Positions 1-64,000 of a DNA stretch of 64,000 nucleotides are shown piece by piece. The notes beneath the pieces were generated by a model. It was not told the origin of the DNA. It searched no databases and worked only from the letters and a program-made list of their open reading frames with translations. The stretch comes from Paulownia fortunei (taxonomy: Eukaryota; Streptophyta; Magnoliopsida; Lamiales; Paulowniaceae): assembly GCA_019321725.1 (NCBI GenBank), contig CM033120.1, forward strand, positions 5,399,694-5,463,693, given 5' to 3'. Position 1 is the first letter of the stretch. Each line of letters opens with the position of its first letter. Made by a program: the position numbers and the translations under genes.

Positions 1-423
1 TTCGACAAACAACATTTCCAATTAAGAATTTCTATTGGGCCTATTTAGTTTACTTATTTTCTAACAAGCACCCGTATACATGCACTAGCATTACTACACC
101 AATATCCATAGAGCGAGACATGTTCCTCATATGAGCATGTATTGTATGCACGAGTCTATTGGTCTATTCGATGTCCCTTCTCAAATAATCCTCGACTTGG
201 TCTAATTTAAGACCAAATACATAGAAGCATATTCCATGATCACCATCAAATGTGTGATCATGCCCCATAGCTAAGTTTGGTGTAGGGACTTTATCTAATT
301 ACTATACGCAATTAAAGGTAAAGAATTTTCCTATCTTATCAATATAATTTGAAAAAGATTATTTTTTCAAATACAAGAGTATAAAAGACCAATCTAATTG
401 GCACGCCAGAAACTACTATAACA
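1..423 (-). mobile_element. Ty1/copia LTR fragment, 5' end of the LTR
   Basis: On the minus strand this stretch starts TGTTATAGTAG and continues through a motif meaning 'caattagattgg'. That is the same start as the copia LTRs at 19,179, 34,388 and (minus strand) 58,279. The rest matches the minus-strand LTR at 57,880-58,279 segment by segment. The LTR start is at 423 and the other end lies left of the window. Immediately to the right, sequence homologous to the middle of element A's 3' LTR begins, so this LTR is inserted in A's 5' LTR. Whether it is solo or belongs to a full element cannot be seen. Confidence 0.8.
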
Positions 424-1188
424 TCATGATGTTGGGACACACTTAGTGCTTGTTTAATTTCAATATGAGCTAAACTACTTTTGTTAAGGCTTGGAAAGCC
501 TTTTCTAGGGTGTTATGACTTGATATTTATATTGTGATTGGAATGTTGCTTTTATTGTGATGAGCATATGCCATGTTCTTAATGCCTCTTGAGACTTGGC
601 CAATTTCAAGTTAATTTTATTATTGCAATTAAGATCGAGAGGTGAGATTGTAATAATGGATCAGATAGTATATGCCAAGGACCGACCCCTATAGAGATAT
701 AGGCATAAGTATGTGCGATAGTCATAGGTGTGAAAACTGAAAGCTAGTTGAATTCACAAAGCTCAATGCACACTTAGTAGTATGGCCCATAGCTAGAGAT
801 GGCGTCAGTGGTTTACTAGGGGTATATTTGGTCCAACTCAAGAGAGAGCACAAATTACATTAGGAAAACCCATCATCACATAACCCACATCATTACTAAT
901 CATAATTAAGCTAGGTTCATAACAACATAGGATGGCTAACCAATGCCTTGACTCTTTTTAATATTGAATTCAATCCCCTAATCTCCTTGGGCTTTAGTTA
1001 ATTTTTTCAATTTAGTAGTCGTTGCATTTTAATTCAATCACCACAATATCGTTAGGTCAAATATAACATAGGTAATCTATATTTGGTACTCACACACGCA
1101 CTCTCTAGGGATACGATACTCTACTTACTCTTTATTACATATTGACATAGTATACTTATGATTTGTACCACTTATTTTGGGGTCACCA
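424..1188 (+). repeat. 5' LTR of element A, 3' portion
   Basis: Aligns to 9,434-10,157, including the shared segments 'cttgtctaatttcaatat', 'agagatggcgtc' and 'ggtttgtaccactta'. The upstream half of this LTR is separated by the copia LTR at 1-423 and lies outside the window. It ends CACCA six bases before the primer site, the same spacing as in element D. Confidence 0.8.
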
Positions 1189-1194
1189 AGTTTT

Positions 1195-1213
1195 TGGCAC
1201 TGTTGTCGGGAAA
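1195..1213 (+). promoter_or_regulatory. Primer binding site of element A (tRNA-Asp type)
   Basis: Reads TGGCACTGTTGTCGGGAAA. This is a degenerate form of the TGGCGCCGTTGCCGGGGAA site in element D. That site is complementary to the 3' end of plant tRNA-Asp, the primer known for Athila elements. Confidence 0.8.
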
Positions 1214-1465
1214 TGTATTTTTTGTGATGTCAAAGTTGATTTTCTAGTTGCAGTTTAATTTATTTTCTTTATTTTTATTTCATTATTTTTGTTTTTGTCT
1301 TTCTTAGTTTAATTCTACTTGAACAAGCTACTTTAAGAGTTCTTGTTTTTTTACTATAGGTGTTATTAGTGCATAACCTGATCATCTACATGGGATCTTG
1401 AATTATACGACTTGTAAATTGAAAAAACTCTTTGTTTGTTGATAAAGAAAGTAAAAGAGAAAAGA

Positions 1466-2798
1466 ATGGCCAACAATGAGCAAGACGTGAAGAATAGATC
1501 ATTGTTGGGTTATGTTAAGCCTTCGGTCAAGAGGATTAATTCGAGTATTAGAAAGTCGGCCATACAAGCAAACACTTTTGACATTAAACTAGCGATCATT
1601 CAAATGATTCAAACTATGGTACAATATGGTAGTTTGCCTAGTAATGACCCCAACGCCCACATCGTAAACTTCTTGGAGATTTGTGACACTTTTAAACATA
1701 ATGGAGTAAGCGATGATGTTATTAGGCTAAGATTATTTCCAATTTTGTTGAGGGACAAAGCCAAGAGTTGGCTTAATTTATTGCCCACTAGATCAACCAT
1801 CACATGGGAGGCCATCACACAAGTATTCCTTGTAAAATATTTCCCACCTTCTAAAACAACAAAAATGTCAAATGACATCACTATATTTGTGCAATTTGAG
1901 TTGGAGTCCTTATAAGAAGTTTGGGAAAGGTTCAAGGATTTGTTAAAAAGGTGCCCACACCATGGTTTACCTACATGGATTTAAGTACAAACATTTTGAA
2001 AAAGTTTGTAAGCCACCAACCAAGCTATGATAGATGCAGTGGCGGGAGGCATAATCATGAAGAAAACTCTAGATGAGGCATACGAGTTGTTAGAAGAAAT
2101 GGCATCTAATAGCTACCAATGGCAAATAGATAGAAGTTTGGGAAAGAAGGCAGTGGGAGTTCACATCGTTGGTATATACTCCACCCTTTTGGCTCAAATT
2201 AAAGCATTAAATAAGAAGATTGATAATATGAGTGCTTCAGCAATGAAGGTGCAAACCATCGCATGTGAGTTGTGTCAAGGTGGATACTATAGGACCAAAT
2301 GCCAAGTGGGGAAAACATTTTCATCCTCATTCGAGTAAGCTAATTATGTTGGGAATTTTAATAGGCAAACAAATAATCCTTATTCCTAAATATACAATTC
2401 GGATAGAGGAATCATCCAGACTTTGTACGGGGAGGTCAAGGTAGCTAAATCACTTCTCAAGCCAATCAAAACAAAGCTAGACCTCCACCACCAGGTTACC
2501 CACCCCAAGAGAAGAAATTAAATTTGGAAGAGCTTGTGGCCAGGTTCATTGCTAATGCTAAAGTGAGATTCCAAAGTAATAAGGCAACTTTACAAAATTT
2601 GGAAATCAAGTAGTTCAAATTGCAAACATGGTTTCGGGGAGTGCTCAAGGTACATTGCCAAGTGACATGGAGAAAAACCCCCAAGGCACAAGTAAATGTA
2701 ATCATATTGAGAAGTGGGAAGGAGGTACATACAAAAATGTAAGAAGTGGAACCTCAAGAAGAAAATGAAGACAAGCCAAAATCAAAGCCTAGCCCTTC
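1466..2798 (+). pseudogene. gag of element A (Athila-type, decayed)
   Basis: An open stretch from ATG 1,466 to a stop at 1,913 encodes the retrotransposon gag core, including LRLFPILLRDKAKSWLNLLP and then VKYFPP. The later frame at 2,027-2,338 carries the gag continuation (the 'ATSNSYQW'-like region) and a zinc-knuckle remnant (CELCQGGYYRTKC). These correspond to residues around 90-250 of the gag of element D. Gag would form the virus-like particle. Several stops and frameshifts show it is not functional, and the reading frame is finally cut by the solo LTR inserted at 2,799. Confidence 0.85.
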
Positions 2799-5651
2799 TG
2801 TGATACCCGAGCCTCTTACTACTCACATGGCCAAATATGATTCATGCATTACATGTTAATTTTATATGCTATTTGCATTTCTATTGACATTGCATAATTT
2901 ATTTTATTTTATACGACATTCTTAAATATTAAACTTAATGCTGAAGCTCTTGCACGATATTAGTTATTGAATTTCTTAATCTAAGTAGTTGATTTTATAT
3001 TGAAATGAGAAGAAAATGAGGTGGATCAATATTAGATATAGATGGGATATATAGGTTATAATTTTGGAAGTGCTAAAAGTGTTACTAGTAACCTTATACG
3101 GTTTAATTTGATTTGATCAAGTTATTTCAAAAGTATATATTTGTAAATTAGCATACTTGGGATATTGGACATGATATAATATGATTTAAGTGTCATATTA
3201 CAAGGCCCTTATGTGCATAGGATTTTAGAAATGCAAACTAGATAATTCTTTAAGAATCGGATGCGAATCGGTTTGGAGATCGAATAAACGGACATAGGAA
3301 TTACCTATGGGAATGAATGGTGATTAAGATAGGTTGCAACCAAATAAAAATAGGTGAGACACACAAGATTAGGGCTGCAAGATAAGGGACAAAATCAGAT
3401 TTTGCCATTTACTTGCCACCTCATGCTTTCTTATTAAGCTTAAGCTAACATCTCAAGCTAACACCTCAAACCCTTCACCCTTAAGCAACGACCAGACCCT
3501 CATTTCAGCCATTTTCATCTTCCAAACACACACCTTAAGGTCTCCAAGTGATCCAAATTGATTCCAAGTTGAAATAAAAGCAAGAAAAGCAAAGAAGAAG
3601 TGATTACCATCAAGTTAGCCTCAAAATCTGCATAGGTAACACTTATCTACGGTTTTGCCTTTGGTTTTCAGATTATTATGAATGGTTTTATGGTTTTTTA
3701 AGCTTTCAATATCTCTTATAAAAGTGTTAGGAAGTTTTTAGTTAGACTTTGGTGCACAAAGAAAGGGTTTTTGATCACAAACACTTAATAGGAAATACTT
3801 GTGGCAGAAACTGTCATCTTACTGTTTTCTTGTGTTTTAGGCTTCAAAAGTGTATGGTATGTTGAATAAAACCTATACTTATTACCATTTACATGACCAT
3901 ATATGAGTTAAGAGTATTTGAATGAAGTTTTATCAGTTGGAAATTGAAATAGAGAATGATATTGGAGAAACACTCAAACTGCCAAAATAGCAAAATCTGT
4001 TTTGGTGTGCTGTGAAGGAAACTGAATTAAGGGAGCTAAATCCATTATTTTTGGTAATAATATGACCTGGTTGTCTCCTTATATATTCTATCTAAGTATG
4101 GTGAAAATTTTGGAGTGATTGAATATACTTAAGGGTGCCAAAACCATTAATGTCATGAAGTGTGCAAAACTGTCACGGTAGGAAACAATCTGTTTCAGTA
4201 TGTCGTGAAGAGAGCTGAACTTGGGAAGCTATATCCGTGATTTTTAGCAATTCTATGATATGGTTACATTTATATACATGTTATATAAGTGTGGTAAAAA
4301 TTTGGGAGTGATTGGATATGCTTAGGGATGTTAAAATTATCATGCAACTAAACTTGACAGCAAGAAAATATGAAAATGTGAATCTGCCACATTTGATCAC
4401 TTAGCATGTTTCAACCTTGATATGTTGCTATTGAGTGTTAACAATTAGGTACATGCTATTAGAGTTATAATACTTCAATTACATGATGTTTGCATGCATT
4501 TAAGATGAGAAATTGAGGTATTTGAGGGGCTATATTGGGTTCTAGTTTGTGAAAGCTTGATTGTTAGCTTATAGCTTGGTGTTTAAGGTCTAGTATGAGA
4601 TTTTGTGCTTTCAACTTGCCAAATTGGGAATGGTGCTTGATGTTGGGTAATATTACAGGCTATTTTACATCTAAGGTTGGAGAGGAATACTAAACAAATT
4701 TAGACTAAGCCACCAACCAAGTGAAAGGTAAGTAAAGATTCATTTGCAACCACAATGCATAGACATAGTAGATGTGTGAATTATATGTGATATCATAAAT
4801 CATATGTGCATAGTAGAGGGCTCTCCATTGAGCATACATACATGGGCATTGTCATTAGCACGTGCATGCATCATATACGAGCATTGTGATAAATCTTGCA
4901 TTACACGGCATGGTTCAGAGAAAGGAAAATGTTTTGCTGACCACTACTAGTGCATCAAAGCATGCATGGATTTGCATGGTTTTATGCATGGATTTGCAGG
5001 TTCGCGTGCATGGATTTGCATGCTTATATGATTATTGGCCATTGGATTATGGCGGTGTACAGAGCTCTTTTCCGGTGCATGGGATAGTAGCGTTGGTCAG
5101 GGGCCCAAGAAAGAAATGATTTTGAGAGAAATATTTTGTTGCATAAAATTGCATTGTGAGCATAGCATTTTGAGTTGCATGACTTGATATTGTGGATTAT
5201 TCTTTGACATGCATAATCTTTACTTGCTGAGCGTTAGCTCATATAGTTTATGCATTGTAGGTGAGTACGACGATGCTTGAAGCATCTTTGGCTGGTTGGT
5301 CGGCTGTTGGAGCTCCTGCAGGTGTTTGAGGGAGTGTGTACATGGATGACGACCTGTTGGGCTATTTTGTTGGCTTGTTATATTTTGAGTCTGGTGTATT
5401 ATGTTTTTAGATTGGTACTATATTCCTCTTTTAAAACTTTACTGTAAATAAGTATGTAAATATTGTGGTCGTTATGGGTGTTGTGTTTTTATATAAATAC
5501 TGATCCTTCTATTTTAAATAGGGTTGTGTATGTAAGAAGTGATATATCTTTTCTTAAAGTGTTACAAAAAAAAATATTCCATGCATGCACACAGGTTCTA
5601 TCATGTCAAATTATACAATATATATGGTTGTGTAGGAATGGGGGTGTTACA
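2799..5651 (+). mobile_element. Chromovirus (Tekay/Del-like) solo LTR, 2.85 kb, with perfect target duplication
   Basis: Begins TGTGATACCC and ends GGGTGTTACA, giving an imperfect terminal inverted repeat. It is flanked by the identical 5-bp duplication CCTTC at 2,794-2,798 and 5,652-5,656. No internal region is present, so this is a solo LTR left by recombination between two LTRs. It is homologous along its length to the LTR at 22,933-25,648, which is followed by a tRNA-iMet primer site, and to B's LTR. A TATA-like tract (atataaatac, 5,491-5,500) lies near the 3' end. The small reading frames inside are not genes. Confidence 0.92.
4963..5028 (+). repeat. Three tandem 22-bp units in the solo LTR
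   Basis: TGCATGGATTTGCA recurs exactly at 4,963, 4,985 and 5,007, a constant 22-bp period. Each unit ends in a variable 8-bp tail. The units contain TGCATG and CATGCA-like motifs resembling plant RY elements. The related LTRs of H lack the array. Confidence 0.85.
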
Positions 5652-5656
5652 CCTTC

Positions 5657-6700
5657 ACCCAAACTAGTCATCCTTAATGAGGCAATAAATGTTCCTCCAC
5701 CTTATCCTATGGCATTAAAAAAGCAAAAATTAGATGTGTAATTTTATAAATTTCTTGAAGTCTTTGAAAAGTTGCATGTTAATATTCCATTTGCCAATAC
5801 TTTACTTCATAAGCCTAGTTATGCTAAATTCTTGAAAGAAATTTTGTGAAACAAAGGAAATTGGAGGAACATAAGAAGGCAAACTTGACCGAGGAGTGCT
5901 CGGTGATTGTGTAAAATAAGCTTCCTCCTAAGCTTAAGAACCCCGGGAGTTTCTCTATCCCTTGCATTATTGCTTCAATCACCTTTCCTAATACTTTACA
6001 TGATTTGGGAGCAAATATTAATCTTATACATTTGTCGATTTATAAAAATGCATGGATTGGGAGAGCTAAAGCCAACAATAGTGTCATTTCAACTAGTCAA
6101 CTGGTCCATCAAGTATCCAAGAGGTATTGTTGAGAATGTACCCATAAAGATAGACAAGTTTATTTTCCCAGTTGATTTCATTATGTGAGATATGAAGGAA
6201 GATGCTTAATGTGCCCCTTATTCTAGATAGATCTTTCCTAGTGATGAGTAGAGTTTTGATTGATGTGCAACTAGGAAATTTGATATTTAGAATAGGGAAT
6301 GACCAAGCGACCTTTCATGTTTCAAAAGTTTGAAAATGTCCAGTAGAAATAAACTTGTGTGGAAAAATTGTTCTATTTAACCCATTGACTAATGATCTTT
6401 TGCAATAAACTAATTATGATGAGAAAGTTGAAACATGTATTGTAAACTTAAAAGAAAATGGAAAAGGTGAAATGCATGTTAATGTGAATGAATTTAAGGG
6501 ATAGAATTGTTTGGTGGAAAAAGTCTAAGTGCAATCAGTTAGATACTTTTGATCCCTTTGTTGCTGAGAGAGTGCAGGAAAATAGGTTGAGGAAAGAATT
6601 AGAAGCACCATTGAGTATTTTAAAAAGGAGAAAAGTTGGAGGATGAAAGCTTGGTGGCTGCCCTTGCACACTTTGATGCCAAATTACCCTTCAAGAAGCA
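5657..6700 (+). pseudogene. gag end/protease remnant of element A
   Basis: Fragments in alternating frames match the protease region of element D: NIPFANTLLHKPSYAKFLKE near 5,780-5,840, then a DLGANINLI-type aspartic protease motif near 6,010. After that come GELKPT, IKYPRGIVENVPIKIDKF and FPVDF (to about 6,185). A GRPFL-like and LIDVQLGNLIFRIGND stretch follows to about 6,310. The catalytic D-L-G-A is readable, but stops and frameshifts are frequent. No RT follows. The sequence at 6,500-6,960 resembles the poorly conserved Athila tract downstream of the coding region, so everything between was deleted. Confidence 0.75.
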
Positions 6701-8629
6701 TTTTCAAGTGAAGTTAAAAATTTTAGGCAAGCTAAGACAAAGATTATGATCAATCATGTAAGGAGAGGCCCATGAGGAGAAATTCAAACCCTTTGATATG
6801 GGGTGATTAGCACCAATCCAAGCACTACTTGGGATGAGGTAACAAGCGTAAGATTTCTAAATTATATCTTGCTCTTTCTTGAGAGGTAATAAAGTTTGGT
6901 TAAAGAATATAAATTAAGAACTTCTTGGGAGGCAACCCAAGTTTTTGTTTTCTTTGCTTTTGAATATTTTTTTAGTTTTTGAAGGATGTTCCATTTCTAG
7001 ATATAGGCATATCTTGCTTTCTTTTATTTAGCTATTGCACTTGCTTTGTTTACTTTTATGTTTTCACTTTTATGTATAGCCCATGTGCTTTCATGTCATA
7101 TTTTTCTTGTGTAGATAGACATCTCCTTGGTGATATATGGATCTCCCATGGACTTTAGGTGTATCATCTATTGGAAAGGGGAGTTTTCTATTTCCCTCTT
7201 CTTATGTGCTTTAATTCTCTAAACATTCAGAACAAGGTTAATTTTAAAGTTGGGGTGGGATTTGTATTTTATGTGTTTGAGGTTTATGAGAAAAATTGAG
7301 CTAATTTTTTCAACTTTTGTTAAAGCTTTGTATGTGAATTACAAATGTTGTGTGATGAGAGTCCAAGAGCAAACATGCTTTGTTGATAAACTTAGTTGAG
7401 TTCATATTTTGTGATTGAATGAATAACTTGATTACGGATTACCTATGATGATACCTAATTGACATTGTATATAGTCTAGAGGAAAGAAATATTACTAGTC
7501 TTGGACATGGCAATTTTTGTGTATATTTGATCTTTGTCAAGAATGATGAGTTTTAGTTAAGCATGTTGTGTTGAAATCTTGGAAATTGTGTGCTACTTGG
7601 TATTGGATTTTATTTCCAATGAGTTGTATCGATTATTTTGTGGTGTTCTATAACTTGCTCGATTATTTTTTGAGGCAAAATCCTAAATAACTAGCAAACT
7701 TAGAAATGAATTAAGCCATCTTTGACTTGTTTTTACCTTTCAAGCCTACCATGATCACATTTTTCATTCACTAGTTACCCCTTTGAGCTTTTTTTTCAAA
7801 TAATGGCATGTACAATGCATATGAATGACCACCATTCAACTTTATTACTTGAAGCTCATTACACCTACCCTTTACAGCCCAAAAAACTAATTATTATCCC
7901 TAAGAGAGCTTTAGGTGTGACATTTTGTGCACAATCTTATCAAGGAGTCCTGTGGAGACATGTTGAGGGCATGGATGAATGCATTTAAGGGTATGACCAA
8001 GGAAAATGTACAAGAAAACCATCACAACTTAAGTTGATGAAAGGAAACAAGTTTGGGAGTTGTGAAAGCCAAAAAAAAACAAGAAATGAAGCCCAAGGAT
8101 TAATGAAAAAAAAAAGAAGAAAAGAAAAAAAAAGTTGTTGACAAAGAAAATAAAAAAGAGCATGAATCCTAAAGGAAAAATGAAGAGAATTGAAGAAGGA
8201 GAGTGAGATTCTATGTGCAACGCTTTATGCTCTCTTACGTTGTTTATCCTTACCCTTTCTTTGTAAGCCAATACCTAGGCCTTATGTTACAAGTTTATTA
8301 AAGTCCTTTTGATCTAAGTTTGCAAGTGTCTACATTAATGGAAAATTCGTATGCTGGAATACCTAGAACTTCTTTGCTTAGATCATGATAATCATTGGTT
8401 GTGAAATTTATATCTAAAATGTATACATGAAACTTGAGGTTGACACTTCATACAAACACGTTTTGAATTCATGACTAGATTGATGGAGCACAAGTTTTGT
8501 AGTATCATTTGACTAGTTTTTTGACTAATATTTACATTTATGCAATAAAGATTGATGAGGCATTTGAATTGGTTGATCAAGCTTAGTAATTCATGAACAA
8601 GTATAAGCCTATGATTGTTTTATTTTGAG
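6701..8629 (+). other. 3' non-coding region of element A
   Basis: No gene seen. It contains the tract 'cttgggaggcaacccaag' (about 6,926-6,944), often found downstream of the coding region in plant gypsy elements, and long A-rich stretches (8,070-8,165). The apparent minus-strand Phe-rich frame at 8,029-8,271 is only the complement of these A tracts. Confidence 0.6.
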
Positions 8630-8670
8630 TTTTGCTCGATGACGAGCAAAAAGGTAAGTTTGGGGATAGT
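8630..8670 (+). promoter_or_regulatory. Stem-loop plus polypurine tract before the 3' LTR of element A
   Basis: TTTTGCTCG (8,630-8,638), loop ATGA, then CGAGCAAAA (8,643-8,651) makes a perfect 9-bp stem. It is followed by the purine-rich AAGGTAAGTTTGGGGATAG that would prime plus-strand DNA. Element D has the same arrangement with a different stem sequence. Confidence 0.7.
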
Positions 8671-10157
8671 TGATAGGCTCATAAATTATGACATTTCCAA
8701 CACCTCCATAAGCACAATTGCACATGTTTTTGCCTTACAATTAATACAATTTTTCCTTTTTTGTGATAATCATGTGTAGGTGCAAAGTTAGAAGAAATGG
8801 GTTGAAATATCAAAAATGAAAAAAAATGAAAAAAGGGTCCAAGTTGTGGCCCCAAATAAACAGTGCATTCTGAGTCGCGGCCTAGAAATTCCATGTCACA
8901 ACCCCAAAATCTTAAGCCGCGGCTCCACCTTGAATAACATAAAAATATTCTCCAATGGGATTTTGATGACTAGTGGTGAAAAATGCTTATTTTGGCATCT
9001 TTCTTATTCCCTATACCTTAGATATAGTACATACATCACACACACCATGTGACCCTCTATTAGATACACTATACACACATAATTATATCACACAAATGAG
9101 AGATGCACACATGCTTATATTTATTTTCTGGAGCAGCACACAAACTACACAACATTCCAACATACAATTCATCACCCACACACACTCTACACCTAAATTC
9201 TCACACACATTCCTCTCCACCTAAAATACACATTTCTCCATATTTCTTCACTCATTACACCAAGAACACACACACCCATTACCAATGAGCTTGGGATTTA
9301 AAGAGAAGAAGAGAATGAGTTTCATTGGGTATTGAAGATTTCGAAAAAAAAAAGAAGAATCACTTAGTGGTTGTAATCTTCTACTTTAATTTATTTTTTC
9401 ATTTTGTTTAGTTTTGAGAAATTTGTAAGATTCATGATGTTTGGAAATAGTTGGTGCTTGTCTAATTTCAATATCAGCTAAACTACTTTTATCGAGGCTT
9501 GGAAAATTATTTCTATGGAGTTATGAATTGATGTTCATATTATTATTGGAATGCTACTTTTATTGTGATGAGCATATGCTATGTTCTTAATGCTTATTGA
9601 CACTTGGCCAATTTCAAGTTTATTTTAATTATTGCAATTAAGATCGACAGTTGAGGTTGTAACAATTAGTATATAGAGATATAGGCATAGGTACGTTTGG
9701 TAGTTATAGGTGTGAAAACTAAAAGCTAGTGGAATTCACAAAGCTTAATTCACTCTTAGTAGGATAGCCCATAGCTAGAGATGGTATCGGTAGCCTACTA
9801 GGGGTAGATTTGGTCCAACTCAAGAGAGAGTACCAATTACATTATGAAGACTCGCTGTCATACAGCCCACATCATTCCTAATCATATTAAGCTAGGTTTA
9901 TAACAACATATGATGGCTAACCAATGCCTTGACTCTTCTTACTATTGAATTCGATCCCTAATCTCCTTGGGCTTTAGTTTTGTCAATTTAGTAGTTGTTG
10001 TATTTTAATTCAATCACCATAACATCATTAGGCCAAATATAGCATAGGTAATCTATATTTGGTACTCACATACGTACTCCTTAAGGATATGATGCTCTGC
10101 TCACTCTTTATTATTTGTTGACACCGTGCACTTTTGGTTTGTACCACTTATATTGGG
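8671..10157 (+). repeat. 3' LTR of element A
   Basis: Begins TGATAGGCTC directly after the polypurine tract. The second half matches the 5' LTR at 424-1,188. Its length (about 1.49 kb) and TGATA start resemble element D's LTR (1,612 bp, TGATAAGTGC). An ACAC-rich stretch lies at 9,020-9,280. The 3' boundary is placed where homology to the 5' LTR stops and B's reverse transcriptase frame resumes, accurate to a few bases. Confidence 0.8.
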
Positions 10158-12560
10158 TATTTAAATATTTTCTTGATAGATTTGTTATTGTGTTCATTGA
10201 TGAAATCCTAATTTACTCTAAAACTAAAGAAAAACATGCTAAATGTTTAAGAATGGTGTTAGAAGTTTTAAAAAAAATAGTTGTAAGCTAATTTTAAGAA
10301 ATATGAGTTTTGGTTAGACTAAGTGGTATTTTTGGGGCATATAATATCCATAGAAAGAATATAAGTAGACCCAAATAAACTAGAAGTTATTAGTAGTTGG
10401 CCACAACCTACCAATCCATCAGAAATACAGAGTTTTATGGGCTTAGTTGGATATTACCATAGATTTGAGGAGGGATTTTTTAAGATAGCTTATTCTTTGA
10501 CATGGTTAGCCAAAAAAAGTGTGACATTAAAATGGACATATTCTTGTGAGCAAAGTTTTTAGAAACTAAAGAAAAGTTTGACTTAAGCACTTATCATTTC
10601 GATTCCAACACAAACTGGAGGTTTTGTGGTTTATAGTGATACTTCGAAAAATGGGTTGGGATGTGTATTAATGTAAAATGGTAAGGATATCGCATATGCA
10701 TCCAAACAACTTAAAGGCTATGGGAAGAATTATCTTACGCATGATTTGGAAATTATTGCAGTGGTGTTCACACTTAAAATATGGAGATATTACTTGTATG
10801 GTGAATAATGTTAGATTTACACTGATCACAAAAGTTTAAAATATTTCTTCACACAAAAAGAATTGAATATGAGATAATGGAGATGGATGGAAATGGAGAA
10901 AGTTTATGATTGTATTATCAACTATCATCTTGGTAAGGCTAATGTTGTAGCTGATTTATTAAGCAGGAAATTAATACAATGTACAAATACCATGGTGGTG
11001 ACTCAAAAACCAGAGTTAATGAATTTACAAAAAATAGAAATAGAGATTGTGCAACAAGGATATGTGGAGGCTAAATTTGAAGATTTGACACTCTAACCAA
11101 CTTTGATCGACATAATTCAACAAAGCCAATAAATTGATGAGTATTTTACTAAGGTAAAGAAAGATGTTACTTCAGGGGTGTCTTCTGATTTTCAAATATT
11201 AGAAAATGGTATTCTGCAATTCAGAGGATGGTTGTATGTATCTAATATGGAAAGCATTCAGGGGAATATTTTGACTGAGGCATAGTCAACACCATATTTA
11301 GTACATCTAAGAGCTACTAAAATGTATAGAGATTTGAGAATGAATTACTGATTGCAAGGTATGAAAAGAGATGTTGCCAAATTTGTAGAACAATGTTTAA
11401 CAATGTCAACTGATAAAAGTAGAACATCAAAGACCAGCAGTAACCTTGCAACCTGTGCTTATTCTAGAATAGAAATGGGGAAGAATTACTATGGACTTTA
11501 TGATAGGGTTACCAAAGACAGTTAAAGGTAATGTTGCTATTTGGGTTATTATTGATAAATTAACCAAATCTGCTCATTTTTCCTCGTTTGTTCTTCCTAT
11601 TCTATAAATCGTTATGCACAAATATATCTACAAAAAGTGGTTAGACTTCATGATGTACCAGTATTTATTATTTCTGATAGAGATTCAAGATTTTTGTCTG
11701 CCTCTTGGAAGAGTCTACACAAGGAGTTGGGAACTTATTTATCCTTTAGCAGTGCATATCATCCCCATACTGATAGATAATTAAAATGAATAATATAAAC
11801 TTTGGAGGATATGCTTAAAGCCTATATATTAGATTTTCAAGGTCAATTAAACAAATTCTTACTTTGGTGGAATTTTTTATAATAACAACTATCATATTAC
11901 TATTGGAATAGCTCCTTGTGAGGCATTATATGGTAGAAAGTGTCGGTTTCAAGTTTATTGGGATGACATTGGTGAAAAAAAAAGATTTTGGGCCTAGATA
12001 TGGTTCGATAAATGGTAGAAGTCGTGATATAAATTCATGAACGTACGAAAGCTGGTTAAAGCTGACAAAAGAGTTATACCAACCAAAGAAGAAGAATATT
12101 GAAATTCAAAATAAAGGATCAAGTATTTCTTAAAGTAGCTCCAATGAAAGGGATTATGTGTTTTGGGAAGAAAGGAAAACTTAATTCTAGATATGTTGAT
12201 CCATTTCACATTATTGAAAGAATTAGGGATGTGGCCTACAGACTTGATCTCCCTACATCAATGGTTAAAGTGCGCACTGTATTACATGTATCCATGTTGA
12301 GGAAATATATAACAAATCCATCTCATATTTTGAATAATGAACCGATATACTTGAAGTAATTCAAGTTACGAAAAGAGACCTATAAAGATTCTTCTACAAG
12401 AGGAAAAATAACTCATAAATAAGAAAATTCCATTGGTTAAATTCTTATGCCAAAATTAGTCAAAAGAAGAAGCTACTTTAGAAATGGAGGATGAAATGAG
12501 AGCTAAGTACCTAAAACTCTTTCGGTAAGTAAATTTTGGGGACAAAATTTTCAAAATAAG
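10158..12560 (+). pseudogene. RT-RNase H-integrase-chromodomain remnant of element B
   Basis: Translated fragments follow the chromovirus pol order. FVIVFIDEILIYSK (RT catalytic region, with D-E in place of the usual D-D) lies at 10,180-10,230. RNase H fragments lie at 10,620-10,960 and end INYHLGKANVVADLLSRK. Integrase pieces lie at 11,330-11,800, including an SDRDSRF-type motif and HPHTDR. The GPY-like region KVAPMKGIMCFGKKGKL through VLHVSMLRKYITNPSHIL is at 12,099-12,359, and a chromodomain remnant ending EDEMRAKYLKLF is at 12,480-12,530. Frameshifts and stops are many. It would have replicated and integrated the element with chromodomain-guided targeting, and it is dead now. Confidence 0.85.
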
Positions 12561-12567
12561 GGGAGGA

Positions 12568-14059
12568 TATAATACCTAAGCTTCACACTACTCACTTGGC
12601 CAAAACTATTTTCTAAGTTATTTCACCTTTCAAACTCTATCTTAAGCTCTCTAAGTTAGCCCCAAGTGATTCCAAGCAATGTTTTCATAACCGGACCAGT
12701 GATCAAAACCAGTCTTGTTAAAATTAGTGGTTCAACCAGTTGCACCGGTTCAATCGGCGGTTGGACTGGTTTAATGAAATTTAATTATATTTTTTTATTT
12801 TATTATGTAAAATGATAATATAATAGATTAATTATTATGCAATATATTTTAAATGTAAAAAAAAATAAATAGCTACATAAAAACACATATAATAAAACAC
12901 AAAATTCAAATAATCACATAAATATAACAAAATATCAAATTTAAATCTTTATAAAAATTTAAAACAAAAAATATAAAAAAAATATATAAAAATTGGTCAA
13001 AATTGGTTTTGACCGATTTTGGGCGGTTTTGACTGGTTTGACCAGTTGTTGACCAATTTGACCGTTCAAACTGGTCAAAATAGTTTTTGGATTGAATCGA
13101 ATCGGACCGTCCTCCAATTCACGATTGAACCGGCCGGTCCGGTCTAGTTTTGAAACACTGATTCCAAGTAAAAGAAAAGGCAAAGAAAGCAAATGGGAGT
13201 AGTAATCAACAAGTAGAAGCTGAAAATTGTGCATAGGTGAGCTTCACTAATGGTTTTTAGCATAAAATTTTATATTCTGTGAGGTTTTAGTTTTGTAAAA
13301 CTTATTTTCTTGTTTATAATCATGTTAGGGTATTAATGGTGGTTTTATTATAAACTATCTACTTGCTGATTTTTCATTCTTTGAGGTTTAAATTTGGATG
13401 ATATCTAGAGAAAAACCTATAACTATAATCATTATTATGTTTATATATGAGTTAAGGTTATGTAAGTAAATTTGGATAGGTTATAATTTGAAATACAGTC
13501 AGAAAATTGATAAGGAACTCAAAAACTATCACTATAAAACTTTCAGTTTGGTGTTGTGTAAAGGGGATTGAATTTGCTGGGGAATATTCACTATTTTTAG
13601 TAAGGCAATAACATGATTACCATTTTCACATGTTATCTAAGTGTGGTAAAAATTTAGGGATTTAATGTACTTAAGGGTGTGATAAACATCATGGAACTAA
13701 ATTGGACAACCAGTAGATGTGAAAATTTTGAATCTGCCAAAATTGATATTTTAGCATGTTTTAAACTCTAAATGTTGTTAATGAGTTCTAACGAGTGGGG
13801 GCATGTTTTACCTAATCTTGAGGTTATAATACTTCTATGATTTGATGTTATTGTGTAACTAAGATGAGAATTTATGGTATGTATGCGATTGTTTTTTGTA
13901 CTAGTTTGTAACATGAAAGGTTAGCTTTGATGTTTAAGGTCTTAATATGAGGTTAAATGTATTGAATTTGCCTCTTTAGGGATGATGCCTAATTTTGGGT
14001 AGTATTACAGGTTATCTTCCCTCTAAATTTGGGAACAAAGACTTCATACACTTAGAGTA
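12568..14059 (+). repeat. 3' LTR of element B, left portion
   Basis: Follows the polypurine tract AAGGGGAGGA. It aligns to 2,799-4,695 of the solo LTR (for example the 'actactcacttggccaaa' start and 'ttgggtagtattacagg' near 14,000), after allowing for the MITE at 12,677-13,160. It is cut at 14,059 by element C. Confidence 0.8.
12677..13160 (+). mobile_element. hAT-type MITE (484 bp)
   Basis: The ends are inverted: CAATGTTTTCATAACCGGAC on the left, and the complement of the right end reads CAGTGTTTCAAAACTAGACC. An identical 8-bp duplication, ATTCCAAG, flanks it at 12,669-12,676 and 13,161-13,168. CA-starting termini with an 8-bp duplication are the hAT signature. Repeated ACCGG/CCGGT and ttgaccgg-like motifs lie near both ends and the centre is very AT-rich. 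No transposase is encoded. The empty site is confirmed by the solo LTR, which has a single 'gattccaag' at the equivalent place (near 3,560). Confidence 0.85.
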
Positions 14060-14151
14060 TGTAACGACCCTAATTTCGCACAGATTTCTTGTTAATTTCA
14101 TCAAGAACTTTGTTACATTTCATATATAATTACCTAGCTTAAGATTAGTTG

Positions 14152-14893
14152 GATATAATTAATTAATGGGATTAATTAATTAAGAATTTAATTAATCTAA
14201 ATTAGATGAGTTAATTATTCAATTAAATAATAAGATTATTTAATTGGACCGAATAAAATTGGAAATCCAATTTGGAGTAAGTTAATTAATTGATTGGGTC
14301 AATTAAATAAACTTGGGCTTATTAATTAATTAAATTAATTAGTGTGCATGCTGAAGTCCAAGCCCGACTTAAAAATGGCTCATTAGCAGAAGCCTACTTG
14401 GAATATTAGAAGAAATAAATTTAAAAAAAAATATATCTATATATATATATATATAGTTTTTCTTGTTTAAAATTGATATAAGATATCAAGATTGAATTTA
14501 TGGGATAGGTTCAATGTATTTGGATAACAAGATTGAATTTATGGTATAGGTTTAATGTATTTGGATATTAATATTGAATCTATGGGATAGATTCAATGTA
14601 TCTGGAGGGGAGATAGGCCTAAAATTGATGGCCAATTAGAGTCCATATTTTTCGGCCATTAAAGATAGAAGGAAGAAGGAATTTTGGTATGATGTGGAAT
14701 TGGTTTGTTAGAAAAGTTAGACTTTCCAAACAACCAAATTAATATATGGGGTTAATATTAGTTTTGACCTAATTTTTGTAGCCATATATAATAAAATTGA
14801 AGACCAAAAAATTGATTCTTCTACTACTCCAAAAATTGGCCACAAGCAAGAAGTTTTCTTCTTCTCTCCTTCTCCACTCAAGTTGCCTGCACA
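14152..14893 (+). promoter_or_regulatory. LTR promoter block shared with copia F LTRs
   Basis: From GGATATAATTAATTAAT to the pyrimidine-rich 'ttctcc...actcaag' this block aligns collinearly with 20,267-20,945 and 35,489-36,160 in the copia LTRs. Landmarks in the same order are TTATTCAATTAAATAATAAG, TTTAATTGGACC, GAAGTCCAAGCC, a TCGGCCAT motif, a GACTTTCC / GACTTTTCC motif, CCTAATTTTTGTAGCC, a TATA tract (atatataataaaatt) and ATTGAAGAC. It probably contains the core promoter and transcription start of C. Confidence 0.8.
14487..14609 (+). repeat. Three 41-bp tandem repeats in C 5' LTR
   Basis: Units start at 14,487, 14,528 and 14,569 and carry ATTGAATTTATGGGATAGG plus TTCAATGTATTTGGAT, with a few substitutions. 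The 3' LTR (38,634-38,715) has only two units. Confidence 0.8.
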
Positions 14894-16692
14894 AACCACC
14901 CTTCCACCCTTTGAAAACCCAAAGTTAGCATCTTTACAACCCTAGATAGGCGAGGAAGAATGAGTTTTATGGTCTCCTTCAAGGTTTTTCAAAGGTAAGA
15001 GTATTTTTCACGAAAACCTAGTTTTACTTGCTCCGTTATATCAAATCTTGTTTTTTCCACATTACTTTAAAAGAAAATAAGGTCTTTCGAATCGTGGTTG
15101 TTAACCCAAGGTCCTAACCTCAGTTATCGTTATTCTTGGATCGTAAAGGTAAACAAAAAATCTACTTAAACCTTAGTTGTGGTAGTTGGAAAGTTGAAAT
15201 CTTGCATGAAATCTTTTTGTTGAACATTGATTCATTTTTATCAAAGAACTTATATGGGAAAATCTCTTTCAAAAGCTTTCTTGCATGGTTGTTTGGGAAA
15301 AACGAGTTCAAGCCTATGTTTTCATTCCATGCGGTATCAAAATGTGTTTAAAATTAAGATTTCTTGATTTATAGGATTTCAATTCAAGTAGTTCTCATAA
15401 AACCCTTTTTAAAAAATGTTTTCCTATCATGTTATACTCCAAAGTTTAATTTTAATCAAGTAAATGCATCGAGACCCTAGTATCTAGTGAGTAGTTCTTT
15501 CGGTATTCATTCAGCATTGACATATGATGTTAGGACTCATTTTAGTGTCTAAGTGAATTGTAATAGGATTTGTGAACGACGGCATTGGAGGGCCACTTAG
15601 TCGATAGAATTCTAGTTGGTTTACAACTTAAAAAGTAAGTAACCCCACCCTAGTTCCATACATGAAATTGTGATGATACGTGTGTGATTATATGTTGATA
15701 CTTTAAGTTCTGTGCTTTTATTATCCTTATACTGTCATTGCACTTGCATATCATGTCAACAAATATGATGCATTATTAATTTAAGCTTAGAAGGTGACAT
15801 GATCATGCAAGTCTATTTTTGAAAGATACGTGTACCCCAAATATTTTGTTTCCAAAGTATTTAGTCGGGTGTACATTGATGCTGAGAAGGGTGTGAGTGG
15901 GAAATGGGCATGAAGGACTGGCATTCTGATCAAGGGCCTTTATGGCCAGATGTAATGTTTAATATTAATGTTAATGTGCTACTTGCGGCAAAATAAAAGT
16001 ACTTATACCGGTATATATTTCTGGTTCCAAATAACTAGGCCCACTGCATCCCTTATCAGCTAGATGTCTCACTAAGTGAGCTCGCAACTTGGTCAATAAA
16101 ATGAAAGATTCAAAAGTTTCCACGAAAATGTTCAAGTTCAATTTTTCCAAGTCAAAGATTTAAGTTCAAAGTTTTCTTTTTAAGTTGATGTCCAAGTCCA
16201 AGGTTTTTAAATTAAAACCTTTTTACATTTTCAAAAAAAAAAGAGGGGGGGAGTATTTGATAAGTTTTTACACAACAAGCATTCATGAGCATGCATTCAT
16301 ACATGGGTTACTTACTGAGCTTGTTGAAAGCTCATTCCATGTTATATATATATTTTTAGGTGATGAGATCCACAAGATAGCCCAGTACAGTGAATTACCC
16401 ATTGTCTTACATTATTAAATGAACTTCCAGTTTTAGAACATTTAAACATGTTTATTATGGGTTTCACTTCCTCAAGATATTGAGAGGATAATGTTTAGAA
16501 ATTAAATTCTTTTCCTTTTGTTGTTTCCGTTACGTGAAGTTTTGAGATTTTATTAGTGTTAAATGATTATTCCTAGTTTTCCTTTAAGCAAAGAAATTTT
16601 TAAATCTTTCGCATTTTTAAAGAGTAAACTCTGTTCATATTTAAATTCTGCATATATATAATTTAAGAAAATACCAGTAGGCGCAACATTTT

Positions 16693-16707
16693 GTGGAATC
16701 AGAGCGC
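16693..16707 (+). promoter_or_regulatory. Primer binding site of element C (tRNA-iMet type)
   Basis: Reads TGGAATCAGAGCGCC, a one-base variant of the TGGTATCAGAGC site that chromoviruses and many other plant LTR elements use with initiator tRNA-Met. It lies four bases after the LTR end. Confidence 0.8.
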
Positions 16708-17801
16708 CTAGGTTTTTAAATTGATTCTGTAGACCATAAATTATTTTTTTTTAAAAAAAAAGAAGTTTTAGGCTATGAGTCGTGCTGCGGGCGTGTTCTC
16801 CTCTATCACCTGGTAAGTTTTTGAGATTGTAAGTTGTTATTTGTTTAAGTATTTAAACCATTTGTATATTATGCCTTGCATAATTATACTGTCTATCTAT
16901 TAAGGTGATTCCATATGATTGGGATCCTAGTTGCTAGTTGGTTGGGATAGTAAAAAAAAACTAATCACTCTAGTAAGAATTAACGTTTGATGTACCATCG
17001 TAATCATGATAACTCATTTCTCATAAATGGACGTTAATTGTGTAGGTATGAGGCTTATTAGAACCCCAACTAAGAAGGAATTGAGAGAGCATTCAGACAG
17101 AATACATGAATTCATATCTTATAAGATGAAACCAAATCACACCTTACCCTAACATTTCAAAGAGATGAGATGGATGAGTGATCGTCTAGTATTCGTAAGC
17201 CGCAAGACTCAACTTAGGTTACAAGAGATAGCAATGTGGAATGAATCACTACCCCCTACATTACAAAAGACATTTGAGGAGAAGCGGGATCAAGTAGGAA
17301 GGAGTTATAGAGTTTATGTGATAATGGAAGTAATGTTGGTGAAATGGAAAGAAGAGACATGAAAGCAAGCTAAGAAGATAATGTTCCTAACTTTGAATTC
17401 TAGTCGTCGGAACTTGAGGTTTAGTTTGAAGGGAAATAGTTCACTAGTTCACAAGGGATTTATTCTAGAGGATCTATTCTCAAAGGTTATAATCAATACT
17501 TGTTCTAATCAGGATGTTCACACTAGGAGTTAAATAGAGGAGAAGGTTGATGAGTAGTTATATGAAACAATATTCCTTTTATGCAACACTTGAAGCTTTG
17601 CGTATTTTTTAAATGAATATGATGACATGTTATTTGCTTGCTAAGTATGAGTTATATTTTCTTATTTTATCATGTATGATACCACTTAGTTCCATAGAAG
17701 TACTAAATGTTAAATTAGTCGTATCACTTGAAACATAAGTTATGCTTAGTACCTAGTGTTATAGAATTTCACGGACTGAAGTTAATTTTCAGTCAAGAAC
17801 A
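16708..17801 (+). other. 5' leader of element C
   Basis: No gene is recognised in this 1.1-kb stretch between primer site and gag. A short open frame at 17,165-17,362 has no motif I know and lies in the position of untranslated leader. Confidence 0.5.
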
Positions 17802-18230
17802 ATGGTCCGCACTACTCGCTCGACTAATCAGGAAGAGACCTCACATGCTAAGAATGATGGGAACATCCTTGTCACTCCTCGAGGAACGCCTTTGACTGTT
17901 GAGACCTTTATGCAGGCCTTAGCTGTATTTGGGCAAGCTAACTAACCTAAACGTGTCGAGGCCCCAAAGAGGAACTGTATCTCAGAGTTTATGAAACTAG
18001 CTTGGCAATCCTTTTCGGGCACAGTAAACCCCATAGAAGCTGAAGGATGGATAATAGAGATACAGAAGATCTTCACGAATGCTGAGAAGGTCAACTTTGC
18101 GACATCCATACTAAAAGAAGAAGCCCACGACTGGTGGTGTATGGTGCAGAGACAGCATGAGAATGATGCTTGCCCATTCACTTGGGAGATGTTCACTAGG
18201 GCATTTTACGAGAAGTACTTCCCCTAAAGT
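17802..18230 (+). pseudogene. gag of element C (truncated)
   Basis: Starts at ATG 17,802 with a basic, Thr/Ser-rich N-terminus. One in-frame stop falls at about 17,942. The same frame then continues with the conserved gag core: FSGTVNPIEAEGWI near 18,018, FATSILKEEAHDWW near 18,100 and FTRAFYEKYFP at 18,195-18,227. At 18,228 the frame ends and the sequence jumps directly into reverse transcriptase. The gag C-terminus, zinc knuckle and the whole protease are therefore deleted, about 1.5 kb by comparison with intact chromoviruses. Confidence 0.85.
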
Positions 18231-19173
18231 GTATGATGGGCCGTGTTCATGAAGAAGAAGGATGGGTCGATGAGGATGTGCATCGACTACAATGAATTAA
18301 ACAAGGTAACAACAAAGAACAAGTATCCACTATCGAGGATTGAGGAACTATTTGATCAACTTCAAGGTGTCAGTTATTTCTCAAAGATGGATCTGAGGTC
18401 TGGATACCATTAGCTTAGGATTTGAGATGAAGATAATGCTAATACGTCTTTTCAATCTAAATGTGGACACTATGAGTTCCTGGACATACTTTTTGGTTTA
18501 ATAAATGCTCCTACAGCTTTTATGGACTTAATAAACTGGTTGTTCTTCGACTACTTTGAGAAGTTCGTCATCGTCTTCATCGACAACATTTTGATTTATT
18601 CACATACCAAAGAAGAATATAAGCAGCATATAAGAATGGTCTTTCAAAGGCTGAGAGAAAAATAGCTTTTTGCCGAATTCAAGAAGTGCGAATTTTGGCT
18701 AGATTGTGTTCCCTTCCTGGGACACAATGTTTTAAAGAATGGGATTTCTATAGATCCCAGCAAGATAGAAGCAGTACAGAACTAGCTGACTCCTACTAGC
18801 GCGGTGAAGTCCGCAGCTTTCAGGGTTTGGCCGGGTATTACCGAAGATTTGTTAAAGGATTTTCAAAGATCTCTACCCCAGTGACATAATTAACAAGTAA
18901 GAGTATCAAGTTTTTATGGGATGATAAATGCAAACATAATTTTACCGAGTTGAAGAATATGCTAATGTCAGCTCCAGTCCAGTCACTTCCGAGTGGGACA
19001 GAGGGATTTGTCATCTACAGTGATGCATCGATAAAGGGCTTAGGATGTGTTTTTATGCAACACGGGAAGGTAATTGCCTATGCCTCTATGCAACTGAAGG
19101 ATTATGAGAAGAATTATCTGACGCATGATTTAGAGCTAGAAATAATGGTTTTTACCTTAAAGATTTAGAGGCA
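18231..19173 (+). pseudogene. Reverse transcriptase and RNase H start of element C
   Basis: Shows the RT series [20 protein letters not shown] (about 18,247), [33 protein letters not shown] and FVIVFIDNILIYS (about 18,565). The catalytic pair is D-N instead of D-D. RNase H begins with [20 protein letters not shown] (about 19,010) and runs to RHY at 19,173, where copia F is inserted. Its continuation is found at 36,598. Several stops and frameshifts are present. Confidence 0.88.
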
Positions 19174-19178
19174 CTATT

Positions 19179-21379
19179 TGTTAGAGTAGTGCCCGGTGCA
19201 CCAATTAGATTGGTAGTTATTTACTCTTATAATAGACTTTATCAATTATAATATATTTATTAAAGGTATTTTCTTTATCTTATGGCTCACATTTATTTAT
19301 TGCACATTAGATAAAGTCCCTAGATCAATTATAGCTATGCGGCATGATCGCGCATATGATGGCGATCATGGAACATGCCTTTATGGCTTTTATCTAAAAC
19401 TATGTTCTGAGTTGAGGGCTTTTTGAGAAGGGAAATCGAATAGCCCATTAAGACTCGTGCATTCGATGCATGCTCGTAAGACGAGGATGTCCTATTCTAT
19501 GGACATCAACATAGAGATACAAGTGCATGTATGTGGGTGCTTGTTAGAGAACAAGTATACTGAACTGAGTCATACTTGAAATTCTTAGTTGGAAATCCCA
19601 AATGTCGAATTAAGAATTTCTACATTACAAAAGTGCACGACTAGTCCTTTGACTTGAGACACCATGGTAACCTTATACGTGTAATGCCTTACTTAGATGT
19701 ATCCTCTAATTTCCTGATAATCATAAAGGGGTTATGTTGGGTATTGAATTTATGCGTATGAAAGTTAATGAGTGGCTAACAATCCATCACTTGTTAGGTA
19801 GAACAAGTGAATCTCCTATATTTTCATAGTTCGTGACTCAGAAGACCTTAGCCAAGGCAGGGTGAATATCAGAAAAGGGTTTCTAATGATTCATTAAGAG
19901 TCATTGCAACTTGAAATGAAATTATAGATATTGAGTCGATCAGGGTTTCGACTATTATCCATGCCCTAGACTCAATCAGGAGATTAGTTAATGGAAGGAC
20001 CTTACGTGTGTGGTACTCGTAAATGGAATAGGATCACTTGCTCTTTCACCTAAGACTAGTTTGTCGTGATTACTCGCTAGGTGTTTTCATGGATAGTGAG
20101 CTTCTAGGAATTAAGGAGTTAATTCCTAGCAAATTAATTAATCGAAATAATTGTTATTCATAAGCTGGAAATGTTACAAGCCTACTACTAAATTAGAAGT
20201 GAACCTAAAGGTTCACACACAATTCGGAATGGAACATTTCTAGTCTATAAATCATCCAAGGGGTAGGATATAATTAATTAATTAGATTAATTAATTAAAG
20301 GATTAAATTAATTTAAAGAGTTGAATTAATTATTCAATTAAATAATAAGACTATTTAATTGGACCTAATGAGATTAGGAATCTAATTGGAGTGAATAAAT
20401 TAATTGATTGTATAAATTAATTTAGACTTGGACTAATTTAATTAATTGGATTAATTAAATGGACTTGGAGAAGTCCAAGCCTAAGCCCAAGTTTAATTAG
20501 GCTTATTGGAAGCCCACTTGAAAATAAGAGAAATTAAATAAGTGAATAAGATTTATCTATTTAAATAATATATGATATTATACATATGAACTTATGGGAT
20601 AAATTCATAGCTTGGAAAACAAGACAACAGGAGCAAATGTTGCCCTAATTTTTCAAGAAAAATTCGGCCATAATTAAAAAAAGAAAAGATTTTATTTTGT
20701 GCATGTGTTTTTAGTTCGTTAAGGAAAGTGAGACTTTTCCATACAAACTAATTACCATGTGAGGATGAAATTAGGGTTGCCCTAATTTTTGTAGCCTCCT
20801 TATATATATAATATATTGAAGACAAAATTTATCTATCCAACACTTTTGTAATTTTCGGCCATAGCAAGAATTAGAAGAAAAATTATTTTATTCATTTTGT
20901 CTTCCTTTTATCTTCTCTTGTATTGCTCAAGTGCATATTTTGTTCCTCTTTTACAAGTTAAATTAACAACAATTGAATAAACATTAATCTTTAATTCACA
21001 AGTTGGATTGAAATGTTATAAGTTCACTCCACACTTGGCTAGAAAAGAAAATAGTAGAAACTAGCAATTTTATTATTTCTGTGTTCTTGTCCAAGGTGTG
21101 GACTTTCTTTGGAGGAAGGACGCATGGACTCCTTTGAGACGTATTTGCAACCATACAGCAATTGATTGCACCATTCCTTGCATTATTAATGAAGGAGTCA
21201 AGAAGGTATCAATATTTACATTATTTAATTATACTATTTAATTAAAAACTATTTATATATTGTCGATCGTTAAATCGATTTTGGTTACCTAAGGTAGTGC
21301 ATTAATTGTTAATGCATGTTTTTATTAAAAAAAAAAATATTTCTGTTGCACTTACCTCGTGGTCGTAGCGAACCCAATA
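19179..21379 (+). repeat. 5' LTR of copia element F
   Basis: Near-identical partner of 34,388-36,592 over the whole length. It contains the AT-rich block and promoter region shared with C (20,267-20,945), with the TATA tract 'ttatatatataatatatt' at about 20,801. The 3' end is AACCCAATA, immediately before the primer site. Confidence 0.92.
20267..20945 (+). promoter_or_regulatory. Promoter block of F LTR shared with chromovirus C LTR
   Basis: Aligns in order and spacing with 14,152-14,893 of the gypsy element C. The minus-strand copia LTR of E (56,750-57,190) has a diverged AATTAATT-rich block in the same relative position. The other chromovirus LTRs in the window (solo, B, H) do not have it. 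This suggests the block is native to these copia LTRs. Confidence 0.75.
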
Positions 21380-21380
21380 G

Positions 21381-21393
21381 TGGTATCAAAGCC
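21381..21393 (+). promoter_or_regulatory. Primer binding site of element F (tRNA-iMet type)
   Basis: TGGTATCAAAGCC follows the LTR end by one base. This is the usual initiator-tRNA-Met primer site of plant copia elements. Confidence 0.85.
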
Positions 21394-22297
21394 ACGGTTA
21401 GCAATATATTAATAGTTTATGTGTGAATTAATATATTAGTTTATGTGATAAACTAGTTTGCATGATTTGTGTTTTTGTAAATTGGGGCATGTTTAAATTT
21501 AATTATTGCACATAGAAATATTTTAAAAGTTAAAATATTATATATATCTTCATTTTTGCTTAAATATTATTAAGGTTTTGTCAAGGGCAGAAAGAATTCT
21601 TCCCGTCAACTTGAGCATGTGATGAGGACCCTCCCGCATGCTATCTCGTTGATGAGAGTTTTTCAGCCTAGATAAAATCAAAATAATAGCTAATGCATGG
21701 GATGCAAGTTGGCAAAGCAAAATGGAAGACCAAACGGCGAAATTCGTTGGTCGAAGCCGTACGACGGTAGCTTTTGGGTATCATCTCCAATTTTATGCAA
21801 TTTTTGTTTTTGAAATTCTGAGTTTAATAATCTGGAATTAATTGTTAATTTTGGAATATTTGAAAAATGGTTTTTCACAAGATTAGATAAGATGCCTAAT
21901 TTTCAAAAAATATAAAAGTAAACAACTCGGTAAATTTATATGCTTTCAGTTCATGTGATGAATGTGATTAGCATGTATGTTGGGATGATCATATAGCCTT
22001 GGACCATTATGAATAGTTGTTTTTATTTTCTTTTGGTTTTAATTCGGGGCCTGTGAGCCACTTATTAAATTCGATGTAATTGTACTTTTATTTTCTGCAA
22101 GAGAGTAGAATTTAAAGGTGAGGTTTTCTTTTTTTTGTAATTGGAGGACGAAAGAAGGAAGGACCATGGAGGCTCAAGATCCAAGGCCCATGTATGCATG
22201 CGATGCATAAATGTAATAGTGTAGGTTACCATTTTATTACCTTTAGATTGACCTAGACCCAATTTTGGCTCGATTGGGTCGCATAGGTAAGGGTTAT
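21394..22297 (+). other. 5' leader of copia F, first part
   Basis: No gene. It is homologous in reverse to the leader of copia E (55,259-56,224), for example the 'ggcccatgtatgcatg' stretch near 22,187. It is interrupted at 22,298 by the minus-strand LTR G and resumes at 31,057. Confidence 0.7.
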
Positions 22298-22932
22298 TGT
22301 AACACTCCTTAACCTAACTGCAGAATCTAAACAAGCTAATATAATTAAATCAAGAAATGTTAACTTTTCATCAAGTTATGGTTTTGATAAAAGTTCCCCT
22401 TTTAGCTATACAAAAAAGAAGTTGAATTCATTTGTTGTTTCATTTCATTTTAAACACATCATATACATAAATCAAAATTGAGTACATATGTTTACAAAAT
22501 TATAACAGAGCGGTTTATTTAAAAATAAAATAGAGTTTTTAAAATATGCTACAAAATAGCTCGAAGCATGGCATATAAACAAATCTCTGTCTGGCCACTC
22601 TGGAGACTCAATCAACCTCTAAACTTGTATATTTTCACCTGCATCACATGAATCTAATGAGTTAAAGGCTCAGTAAGGTGAAACTAATGCAATAACAAAT
22701 AACGTACATGCAAATCACATAAATGATTAAATGCATTATTCAATTTAATAACTTTCTTTCATAAATCATTCTTTAGGGCCCTTGAAATGTGGTACCTAAC
22801 TAATAGTGATAGACCATGATTTTCGAAACATGTTCATAATGATTGGCCAATAAGAGAACTAATACGGGGTTTCCATACTTGGTCTTTCAACCTCAGGTAT
22901 TAGCCGTATTCTATCTCATTCATTATGGCTTT

Positions 22933-25648
22933 TGTAATACCCAATCCTCACACTAATCACTTGGCCAATGTGATTCATGCATTACATGCTACTTATATTT
23001 TAATTTGAATTAACATTTACATGGCATCTTATATAGCATTCTTAATCGTTAGACCTCTAATGCTATCACATGATATTAGTGGTTGAGATCTTATAACCTA
23101 ATTAAGAAATTCTATATTTAAATAAGAAAAAAATAGATTGATCAATATATTGGTTATTCATAGATTATATATTATAATTTTGGAAGTGTTAAAGGTGTTA
23201 CTAGTAAGTTTATATGATTCGATTTAATTAGATCGAGGTATTTTAAAAGTATACATCTATGGATTAACGTACTAGGGATATTGGACATGATATAATATGA
23301 TTTAAGTGTCATAATACAAGGTCCGTATGTGCATATGATTTTAGAAATGCAAACTAGATAATTATTTAAAAATCGAATGTCAATCAGTTTGGAAATTGAA
23401 TGAACGGACATATGAATTACCTATGGGAATGAATGGTGACTAAGATAGGTTGCAACCAAATAAAAATAGGTGAAACACACAAGATTAGAGCTGCAAGATA
23501 AGGGAGAAAGTTAGATTTTACCACCATTTGACACCCAAGCTTTGCCACCTCATGCTTTCTTATTAAGCTTAAGCTAACACCTCCCTTCACCCTTAAGCCA
23601 TGACTAGACCCTCATTTCAGCCATTTTCAGCTTCCAAACACACACCTTAAGGTCTCCAAGTTCTCTAAATTGATTCTAAGTTGAAATAAAAGCAAGAAAA
23701 GCAAATGAGAAGTTATTACCATCAAGTTTAACCTCAAAATCTGCATAGTAAGGTTTTGCCTTTGGTTTTCAGATTATTCTGAATGGATTTATTGTTTATT
23801 AAACTTTCAATATCTCTTATAAAATTTTTAGGAAGTTTTTTGTTAGACTTTGGTGTACAAAGAAAGGGTTTTTAATGACAAACACTTAATAGGAAATATT
23901 TGTGATAGAAACTGTCACCATATAGTTTTCTTGTGTTTTAGGCTTCAACGTGTATGGTATGCTGAATAAAACCTATAATTATTACCATTTACACGTCCAT
24001 ATATGATTTAAGAGTATTGGAATGAATTTGGATCGGTTAGAAATTAAAATAGAGCATGATATTGGAGAAACACTCAAACTGCCAAAGTAGCAAAATCTAT
24101 TTTGGTGTGCTGTGAAGGAGACTGAATTAGGGGAGCTAAATCTATGAGTTTTGGAAAGAATATAATCTTTTTATCCATTTGTATATGTTATCTAAGTGTT
24201 CTGAAAATTTGGGAGTGATTGAATATACTTAAGGATGCCAAAACCATTAATGTCATGAAGTGCGCAAAACTGTCATAGTAGGAAAAATCTATTTCAGTAT
24301 GTTGTGAAGGGAGCTGAACTTGAGAAGCTATATCCATGTGTTTTAACCATTATATGACATTTTTACATTATTTTTTATTATTTCTAGTTGTGACAAAAAT
24401 TGGGGAGTGAATGAATATGTCTAAGGGTGTCAAAATCATCATGCAAATTAATGTGGTAGCAAGAAAATGTGAAGTTATGAATCTGTCCCTTTGGTTCATT
24501 AACATGTTCCAGCATAGATGTGGTGCATTTGATCCCTAACATTTAGGGAGATTTTATAAGAGTTATAATGCATCAATTAAGTGAGGCTAGTATATATTTA
24601 AGATATGGAACAAAGGTTCGTAAAAAGTTGTATTCGGTTATAGCTTCTAAGTGGTAAAGTTGTTTAGTTAAATTGAGATTCAAGAACTTTATACTACATT
24701 AGGTATAATGAACTTGTTATTCAGGATGGTGATTGATATCTTATATTTTTACAGATTGTTTCACTTCTAGGGTTGGGGATAAATACTTAAAAAACCTAGA
24801 AGTAACATACAACCGATCAAAGGTAAGTCAAAATCCATTTGCAACTACAATGCATGGGAAGACTTCTAGAGGATCATGAGGGAAGACAAGGGGTGGACCT
24901 CTGGTGTTCCCAGGAGATAGTCCCCAAACTGTGTCGATCTATTTATGGCCATGTGATTATTGATATTGTTAAGAGCTCTATCCGGTACATAGTAGGTGGG
25001 CTAATGGCCCAACGATGGAAAATGACTTTGAATGAACTATTTTTTATGCATGAGTTTGCATTTTTGTCATGATCTCCTAGAAATACATCGCATATATGTT
25101 GGATTATCTCTTCAGCATGCATGATTTTCACTTACTGAGTGTTAGCTTCCATAATTCATGCATTGTAGGTAAGCATGGTGATACCTAAAACTTTGAGGCT
25201 TACTAGGCTGGTTGTTGGAGCTCTTAAAGGCTTTTGATGATCATTGTACATAGATGACGACCTGTTGGGTTGTGATGTGGGCATATTCTAATTTTTACAA
25301 TCATTATTATTGTGTAAATTATTGTCTGTATAAAAAGGGTTGCAAGTTGCAAAATGTCCTTACTTCTTCTAAAAGTATAACTTATTATTTTGATTTTTGA
25401 ATCTATTGTATTATAACTTTGAGATGTCGTGTCCTATATACTCTTGAAAATTTATAGTAAATAAGTTTGAGAATAGTGTGATTGTGATTGGTGTTGTGTT
25501 TTTATATAAACGATATTTTTTCTATATACAAGGTTTAGTGATACAGTTGACAAATATATATATATATATACACACATGCACACACATGTGCTTCCTTGTA
25601 AAAATTATTGTTATTACAATATCTATATTTAGTGGTGGGGGTGTTACA
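22933..25648 (+). repeat. LTR1 of element H
   Basis: Starts TGTAATACCC and ends GGGGTGTTACA; 2,716 bp. It aligns throughout to the solo LTR 2,799-5,651 but lacks roughly 300 bp of its middle (around the equivalent of 4,800-5,030). TATATAAAC near 25,504 is TATA-like. An (AT)9 run lies at 25,553-25,570. Confidence 0.88.
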
Positions 25649-25652
25649 AGAG

Positions 25653-25666
25653 TGGTATCAAAGCTC
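25653..25666 (+). promoter_or_regulatory. Primer binding site of element H (tRNA-iMet type)
   Basis: TGGTATCAAAGCTC begins four bases after the LTR end. This supports assigning the TGTAATACCC LTR family to chromoviruses. Confidence 0.8.
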
Positions 25667-28399
25667 GATTTGTGGTTCTGTAGACTGTATATGTACATGA
25701 CCTTTGAAACTAGTGGAGCACAACCATGTCAGTAAGTTTTATTTTTTGTATAATTTATATTGTATTTCATGAATACTATTGGCCATATGTTTTAAGATTT
25801 TGTGTAAAATAATGTTTAGGCAAACTGAGGTACAAAATTTGTGGTTGGTATTCTATCTTTAGAGCTGCATATTATTTATTATCTACTAAGTATGTAATAA
25901 GGCTGTATAGGGTACTTGATATATATATATATGAGGTCAATTATAATGTTTTATTTCCGTCTGGAGATTCCAGATCAACTAATTAAATTTTAAAAGCTTT
26001 AGGTTAGTTTTATTATATTGGCTAGGATTATGATATAACCTTATATGTAGATTGATTTATTGAGAATTATGCATTGTGGATTATTTCAGGATGATTAAGA
26101 CTTTTAAATTTTATGTGATGAAAATTTAGAAATTTTATGGAGGCCATAGCAAGAAAATATTTACTATTTGTAGAAAATAAAGAAGATTGTCAAATTATAA
26201 TTTTCTACAATTACTGTGAAAGAGAGTTGTAAGAAAGAGTTATTATCGATCTTTGGGTTGTGTTAGAATTTTTAGAAATGACCAAGTTTACTAAAAATTC
26301 ATATGTGTGATCTCAGATCTCTTGATACATGTTGAAAAGAAATTTCCAGCATTCTATTGACAAACTAACTGATTTTATTCGAGATATAGTTGTAAGAACA
26401 AATCTAATCTCTCTTTTAGTTTATCATATACACCTATTAGAATTCGATGTACCTTGAGTGATATTGTTATAAGGTTGAGCAAGGCATTAAGGTCCAGTAC
26501 TTCTCCTAAACAAGCTCCACTTCATATTCACCTAGAAGAAAGATGAGTCTTGAGGTTATGTATTATTTATTGGAACTGAATTGAGCAATAATTTGTAATA
26601 AGTGCAATTTTTCATACTAAGGTTTATTTGATAAATTAAGAGGAGCTATTATGATCTTGAGGATTTATTTTAAGTTTGAATTAATTATGCATTTCTTGTT
26701 ATGCCATTGGTTTGACTAATGTCTTAATCATTTTGATATACATAATAAATAATGTGTTTGATGATTCTATATGGGTATGTTTGGGGTGATATTCATTTAT
26801 GATATCTTAGTGTACAATGAGGAGAAATATGATTGACCTTTCAATATGACCTTGAAAACTTTAAGAAAATAGAAATTATTTGTTCGATTTAGTAAATGTG
26901 ATCTTTCGGGTATGTAATACAATATTTATTTTGGGACTGGTAATTTTCTTAAGAAGATGTCCTTGTAACTATTCAAAACTTCGAGGTTGTGTTGAAATAG
27001 AGAAAACCAATAAATGTGATAGAAATAAGAAACATTTTTTAGGTTAGTGATATTATTAGGTATTCAGTCAAAATTTTCCCTTAGTTGTTATTGATTTATT
27101 TCATCATACATACAGGTATATAAAATTTGAATGGTTCGCTAAGTGGGAAAAGATCTCTAATTACTTAAAAAGAAATGATTTGAGCTTCAGTAGTGACTCC
27201 AACTTTGGATATAAGTTATTTATTGTGTATAGTGGTGTATCTCATTGTGTTTTGTTACATGTTTGATGTAATATAAAAAAGTTACTCGACACTCTTCGAG
27301 TTAATTAGATTATTTATGTAATATTACATGTGACATTACAAAACTAAAGTACTTGAAATGTCTATATACTTAAAAGGAGTTGAACTTGAAGAAAGAATAG
27401 ATATTATTAGTAAGTGAATATAATGTATGATCCATATAACTACAGATATCATTGGAATGAAATATCTCAATAGACTAATATTCAAACTAATTTTGCATCA
27501 TAAACTATTATGTGAGTTGAGGGTTGTATAGAGGATGATTAGAGCAAATGGTGAATTATCTGTTTATTAATATTTTGGTAAGACTGATTTTGATTGATCC
27601 AATTTCAAATGTTCAAAATAAGGTTGATGAAAGGTTAGGATTAAGGTGAAAGTCATAAAAGGCACTTAAATAGATATTTGTGATAAGTGATAATAATCTC
27701 TTAATATGAGATAGATGTGACAATGAGGGATAAGAAATTACAAGACTAAGTTTTAGGTGATGATCATGTACTTTTTATTTGTTTTATTTAGTGGTATGAA
27801 TGATATTTGTGATCTTAAGAAAATGTATAGATATCAGATACTGGATGAGCTATTATGGAATATATTGTTAATATTTGGTTTTCTACAAAAAAATAAAAAA
27901 GATATACGTAAAAGTGCATATGTAAGAATGATTTAATTTTGCTTTTATTTTCAGGTAGAAATGGGAAAGCATTCATGAATATTGTATATGATAATGGAAT
28001 TGAGTTATTGTTCATGGTTAACTGAATATGCTCATTCTTTCTCAATTTACCCCAGGTATTCCTTGGAAATCTATGGAAAGGTAAATGTATAGGAAGTTAT
28101 TAGACTTTATGATTTATTAGTATCTATTAGTTCTGATGTAGATTTAAGGTCTTTGTCCACTTCCTAGAAGATCTTACATTTGGTATTGGGAATAAAATTA
28201 TATTTTTAGCATTGTGATCATCCATGCATCAATGGGCAACCAAGACAAACAAATTAGTCTTTTCAAGATATGCTTAGAGATTATGTATTAGATTGTTGAT
28301 GTCAATTGAGAAAAAATTTCCTTAGGTGGAATTTCTTATAACTACAGTTATAAGGCTTCTTGATGAGTGTCTTGATGAGTATTATAAATATCTTATAGT
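25667..28399 (+). pseudogene. Compressed pol remnant of element H
   Basis: RT traces lie near 26,800-26,930 (ILVYNEEKYD, then FVRFSKCDL) and RNase H traces near 27,120-27,260 (FKWFAKWEKISNYL; a degraded VYxD core). Integrase traces lie near 28,130-28,290 (SSDVDLRSLSTS, then HCDHPCINGQPRQTN, then FQDMLRDYVLDC). All are shot through with stops, and the interior is far shorter than in an intact element. Gag is not confidently recognised between 25,700 and 26,750. Confidence 0.65.
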
Positions 28400-29434
28400 G
28401 CATACGTTGCTTGGATGATGGGACATGGGATTCGTTGTGTCATTGAACATGCCATTCATCAATATTTACACGTGCATGCATAACACGTGCTCACAGTTGA
28501 GGTTTTGCATGCATAACATTATTTTCAGAAGAAAAATGTTTTGGTTGACCACTATTAGTGTACCAAGGCCTGTGTGGCTTATTGATATGATATTTTAGGG
28601 TGCCGTGAGTATTACTTCTTGGAGGATCATAGGGGTGGATAGGGGGTGTGCCTCTGGTGGTCACGAGAGGGTGAACCACTTGACTATGCCCTTATCGAGG
28701 CTGCTGGTGGAAAGACTTCTGGAGGATCACAGGGGAAGATAGGGGGTGGATCTCTGGTGATCCAAGGAGATAGCCCCAGGACTGTGTCGATCTATTTATG
28801 GCCATGTGATTATTGATATTGTTGATAGCTCTATCCGATATATAGTAGGTAAGCTAATGGCCCAACGATGGAAAATGACTTTGAATGAACTATTTTTGAT
28901 GCATGAGTTTGTATTTTTGTCATGATCTCTTAGAAATGCATCGCATATATGTTGGATTATCTCTTCAGCATGCATGATTTTCACTTACTGAGCTTTAGCT
29001 CACGTAGTTCATGCATTGTAGGTAAGCATAGTGATACCTAAGACTTTGACGCTTACTGGACTGGTTGTTGGAGCTCCTAAAGGCTTCTGAGGATCACTGT
29101 ACATAGATGACGACCTGTTGGGTTGTGTTGTGGTCATATTCTAATTTTTACAATCATTATTATTGTGTAAATTGTTGTCTATATAAAAAAGGGTTGCAAG
29201 ATGCAAAATATCCTTACTTTTTCCAAAAGTATAGGCTATTATTTTGATTTTTGAATCTATTGTATTATAACTTTCAGATGTCGTATCCTATATACTTTTG
29301 AAATTTTATAATAAATAAATTTTAGAATAGTGTGATTGTGATTGGTGTTGTGTTTTTATATAAACGGTAATTTTTATATGTATAAGGTTATATGTGAGAA
29401 AATACTTTTGTTGTTTCTCAAAGTACTACAGTTG

Positions 29435-29476
<42 letters not shown>

Positions 29477-29547
29477 GCACACACATGTGCTATCTTGTAA
29501 AAATTATTATTATTTTAATATCTATATTTAGTAGTGGGGGTGTTATA
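28400..29547 (+). repeat. LTR2 piece of element H (3' part of an LTR)
   Basis: Corresponds to the 3' 40 percent of LTR1. For example, 28,796-28,984 and 24,943-25,131 encode nearly the same minus-strand frame. It retains middle sequence that LTR1 lost. The (AT)n run is about twice as long (29,438-29,473). The end GTGTTATA is followed by TGATATCAGAACCC, a decayed primer site. Confidence 0.8.
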
Positions 29548-31056
29548 AATGTGATATCAGAACCCGATTTGTGGTTCTGTAAACTATCCATGTGCATGAC
29601 CATTAAAACATGAATAACATTATATAATTCTTGTAATACAGCAAATGAAAGCTTCAACTTACCTCAAGTCCACTTTGTGCTAAGTGAAAAAGTCAATCTC
29701 TTTGGAAGATAGGATGTGTTAAAGGCCTAAAATAATCAAATCATGCACCTTTCAATATCCTTTTAATAAATCACATAATCTATTCTAATTAAAATCATAT
29801 GCACTTTTTAATTTTTTTGTAAACAATTCCATAATGATTTCATTACTTCAAAAATAATACATACTCCATATTTACTAATAATTCAAGACAATAAAATATT
29901 AGGGCAGCCATTAAATTACTATTAGGGCAACCCCCAAACTTGAGCACGATCTCAAAATATCCAAATTAACATAGGGTGAACTTGATTCTAATTAAATTGA
30001 TTCTAACTATCACTTAAGCAAACTAATTGCCATTGTTCACAATCATTCATAGAAACTTTCAAACATAATATAAACATTACAACATCAATAAAAGTAAGTA
30101 AATTATGCATATTTCACAAGACTATCAATTTTGTTAAAAACTAGCTTAACTAGCTTGATTTTGACTTCAAGTGTAGTCTACTTAAGTTTTCAATCATACA
30201 AAAATATACCAAAATATGTAACCATTCAAGATACTACAAATTCATCATAAGAAACATTAAAAAAGAATATACCTTGATTAAGTTGGAATTAAGCTTCAAA
30301 ATCAATGATTTTCAAGCTTAAAAGGGTGGAAACTTGTTCTAGTTTGTGTTCTATAGATTCCTATAGATTGAATTCAATTTTTGTGAGTATGAGAGTGTAG
30401 AAATTTGGGAGAAACTTTGGAGAAGAATGGTTGGTCATTTTTGAGGAGCTTTCACAAGAAAATAGGCTAAAAATGACTTCTTTGACATTTAAAATAGAAG
30501 TAAGTGGAGGGTGATGATTGGTTGCATCAAGCTTGTGTCTTCTCATGTCAAAAGCCACGTTTGTGGGCTAGGGATATGACAAAAATTTATGATTTGGTGT
30601 TATAATCAATTGCAATGTGGTTTAGACTGATTTTATGTAACCTAGTCAACCAACCAATCAAATTGCACCATTTTGCACACTTTTAGTTCTTAGCCAAATG
30701 TAAAATATTTCAAGCAAATATTTAGGCAAATAATCACTTTAGAATGTAACAAATATGGAGTAATACAAATAATTCATTTTATGTCCATTCAATATATCAA
30801 TCTTCTTTACCCGAGATACCGAGCTTTTTACTGCAAAAAAGTACTTAAGAAATATGTTAAATCAAGAAACAAAAGTTTGATCTCATATTTCATGTACTAA
30901 TGCATGTTAAAGCATAACTGGAGCATATAGTAACAATTATTCATATTCGTGCAATTATGCTATTTGTATGTCATAATTCGATAATGCGTATTGATTAGAT
31001 GAATATTCATGCAAGATGCTTATTATTATCTATGTAGGAGAGAATTGGGCATTACA

Positions 31057-31804
31057 ACTATGATTATCCTATTTATTTTAGTATGTATTATATGCATGCT
31101 AGGGTTTATTTCATTTTTGCGCACATGTGATGACATGCATTAAATAAACCAACCAATTAAATTGATAAGGTCTTGGCAATAAACAAACCCCACTTAATTT
31201 TTTAAAATTAAGTTAAAGAATTTTTATGAAAAATTCTATTTTAATCAAATATGGACAAGTTGAGTAGGATTCATCAATCCATGCTTACTATAAAAAAATA
31301 AGTGACATGACGATGCTACCACATTCTGTCATCGGCCATGAGTCGTGGGATGACTTAGTGGAGGAAAGTTGTGATCACTCACTTAGTATAGTGATGCCCA
31401 TGGAATGGACTCATCTCTACCTCGGCCATGAGTTGTAGGAGGTTTAGATGCTCCATTTACATGGATGTTTGATAAGTCTTGATTAACACTTAGTACTATA
31501 TGGGCTCATAAAATTGGGCATATGGGAAGAAGTGATGCAAAATAGCCTAAGGGTTACATAGTGATATAATTGTAAAAGAGTTAACCACCTTCTGGTGCAT
31601 TTCATGGGCTCATAAAATTGAGGTGTGGAATGCACTAATTGAACCTCAAGCCCACTAGAGTTCCCGAATGTCCATTAGGGGTGATGGAATTCGAATAAAA
31701 TAGTGGGAGATATTTATGATTAAAGACCTTATTATAAATGAAATGTATTTACAATAATTTACTCATTTTCTGCTATCATCTATTGTAAATCATCCACTTT
31801 TGAA
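31057..31804 (+). other. 5' leader of copia F, second part
   Basis: Continuation of the leader after the G/H insertion. It is AT-rich, without an ORF of note, and homologous in reverse to 42,412-43,177 of copia E. Confidence 0.6.
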
Positions 31805-32510
31805 ATGGCTAAAAATCCTATTGCATCCATACTTAACGCAAACAAACTCATTGGTCCAATTTTTGTCGATTAGCTAAGAAACCTTAAGATTATGTTGCAA
31901 TCTGAAAAGAGACCATACACATTAGAGACTACTCCTCCGGTAGGGCCGCCGGAGAATGCAACTAAGAAAGAGATTATAGAGTATCGGCAGCAAGTCAATG
32001 ACGATCTGTAAGCCCGGTGCTATATCATGGCATTGATGTCAAACGAGTTGCAGAGGCAACACAAGATTCATGCGCATGCGTATGATATCTATGTTCACTT
32101 ACAAGAGTTGTATGGTGAACATACTATGCAGGCAACATACCAGATCTCAAAAGAGATTTTTAGGACCCATATGATGGAGGGCTCTTCAGTTCATGATCAT
32201 GGGCTGAAAATGATAGACCTGATGGAAAGGCTCGAGACCCTTAGAGTCATTATGGACAACGAACTCTATGTGATCTCATCTTGTAGTCTCTGCCAGTATC
32301 ATTTGACTCCTTTGTTGTGAACTTCAACATGCATAAGATGGAGACTAGCATCACTGAGCTGGTCAACATGTTGAAGACGGCTGAATCCACCATGAAAAAA
32401 GAGAAGTCAGTGCAAAGCCCAAGAAGAAGGGAGAAAAGGGGAATAGTTCCTCTCGCAGTGGACTCCACCTGCTACTCCCTAGCTCAATGGAGTTGCTAAG
32501 CACAGTAATT
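31805..32510 (+). pseudogene. gag of copia element F
   Basis: Starts at ATG 31,805 (MAKNPIASILNANKLIG). Two in-frame stops lie within the first 75 codons. The copia gag core follows: MSNELQRQHKI, VHLQELYGEHTMQATYQISK and LKMIDLMERLETL (32,027-32,300). A frameshift near 32,310 moves the remaining core (FNMHKMETSITELVNMLKTAESTMKKEK) to another frame. Zinc knuckle and protease are absent. It would have been the capsid protein. Confidence 0.85.
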
Positions 32511-33190
32511 AAACTCTGTTGACATGGTTCATTCTATGATAAGCTTTACTACATTACCTTTTTCATTTTAGGGTTATGCCCTAGAAACATTGACATTTCT
32601 TTTAAACAGAGTGCCATCAAAAGTCGTGTCCAAAATACTATATGAGATGTGATGTGGCAAGTCACCCTCCTATAAATACCTTAGGGTATGGGGGTGTGTT
32701 GCTTACGTGAAGCAGTAAGTGGGAGATAAGTTAGATATGAGATCCAATTTATGCAAGTTCGTGGGGTATCCAAAGGAGTCTATTGGATACTATTTATATG
32801 ACACCTCAGAACAAAAAGGTGTTTGTTTTGAGGAACGCTACCTTCTTAGAGGAAGAGTTTCTATTGGATAGAAATAGGTAAGTTGTGGAACTTGAAGAAG
32901 TTCAAGAACTATAGAACACCACTGATACTACAATGGAAGTCCTACTGGCTGAGGCTGGACCTTCTGAAACACAACCTCCTAGAATATCTGAGAGGATCTC
33001 AAAACTACCTGAGAGGTATGGCTTTCTGTTAGAGAACAATGATGAGAGTCTCCCTATGGATAATGATAAGAGGACATATAGAGAAGCAATATCATATATC
33101 GATTTGGGAAAATGGCATAAAGCCATGCAGTCCAAGATGGACTCGATGTACTCCAACAAGATATGGACCTTAGTGGACCCCCCATAGAGA
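32511..33190 (+). pseudogene. Integrase C-terminal region of copia F
   Basis: Reads GYALETLTFLLNRVPSK near 32,572, then YLRVWGC and KFVGYPKESIGYYLYD (32,760-32,805). This is the C-terminal part of copia integrase, normally after the DDE core. The core itself and everything between it and gag are deleted. The stretch to 33,187 ends in an open frame (WHKAMQSKMDSMYSNKIWTLVDPP) that leads into RT. Confidence 0.82.
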
Positions 33191-34387
33191 ATTATTCCCA
33201 TTGGTTGCAAATAGGTCTACAAGTGGAAGTTTGGAGTAAATGGAGAGGTAGTGACCTATAAAGCTCGATTGGTCGCAAATAGGTCTACAAGTGGAAGTTT
33301 GGAGTAAATGGAGAGGTAGTGACCTATAAAGCTTGATTGGTTGCAAAAGGTTATACTCAGAAGTAAGGAATTGACTATGAGAAAACTTTTTTGCCAGTTG
33401 CGATGTTTAAATCCATTCAAATTCTGCTTGCTATATCTACATATTATGACTTGAAATATGGCAGATGGATATGAAGATAGCCTTCCTAAATGGAAACATT
33501 AAGGAAGAGATTAACATGAGGCAGCCTGAGGGCTTCATATATAGTGGGAGTGAACAAAAGATTTGCAAACTCCAGAGATCCATTTATGGGCTCAAACAAA
33601 CTTCCCAAAACTAGAACATCCGGTTTGATGAGAGAATCAAAATGTTTGATTTTCATAAGAATCCAGATAAACCTTGTGTGTACAAGAAGGTTAGTGGGAG
33701 TGCAGTGACATTTTTTGTGCTATATGTTGACGACATCCTACTCATTGGGAATGATGTAGAGATACTACAGTCAACTAAGACTTGGTTGTCTAACCAATTC
33801 TTCATGAAGGATTTAGGATATACATATTTCATCTTTGGTATAAAGATCTATAGGGATAGATCTAGAAGGATGATTGGATTATCCCAATCCACATACATAG
33901 ATAATATGCTAAAGAGGTTTAGCATAGAAGAATCTAAGAGGGGATTCCTGCTGATGAGTCATGGCATTTCTCTCTCGAAGTCTATGTCACCTAAGACTCC
34001 CGAGGAAAGAAAAATTATGACTCGCATACTTGAGTATATTGATGCATGTGATGCAGCAAAGGAGGCTGTTTGGATAAGAAACTTCATCCAAGAGTTAGGT
34101 GTAGTTCCATCCATTGTTGATCTAGTATTGATATACTGTGATAACAATGGGGCTATTGTGCAAGCGAGGGAGCCAAGATCTCATTAACGATTTGAGCATA
34201 TAATGAGATGATACCACCTAATCAGAGAGATCATTGGTAGGGGCGATGTCATAGTGGATAGAGTCGCCTCAACAGAAAATGTAGCAGACCCATTGACTAA
34301 GCTATTAGCGTAGAAAGTATTTGACGGATATCTTGAAAAGATGGGTCTGAAATACATGGACAATTGGCATTAGGACAAGTGGAAGAT
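33191..34387 (+). pseudogene. RT and RNase H of copia F, internally deleted
   Basis: RT motifs are YKARLVA (33,260), MDMKIAFLNGNI with a frameshift (33,470) and FFVLYVDDILLIGND (33,705-33,755, the catalytic D-D intact). At about 34,030 the frame jumps to the RNase H C-terminal part (EAVWIRNFIQELG, YCDNNGAIVQA). Decayed IDV-type and ADPLTKLLA motifs lie towards 34,310. The middle of RT/RNase H is therefore missing. The frame opens with the 68-bp duplication at 33,203-33,338. The last bases (34,374-34,387) form a weak polypurine tract before the 3' LTR. Confidence 0.85.
33203..33338 (+). repeat. 68-bp tandem duplication at the start of copia F RT
   Basis: Units begin at 33,203 and 33,271 (GGTTGCAAATAGG / GGTCGCAAATAGG). 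A third partial start, GGTTGCAAAAGG, is at 33,339. The repeat boundaries coincide with two similar GGTTGCAAA motifs that encode different parts of RT. 68 is not a multiple of three, so the duplication shifts the frame. Confidence 0.9.
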
Positions 34388-36592
34388 TGTTAGAGTAGTG
34401 TCCGACGCGCCAATTAGATTGGCTGTTATTTACTCTCGTAATAGACTTTCTCAGTTGTAACATATTTATTAAAGGTATTTTCTTTATCTTATGGCTCTCA
34501 TTTATTTATTGCACATTAGATAAAGTCCCTACATCAATTATAGTTATGGGTCATGGTCGCGCATATGGTGGCAATCATAGAATATGGCTCTATGGCTTTG
34601 ATCTTAAACTATGTTTCGAGTCGAGGGCTTTTTGAGAAGGGACAATGAATAGCCTAATAAAACCCGTGCATACGATGCATGCTCGTAAGATGAGGATGTA
34701 CCATTCCATGGACATCAACGTAGAGACGCAAGTGTATGTATGTGGGTGCTTGTTAGAGAACAAGTACACTGAACTGACCTGCTTGAAATTCTTAGTTGGA
34801 AATCCCAAATGTCGAATTAAGAATTTCTACATTACGATAGTACACGACTAGTCCTTTGACTTGAGGCACCATGGTGACCTTATATGTGTAATGCCTTACT
34901 TAGATGTATCCTCTGATTACCTGACAATCATAAAGGGGTTATGTTGGGTATTGTATTTATCCGTATGAAAGTTATTGAGTGGCTAACAAAGGATCCATCA
35001 CTTGTTGAGTAGAACCAGTAAATCTCCTATGTTTTCATAGTTTGTAACTCGGAAGACCTTAGCCAAGGCAAGATGAATATCAGAAAAGGGTTTCTGATGA
35101 TTCATTAAGAGTCACTGCAACTTGAAATAAATCATAGATATTGAGTTGATTAGCATTTCGACTATTATCTATGCCCTAGACTCAATCGAGAGATTAGTTG
35201 ATGGAAGGACCTTACGTGCATGGTACTCGTAACTGGAATAGGATCACTTGATATTTCACCTAAGACTAATTTATCATGATTACTCACTAGGTGTTTTTAC
35301 GGATAGTGAGGTTCTAGAAATTAGGAAGTTAATTCCTATCAGATTAATTAATTAGATTAATTAATTAGAATAATTATTATTCATAAGTTGCAAATATTGT
35401 AAACTCACTACTAGCTTAGAAGTGAACCTAAAAGGTCACACACAATTTGGAATAGAACATCTCTAATCTATAAATCATCCAAGGGGTTGGATATAATTAA
35501 TTAATTGGGTTAATTAATTAAAGGATTAAATTAATTCAAAGAGTTGAATTAATTATTCAATTAAATAGTAGGATTATTTAATTGGACCTAATGAGATTAG
35601 AAATCTAATTAGAGTGAATAAATTAATTGATTGGATCAATTAATTTAGACTTGGACTAATTTAATTAATTGAATTAATTAAATGGACTTGGAGAAGTCTA
35701 AGGGCAAGCCCAAGTTTAATTAGGCTTATTGGAAGCCCGCTTGAAAATAAGAGAAATTAAATAAGTGAATAAGATTTACTTATTTAAATAATATATGATA
35801 TTATACATATGAATTTATGGGATAAATTCATAGCTTAAAAGATAAGACAAAAGGAGCAAATGTTGCCCTAATTTTGCAAGCAAAATTCAGCCATAATAAA
35901 AAAAAGGAAAGATTTAATTTTGTGCATGTGTTTTTGGTTTGTTAAGGAAATTGAGACTTTTCCACACAAACTAATTACCATGTGAGGATGAAATTAGCAT
36001 TGCCCTAATTTTTGTAGCCTCTTTATATATATAATATATTGAAAATAAAATTTATCTATCCAACACTCTTGTAATTTTCGGCCATAGCAAGAATTAAAAG
36101 AAAAATTATTTTCTTCATTTTGTCTTTCTTTTCTTTTCTCTTGTATTACTCAAGTAGATATTTTAATTGTTCTTGTTTTACAAGTTAAAATAAGAACAAT
36201 TGAATAAACTTTAATCTTTAATTCACAAGTTGGATTGAAATGTTATAAGTTCACTCCACACTAGACTAGAAAAAAAAATAGTAGAAACTAGCAATTCTAT
36301 TATCTTAAGTGTTCTTGTCCAAGGTGTGGACTTTCTTTGGAGGGAGGACGCGTGGACTCCTTTGAGGTGTATTTACAACCATCCGATAATTGATTGCCCC
36401 ATTCCTTGCTTTATTAACGAAGGAGTCAAGAAGGTATCAATATTTACACTGTTTAATTATACTATTTATATATATTATCGATCGTTAAATCGCTTTCGGT
36501 TACTTGAGGTAGTGCATTAATTGTTAATGCATGTTTTTATTAATTTTTTTTATTTCCACTGCACTTACCCCGTGGTCATAGCGAACCCAACA
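34388..36592 (+). repeat. 3' LTR of copia element F
   Basis: Matches 19,179-21,379 with scattered substitutions and small indels. It includes the shared promoter block at 35,489-36,160. It ends AACCCAACA and is followed by the target duplication CTATC. Confidence 0.92.
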
Positions 36593-36597
36593 CTATC

Positions 36598-38170
36598 TAT
36601 ATGGGGCTTAGTGCGAGATTTACACCGATCACAAGAGCCTCTAATACTTTTTCACACAGAAAGAGCTGAACATAAGGCAACATAGATGACCTGAGTTGGT
36701 AAAGGACTATGACAATGTTATTAATTACCATCTGGGTAAAGCAAATGTGGTAGCAGACGCATTAAGTCAAAAGGGGCAAGGAGTTATTTCTATCGTACGA
36801 GTAGTGCAGCCATCACTCTTGAGAGATATTCAGAGTCATGAGTTGGAGATAGTCTCGCAAGAAAGGTTGGGTTATCTCGCTATGTTGATAGTTTAGCTGA
36901 CGATTTTGGAAAGGATCAAGGCTGCCTAGTTGACTGATCCGCAGTTGACTAAGATTTGCGCAGAAGTGAGTGAAAGAAAGAGAACTGACTACGTAATCAT
37001 CTCGGATGAAACTCTTCGATTGGGAAGCAGACTTGTAGTTCTGAATGATGAGTAGTTGAAACTCAAAATTATGAGAGAAGCTCATAACACCCCATACTCC
37101 ATTCACCATGGGAAAGATGATGCGAGATCTGAGTAAACATTTTTCTTGGATAGGCATGAGGAGAGACATAGCAGCATATGTCCAGAAGTGTTTAACTTGT
37201 CAGCAAGTTAAGGATGAACATCAGAGACCTTTCGGTTTGCTTCAGCCCCAAATAATTCTCGAGTGGAAGTGGGAAAGAGTTGGTATAGATTTCGTGGTAG
37301 GATGCCAAGGACAAGGAAGGGGTTCAACTCCATTTAGGTTATCGTGGATCATCTCACCAAGTCGGCACATTTATTGTTAATAAATGTATGCGAAGTGCCA
37401 ATATCCATCGTATCCGACCGAGATCCTAAGTTCACGTCAATCTTTTGGAAGAGTCTACATTATGCTATGGGCACACAATTGAGATTTCGTACGGTCTTCC
37501 ATCCTCAAATAGATGGTCAATCGGAGAGGATGATATAAACACTCAAGGATATGCTCTTTACGGAAGGAAGTGTAGATCTTTAGTACACTAGGACAAGGTC
37601 GGTGAGAGAAAGTTAAAAGGTCCTGAGTTGGTACACTAGACCATCGAGACTATCAAGAAGATACGACAAAGAATGAAGATAGCTCAAAGTGAGCAAAAGA
37701 GTTATGCTGACCAAAGAAGGAAGTTGTTGGAGTTCACAGTGGGTGACATAGTTTTCGTTAGGGTTTCGCCGATGAAGGGCATGATGAGGTTTGGCAAGAA
37801 AGGAAAGCTCAGTCCAAGATTGTAGGTCCTTTTGAGATTTTAGACTGAGTCGGCAACTTGGCATATAGAGTTATCCAATTGCCAGCACTGTCAGGAGTCC
37901 ATAATGTGTTCCATGTATTGATGTTGAAGAAGTACATTCTAGATCCTTCACACATTTTGAGTTACAAATCTTTAGACCTTCGTGAGTATTTGATGTATGA
38001 CGAATTTCCAGTAGAGGTTTTAGACAGAGCAACTAAGGAATTGAGAAGGAAATCGGTGACTTTGGTCAAGGTGCTTTAGAGAAATCATGCGGTTGAATAA
38101 GCTACCTGGGAATGAGAGGATGAGATGCGAACCCAATACCCCAGTCTGTTTGATTGACTTTTGTTTGCCT
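36598..38170 (+). pseudogene. RNase H end, integrase and chromodomain of element C
   Basis: Continues C's frame after copia F. The RNase H end is IYTDHKSL to INYHLGKANVVADALSQKG (about 36,625-36,775). The integrase zinc-binding end is FSWIGMRRDI, then CLTCQQVKDEHQRPFG (37,140-37,225), followed by core motifs WERVGIDFVVG, SDRDPKF and FHPQIDGQSERMI (to 37,538). About 200 bp after it are deleted. The C-terminal part has KGMMRFGKKGKLSPR and VFHVLMLKKYILDPSHIL (to 37,960). The chromodomain trace is DRATKELRRKSVTLVKVL plus RNHAVE, ATWE and EDEMRTQYPSLFD (38,020-38,155). The chromodomain fixes the lineage as chromovirus. Confidence 0.88.
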
Positions 38171-38204
38171 TGGGTAGAATAGAGTCAAGTTTCGAGGACA
38201 AAAA

Positions 38205-38225
38205 TTTTATAAGAGGGGGGAGAAT
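38205..38225 (+). promoter_or_regulatory. Polypurine tract of element C
   Basis: Purine-rich 'ataagaggggggagaat' directly before the 3' LTR start TGTAACG at 38,226. Confidence 0.75.
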
Positions 38226-39620
38226 TGTAACGACCCTAATTTTGCACTCATTTTCTGTTAATTTTATCAAGAACTTTGTTACATTTCATATGTAATTGCC
38301 TAGCTTAAGATTACTTGGACATAATTAATTAATTGGATTAATTAATTAAGAATTTAATTAATTTAAATTAGATGAGTTAATTATTTAATTAAATAATATG
38401 ATTATTTAATTGGACCCAATAAAATTGAAAATCTAATTTAGAGTAAGTTAATTAATTGAGTGGGTCAATTAAATGAACTTGGGCTTATTAATTAATTGAA
38501 TTAATTAATGTGCATGCTGAAGTCCAAGCCCAACTTAAAAATGGTTCATTAGTAGAAGTCTACTTGGAATATTAGATGAATTAAATTAAAAAAAATCTAT
38601 TTTTTCTTATTTAAAATTGATATAAGATATCAAGATTGAATTTATAGGATAGGTTCAATGTAATTGGATTTCAAGATTGAATTTATAGGATAGGTTCAAT
38701 GTATCTGGATGAGAGAGGGGCCGAAAATTGATGGCCTATTAGAGTCCATATTTTTTTGCCATTAAAGATAGAAAGAAGAGGGAATTTTGGTATGATGTAA
38801 AATTAGTTTGTTAGGAAAGTTAGACTTTCCAAACAACCAAATTAATATGTGGGGTTAATATTAGTTTGAACCTAATTTTTGTAGTCACCATATAATAAAA
38901 TTGAAGACAAAAAAATTTGATTCTTCTACTACTCCAAAAGTTGGCCATAAGCAAAAAGTTTTCTTCTTCTCTCCTTATCAACTCAAGTTGCATGCACAAA
39001 CCACCCTTCCACCCTCTACAAACCTAAAGTTAGCATCTTTACAACCCTAGATAGGCGAGGAAGAACAAGTTTTATGATCTACTTCAAGGTTTTTCAAAGG
39101 TAAGGGTAGTTTTCATGAAAACCTAGTTTTACTTACTCCGTTTTATCAAATCTTAATTTTTTTTACATTACTTTTAAAGGAAACAATGTCTTTCGAATTG
39201 TAGTTGTTAACCTAAGTTCAGTTATAGTTATCCTTAAACCCTAGTTGTGGTAGTTGGAAAGTTAAAATCTTGCATTTATCATTTTGTTGAACATTGATTC
39301 ATTTTTATCAAATAATTTCTGTGGGAAAATTTCTTTCAAAAGCTTTATTGCATGATTGTTTGGGAAAAATGAGTTCAAGCCTATGTTTTCATTCCATGCG
39401 GTATCAAAAGGTGTTTAAAATTAAGATTTCCTAATTTATAGGATTTTGATTCAAGTAGTTTTCATAAAACCCTTTTTGAAAAACATTTTCCTATCATGTT
39501 ATACTCCAAAGTTTGATTTTAATCAAGTAAATGCGTCGAGACCCTAGTGTCTAGTGAGTAGTTCTTCCGGTATTCATTTAATGTTGACATATGATGTTAG
39601 GACTCGTTTTAATGACTAAG
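38226..39620 (+). repeat. 3' LTR of element C, truncated
   Basis: Aligns to 14,060-15,553 of the 5' LTR. The remaining ~1.13 kb (equivalent to 15,554-16,688) is missing, and the palindrome starts at the break. It keeps the shared promoter block (38,318-38,995) and two rather than three 41-bp repeats. Confidence 0.88.
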
Positions 39621-40774
39621 TGATAAGTTGGTTTTATATCAACAATTCATATACCTTTTGATTAACATTTGGTTTGTTTTCAAGTATTTTTGCTATTTTT
39701 TATGCATTTAGTTTGAAATTTTGTAGGTAATGACAAAAAGAGAAGAAAATGGAAAGAAACCAAAAACTTTGTTGAAATGTTGAAGAATTTGAATTATGGT
39801 GCTACTGATGGCAGTTTTTGTATTTCAATCATAGCTCTTTGCTCAAACATGATTTTGCATTGATTCTTGAACCACTAGAAAGCCAAGAGATATATCTATA
39901 ACTTCTATATTTATAAAAAATCTAATTCTATCGGTCTCAATGAGAAAAACCAAGTTCAAGAGTCAGCACTGGGCTGAAATTTTCTGCTATGATACATTAT
40001 GGTATTTCAAGCATAACTATCTCCACAAATGTCATATTCAGTTTATGCAGGTGCCTATGGAATGCCAAGAGATGGAGATACAATTCATATCAGACACCAA
40101 AAGTTATTTTAGAATAGAAGGCAGTCAAAAATAGTTTAAAAATGCTACAGATGCTAAAGATAGAAAGTTCAGTGTCAGGCTGTCTAGTCAGTGCCTACAC
40201 ATTGCCACATGGATAAAAGGGGCAAAATAGATTTTTAGCCCTCTTTGTGAAGTGGAAGAAATGGTTGAAGCTCTACTTGTCTCCAAGAATAGTTTTCTCC
40301 CAAGAATGACTCTTCTTTCTGTTCAACAACACTTCTTCTGTCCAAGAACAACTCCCCACGTCCAAAATTACCTTTGGAGGCTCTTTGGGATCCTTAAAAT
40401 TAGATGGGAGAAGCCCTAAAGAGGGCAAAAAACACATTTTGCCCCTTTTATCCATGTGGTAATGCGTCGGCGTGGACTGGACAGCTACGCGCTGAACATT
40501 TTATCTTCAGCATCTATAGTCTCTTTAAACATTTGAGCCAAAATGACATTTGAGCAAAGAGTTATGATTGGAATACGAAAACTTCCATCAGAAGCACCAC
40601 AATTCAAATTCTTCAACACTTCAACCAAGTTTTTGGTTTCCTTCCATTTCTTCTCATTTCGTCATTACCTACAAGATTTCAAACTAAATGCATAAAAAAT
40701 AACAAAAATACTTGAAAACAAACCAAATGTTAATAAAAAGATGTATGAATTATTGGTATAAAACCAACTTATCA
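39621..40774. repeat. 1.15-kb imperfect palindrome built from Athila-like LTR sequence
   Basis: TGATAAGTTGGTTTTATA opens the element and its complement TATAAAACCAACTTATCA closes it. The left arm (39,621-40,246) and right arm (40,418-40,774) are inverted copies. The left arm has about 270 extra bases (roughly 39,860-40,128) and a 171-base spacer separates the arms. The arm sequence resembles the first third of element D's LTR: TGATAAG start, 'gtaggtaatga...aaatgga', 'cagtttttgtatttcaatcat', 'gaaagccaagagata'. It therefore looks like two LTR 5' ends of a related family facing outward. No target duplication is visible. Confidence 0.8.
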
Positions 40775-41207
40775 GGCATTAGATCACATAATCCATGCAT
40801 TGTAGGTGAGCATGGTGATCCCTGAGCCCTCAGATCTATTAAACTGGTTGGTGGAGCTTCAATAGATTTTTTAAGATCACAGTACATGGATGACGACCTG
40901 TTGTGATAATTTGTAGGTTGTTATTTTTATTTTGAAGTTTCTTGTATTATATTTTGGGATTTTATATTGTATATATAATTTTTTAAACCTTATTGTAAAT
41001 AAGTTTGAGTATGGGGTGATTATGATGGATAATATGGTTACACAAGTAGTTGGTTGTTCATATACAGGACTTTTAGTGTGAAATACTTAACTCTTCTCTT
41101 GTCACTTCTGACTGTGTAAACAAAAAAAGAAAGTGTACTCTATTGTATATTACCTTATCAAAAATCATTTCTGCATTTCTATATATATGTTTAGTAGGTT
41201 GTGACAG
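40775..41207 (+). repeat. 3' LTR of element B, right end
   Basis: Aligns to 5,234-5,651 of the solo LTR. Examples are 'catgcattgtaggtgagca', 'acatggatgacgacctgttg' and the GTTGTGACA end. On its right, copia E coding sequence begins. Confidence 0.8.
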
Positions 41208-42411
41208 TGGATCAAACCCAGTCTATCAGTGGCTCGCTCCACTTATCCAACAAATGGTGATTTGATTATTTTTTTCCCTAAGGCAAGATTCACAATTGGC
41301 ATTTTTTCCATTTTTGTAAGGTCAAAAAGTGTCATCTTGTGAATTCTCTTCTTAGAGATATAAGCTAATCCAACATGTCACATGTATGTCAAGGTTTGAG
41401 TATCATGTTTTTGTTTGTCACTTTGTTGAATATGTAAGATGGAATTTTGGGGTCGGATAGTATATAAATCATTTGTCAACATTCTCAATACAATAAAGAA
41501 GAATCAAGGTAAATGGATCAACTTCCATCTTTTATTAGAAAACTAAAACCTTCTCTATCCAAAACAGAATAGAGATAATATTTTTTATTAACTGGTGAAC
41601 ATAAAGACAAATATTTAAAATTATTCTATTTCCACCACCTAATGCTAAGTGGATAGTCCTTATGGCTAACGCAACAACTTTTGCTCCATTCCCTAACCGA
41701 ATGGTTCTCTTTCCTTCACTTACCTCCTTGCTTGTTGTCATCACCTACAAGTTATTGCATAAATAAGACCTATAACTAGTATCTAATATCCAAGAAGCAT
41801 CATTAATTGAAAGGTTAACTTCAATGAAGAACATACCAGAACCTTTAAGGCGTGACACAAGATACTCCTTGTAGTTCCTCCTCTAATACCCCGCTTGCCA
41901 CAATAGTAGCATTTATCATTGGCTTTGGGACTCTTTTTAACTCCACCATCTGCCTTCAATTTTTTGTTCTTCTTTTAGGAATGCTTCTCCTTCTCTTTCT
42001 TAAAATTGGCAATCTTCGATTGGGATGAAGATCTAATAAGCATGATAGGCTTGTCCTTTTTCATGGTGGACTTAACCGTCTTCAAGATATTAACAAGCTC
42101 AAGGAGACTAGTCTCCATTTTGTGCATGTTGAAGTTAACCACGAAGGAATCAAATAAATCAAGTAGAGTAGCATAACCAAATCCAAGTAGAGTTCATCGT
42201 CCATAATGACACCCAATGATTCAATCCTTTCAATGAGTATATCATCTTCAATCCATATTCCATGATTCTAAAAGTCTTCAGCCATACATCTCAGTATAAA
42301 GACATAAGCCCTATTGTTTAGATTAAGAATCGAAGGTCCTTCAACTAATCAATAAAATCGAAACCATTTAATTGCTGGTGTCCAAGATAGATGCAAATGG
42401 ATTTTACCATT
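41208..42411 (-). pseudogene. gag and pre-integrase region of copia E
   Basis: The minus-strand start codon at 42,411-42,409 aligns to the gag start of F (ATGG.TAAAA.TCC). Fragments in order are a gag core (ERIESLGVIMDDELYLD near 42,200), MKKDKPIMLIRSSSQSKI (near 42,040) and a CYYCGKRG zinc-knuckle start (near 41,900). Then come KRTIRLGNGAKVVALAIRTI (41,700-41,640) and the GAG-pre-integrase motif series KKRIHKMTLFDL...MPIVNLALGKKIIKSPF...ERATD (41,370-41,220). The last codons correspond to the GLIH segment before the integrase core. Several stops are present. Confidence 0.82.
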
Positions 42412-43177
42412 ATTTCTGTAAAATAATAAAAGTAGAAAATAACATCTTCAATTTAAACATACATTTACAACAAGGTCTTTTATTCATAAAAAATCTCCCA
42501 CATATGTTTATTCGAATTGCCATCAACCTTCATGATGGACTTCTGAAAATCCAAATCTTAAGTGGGCTAAAGTCAATTGACTTTGTCATAATACCCCAAT
42601 AATATGAGTCCCATATGACAAAGGCGAAAGGTAGGGTAACATATTGCCAATTACATCATATGCAACCTTTAAGATATTTTGTTTTATCTTTCTCATTATG
42701 CCTCAATAAATATGAGCTTAATTAATTCAATAATCAACGTATCCATCAAAATATCCATTAAGTGAAACCCCTATGTCCACAACTTTGTGCTAACATTAGG
42801 TGTTCCCACTCCACGGGCATCATGTGCTAAAGTAGTGGTCACAATTTTCCTTTCTTAGAACATCCCACAAACTGATGGCCAATGCACTAAGCTCAGTAGC
42901 TTATCACATGTTACTACTTTTTGATAGAATGCATATATAATTGAGTCTTTGCCCAATATTGCCTATTTTACATTTGATATAAACTTTTAAAGGTTTTAAC
43001 ACCAAGTTTTAACTTGAATTTTAATTCAAGCGAGGAAGAAAACACATAGGTTGACTATTGAAAGGTCGCATATTATGATTATCTTGTTTTAAATTTTTAT
43101 TTAATTATTACAAGCCCAATATAGGAAATCATAAAGAAACATAAAATTCTAGATCTCATACATACTACCTAGGATGA
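42412..43177 (-). other. Leader of copia E, part nearest gag
   Basis: No gene. It is homologous in reverse to 31,057-31,804 of copia F. It ends at the insertion point of element D, in a GATGATGATG-like tract. Confidence 0.6.
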
Positions 43178-44789
43178 TGATAAGTGCATATTTTGACATA
43201 TTTTTATATCAAATCCTTTATACTTTTCTTGCTTTATTCTTGTTAATATTCTTGTTTTATTAATGTTTTGTGTTAGGGAATAAATGGAAGCATGTTTTCA
43301 GACTTGTGCAGTTTTTGTAATTTGAGCATAACTTCATGATCAAAAGCTCTATGGACCTGAAGCTTGTTTCATTTGAAAGCCAAGAGATAGAGGTACAACT
43401 TTTATGTTGGAGGCTCAGCCCAATTCAGTCTTGATGATAGCAGAAAATTCGTCCAAGTAATTACACAAAATGGATCACCAAAATTCGGATCAGAGTTCAG
43501 CCCAGTATTGACTTATTTTACCAATTCGGTTATATATCTTGAGCCCAAATTTATTTTGGTCTGAAATTCGGATATGTTATACCCAAGAGGTAAATAAACA
43601 AGTTTGCTGAAGACAAGATGGTGTGAAAATGTGTCGAAATGGTAAAACCATAGGCTGCAAGTTGCTGCTGATGTTACAGGGCGGCTCTTGGACATGACTC
43701 GGTAATTTGACCATATCTCCTTCATCCGATCGCCAAATTTGACAAAAGATATATGAAAATATATCAGCGTTGAAAGATCTACAATTTTTATTCTTTCACG
43801 TATCTTCAAAATCTGGCTGTATCTGACCGAAAAATGTAATTCAATTCAGTGGATGAGAAATTTGTGTAACAACTTACCAACTCTTGGCAACTAGCATACC
43901 ACTTGATTAACCCCTCCATTATTTGTTTGGCCTCTAGCTTACTCCAAGTACTATAAATAGGCCATGTATTCAGCTTGTAAGGGGGGGTAGAGGGTTTCTT
44001 TAGGCTAAGTTATCTAGTTTGTATGTTTTCTAGTATTGTAAGTTTTCTAGTAGTAATAGAAATGCATTCTCTAGTTTCTCTTATATTTTTAGTCTTTGTT
44101 ACTTTTATTATGTCTTTCTAAATTTTATTTTGCTGAGGAAAAAGGGTGAATCTCTTGATGGAGGAAGAGAAATGGTTATAAGGGTAGAAATTGTTTAAGT
44201 ATGTTGTATTATTATTATTATTTTTGATCTAAACCCTACTTATTTTTGTGGTGATTCTTGATTTATGTATCTCCAATGGCACAACAAATACTTGGGTTCA
44301 TTTAGCTTATTGTACGGTTTTACCCCACCGACTGCTAATGTGAAACCTTGATTTGTTGTTGACGAAGGAGTACATAAATGCTTGATCCCATAAATAAGTG
44401 TTGGCGTTAAGAGATAATTTGCAATAGTAAGACAATATCATGATTACCTTATTGCATGAGTTACTTGATAATATCTTCCCATTGGAACCTTCATTATGTA
44501 TGGATTCCAATTGTGGCAATTAATAGAGGTAAAAAGAATAAATAACCATTTATCTATCCAAAACTCAAGAGTGGATCCCTAATCCTCAGTACTTTTATTA
44601 CTTCGGTTTTTTCTTTAGTTACATCATACATTAATTGTTCATATATTTTTGATTCACATAAACTCCATCTTTTTATAAATATAAACTTGAATTCTTCAAA
44701 CAACTTCCCTGTGGATCGACCTCGGACTCACGAGAAATTTATTACTTACTACAACCTGCACTTGGGTTTGCAACCTTAAAGTTGTAGCA
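43178..44789 (+). repeat. 5' LTR of element D
   Basis: Starts TGATAAGTGC and ends GTTGTAGCA. Compared with 53,647-55,258, the differences I found are substitutions near 43,594, 44,121 and 44,360, single-base homopolymer indels near 43,797 and 44,610, and a GA insertion before the G run at 43,981. Confidence 0.95.
43951..43961 (+). promoter_or_regulatory. TATA box of element D LTR
   Basis: CTATAAATAGG is a near-ideal plant TATA box, repeated in the 3' LTR at about 54,419. Transcription would start about 30 bases downstream, close to the G run at 43,981. This would be the promoter for the whole element including the LOG gene. Confidence 0.75.
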
Positions 44790-44795
44790 AGTTTT

Positions 44796-44814
44796 TGGCG
44801 CCGTTGCCGGGGAA
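44796..44814 (+). promoter_or_regulatory. Primer binding site of element D (tRNA-Asp)
   Basis: TGGCGCCGTTGCCGGGGAA is the classic Athila primer site, complementary to the 3' end of tRNA-Asp. It lies six bases (AGTTTT) after the LTR. Confidence 0.92.
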
Positions 44815-44989
44815 GGCAAGGTAAGTATTCAGGTTTGTTAATATTTTTCCTTTGTAAATATAGTTTGTTTATTTTCTTTATGGATATATGGTTATATGGT
44901 ATCGTAGTCATAATTCTCGACGTTTAGTAAGAAATAATTCCGAAACTTTGTTTGGAAATTTGTTTGAATCATCTCCACACACTTCCACC

Positions 44990-45904
44990 ATGGCTGAAAA
45001 TGAAAGTGTCCAGGATGAAAATGAGAATCAACAGGTGCGTACCATGCGTTATTACTTGCAACCTCCTCGAAATTCTTCTCCTTCTTGTTTCATTTTTCCT
45101 CTAAATGCAAATAATTTTCGATTCAAGTCAGGTATGATCCCTTTACTTCCTAATTTCCATGGTTTAGACTCTGAAAGTCCTTACTTGCATTTAAAAGAAT
45201 TTGATGAAGTATGTGCCACTTTTGATGATCAAACTTGCACAAATGAGATTGTTAAGCTCAAATTATTTCCTTTCTCTTTAAAAGATAAAGCAAAAAATTG
45301 GCTTAATTCTTTAAAACCTAGGTCAATTGGCACTTGGCAAGAAATGCAAGCTGAATTCTTGAAAAAATTCTTTCCAACTCATAAAACTAATGCTTTGAAA
45401 AGACAAATTCAAAATTTTTCTCAAAATTCGAATGAAGTTTTCTTTCAATGTTGGGAAAGATTTAAAGATTTGTTGAATTCATGCCCACATCATGGTTTTG
45501 AAAAATGGCGCTTAATTAGTTTCTTTTATGAAGGTTTAACTCCTGAAACAAAACAATTTGTTGAAACAATGTGTAATGGTGAGTTTCTTGATAAGGAACC
45601 TGATGAAGCCCTAGAATACCTAGATCATTTGGCAGAAAACTCTCAATCATGGCATAGTGTTAATTCTTCCGAAGGTTCTATTAGATCTAATCTTGCTAAT
45701 AGTAATAAAGGAAAATATTACCTTAGCCAAGAAGATGATCTAAATGCTAGACTTGCTAGTTTAACAAGAAAAGTTGAAGCCATGGAACTTAAGAAAGTAA
45801 AGGAAATCAAATCTGTGCAAGAGGAAGAAGTTTGTAGCAATTGTGAACTTTTGGGCACTCCACCAATGAATGTCCAAACCTTCCAGTACAAGCAAATTTT
45901 ATGA
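44990..45904 (+). CDS. gag of element D (5' part of the gag-pol frame)
   Basis: The frame is open from 44,888. The ATG at 44,990 (ACCATGGCTG, good plant context) is the likelier start. Encodes the retrotransposon gag domain: LPNFHGLDSESPYLHLKEF, then LFPFSLKDKAKNWLNSL, FLKKFFPTHKT, CWERFKDLLNSCPHHG and FVETMCNGEFLDKEPDEALEYL. It forms the particle. A zinc knuckle spans about 45,835-45,880, but its second half is read in the next frame: CSNCELLG is in this frame and the following His and Cys are in the frame that opens the protease ORF. The break fits loss of one base in or near the G run at about 45,855. The overlap of the two frames is otherwise only the ATGA at 45,901. Confidence 0.9.
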   Translation: MAENESVQDENENQQVRTMRYYLQPPRNSSPSCFIFPLNANNFRFKSGMIPLLPNFHGLDSESPYLHLKEFDEVCATFDDQTCTNEIVKLKLFPFSLKDKAKNWLNSLKPRSIGTWQEMQAEFLKKFFPTHKTNALKRQIQNFSQNSNEVFFQCWERFKDLLNSCPHHGFEKWRLISFFYEGLTPETKQFVETMCNGEFLDKEPDEALEYLDHLAENSQSWHSVNSSEGSIRSNLANSNKGKYYLSQEDDLNARLASLTRKVEAMELKKVKEIKSVQEEEVCSNCELLGTPPMNVQTFQYKQIL

Positions 45905-46878
45905 ACACATTCAAAAAGCCTTTCCATTCTCCATATTCTGAAACTTACAATCCACAATGGAGAAATCATCCCAATTTCAGTTGGCGAGATGATAACCGTG
46001 CCCAACCACCGCATTCACAAAAACCACAAAACTTTCATTCTTATCCACCTCCACATACAAAATCCATTGAGGAGACTTTGCAAGCATTTATGCATGAACA
46101 AACAAACATCAATAATCAGACTTCACAAGCTATCAATGAGATCAGAAGCACACTTTCAACACTGACAACTTCTTTGCGTACTCATGAAAAAGGTAAATTT
46201 CCTGCTCAACCTCAACCTAATCCTTCTACTCAGTGTCATGTTTCTTCTTCAGGTGAAAATGCAGTCAAGGAGGCTAATTCAGTTACAACTCTTCGGAATG
46301 GAAAAGTTGTTGACAAGACTATTCATCCCAAGGAGAAAGTTTCTAATCCACCTCCAGAAATGAAAAATGGAAATAGTCTTGACGATGAAGGTAAGTTTGA
46401 AGAAGGTAAGCGTGAAAATGAAGAAAAAGAAAAATATTTACCTCCAGCACCCTTTCCTCAAAGATTGCAAGCAACTCAGAAATTGAACTCAAATGCTGAA
46501 ATTTTTGAAATTTTTAAACAAGTCAAGATTAATATTCCATTATTGGATGCAATCAAGCAAGTTCCACCTTATGCCAAATTTTTGAAAGATTTGTGTACAA
46601 TCAAAAGAAAACATCATGTACAAAAGAAGGCATTTTTAACTGAAAGTGTTAGTTCAATCATTCAACAATTCACTCCACCCAAGTACAAAGATCCAGGTTG
46701 TCCAACCATTTCATGTATCATAGGAAACACTAGAATAGAGCGTGCTTTGCTTGATCTTGGTGCTAGTGTAAATCTTCTACCTTTCTCAGTTTATGAACAG
46801 TTAGGTTTGGGAGAACTTAAAACAACTTCTGTTGTACTCCAACTAGCTGACCGTTCGATTAAAGTTCCAAAGGAATAG
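45901..46878 (+). CDS. Gag C-terminus and aspartic protease of element D
   Basis: Begins with a Pro/Asn/His-rich linker, then a coiled and acidic stretch with EEGKRENEEKEKYLPPAPFP. The protease follows: NIPLLDAIKQVPPYAKFLKDLC, then the catalytic LLDLGASVNLLPFSVYEQLG (around 46,748-46,805), where D-L-G replaces the usual D-T-G as in other Athila elements. The frame stops at 46,876 within the conserved protease end and continues one frame away at 46,887. A single missing base in the GG run near 46,873 explains this. It would process Gag-Pol. Confidence 0.9.
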   Translation: MNTFKKPFHSPYSETYNPQWRNHPNFSWRDDNRAQPPHSQKPQNFHSYPPPHTKSIEETLQAFMHEQTNINNQTSQAINEIRSTLSTLTTSLRTHEKGKFPAQPQPNPSTQCHVSSSGENAVKEANSVTTLRNGKVVDKTIHPKEKVSNPPPEMKNGNSLDDEGKFEEGKRENEEKEKYLPPAPFPQRLQATQKLNSNAEIFEIFKQVKINIPLLDAIKQVPPYAKFLKDLCTIKRKHHVQKKAFLTESVSSIIQQFTPPKYKDPGCPTISCIIGNTRIERALLDLGASVNLLPFSVYEQLGLGELKTTSVVLQLADRSIKVPKE

Positions 46879-46886
46879 TAGAAGAT

Positions 46887-48257
46887 GTGTTGGTACAAAT
46901 TGATAAGTTTTACTTTCCAGTTGATTTCATTGTTTTGGACACAGAGCCTGTTGCACAAACACATACACAAATTCCTATCATTTTGGGTCGTCCTTTTCTT
47001 GCAACTTCAAATGCTTTGATCAATTGTAGAAATGGTATTTTGAAGTTATCATTTGGAAATATGACTTTGGAACTAAATGTGTTTAATGTTTGTATGCAAC
47101 CTGCAGAAGATGTCGAAGTACATGAAGTGGATTCAATTGAGGAACTTGTTCATGAATACTTTACTACTACTAACTCTTCAGATTCTTTGGAGACTTGTTT
47201 TGAAAGTGAAAGTATTTATAAAAAGGAACACACTAATACTATCTCTGAATTTTTGCAGGTACAAGAAAAATATTTTTGGAAGCCAAGGTTCGAAGAACTT
47301 TCATCATCAACAGTAAAATCTATTCCATCAAGTATTAAAGCTCCCGTGGTTGAATTGAAACCTTTGCCAGTTAATTTGAAATACTCTTTCTTGGGTGAGA
47401 ATGAAACTTTTCCAGTAATAATTTCTTCCAAACTCGATGCATATCAAGAAGGTAAGTTGATCGAAACTCTGAAAATGCATAAGAATGCTTTAGGATGGAC
47501 CATTGCTGATATTAAAGGTATTAATCCTTTCATTTGCACACATAACATCTATCTAGAGGAAAATGCTAAACCATCTAGAGAAATGCAACGAAGGCTAAAT
47601 CCTAATATGAAAGAAGTAGTAAGAAATGAAGTCATTAAACTCTTAGATAATGGAATCATTTATTCTATTTCTGATAGCAAATGGGTAAGTCCTACTCAAG
47701 TTGTACCTAAGAAATCTGGAGTTACTGTAGTCAAGAATGAGAATGATGAATTAATTCCAACTAGGACTGTTACTGGTTGGCGAATGTGCATTGACTATAG
47801 AAAACTCAACTCAGTTACTAGAAAAGATCATTTTCCATTACCTTTCATGGATCAAATTTTAGAAAGAGTTGCAGGACACGAATTTTATTGCTTTTTAGAT
47901 GGATATTCTGGATATAATCAAATTGCAATTGCACTTGAAGATCAAGAGAAAACAACTTTTACATGTCCTTTTGGTACTTTTGCATATCGAAGGATGCCTT
48001 TTGGATTATGTAATGCACCAGCTACATTCCAACGATGCATGCTTAGTATTTTTAGTGACATGGTTGAATGTTTTCTTGAAGTCTTCATGGATGATTTTTC
48101 TGTTTTTGGTAATTCATTTGATGATTGCTTATCTAATTTAGAAAAGGTTTTGATCAGGTGTGAAGAAAAGAATCTTGTGCTCAATTGGGAGAAATGTCAC
48201 TTCATGGTAACAACTGGTATTGTTCTGGACACATATTATATCATAGGAAGGTATTGA
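46887..48257 (+). CDS. Protease end and reverse transcriptase of element D
   Basis: Starts with the rest of the protease region (VDFIVLD, ILGRPFLATSNALINCRNG). RT motifs follow: QRRLNPNMKEVVRNEVIKLL (about 47,588), WVSPTQVVPKKSG, GWRMCIDYRKLNSVTRKDHF (47,778), YCFLDGYSGYNQIAIA (47,888) and FGTFAYRRMPFGLCNAPATF. The catalytic FMDDFSVFG is at 48,087-48,113, with both aspartates present. The frame ends at 48,255 but resumes in the same frame by 48,260. Three small indels within about 35 bases, cancelling out, explain the interruption. It copies the element RNA into DNA. Confidence 0.92.
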   Translation: MLVQIDKFYFPVDFIVLDTEPVAQTHTQIPIILGRPFLATSNALINCRNGILKLSFGNMTLELNVFNVCMQPAEDVEVHEVDSIEELVHEYFTTTNSSDSLETCFESESIYKKEHTNTISEFLQVQEKYFWKPRFEELSSSTVKSIPSSIKAPVVELKPLPVNLKYSFLGENETFPVIISSKLDAYQEGKLIETLKMHKNALGWTIADIKGINPFICTHNIYLEENAKPSREMQRRLNPNMKEVVRNEVIKLLDNGIIYSISDSKWVSPTQVVPKKSGVTVVKNENDELIPTRTVTGWRMCIDYRKLNSVTRKDHFPLPFMDQILERVAGHEFYCFLDGYSGYNQIAIALEDQEKTTFTCPFGTFAYRRMPFGLCNAPATFQRCMLSIFSDMVECFLEVFMDDFSVFGNSFDDCLSNLEKVLIRCEEKNLVLNWEKCHFMVTTGIVLDTYYIIGRY

Positions 48258-48290
48258 GTTGATAAATCTAAAATTGAGTTAATTGCCAAT

Positions 48291-49130
48291 TTGCCAACAC
48301 CAAAGACTGTGAAGGAGATTAGATCATTTTTAGGACATGCTGGTTTTTATAGAAGATTTATCAAAGATTTTAGTATAATATCTAAACCTTTGTGTAATCT
48401 TCTAACAAAAGACACTATTTTTGAATGGACTGAAAACTGTGAAAATGCTTTTGTTAAGCTTAAAAGCATGCTTACGTCTGCTCCAATCATGCAGCCTCCA
48501 GATTGGACTTTACCTTTTGAAATAATGTGTGATGCTAGTGATTATGCTGTTGGAGCTGTCTTGGGACAAAGAAAAGATAAAAAACCATATGTTATTTACT
48601 ATGCAAGTAAAACTTTAAATGGTGCTCAATTGAATTATACAACAACTGAAAAAGAATTACTTGCTGTAGTTTTTGCATTGGATAAATTTCGATCTTATCT
48701 TGTTGGCTCACCAATTGTTGTTTTCAGTGATCATGCAGCTTTGAAATATCTTTTGTCAAAAAAAGATGCTAAACCAAGACTGATTAGGTGGATTCTCTTA
48801 CTCCAGGAATTTAATGTTACTATTCGAGATAAAAAGGGAGTAGAGAATGTAGTGGCTGATCATTTGTCGAGACTTGTTTGTGATGACTCATTTCAAACCA
48901 CACCTATTAATGACACTTTCCCTGATGAACAATTATTTAACGTTTCTATTTTACCTTGGTTTGCTGACATTGTTAATTTTCTTGTGACAGGAAAGATGCC
49001 ATCACATTGGAACTCTCAAGATAAAAAGAAGTTTTTGACTGAGGTTAAAAATTTTATTGGGATGATCCATACCTATTCAAATATTGTCCGGATCAAATCT
49101 TTCGAAGATGTGTGCCTGACAATGAGATAG
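48291..49130 (+). CDS. RNase H and RT connection of element D
   Basis: Begins in the thumb/connection region ([19 protein letters not shown]). The RNase H motifs are [20 protein letters not shown] (48,521), [39 protein letters not shown] and [15 protein letters not shown] (48,835). The catalytic acids are present. It removes the RNA strand during reverse transcription. The frame shifts near 49,104 into the integrase frame, consistent with one T missing from a run. Confidence 0.92.
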
Positions 49131-49579
49131 GTAATATTGTCAAATTTTGTCATTCAGAAGCATGTGGTGGTCATTTTTCTGTAAAGAAAACTACTGCAAA
49201 AATCTTGCAATGTGGATTTTATTGGCCAACTCTTTTCAAAGATACTTACACTTTCTGCAAAAGTTGTGAAAATTGTCAAAAGTTAGGGTCCCTTTCAAAG
49301 AGAAATATGATGCCCCTACACCCTATCCTAGTGATTGAAATCTTTGACTGTTGGGGTATTGATTTTATGGGGCCATTTCCATTATCATTTGGTTTTCTTT
49401 ACATATTGGTTGCCATAGATTATGTTTCAAAATGGATCGAGGCAATTCCTTGTCGAAACAATGATCACAAAATAGTGATAAAATTTTTGAAAGAAAATAT
49501 TTTAAGTCGATTTGGAATTCCTAGATCTATTATCAGTGATGGGGAAAACATTTTTGTAACAAAGTTTTCGGAACTTTAA
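49112..49579 (+). CDS. Integrase N-terminal and core part of element D
   Basis: Has the HHCC zinc-binding domain ([20 protein letters not shown] and CKSCENCQK) and then the catalytic core. The first Asp is in [10 protein letters not shown] (49,352-49,381) and the second in [11 protein letters not shown] (about 49,538). The frame ends at 49,579 with an in-frame stop created by a one-base loss in a T run near 49,575. The catalytic Glu is in the next ORF. Confidence 0.92.
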
Positions 49580-50244
49580 TGAAGAAATATGGAATCATAC
49601 ATAAAGTTGCAACCCCTTATCACCCTCAGACAAATGGACAAGTTGAACTTGCAAATAGGGAGATAAAACAAATTTTGGAGAAAACAGTTAACCCAAACCG
49701 TAAAGATTGGTCTCTTAGACTTACCGATACACTTTGGGCATATAGAACTGCTTTCAAAACATCATTAGGCATGTCTCCTTATAGGATAGTTTATGGAAAA
49801 CCTTGTCATTTACCTGTTGAACTTGAACATAAAGCTTATTGGGCAATCAAAATGTTTAACTTCAACCTTGATGAAGCTTCAAAATTGCGCAAATTGCAAA
49901 TCAATGAACTTCAAGAACTGAGAAATGATGCATATGAGAATTCTAAAATTTATAAAGCAAGAATCAAAGATTTTCATGATAATAAAATTTCAAGAAAAAT
50001 ATTTGAGGTTGGTCAAAAGGTTTTGCTTTATAATTCTCGATTGCATTTGTTTCCTGGAAAATTGAGATCAAGGTGGAGTGGTCCTTTTGTTGTAAAAAAA
50101 GTATATCCTTATGGGGCGATTGACATTGAGAATCCTAGAAATGGTAACATATTCAAAGTAAATGGACAAAGAGTTAAACCATTTCTAGAAAATCAATTTT
50201 CACAAGAGGAAATTCTTTTTCTTTCTAACCCTTGTTATGATTAG
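49579..50244 (+). CDS. Integrase C-terminal part of element D
   Basis: Carries the remaining core ([20 protein letters not shown], with the catalytic Glu at about 49,645) and then [21 protein letters not shown] and [23 protein letters not shown]-like C-terminal domain follows ([18 protein letters not shown]) and a genuine stop lies at 50,242-50,244. No chromodomain follows, as expected for Athila rather than chromoviruses. Confidence 0.92.
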
Positions 50245-50249
50245 TGTTG

Positions 50250-50449
50250 TATATATTTTTTTTATCTGACATTATTTTTTTTTTTTTTCTTCTCTTCTTC
50301 TTTTATTTTTTTATTTTTCTTTCCCGGTTAAATGGCGGATAACGGTACTCCGTGGCTATAAAAGTCGGACTTGTCAGTTTCCCAAACAACTGAAATCTTT
50401 GTACAAATTTTCTTTGCTTTTCTCATTCTCTTTTCTTGTTATTTTCAAA
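50250..50449 (+). other. Polypyrimidine-rich spacer after pol in element D
   Basis: No gene. Long T and TTC runs at 50,269-50,325 and the 'ttttcttgttattttcaaaATG' at 50,433-50,452 are what a splice acceptor region would look like. In Athila elements the third ORF is thought to be expressed by splicing, so a spliced transcript for the downstream ORFs is plausible but unproven. Confidence 0.5.
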
Positions 50450-51004
50450 ATGGGTGACATATTTCTAACTCTCAAGAAGCGATTTCCTTTTCTTCCTAAA
50501 AATGCAATTTTGAAAATTTATAAAATCAGGATTGAAAGATTGAGGATGCTTATGCACAAGGGCATCCGGAGGACATACGATGGATAATTGAAGCAAAGGT
50601 AAGGGCAGGTGAGTTTTCACATGAGTTTCCAGATTTGCTTACTAGATACATGTCTGGTTTTGGTAAAAGCACATTCAAAAAAACGAAGGGCGAAAAAAAT
50701 GAAAGTTTGTCATATTTGTGCTAGATGGACTTGCAACACAAAGTGTCGTTCTTTAGGAATGGTCTCTAAAAATCGAGAAGATAAACTTAAATTCATTATG
50801 GATGGACTGAGTAAGGAGTCTTTAGATCACATTATATTGACTCTTGAGACGCATTCATGTGGATTGGTACAACGTGCAATTCTTGATTTATGGGATCGTT
50901 TTCGAAATGAATATGAGCTTTATAGTCTTGGGAATCTGACATTAAAAGACCCTGTTTGCCAGTTTATAAGAAAACTGGATGGGAAGCATATCCTCGACCC
51001 ATAG
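50450..51004 (+). CDS. Unrecognised third ORF of element D, Cys-containing, frameshifted
   Basis: I do not recognise this protein. It starts at ATG 50,450 (MGDIFLTLKKRFPFLPKNA). It switches frame near 50,560 (then EDIRWIIEAKVRAGEFSHEF) and again within the A runs around 50,677-50,699. The last part has the cluster CHICARWTCNTKC (C-x2-C-x4-C-x3-C), a possible zinc site, followed by helical sequence ending at a stop at 51,002. It sits where Athila elements carry their envelope-like ORF. I see no signal peptide and no clear transmembrane segment, so it does not look like an envelope protein. Each frame change fits a one-base indel in a homopolymer. Confidence 0.6.
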
Positions 51005-51237
51005 AGGGCGTTTAAGCCGTTACTGGACGTAAAACCAGAGGAAGATGTGAGCCACAATCACAACTACATGTACATACACGTGGTAGTAGGTAATTTTTAA
51101 ATTTCGTATGTGTCCTTATTTTCAACCTTTTTGACAAAAGAAAAAGACATGCAATAAATGTATTCCCTGTTCACACCTCAATAAATATCACCGTACTCAC
51201 TCTATTTTTGCACAACTTATTTTCAAAAAAAAAAAAA
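51005..51237 (+). other. Spacer between the third ORF and the LOG gene in element D
   Basis: No ORF. It ends in an A run of about 13 bases immediately before the LOG start codon. 'tattttcaaaaa' at 51,219 resembles the pyrimidine-plus-A context before ATG 50,450. Confidence 0.5.
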
Positions 51238-51889
51238 ATGGAAGTTTCTTCAACTCGCAAATTTAATTCCATTTGTGTTTTTGTGGATCCAATCTAAAAA
51301 AAATGGTGAGTTTATAGGGGCAGCCAATAATCTTGGTAGAACTTTAGCAGAAAGAAAAATTCATTTAGTGTATGGGGGAGGCAGTTTGGGGTTAATGGGG
51401 AGTGTTGCTATTTCTGCTTATGTAGGAGGTGTCAAAGTTCTGGGAGTTATCCCAAAATGTTTAACAGTACAGAATATCACAGGTATGACCATTGGAGATG
51501 AGCTGAAAGTGTCACACATTCAGGACAGAATGCCTAATATGTTAAACAATGCGGATGCATTCATCATTCTACCTGGCGGTTTTGGTACACTGGAAGAATT
51601 ATTCCAAATTGTCTCTTGGGCACAACTCAACATTCACCAAAAACCTATAGGTATTCTTAATGTTAATGGTTTTTATGATGGTTTGCTATCTTTTGTAGAT
51701 CATGCTGCGAAAAAAGGGTTTATTTCAACTTCTGCGAGAAGAATCATCATTTCTGCTCCAACACCTGACCAGCTGATTGATCAACTTCTAGCATATGTGC
51801 CAAAACCTGATCCAGCCTTGGCCAATGTGGATTGGTCCAATAGGAACAATGGTCGAAAATGCAAATTGAAATTGACTCTCAGTCTGTGA
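51238..51889 (+). CDS. LOG: Captured LOG-family cytokinin riboside 5'-monophosphate phosphoribohydrolase
   Basis: LOG enzymes release active free-base cytokinin from its nucleotide in the cytosol. From ATG 51,238 the frame reads MEVSSTRKFNSICVF, the usual LOG N-terminus. It then shifts twice within 25 bases, at a T run (about 51,278) and an A run (about 51,296). From there it is open to the stop at 51,887-51,889, with LVYGGGSLGLMG, GVIPKCLT, QDRMPNM, the signature PGGFGTLEE (51,572-51,598) and WAQLNIHQKPIGILN. Catalytic Arg (QDRM) and Glu (TLEE) are present. Total length is about 217 codons, matching the family. There is no intron, whereas plant LOG genes have several, so it was probably captured from spliced mRNA. 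It lies on the element's coding strand, downstream of pol. Confidence 0.93.
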
Positions 51890-52875
51890 TACTTATTGTT
51901 AATGATTTTATCTAATAGTATGTGTGTTTTTTTTTTGTTGTTTCAGCTTTATTAGCCGCATTTCAGGTGATATCTTTCAAACTCTACTTTCCTATCTATT
52001 TTTGACATTGGGGACAATGTCTCGATTAGGTTGGGGGAGGGATAATTGATATCATGACTTGTATATTCAATGTGTTTTTTTTTTTAGTATTTAAAAAATA
52101 TATATATATAATAAAAAATAAAAAAAAAATATAATATAAATCAAGCGTGTTTTTTTTATGGGTCCGTTGAAAGCATGAAAAAAAGGTGGCTGAGTAAAGG
52201 GTAATTGTAACACTCTTGAGACGCATCCCTATTTTTTGCATAATATGGCAGGTTTGTAAAGTTTTTAACAAGTGTTTGTGAATTACCAATATTTTTTTGA
52301 GTCGTATAGGTTCTTCCAACTTCAATGATTAAAATTAAGCATGAATAATATGGTTTGATTGATGATGGGTGTTGTTTTGGACTTTGATGTTGTTATTTGG
52401 TTAATATATTTTTGCGATAATTATACTCAAATTTTATTTTGCACAAATAGTTATGTTATTTAGTGTGAAGACAATCATGTCAAAATATATAGTTCTTATG
52501 CCCTTACTCTAATCATCACTTGAATCTTCAACATGTAGGGGTGAGTATTAGAACTTTTACTTTTGGTCTGTCGAGGCGAACGACTGATAGTGCACCACTA
52601 GAAAAATGATTAAGGCATTAGGCTTTCTAGCACCATTGCCAAATCAGCTTGTTCCCTATATGATGTTTAAAGAAAACATCCCCCTAGTAAACCACTTTGA
52701 GCCTTACAATAAATAAATATTTTTTTTTGTAACCATATCTTTTTACCTAGCCTAAATACACTATTATCCAACCCTTGTTCTAAAAATGATTGGAGTTTAA
52801 GAGACATTCAATTGAAAGCTTGGACTTACAAAAGAAATTCAGGTTGGAAGATAAGTGTGGGGAGTTTCTCTTTAA

Positions 52876-52906
<31 letters not shown>

Positions 52907-53608
52907 AAAACAATATAAAAAAAAAAAGTTGCAAAGTGCTACAAGTTGCAACTAAAAATGAGATGTTGCAAGATGAATAAGAGGGGTCCAATTCAATAAC
53001 AATAGACTCCAGTGTGAAATTTGTGGAGTTGGAGAATTCTTCATCGATAAATTTTATGTCTCTGATTCCATGAAGTTTTTAGAACCTTTGTTGCATCCTA
53101 TCCTTTTATTTCTTAGCTACATCACCACCCTTTGGCCCCATTACAACCTTTGTTTAAAGACCTTTTGATTTCGTGTGGTGCCTTCAGTGTAGTGGAGATT
53201 TGCACCAAAGGAAGAGCCTATGATGTTTAACTTTTCTGTTAGAGATTGGGTGATGGTTTTGTAAGGTTTTATGAGAATTCACTTATTTGAAACATGCATA
53301 GTTTCATCACTATTGACATTAACTGTCCACACACACACTTGAGTATGATTATTGTGGAAATGTATTGATTTTTGAATGACTAAGAGTTAAACTCAACACT
53401 TGATTTTATTTCCATATTACTTTGTTGCTTCATGAGAATAAAAGTTGGAAGATAGTTATTATAGGTGTTTGTAGGTATCACTGCTGGAAACCTTCACGAG
53501 ACTATAACTCGTCCTCTATGGGCCACCTAGGGGTTTAAAGGCTTGTTGCATATGCTAAATGCAATCGTGATTTCCTACGAAAGTGGATTAGTTTATGTTT
53601 GTTTTAAG
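51890..53608 (+). other. 3' non-coding region of element D
   Basis: No gene seen. 'ttggggacaatgtctcgatt...ggttgggggaggg' at 52,008-52,040 is a tract typical of Athila elements after the last ORF. A/T-rich runs lie at 52,075-52,140 and an A tract at 52,871-52,928. 'ttgtttcag' at 51,940 is splice-acceptor-like. Confidence 0.65.
52871..52928 (+). repeat. A-rich low-complexity tract
   Basis: Almost pure A with a few G and one CAATAT interruption. It is liable to length error in assembly. Confidence 0.8.
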
Positions 53609-53646
53609 CTTGCTCGAGGACAAGCAAGGGTTAAGTGTGGGGAATT
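53609..53646 (+). promoter_or_regulatory. Stem-loop plus polypurine tract before the 3' LTR of element D
   Basis: CTTGCTCG, loop AGGA, CAAGCAAG (53,609-53,628) forms an 8-bp stem with one C-A mismatch. It is followed by GGGTTAAGTGTGGGGAATT, the plus-strand primer tract. Same architecture as element A at 8,630-8,670. Confidence 0.75.
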
Positions 53647-55258
53647 TGATAAGTGCATATTTTGACATATTTTTATATCAAATCCTTTATACTTTTCTTG
53701 CTTTATTCTTGTTAATATTCTTGTTTTATTAATGTTTTGTGTTAGGGAATAAATGGAAGCATGTTTTCAGACTTGTGCAGTTTTTGTAATTTGAGCATAA
53801 CTTCATGATCAAAAGCTCTATGGACCTGAAGCTTGTTTCATTTGAAAGCCAAGAGATAGAGGTACAACTTTTATGTTGGAGGCTCAGCCCAATTCAGTCT
53901 TGATGATAGCAGAAAATTCGTCCAAGTAATTACACAAAATGGATCACCAAAATTCGGATCAGAGTTCAGCCCAGTATTGACTTATTTTACCAATTCGGTT
54001 ATATATCTTGAGCCCAAATTTATTTTGGTCTGAAATTCGGATATGTTATACCCAAGAGGTAAATAAACAAGTTTTCTGAAGACAAGATGGTGTGAAAATG
54101 TGTCGAAATGGTAAAACCATAGGCTGCAAGTTGCTGCTGATGTTACAGGGCGGCTCTTGGACATGACTCGGTAATTTGACCATATCTCCTTCATCCGATC
54201 GCCAAATTTGACAAAAGATATATGAAAATATATCAGCGTTGAAAGATCTACAATTTTTATTCTTCACGTATCTTCAAAATCTGGCTGTATCTGACCGAAA
54301 AATGTAATTCAATTCAGTGGATGAGAAATTTGTGTAACAACTTACCAACTCTTGGCAACTAGCATACCACTTGATTAACCCCTCCATTATTTGTTTGGCC
54401 TCTAGCTTACTCCAAGTACTATAAATAGGCCATGTATTCAGCTTGTAAGAGGGGGGGTAGAGGGTTTCTTTAGGCTAAGTTATCTAGTTTGTATGTTTTC
54501 TAGTATTGTAAGTTTTCTAGTAGTAATAGAAATGCATTCTCTAGTTTCTCTTATATTTTTAGTCTTTGTTACTTTTATTATGTCTTTCTAAATTTCATTT
54601 TGCTGAGGAAAAAGGGTGAATCTCTTGATGGAGGAAGAGAAATGGTTATAAGGGTAGAAATTGTTTAAGTATGTTGTATTATTATTATTATTTTTGATCT
54701 AAACCCTACTTATTTTTGTGGTGATTCTTGATTTATGTATCTCCAATGGCACAACAAATACTTGGGTTCATTTAGCTTATTGTACGGTTTTACCCCACCG
54801 ACTGCTAATGTGAAACCTTGATTTGTTGTTGACAAAGGAGTACATAAATGCTTGATCCCATAAATAAGTGTTGGCGTTAAGAGATAATTTGCAATAGTAA
54901 GACAATATCATGATTACCTTATTGCATGAGTTACTTGATAATATCTTCCCATTGGAACCTTCATTATGTATGGATTCCAATTGTGGCAATTAATAGAGGT
55001 AAAAAGAATAAATAACCATTTATCTATCCAAAACTCAAGAGTGGATCCCTAATCCTCAGTACTTTTATTACTTCGGTTTTTCTTTAGTTACATCATACAT
55101 TAATTGTTCATATATTTTTGATTCACATAAACTCCATCTTTTTATAAATATAAACTTGAATTCTTCAAACAACTTCCCTGTGGATCGACCTCGGACTCAC
55201 GAGAAATTTATTACTTACTACAACCTGCACTTGGGTTTGCAACCTTAAAGTTGTAGCA
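53647..55258 (+). repeat. 3' LTR of element D
   Basis: Same length as the 5' LTR (1,612 bp) and near-identical. It ends GTTGTAGCA and is followed by ATGATGATGGGCC of copia E's leader. Confidence 0.95.
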
Positions 55259-56224
55259 ATGATGATGGGCCTTTTATTTCTATGTGATCCCCTTAAGCCA
55301 AAGTGGATCAATAGTTAATCTATTCCTATCGATTGCATATATACATCCCATGCATATATGGGCCTTCTTTTCTCGTTTTTCAATCTTGCTCCTTCTTCTT
55401 GTGTTGTCCACCAAAAATATAAAAAGAAAACCTCACCAATTATGTTATACAATTATTATCCTATAAGAAACCTTATATCAAACACAAGGGGATGTAAATA
55501 AGAGGGAGAGAGAAAATATAATGAAAAAATAGAGAAAGAAACTTACAAGCCTCATGTTAATCAAAACCCAAATTAAAACCAAAAACATAAAAATAAATCC
55601 AATCACATTGTCATGGCTCCATGATCATCCATATCAAAACCCAAATTAAAACCAAAATTATAAAAATAAATCCAATCACATTGTTATGGCTCCATGATCA
55701 TCCATGTTTAACTAAAATCGTGATAATAAAAAGCATGTAGATTTACATTTATTTTGTGTACCGATTTTAAATTTGGGATTAATAATTTCAAATATCCTCA
55801 TAAAATAATTTTAATTAAATAAGAATTAATAGTTTAATTTCAAAATGTATTTTAAATTTTTAAAAATTAAGAAACATAAAATCTGGATACCAAACCCAGT
55901 GGCGTCACGCACCTAACACTTATGTTACAACACTAAACTCACAGAATTAAAAAATACAGATGGTGTCGCAGTGCCGGATCGTCAGTGTCGTGGTGCTTCT
56001 AAAAAATTTCCATCACTCTGCTAGGCTGCGGCTCTAGTCACGTGACTAACAGATTTATTTTTTTACCCAATTTTTCAAGCTTTACTCATTAAATTAAAAA
56101 ACCCTAAATATACAAATTGCTTAAACAATTTTATTGCACATAAAAGATCAATTAAATGCATAATTTTCATAAAAAACTAAAGCTATAGATATCAATTATG
56201 CGGTAATCTAGGCTATGATACTAC
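55259..56224 (-). other. Leader of copia E, part nearest the 5' LTR, with primer site
   Basis: No gene. On the minus strand the primer site is near 56,205-56,219 (complement of GGCTATGATACTA, an iMet-type site). It is homologous in reverse to copia F's leader (21,394-22,297). It contains the 73-bp duplication at 55,561-55,706. Confidence 0.7.
55561..55706 (-). repeat. 73-bp tandem duplication in copia E leader
   Basis: Units start at 55,561 and 55,634 with TCAAAACCCAAATTAAAACC and differ at only a few positions. Confidence 0.9.
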
Positions 56225-58279
56225 TGTTAGGTTCGCATAACCACAGGACCTCGAATGTAGTTGAATTTAAAATTTTAAACAACATGCATCAAATACATAT
56301 ATGGGTGACTCGGGTTCGTTACGATTCGATCGATTGTTAGTAGTTAAAAGTAAATTAATACCCTAAATAAATTTGAGGGATGAATGATATATTCCTGAAC
56401 TAAATTAACGAAGAACACTTGAAACCTTTTGAAAACTTCATCAATTTCCAAACCCCGCAATTTGTGGAATTTGCTAAGATCCCTAAGTGTTGATCCTCTT
56501 AGTTGTATCCATACCTCGGATGCCCCTTCGTAATTTAGACTATGTTAGTAGTCTTCAACCAGATAATTCCTATCTAAGATTGTGTTTATGGGATTTGGAA
56601 CAAACATAAATTGCTATTTACTAATTAGGTATTTGATCAACTCTTAATCTAATAGGGTGAAAGAAGAATTGATCAAAAGAACTAGTAGAAGAGAAAGTAT
56701 GGGAAGAGAGGTTTGCTATTTTTTAACTTGCAGAAATGCTTGCAAGAATCAACCATAATGGGAGGCTTTTATAGCTCCCAATATTCCATCATATGGAAAC
56801 AATCCAAGACCATCTTGGACTCTAAAAGGTAAGTCTTTCAACACCTTCCAAATTCAATTTGGATAAATATAGCAGCCTTTGATTCTCAATCTAAGACTTG
56901 GTCATCTAATTATATCTTAGAATTTAATTCTTAATTAAATCCCTCCTGAGCTTCCTATAAGCCCATACCCAATGTGCCTTTGTCCAAAATAATAAGACCC
57001 AATTTAATTTATCTAATCAATTAAATTAATTCATCCAATAAATTATAATGGCCCACAATAATTAATTATTCCAAACAATTAATTACTGGTTTCATGATGG
57101 GCTATCTAATTCAATTAGGTTAATTAATTAATTAATTAATTAAATACTTGAATTAATTTAATTTAATTTAACTAATCACATTAATTAAATATAATCCAAA
57201 TCTTGGATTATCTACAAGAAATGAGCTTCTCCAAGTTAGGTTCACCCATATGCTAGGAGTGGACTCACAACTCTTGCAACTTAGTCCAATAATTAATTTA
57301 ATTATTTTTTAATTAACAAATGAAATTGATTAATCATCTTGAAATTAACCCATTAACTCCAAAAGCCTCACAAGTTATGGTCAGCATCTAGCAACATGCC
57401 ATGAAGATCTAGATATAGTTGAAGGTGGTGAACCCTTCCAATTATGAATATTGTACAAGTCTAGTTCTTACGTCAACTAATCTCCTAATTAAGCCTAGGG
57501 TGCGAATTATTAGTCAAAACCTTAATAACTCTATTCTATGAAAACACTCCTAGTATCTTGATTTGTTAGTGCTAATTAGAAAACTCATTTTATAATTACT
57601 CATTACGACTATGGCCATGGATTTCAAAATCAAATATAGTAAAATTATAGGAGATTCACCTATTCATCTAGATAGGTGACATGTCCTTTTTTGGCTAGTC
57701 ATTAATCTCTATACATGAAGATGATGCACCCAAAATACCCCCTTTATGATTGTTATGCAATCAAAGAATAAATCAAAGTACATCATGTCGAGAATGAGAT
57801 TACAATGGTGCTTCAAGTCAAATAACTAAATCATAAATTATCGTAATGATTGGAAACTTACCATTCGACAACCATATTTTCTTGGGAATTTTTAGTTAGG
57901 TTGTTTACTGAACTTAATTTCTAACATGCACCCATATATATGCACTAGTGTCACAATACCAGTGCCTATGGAACAAGGCACCTTCCTGTCAAGCATGCAT
58001 CAGATATGCAAGTCTTAAATGGGCTAGTCGATATCCCATCTCAAAAAAGCCCATGACTTAGAACTAGTTTAAGATCACGACCATAGAGGCATATTTTATG
58101 ATCGCCATTGTAGGCACGACTGTACCCTATAGTTATATGTAATCTAAGAATCTAATCTAATTCTAGAAACACAAATTTAAGATGAAGATTGCCTTTTATT
58201 AATGTTTAATCGAAAAAGAGAGTTTATTATAAGAGTATAATAGTGGCCACTAATTGACTCATTAGGAACTACTCTAACA
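56225..58279 (-). repeat. 5' LTR of copia E (2,055 bp)
   Basis: On the minus strand it starts TGTTAGAGTAG (58,279) and ends GCGAACCTAACA (56,225). The same ends occur in copia F. It has an AATTAATT-rich block at 56,990-57,190 in the same relative place as in F. Confidence 0.85.
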
Positions 58280-60150
58280 ACTCTATTATGTCCTGCAAAG
58301 AAAAATTAAACTAAAGCAAAGGAAGAAAAATATGTAGCTATAAAATTTGTTAACCATGTGGCAGCAATAATTTATGCGGAAAATTACTAGGAAGACGATT
58401 ATTAGCTTGTGTGGCGTAATTGCTCTCATGGCGAAGCCACAACCAAAATATGGCGTTTGGGCTATTGCAGTATTTGAAGATTTAAGTTGTAAAGCTTCTA
58501 TCAGCTACAACTTTTAGCACAATTGAAAATGCTCGATTCTATTAAAATAAATCAAGTTTTATTTTTTGTTAAACTTTAAGATGAAGCTATTGGAAACTAT
58601 TCTGTTCTCAAAATGTAGCCAAAGGATGACAATAGTTATTATGAGGTATAAAGTTCACCTAATAGTGAAAAAAAATATACTTTTGAAGATAAACTTTTAA
58701 TTAAATTTTTCACTAATTGTGATTAATACCTCTATTATATTTTTTTGTTATTATGGATATATAAGATTTTAAGAATTATATCAAATAGACTAAAGACAAC
58801 ATTCTCAAATGGTCAAATCAATTCTCCAAAGAGAATTATGTAAAGAAACCTATGTGGAATACTTGGAAGATTCTATAGTAGAAGGGCAATAAGATAAAGT
58901 TTGTGAACTTAAAATTTTCATTACCCAAGGCAATCTTTGAGAGGATGGTGTGTGAGATTTAACAATAAGGTGACCTCATGCATTTTCTCTCATCATATTT
59001 GACGAAAACTATTGTTCTATCATGAAGAAGTCTAATAAAGGGTTTGCAATTCTCTCTCTTTATTGATGATATCAAATTAACTGGAAAGATTAGGAGTATG
59101 TATAAACCATTGAAATATGATTATCTTTTAACTTAGTCAAAGGACATGATGAGTAAAACTCAATATTTTGTGTTAAAGTTCATACAAATTGTTCAAAAGT
59201 TATCTTGCTTAGAATGATTTATAAAGGAGAATTTTATGTTATGAAGTTTCAACCTTGAAATGTGTCCAAAGACTCCAAGCAGAAATGCGTAGACCATTAT
59301 CTTTCAATGGTTGTTATTTGGAGCTTGATGCGCATTGAGGTTTGTACGTTATCCAAATATCTGTTATACTATGGGTTAAAAAGTATTAATCTAATCCTAA
59401 TGAGTGACATAGGATAACAGTGATAAGAATGTTTAGACACTTTATAAATATTGCAAATAATTTCATTCGGTATGAAGGAATGTTTTTGTGGTTGAGTGAA
59501 TACACATTTAGATTAGTGTAAAGCCACCTCTGAGTTTGCTTTCTTATTTAGCAAAGATGTTAGCTCCTGTAGTAGCAAGAAGCAAATATGTATAACATTA
59601 TGCACAATTTAAGTATAATTTGTGGCACATATATCTGCAGTATGATGGTGTTTGGTTAAGAGGTTTTGTATTATTTGGGAGTTGTAAGCAGTCATGTGGG
59701 AGTTGTGATAGTATATTGAGATAAACAATCATCTATGCTTCTAACAGAGGTCCCCTCTATTAAAATAAAAAAAAAACACTATAATTTTTATGAGCGATAT
59801 CATTCCAAAGAAATAAGTATATCTATTCATTTTGTAGCAACTATTGTTGCCAATTAGCTTTAACCTAGAGATGTATTTTAAATCTCTAGTATTGCATAGA
59901 ATACGATATCTTTGAACTTTAGAATGTTGAAAAAGTTAAGCCCATAAGTTTTGACATTGGAATGTTATGAATGTCGTCTTTATGATGATATATTGTCTAA
60001 GTATATCGGATAATTGGAGATTGACTCTCTCACATGAGCAATCGCCTCTAACGTTGAGTAGCATACGGATATGATATATTTATAATTTTATTGGTATAAA
60101 ATCATAAAAAAGATATCATCTTGATGAATAATCAAGATGAGATTACTTTT
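58280..60150 (+). pseudogene. Decayed Ty1/copia RT-RNase H remnant
   Basis: Plus-strand fragments lie in copia order. KGNKIKFVNLKFSLPKA is near 58,885. FMKKSNKGFAILSLY and VDDIKLTGKI-type RT catalytic sequence lie at 59,020-59,085 (I-D-D in place of Y-V-D-D). ATSEFAFLF (near 59,530) and an RYHS-type RNase H end (near 59,795) follow. It is full of stops. The first 400 bases are not assignable. No LTR could be identified on either side. Confidence 0.65.
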
Positions 60151-62040
60151 GTGAACTTAAGTAATTGAAATGGATTCCCACTATCCATTGAACTTGTCCT
60201 ATAGCCAGATATGAGTTTTCTTGATATTAGTAATTTGTTAAGGACAAACTAGAAGAAAACCTAGGTTAAGTTACTTGGACCAAGATATATGTGGTGCATT
60301 AATTTGAAAAAATAACATACACTTTGAAGAAAGTACCATAACACGTGTTTCTTATCACATGTGCCTATTTGACCCTTGGGGTAATGTGTGAAAATATTCC
60401 TACTTCCTCATTGTGTGAGACCTAGAGATTTGTAAAACATCATTATATACCTATATGACTTTCAACTATTTCTCAAAATTTTAATGTAGCATTGCCACTT
60501 TACCATATTCCCAATAGCCATGGATAATTCTGCAATATGTGACATGTCTAGGAACTTGTCTTGTATTTATGAGTCGACTAATTATATTTAATTTAATTAT
60601 TAGAACATAATTGTGCATACATAACATGGTTTCGAATTAAGTATGCTCTTGTATATATTAACTGAGAGATAAGAGATACGTTGATTGGTGTAGAAAAAGA
60701 AATTTGGGGTATAGAGAGTTAACTATCCTCATATATATTTGAATTGAGTTGTTGTATATCCTTAATTAATGTATGACTCTAAACTCTTATGTGATATGTA
60801 TGCTGGCTACACAATCCATTTGCTTATATAAGATTAGTGATGTATAATTATGATCACACTAAACAAATGTCCAACTCTCATGTGCGAGTGGAAGATGTAA
60901 GAAAAGGTCACATATTAAAAACTGACCTAATACAAAGAGTTTTAAATTGAATTTTTGAGGAGTGAATTTTTGTAGGAGAAAACCAATCCATAATCATCAT
61001 TAAACGTAAGAAAGAAGAGAACAGAAAAAAGGCTGCTTTTCTTATGCTATTTTGCATGTAAAAAAGGGGGCACAATTTAGAAGTCAAGTTTATGATCAAG
61101 ATTTGAATAACACACCACCAAATGAAGCTCTTGGATTGTGGAATTAAGCCTCTACATTTGTGACTTATTTTGGACCTTTGTAGAAGCATTTAAACACAAA
61201 AAAATGTTAGTAAATCAACTATAAAATGTCCTATGTATAAATGGCGAATTTTACCCAATAATTCATCAAATTCGAATTGAATTTTGTCTTTTGTAAAAAC
61301 TCATCTTATAATTGTAAAATAAACAATATATGAATAATTAAAAAACACTCCTATTTTTCGTATGCATTCTAAACTTAACAAAAAATACTCATACTTTTGA
61401 TTTGAAACATTTATTACACATATTGTTCATATATTTATATTATACTCAACCAATTGTTCGTTCTAATAACTAATTTGTAAATTTTATTTGATACCAATAA
61501 AATATCAATTAAAAAAAATCTTAATAATTTATAACTTTTTTAATTATTTTAATTATTTATCTGAGCACTGTATCATAGTTATAAATCATATTATATATTG
61601 ACATACAAAATGTATTTCGTATAATTTAACACTTAGTCAAACACTATAACTATAAACTGTATAAATTAAGCCGTAGTAAAATTTACAAGGAGAGTACTTT
61701 AAATTTAATAATTTATAAAAATATTATTTGTTATTAAATAGTTGTCTCTATATTTTACTATAATCATAAACTAAAGTACATAAACAATTTTTTTAGGTAT
61801 AATTATACCTATAAATAAGATATGAATAGCTTGTATTTTTATTTTTGAATAATTTATTTGGATTCAAAATTTATTCATACACGCATAAATATTTTATCCA
61901 CTTCGTATTTCAGGCCATAATTTCTTAAAAAAGTTCATAATATATTTAAACATATAAAATTCCAAAAAATTTCCACTTTCATATATAAAATAACTAGGCG
62001 AAAAATTTCCAATTATGCTTAGGGCCTAGGATGAGAATTA
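60151..62040. other. AT-rich intergenic sequence
   Basis: I see no gene, LTR or repeat here. A minus-strand open frame at 60,908-61,189 has no recognisable motif and a composition like its surroundings. Confidence 0.5.
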
Positions 62041-62285
62041 TATGGTTTTTGTAACGAAGTTCATTTTCCGTGCGGCGCTACATGATTGGATGGGGTCTTT
62101 TCCAAAACGGAAACCAAAGCAAAATATATTTACATATCTTCAGACCTTACATAAAAAGAGCATTTATTGCACCCACGCGCAAAAGTTGTAAAAGCCGAAA
62201 ATAAATACTTTACCTTTTCTTCTCCTTGTAACAGTGGCTAACGGCGGCCTTCTGGTGTCTGTGGCGGCGGCGGTTTAACAGGTGG
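62041..62285 (+). promoter_or_regulatory. Probable promoter and 5' UTR of the host gene
   Basis: GC content rises sharply compared with the AT-rich upstream DNA. 'aaatatattta' near 62,122 and 'aaataaatac' near 62,199 are TATA-like. A pyrimidine-rich stretch (62,207-62,228) and GGCGG repeats precede the ATG at 62,286. Confidence 0.45.
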
Positions 62286-62955
62286 ATGGCAAGAAGCAAC
62301 AAATACACCTCCCTCAACTTCAATGGAATTTTTGAAAAAAAGCTGAACATCAATAACCAACCCGCCAGCAATAATTCCTCCGTTAAATCATTTGCAAGTC
62401 AGAGCAAGACTGTTTTATCGAACTCACGCATCCATGGGCACATGCTTGTTTTGAGCCGACCGGCTCCTAAACCCATTTCCATTCCTCAGAAACCTGAAAA
62501 TAAAGACAAGGGTTCTTCTGTTTCTTCTACGTCGCCCCCAGATCAAGCACAAGCCGTTTCGGAACCGGATTCAATTTCTCTCCGTCCACAGGGCCGAACC
62601 GGGTCCGGTCCAGTGCTGAATTCGTCTCCCTTACCGTCTCCGGTGTCTCCCTTGTCGTCGAAGTCTGATCGGTTCGTTCCGCCGCATCTCAGGCCTGGGT
62701 TCGTGGGCAGAGAGGAGAAGCCTGGACCGGAGTCTGTGAAGGGTGGTCCGAGTAGTTTTAAGGCTAAGCCGGAGTTCAGAGCGCATCGACCAGGTCAGGT
62801 TCAGGGTCCTTGGCATTACGGGTTGGAGACGATCGACGGAAGGCCGAAATCTGGAGGTGGGTATGAGCCGATAAGGAGAGGTCGTGAGCTGGCGGATCTG
62901 AACCGTCCCGGTTCAAGTGGGACCCGGCCCAGTTCTAGTGGATGATGGTATGGTT
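62286..62955 (+). CDS. Host gene, 5' part: Ser/Pro/Gly-rich protein of unknown function
   Basis: Opens at ATG 62,286 (MARSNKYTSLNFNGIFEKK) and is open for 219 codons. It has higher GC and very different codon use from the transposons. The sequence is low-complexity and probably disordered: a Ser/Asn-rich start, HGHMLVLSRPAPKPISIPQ, a Pro/Ser stretch and SDRFVPPHLRPGFVGREEKPGPE. It ends with a Gly/Arg-rich tail (GRPKSGGGYEPIRRGREL). I see no catalytic domain or membrane segment. A TGA occurs at 62,943, nine codon-like bases before the N gap. Whether it is the true end, an error or lies near an exon border cannot be told. It looks like a real plant nuclear gene, but I cannot name the family. 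Confidence 0.75.
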
Positions 62956-63055
62956 NNNNNNNNNNNNNNNNNNNNNNNNNNNNNNNNNNNNNNNNNNNNN
63001 NNNNNNNNNNNNNNNNNNNNNNNNNNNNNNNNNNNNNNNNNNNNNNNNNNNNNNN
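62956..63055. other. Assembly gap of exactly 100 N
   Basis: A round 100-base run of N is the convention for a scaffold gap of unknown size. The rest of the host gene may be missing here. Confidence 0.98.
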
Positions 63056-63690
63056 GGTTACCTAAGTGGATTAGAGGCTCACAACGGTGTATAAATACAC
63101 CATTAGTGGTTGGAAAAAATCGGGAACCCCCCCTCCTCTATCTTTATCTACTTGTTTTTCTCTCTTCCATACACAGGGTTCCATAAATTCTTCAAAATAG
63201 GCTCAAGGCTTTATTCAAACCATTGAATGAAAAAAATGAACTTCACTCCCAAATTAGATTAGAAATAAAGAGTGTAAATTCAGTAGCAAGGGTTTATCAC
63301 GTGGGTTTGCTCGAAGTGTGGATACTGTTGGATGGGCTATGTTTGGAGCTCTTTGGTGAATCTTTTTGGGAGGTCCAATGAAGGTGTTCGTGTGGAGAGA
63401 GAGAAATTTAGATTCCTTCATGCTCTACATCAACCAAAGTACTTGAAATGTATATTCGCAAAACTAAGTCATTTAGTTATATTAAGTGAATAATTAGAAA
63501 CGCAAACAGTAAATTGCATTGAATCAGGGATTAGCCTATTTTACATGTGATATATGTATTTTATTTTCAATTTTTGAAAATTTTAAATTTTCACTATATG
63601 TTATCCCGTAATTTTATGAAGCCAACAAATGATTTGTCAACGTACCAACATAAGTTAAGAACCATAGGACATTTTTATTTTTCATTCATT
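63056..63690. other. Sequence after the gap, no gene recognised
   Basis: A TATA-like 'gtataaata' at 63,090 and a moderately GC-rich stretch to 63,420 give no frame with known motifs. It could be the end of a transposon LTR or host intron. Continuity with the gene left of the gap is not shown. Confidence 0.4.
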
Positions 63691-64000
63691 CTATCTTTGA
63701 ACAAAGATGTCGTTCCTAACAATGTTTGATACCAAGGATAAATAATTGATACTACCTTAATTCCATCTAGAGCTAAATGGACTTTTCTATAGCTAACGAA
63801 GCAACACTTTACTCCATTCTAAGCTTAAAGATCGTCTTACCTCTTAGTCTTCTTCTTCTTGTCATCCTCTATAAACTTTGTAGAGATGGAATCATATCCG
63901 ACATCAAAAAGCTAAGAAGAATTGTTAACCTTGAAGGTTAACTTCAACAAATTACAAACTTGAATTAGAACATTTCTAATTTAATTAAGCAAGTGAATAT
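63691..64000 (-). pseudogene. Minus-strand Ty1/copia gag/pre-integrase fragment
   Basis: Aligns with 41,600-41,860 of copia E in the same orientation. Landmarks are 'gctaa.tgga', 'ctaacg.a.caac', 'ctccattc', 'cttacctc', 'cttgtcatc' and 'aaggttaacttcaa'. It continues beyond the window. Confidence 0.65.

Follow-up and report, generated by a model that had tools for sequence, protein, structure and literature searches.

An LTR retrotransposon of the Ty3/gypsy type in the window, by which we mean the whole 64,000-nucleotide stretch of Paulownia fortunei DNA analyzed here, carries a broken copy of a divergent LOG-family gene. Our preferred reading, to which we give a probability of about one half, is that this is a young, defective element copy with a LOG-fold accessory protein that, to judge from its relatives, would have been retained with a changed base specificity and a putative nuclear tail. 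LOG in plant LTR elements is cargo of an already known kind. A 2011 abstract by Steinbauerova reportedly describes two Athila-like elements with LOGL4-like open reading frames (ORFs). The first-pass annotation of this DNA had taken such cargo to be unreported, which is contradicted by the available text of a 2022 paper that places LOG (YgdH) domains in LTR-element consensuses of Citrus and Populus and cites Steinbauerova 2011 (Genetica) (PMC9289625).

A young Ty3/gypsy element encloses the LOG frame

The element occupies positions 43178-55259 (+), with paired LTRs, a primer-site-like stretch and the order gag, reverse transcriptase, RNase H and integrase all present. Its features, apart from the LOG frame, are as follows.

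43178..44790, +, 5' LTR, reading TG...CA when the last base is omitted (self-comparison against 53647-55259)
44796..44813, +, primer-binding-site-like stretch TGGCGCCGTTGCCGGGGA, from the sequence
44888..45904, +, gag ORF (PF03732, E=1.9e-24)
45901..46878, +, protease-region ORF, weak (PF13650 at E=0.05, below the cut-off; nothing at E<=0.001)
46887..48257, +, reverse transcriptase ORF (PF00078, E=2.1e-28)
48291..49130, +, RNase H ORF (PF17917, E=9.9e-38)
49112..50244, +, integrase region in two ORFs (49112-49579 and 49579-50244)
50609..51004, +, ORF of 131 amino acids between integrase and LOG, without a Pfam match up to E=1
53632..53646, +, polypurine-tract-like stretch directly 5' of the 3' LTR
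53647..55259, +, 3' LTR (self-comparison)

Self-comparison gave 99.57% identity between the two LTRs over 1,615 alignment columns, with 3 mismatches and 3 gap openings. The LOG frame runs in the sense direction, follows the integrase ORFs and ends about 1.8 kb before the 3' LTR, and the earlier claims that it is flanked by near-identical LTRs and belongs to a young LTR element are borne out. When the LTR is read as TG...CA, the 4 bp ATGA stand at both outer LTR borders, possibly as a short target duplication of the element. The pol region is spread over four ORFs in three frames. Its first integrase ORF (49112-49579) matches PF17921 (E=1.2e-13) and PF00665 (E=2.1e-09), and the second (49579-50244) matches nothing at E<=0.001, with PF24312 (0.1) and PF13683 rve_3 (0.14), both below the cut-off, appearing in a search to E<=1.

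The window element is plausibly, and probably, a member of the Athila lineage. The stretch TGGCGCCGTTGCCGGGGA at 44796..44813 resembles what we take to be Athila/Tat primer sites, and an extra sense ORF of the Athila kind, here LOG, open but with its start missing, lies between pol and the 3' LTR. Extra sense ORFs at this place occur outside Athila too (available text of PMC7264820 and PMC6317226).

Several further observations concern the surroundings of the LOG frame. The ORF at 50609-51004 is perhaps a decayed extra ORF. Polypurine-tract-like stretches also occur inside the element, at 52012-52050 and 52852-52866, the second being a 93% copy of the tract at 53632-53646; these could be traces of past recombination, or the ends of nested elements, on either side of the LOG segment. 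Comparison of the repeats in 50245-53646 showed no obvious target duplication belonging to the LOG segment itself, and an old one may escape such a comparison. Elsewhere in the window, long direct repeats of 79-89% identity (19178-21377/34387-36590, 14060-15556/38226-39623, 2795-4760/22929-24855 and 24855-25710/28708-29609) are probably LTRs of older nested elements, and an assembly gap of 100 N lies at 62956-63055.

The window copy of LOG is broken near its start

51238..51294, +, LOG frame start from ATG, then a stop codon; its first 15 residues are 100% identical to P0001, after which the frame is lost
51275..51889, +, open part of the LOG-family ORF, 204 amino acids (PF03641), in a frame that differs from that of the ATG
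51374-51400, +, GGGSLGLMG, from the window translation
51527..51532, +, catalytic Arg codon (51527-51529), then Met at the canonical Lys site
51572..51607, +, PGGFGTLEE (51572-51598) and Gln at the canonical prenyl-pocket Glu site
51596-51598, +, catalytic Glu codon, from the window translation
51851..51886, +, C-terminal tail with a basic cluster and LKLTLSL (LxLxL; 51866-51886)

The open part matches Pfam PF03641 at E=1.1e-37 over its 204 amino acids, on which ground we rejected a chance ORF, and its closest solved structure is At2g37210/LOG3 (E=2.1e-54). The LOG signature, the GGGS-LGLMG loop and the catalytic Arg and Glu that the first-pass annotation had recognized are all located in it. 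It is 99% identical to the 217-amino-acid Paulownia fortunei proteins P0001-P0003.

The full family length that had been claimed for a single frame is not there. The ATG frame at 51238 runs for 19 codons and stops at codon 20, with 13 stops in that frame across 51238-51889, and the remainder lies in another frame; a tblastn search with an intact relative likewise matched the two LOG parts in different frames. The frame had also been called intronless, which holds for the open part (51275-51889) and only there. Homopolymer runs adjoin the frame break, so an assembly error is possible at this point: the window copy is either broken near its start or mis-assembled, and as assembled it cannot make the full protein. 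No further LOG pieces were found in the window at E<=0.01.

Relatives of the window copy recur in many copies

We compared the window copy with the best 120 of 7,999 scored candidates, picked by their similarity to it, a similarity to which the tail itself contributes. The canonical control consisted of the best 120 matches to a profile built from fragments of AtLOG3 and AtLOG8, and the bacterial control of the best 80 of at least 578 LOG matches. By a hand count of names, the 120 relatives comprise 40 rows of Reevesia pubescens, 19 of Orobanche (three species), 6 of Rehmannia, 4 of Paulownia fortunei, 3 of Populus, 2 of Xanthoceras, 1 of Melia, 1 of Diplodiscus and 44 without an organism name.

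The Reevesia rows carry 17 chromosome labels (hand count), and because they amount to 40 distinct clusters from one genome, they point to repeat-borne copies. One Orobanche row represents a cluster of 244 sequences, and clusters made at 90% may mix species. Element context is seen directly in the window and is inferred elsewhere from copy number and from the Citrus and Populus elements in the available text of PMC9289625; the group of the window LOG is probably element-borne. Populus proteins fall within this group, and they may not be the element-borne ones of that paper. A search for proteins joining LOG to other domains among 956 candidates of about 573-1,823 amino acids gave no scoring match, a result that speaks neither for nor against element context. 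Single-protein queries retrieved no LOG copies from IMG/VR, and an alignment query retrieved a single partial match, L001, which covers query residues 119-194 at 42% identity and is truncated by the end of the contig.

Thinning the best 120 at 85% identity left 34 rows, 29 of them 212-221 amino acids long, with a mean identity of about 60% within the thinned group and about 46% between it and the likewise thinned canonical LOGs. These numbers bear on the idea that LOG is a functionless passenger, a host gene copy dispersed only through multiplication of the element. Passenger genes can ride in LTR elements, and the broken frame of the window copy would fit; the shared length, the identity of about 60% and the near-invariant catalytic residues would be unexpected under drift, with the reservation that such conservation is overstated because sequence collections favour open frames. 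The relatives moreover form a single group in both trees described below, and not scattered captures, and we regard a mere passenger as very unlikely.

In trees of these samples the relatives group outside canonical plant LOGs

In a first tree, 40 rows of the element-type group (from the best 120) and 18 canonical rows (from 120) were separated by a split with support of 100/100. Within the former, clades were recovered for Lamiales (Paulownia, Rehmannia, Orobanche and two unnamed rows; 100/98), for a Populus-containing set (100/97) and for Reevesia (100/100). The clades match plant kinship; the order between them was not resolved, and bootstrap values had yet to converge completely. In a second tree, rooted on 21 bacterial rows, 10 canonical plant rows formed one clade (100/98), made up of the LOG1/3 type with Cryptomeria, plus LOG8, and 18 element-type rows were placed as the sister of that clade (100/88).

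As judged from these sampled alignments, the element-type rows are one group outside the canonical plant LOGs. The placement agrees with two character states shared by the bacterial rows and the element-type group. In both, the x of PGGxGT is commonly Phe or Leu, against Tyr in canonical plant LOGs, and the second residue past the catalytic Glu is commonly Phe, against Leu in the canonical proteins. It is possible that attraction of fast-evolving rows to the root produced the outside placement, and possible too that element-type LOGs were captured several times from one host lineage. A fresh capture of a canonical gene of the LOG1/3/8 type was rejected, given the mean identity of about 46% and the position of the group outside canonical LOGs. 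No donor LOG gene was found among the relatives examined. One Xanthoceras protein, P0013, may be close to the donor: it keeps the Lys discussed below, has no tail and is placed by both trees as the sister of all other element-type rows. Its gene model, with LOG in tandem, is unusual.

Catalytic residues are kept and base-pocket residues replaced

In CgLOG, catalysis has been proposed to rest on Arg99 and Glu122, and Met96, Lys100 and Glu121 hold the adenine; the presumed prenyl site consists of Met96, His97, Lys100, Glu125 and Trp129, identical in AtLOG3, OsLOG and CpLOG (available text of PMC4979012). According to the same text, alanine at the AMP-binding and catalytic residues, with Lys100 listed among them and Ser19 excepted, nearly abolished activity. 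In a type-II bacterial LOG, replacement of the Lys by Ala abolished activity on AMP (available text of PMC5379747).

Relative to type I LOGs, the window copy has PGGxGTxxE, the catalytic Arg and Glu and Trp at the Trp129 site of CgLOG, and it departs from them with Met at the Lys100 site and Gln at the Glu125 site. The same pattern runs through its best 120 relatives, a group that also retains the phosphate/ribose site. The catalytic Arg is present in 112/120 and the catalytic Glu in 117/120, Thr119 in all 120 and Glu121 in 116/120. At the Lys100 site we found Lys in only 3 rows, with Met in 60, Ile in 40 and Leu in 15, and at the Glu125 site Glu in 2, with Gln in 73 and His in 40; the His97 site has His in 54 rows and the Trp129 site Trp in 101. 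After thinning (n=34), Lys is kept in 2 rows, the Glu125-site Glu in 1, the catalytic Arg in 32 and the catalytic Glu in 33. Among the best 120 canonical plant LOGs each of these sites is invariant (120/120), and among the best 80 bacterial matches Lys, the Glu125-site Glu, Trp, Arg and the catalytic Glu are found in 80/80 and His97 and Glu121 in 79/80. The three rows of the best 120 that keep Lys are the two from Xanthoceras and P0084, which keeps it despite having the tail.

Since Arg and Glu are retained while Lys and the pocket Glu are replaced, and since the Lys is needed in a type-II LOG, element-type LOGs may have kept catalysis while changing what base they bind. They might instead be ordinary cytokinin-activating enzymes, hydrolyzing cytokinin riboside 5'-monophosphates and increasing free cytokinin at sites of element expression; the altered pocket would then only tune side-chain preference. 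The LOG fold and the conserved Arg, Glu and phosphate loop would suit such an enzyme, as would the variation of prenyl-pocket residues among LOG types, mutants of which (Phe152, Phe153 and Met185) still acted on AMP (available text of PMC5379747). However, the Lys, which none of the 120 canonical or 80 bacterial rows lacks and which a type-II LOG requires to act on AMP, is mostly Met, Ile or Leu in the element-type group, and the Glu is mostly Gln or His. We consider the ordinary enzyme unlikely; judging by its residues, element-type LOG probably has a role other than standard cytokinin release. The first-pass description of the gene as plainly cytokinin activating does not suit a divergent group in which two pocket residues, invariant in the canonical LOGs examined, have been replaced.

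A basic and LxLxL tail follows the LOG fold

An AlphaFold2 model of the intact P0001, built from a 31-row alignment, has the LOG fold (mean pLDDT 86.1, pTM 0.82) and superposes on LOG3 (2a33) at 0.9 Å rmsd and on AtLOG8 (1ydh) at 1.5 Å. Residues 1-5 and 204-217 fall below pLDDT 50, and the tail, predicted to be disordered, would fit a short linear motif.

An LxLxL tail with at most 3 more residues after it was found in 91/120 of the best relatives, against 0/120 canonical and 0/80 bacterial rows, and a basic cluster within the last 26 residues in 109/120 against 1/120 canonical. In the thinned rows the conserved tail lies after a variable linker, and the commonest letters by per-position count give a K-R-K-L-D-L-T-S-like L-x-L. 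LxL is the ending of 29 of the 34 thinned rows; choosing rows by this ending fixes the last two Leu, and within the choice Leu stands five from the end in 26/29 and Lys ten from the end in 26/29.

Basic residues beside a C-terminal LxLxL look like a nuclear signal plus an EAR repressor motif. The LxLxL of EAR motifs occurs as LKLTLSL in the window copy and is shared by the same 91/120 relatives, and element-type LOG is, from these tails, probably nuclear. The tail resembles that of plant EAR-motif repressors, but Pfam recognizes no DNA-binding domain in P0001 and P0078, which have LOG domains alone above the cut-off.

Exact LxLxL is absent from 29/120 rows, among them all 19 named Orobanche. 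The Trp129 site has Arg in 17 rows, every one of them Orobanche-named (17 of the 19), and nearly all other rows have Trp. Together the change of Trp to Arg and the absent exact LxLxL make a further change in this parasitic plant lineage.

A protein that has lost catalysis altogether could still bind nucleotides and act as a scaffold, its tail recruiting corepressors of the TOPLESS type and letting the element dampen a host response such as cytokinin signalling or silencing. Such a role would draw on the conservation of the basic cluster and LxLxL past a variable linker and on the replacement of a residue that one assayed LOG requires for its activity. A dead enzyme, however, would have no need of the Arg kept in 112/120 rows or the Glu kept in 117/120, and the tail of all 19 Orobanche-named rows lacks the exact motif; we hold the pure scaffold to be improbable.

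Discussion

The mechanism that we propose for the preferred reading, a retained LOG-fold accessory protein in a defective element copy, starts from an ancient capture from one plant LOG lineage into LTR elements, where selection would have kept the captured gene as an accessory protein. Instead of the cytokinin ribotides usual for LOGs, this protein would bind, hydrolyze or sense a different nucleotide 5'-monophosphate. Its tail would serve as a nuclear signal and may also bring in corepressors of the TOPLESS type. The element could gain either in nucleotide handling during reverse transcription or through a dampened host response. A fuller version is tentative and, taken whole, doubtful: eudicot LTR elements would have held on to a single LOG lineage, captured before the rosids and asterids parted and descended from a branch older than the split of LOG1/3 from LOG8. 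With a rewired pocket, an intact catalytic dyad and an added nuclear and EAR-type tail, the protein would metabolize or sense nucleotides and recruit host corepressors.

The closest known systems are the Citrus and Populus elements of PMC9289625, which likewise hold a LOG-family domain within plant Ty3/gypsy LTR elements; the available text of that paper makes no mention of a changed pocket, a basic and LxLxL tail, a group outside canonical LOGs or members in Lamiales and Malvales. The orchid Ty3/gypsy elements with an m6A RNA demethylase ORF in the same text have also acquired an enzyme domain, but of another enzyme. With canonical plant LOGs (type Ia; AtLOG3, 2a33, and AtLOG8, 1ydh) the element-type group has in common the fold, PGGxGTxEE and the catalytic Arg and Glu; unlike them, it has Lys100 and Glu125 (CgLOG numbers) replaced, bears the basic and LxLxL tail and shares about 46% mean identity. 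Among the titles and abstract openings listed, with subscription journals mostly outside the search, there were no other reports of LOG in LTR elements or of the tail or pocket changes, and the available text of the two papers on extra ORFs (PMC7264820 and PMC6317226) contains no word starting with "LOG". The available texts on a blackgrass PF03641 gene from a region rich in eccDNA (PMC10606437) and on mungbean gene-family changes that include the LOG enzyme family and have no link to retrotransposons (PMC11670757) are beside the point here.

Additional ORFs of unclear use are frequent in plant LTR elements, and the LOG ORF is one with a known fold, an active site and short tail that lend themselves to testing, and close relatives in distant eudicots. 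If the preferred reading is true, it would show in a specific instance how a mobile element adapts an enzyme of a hormone pathway. Annotators should be wary, since many LOG genes predicted in Reevesia, Orobanche, Rehmannia and Paulownia probably belong to elements and may not produce cytokinin.
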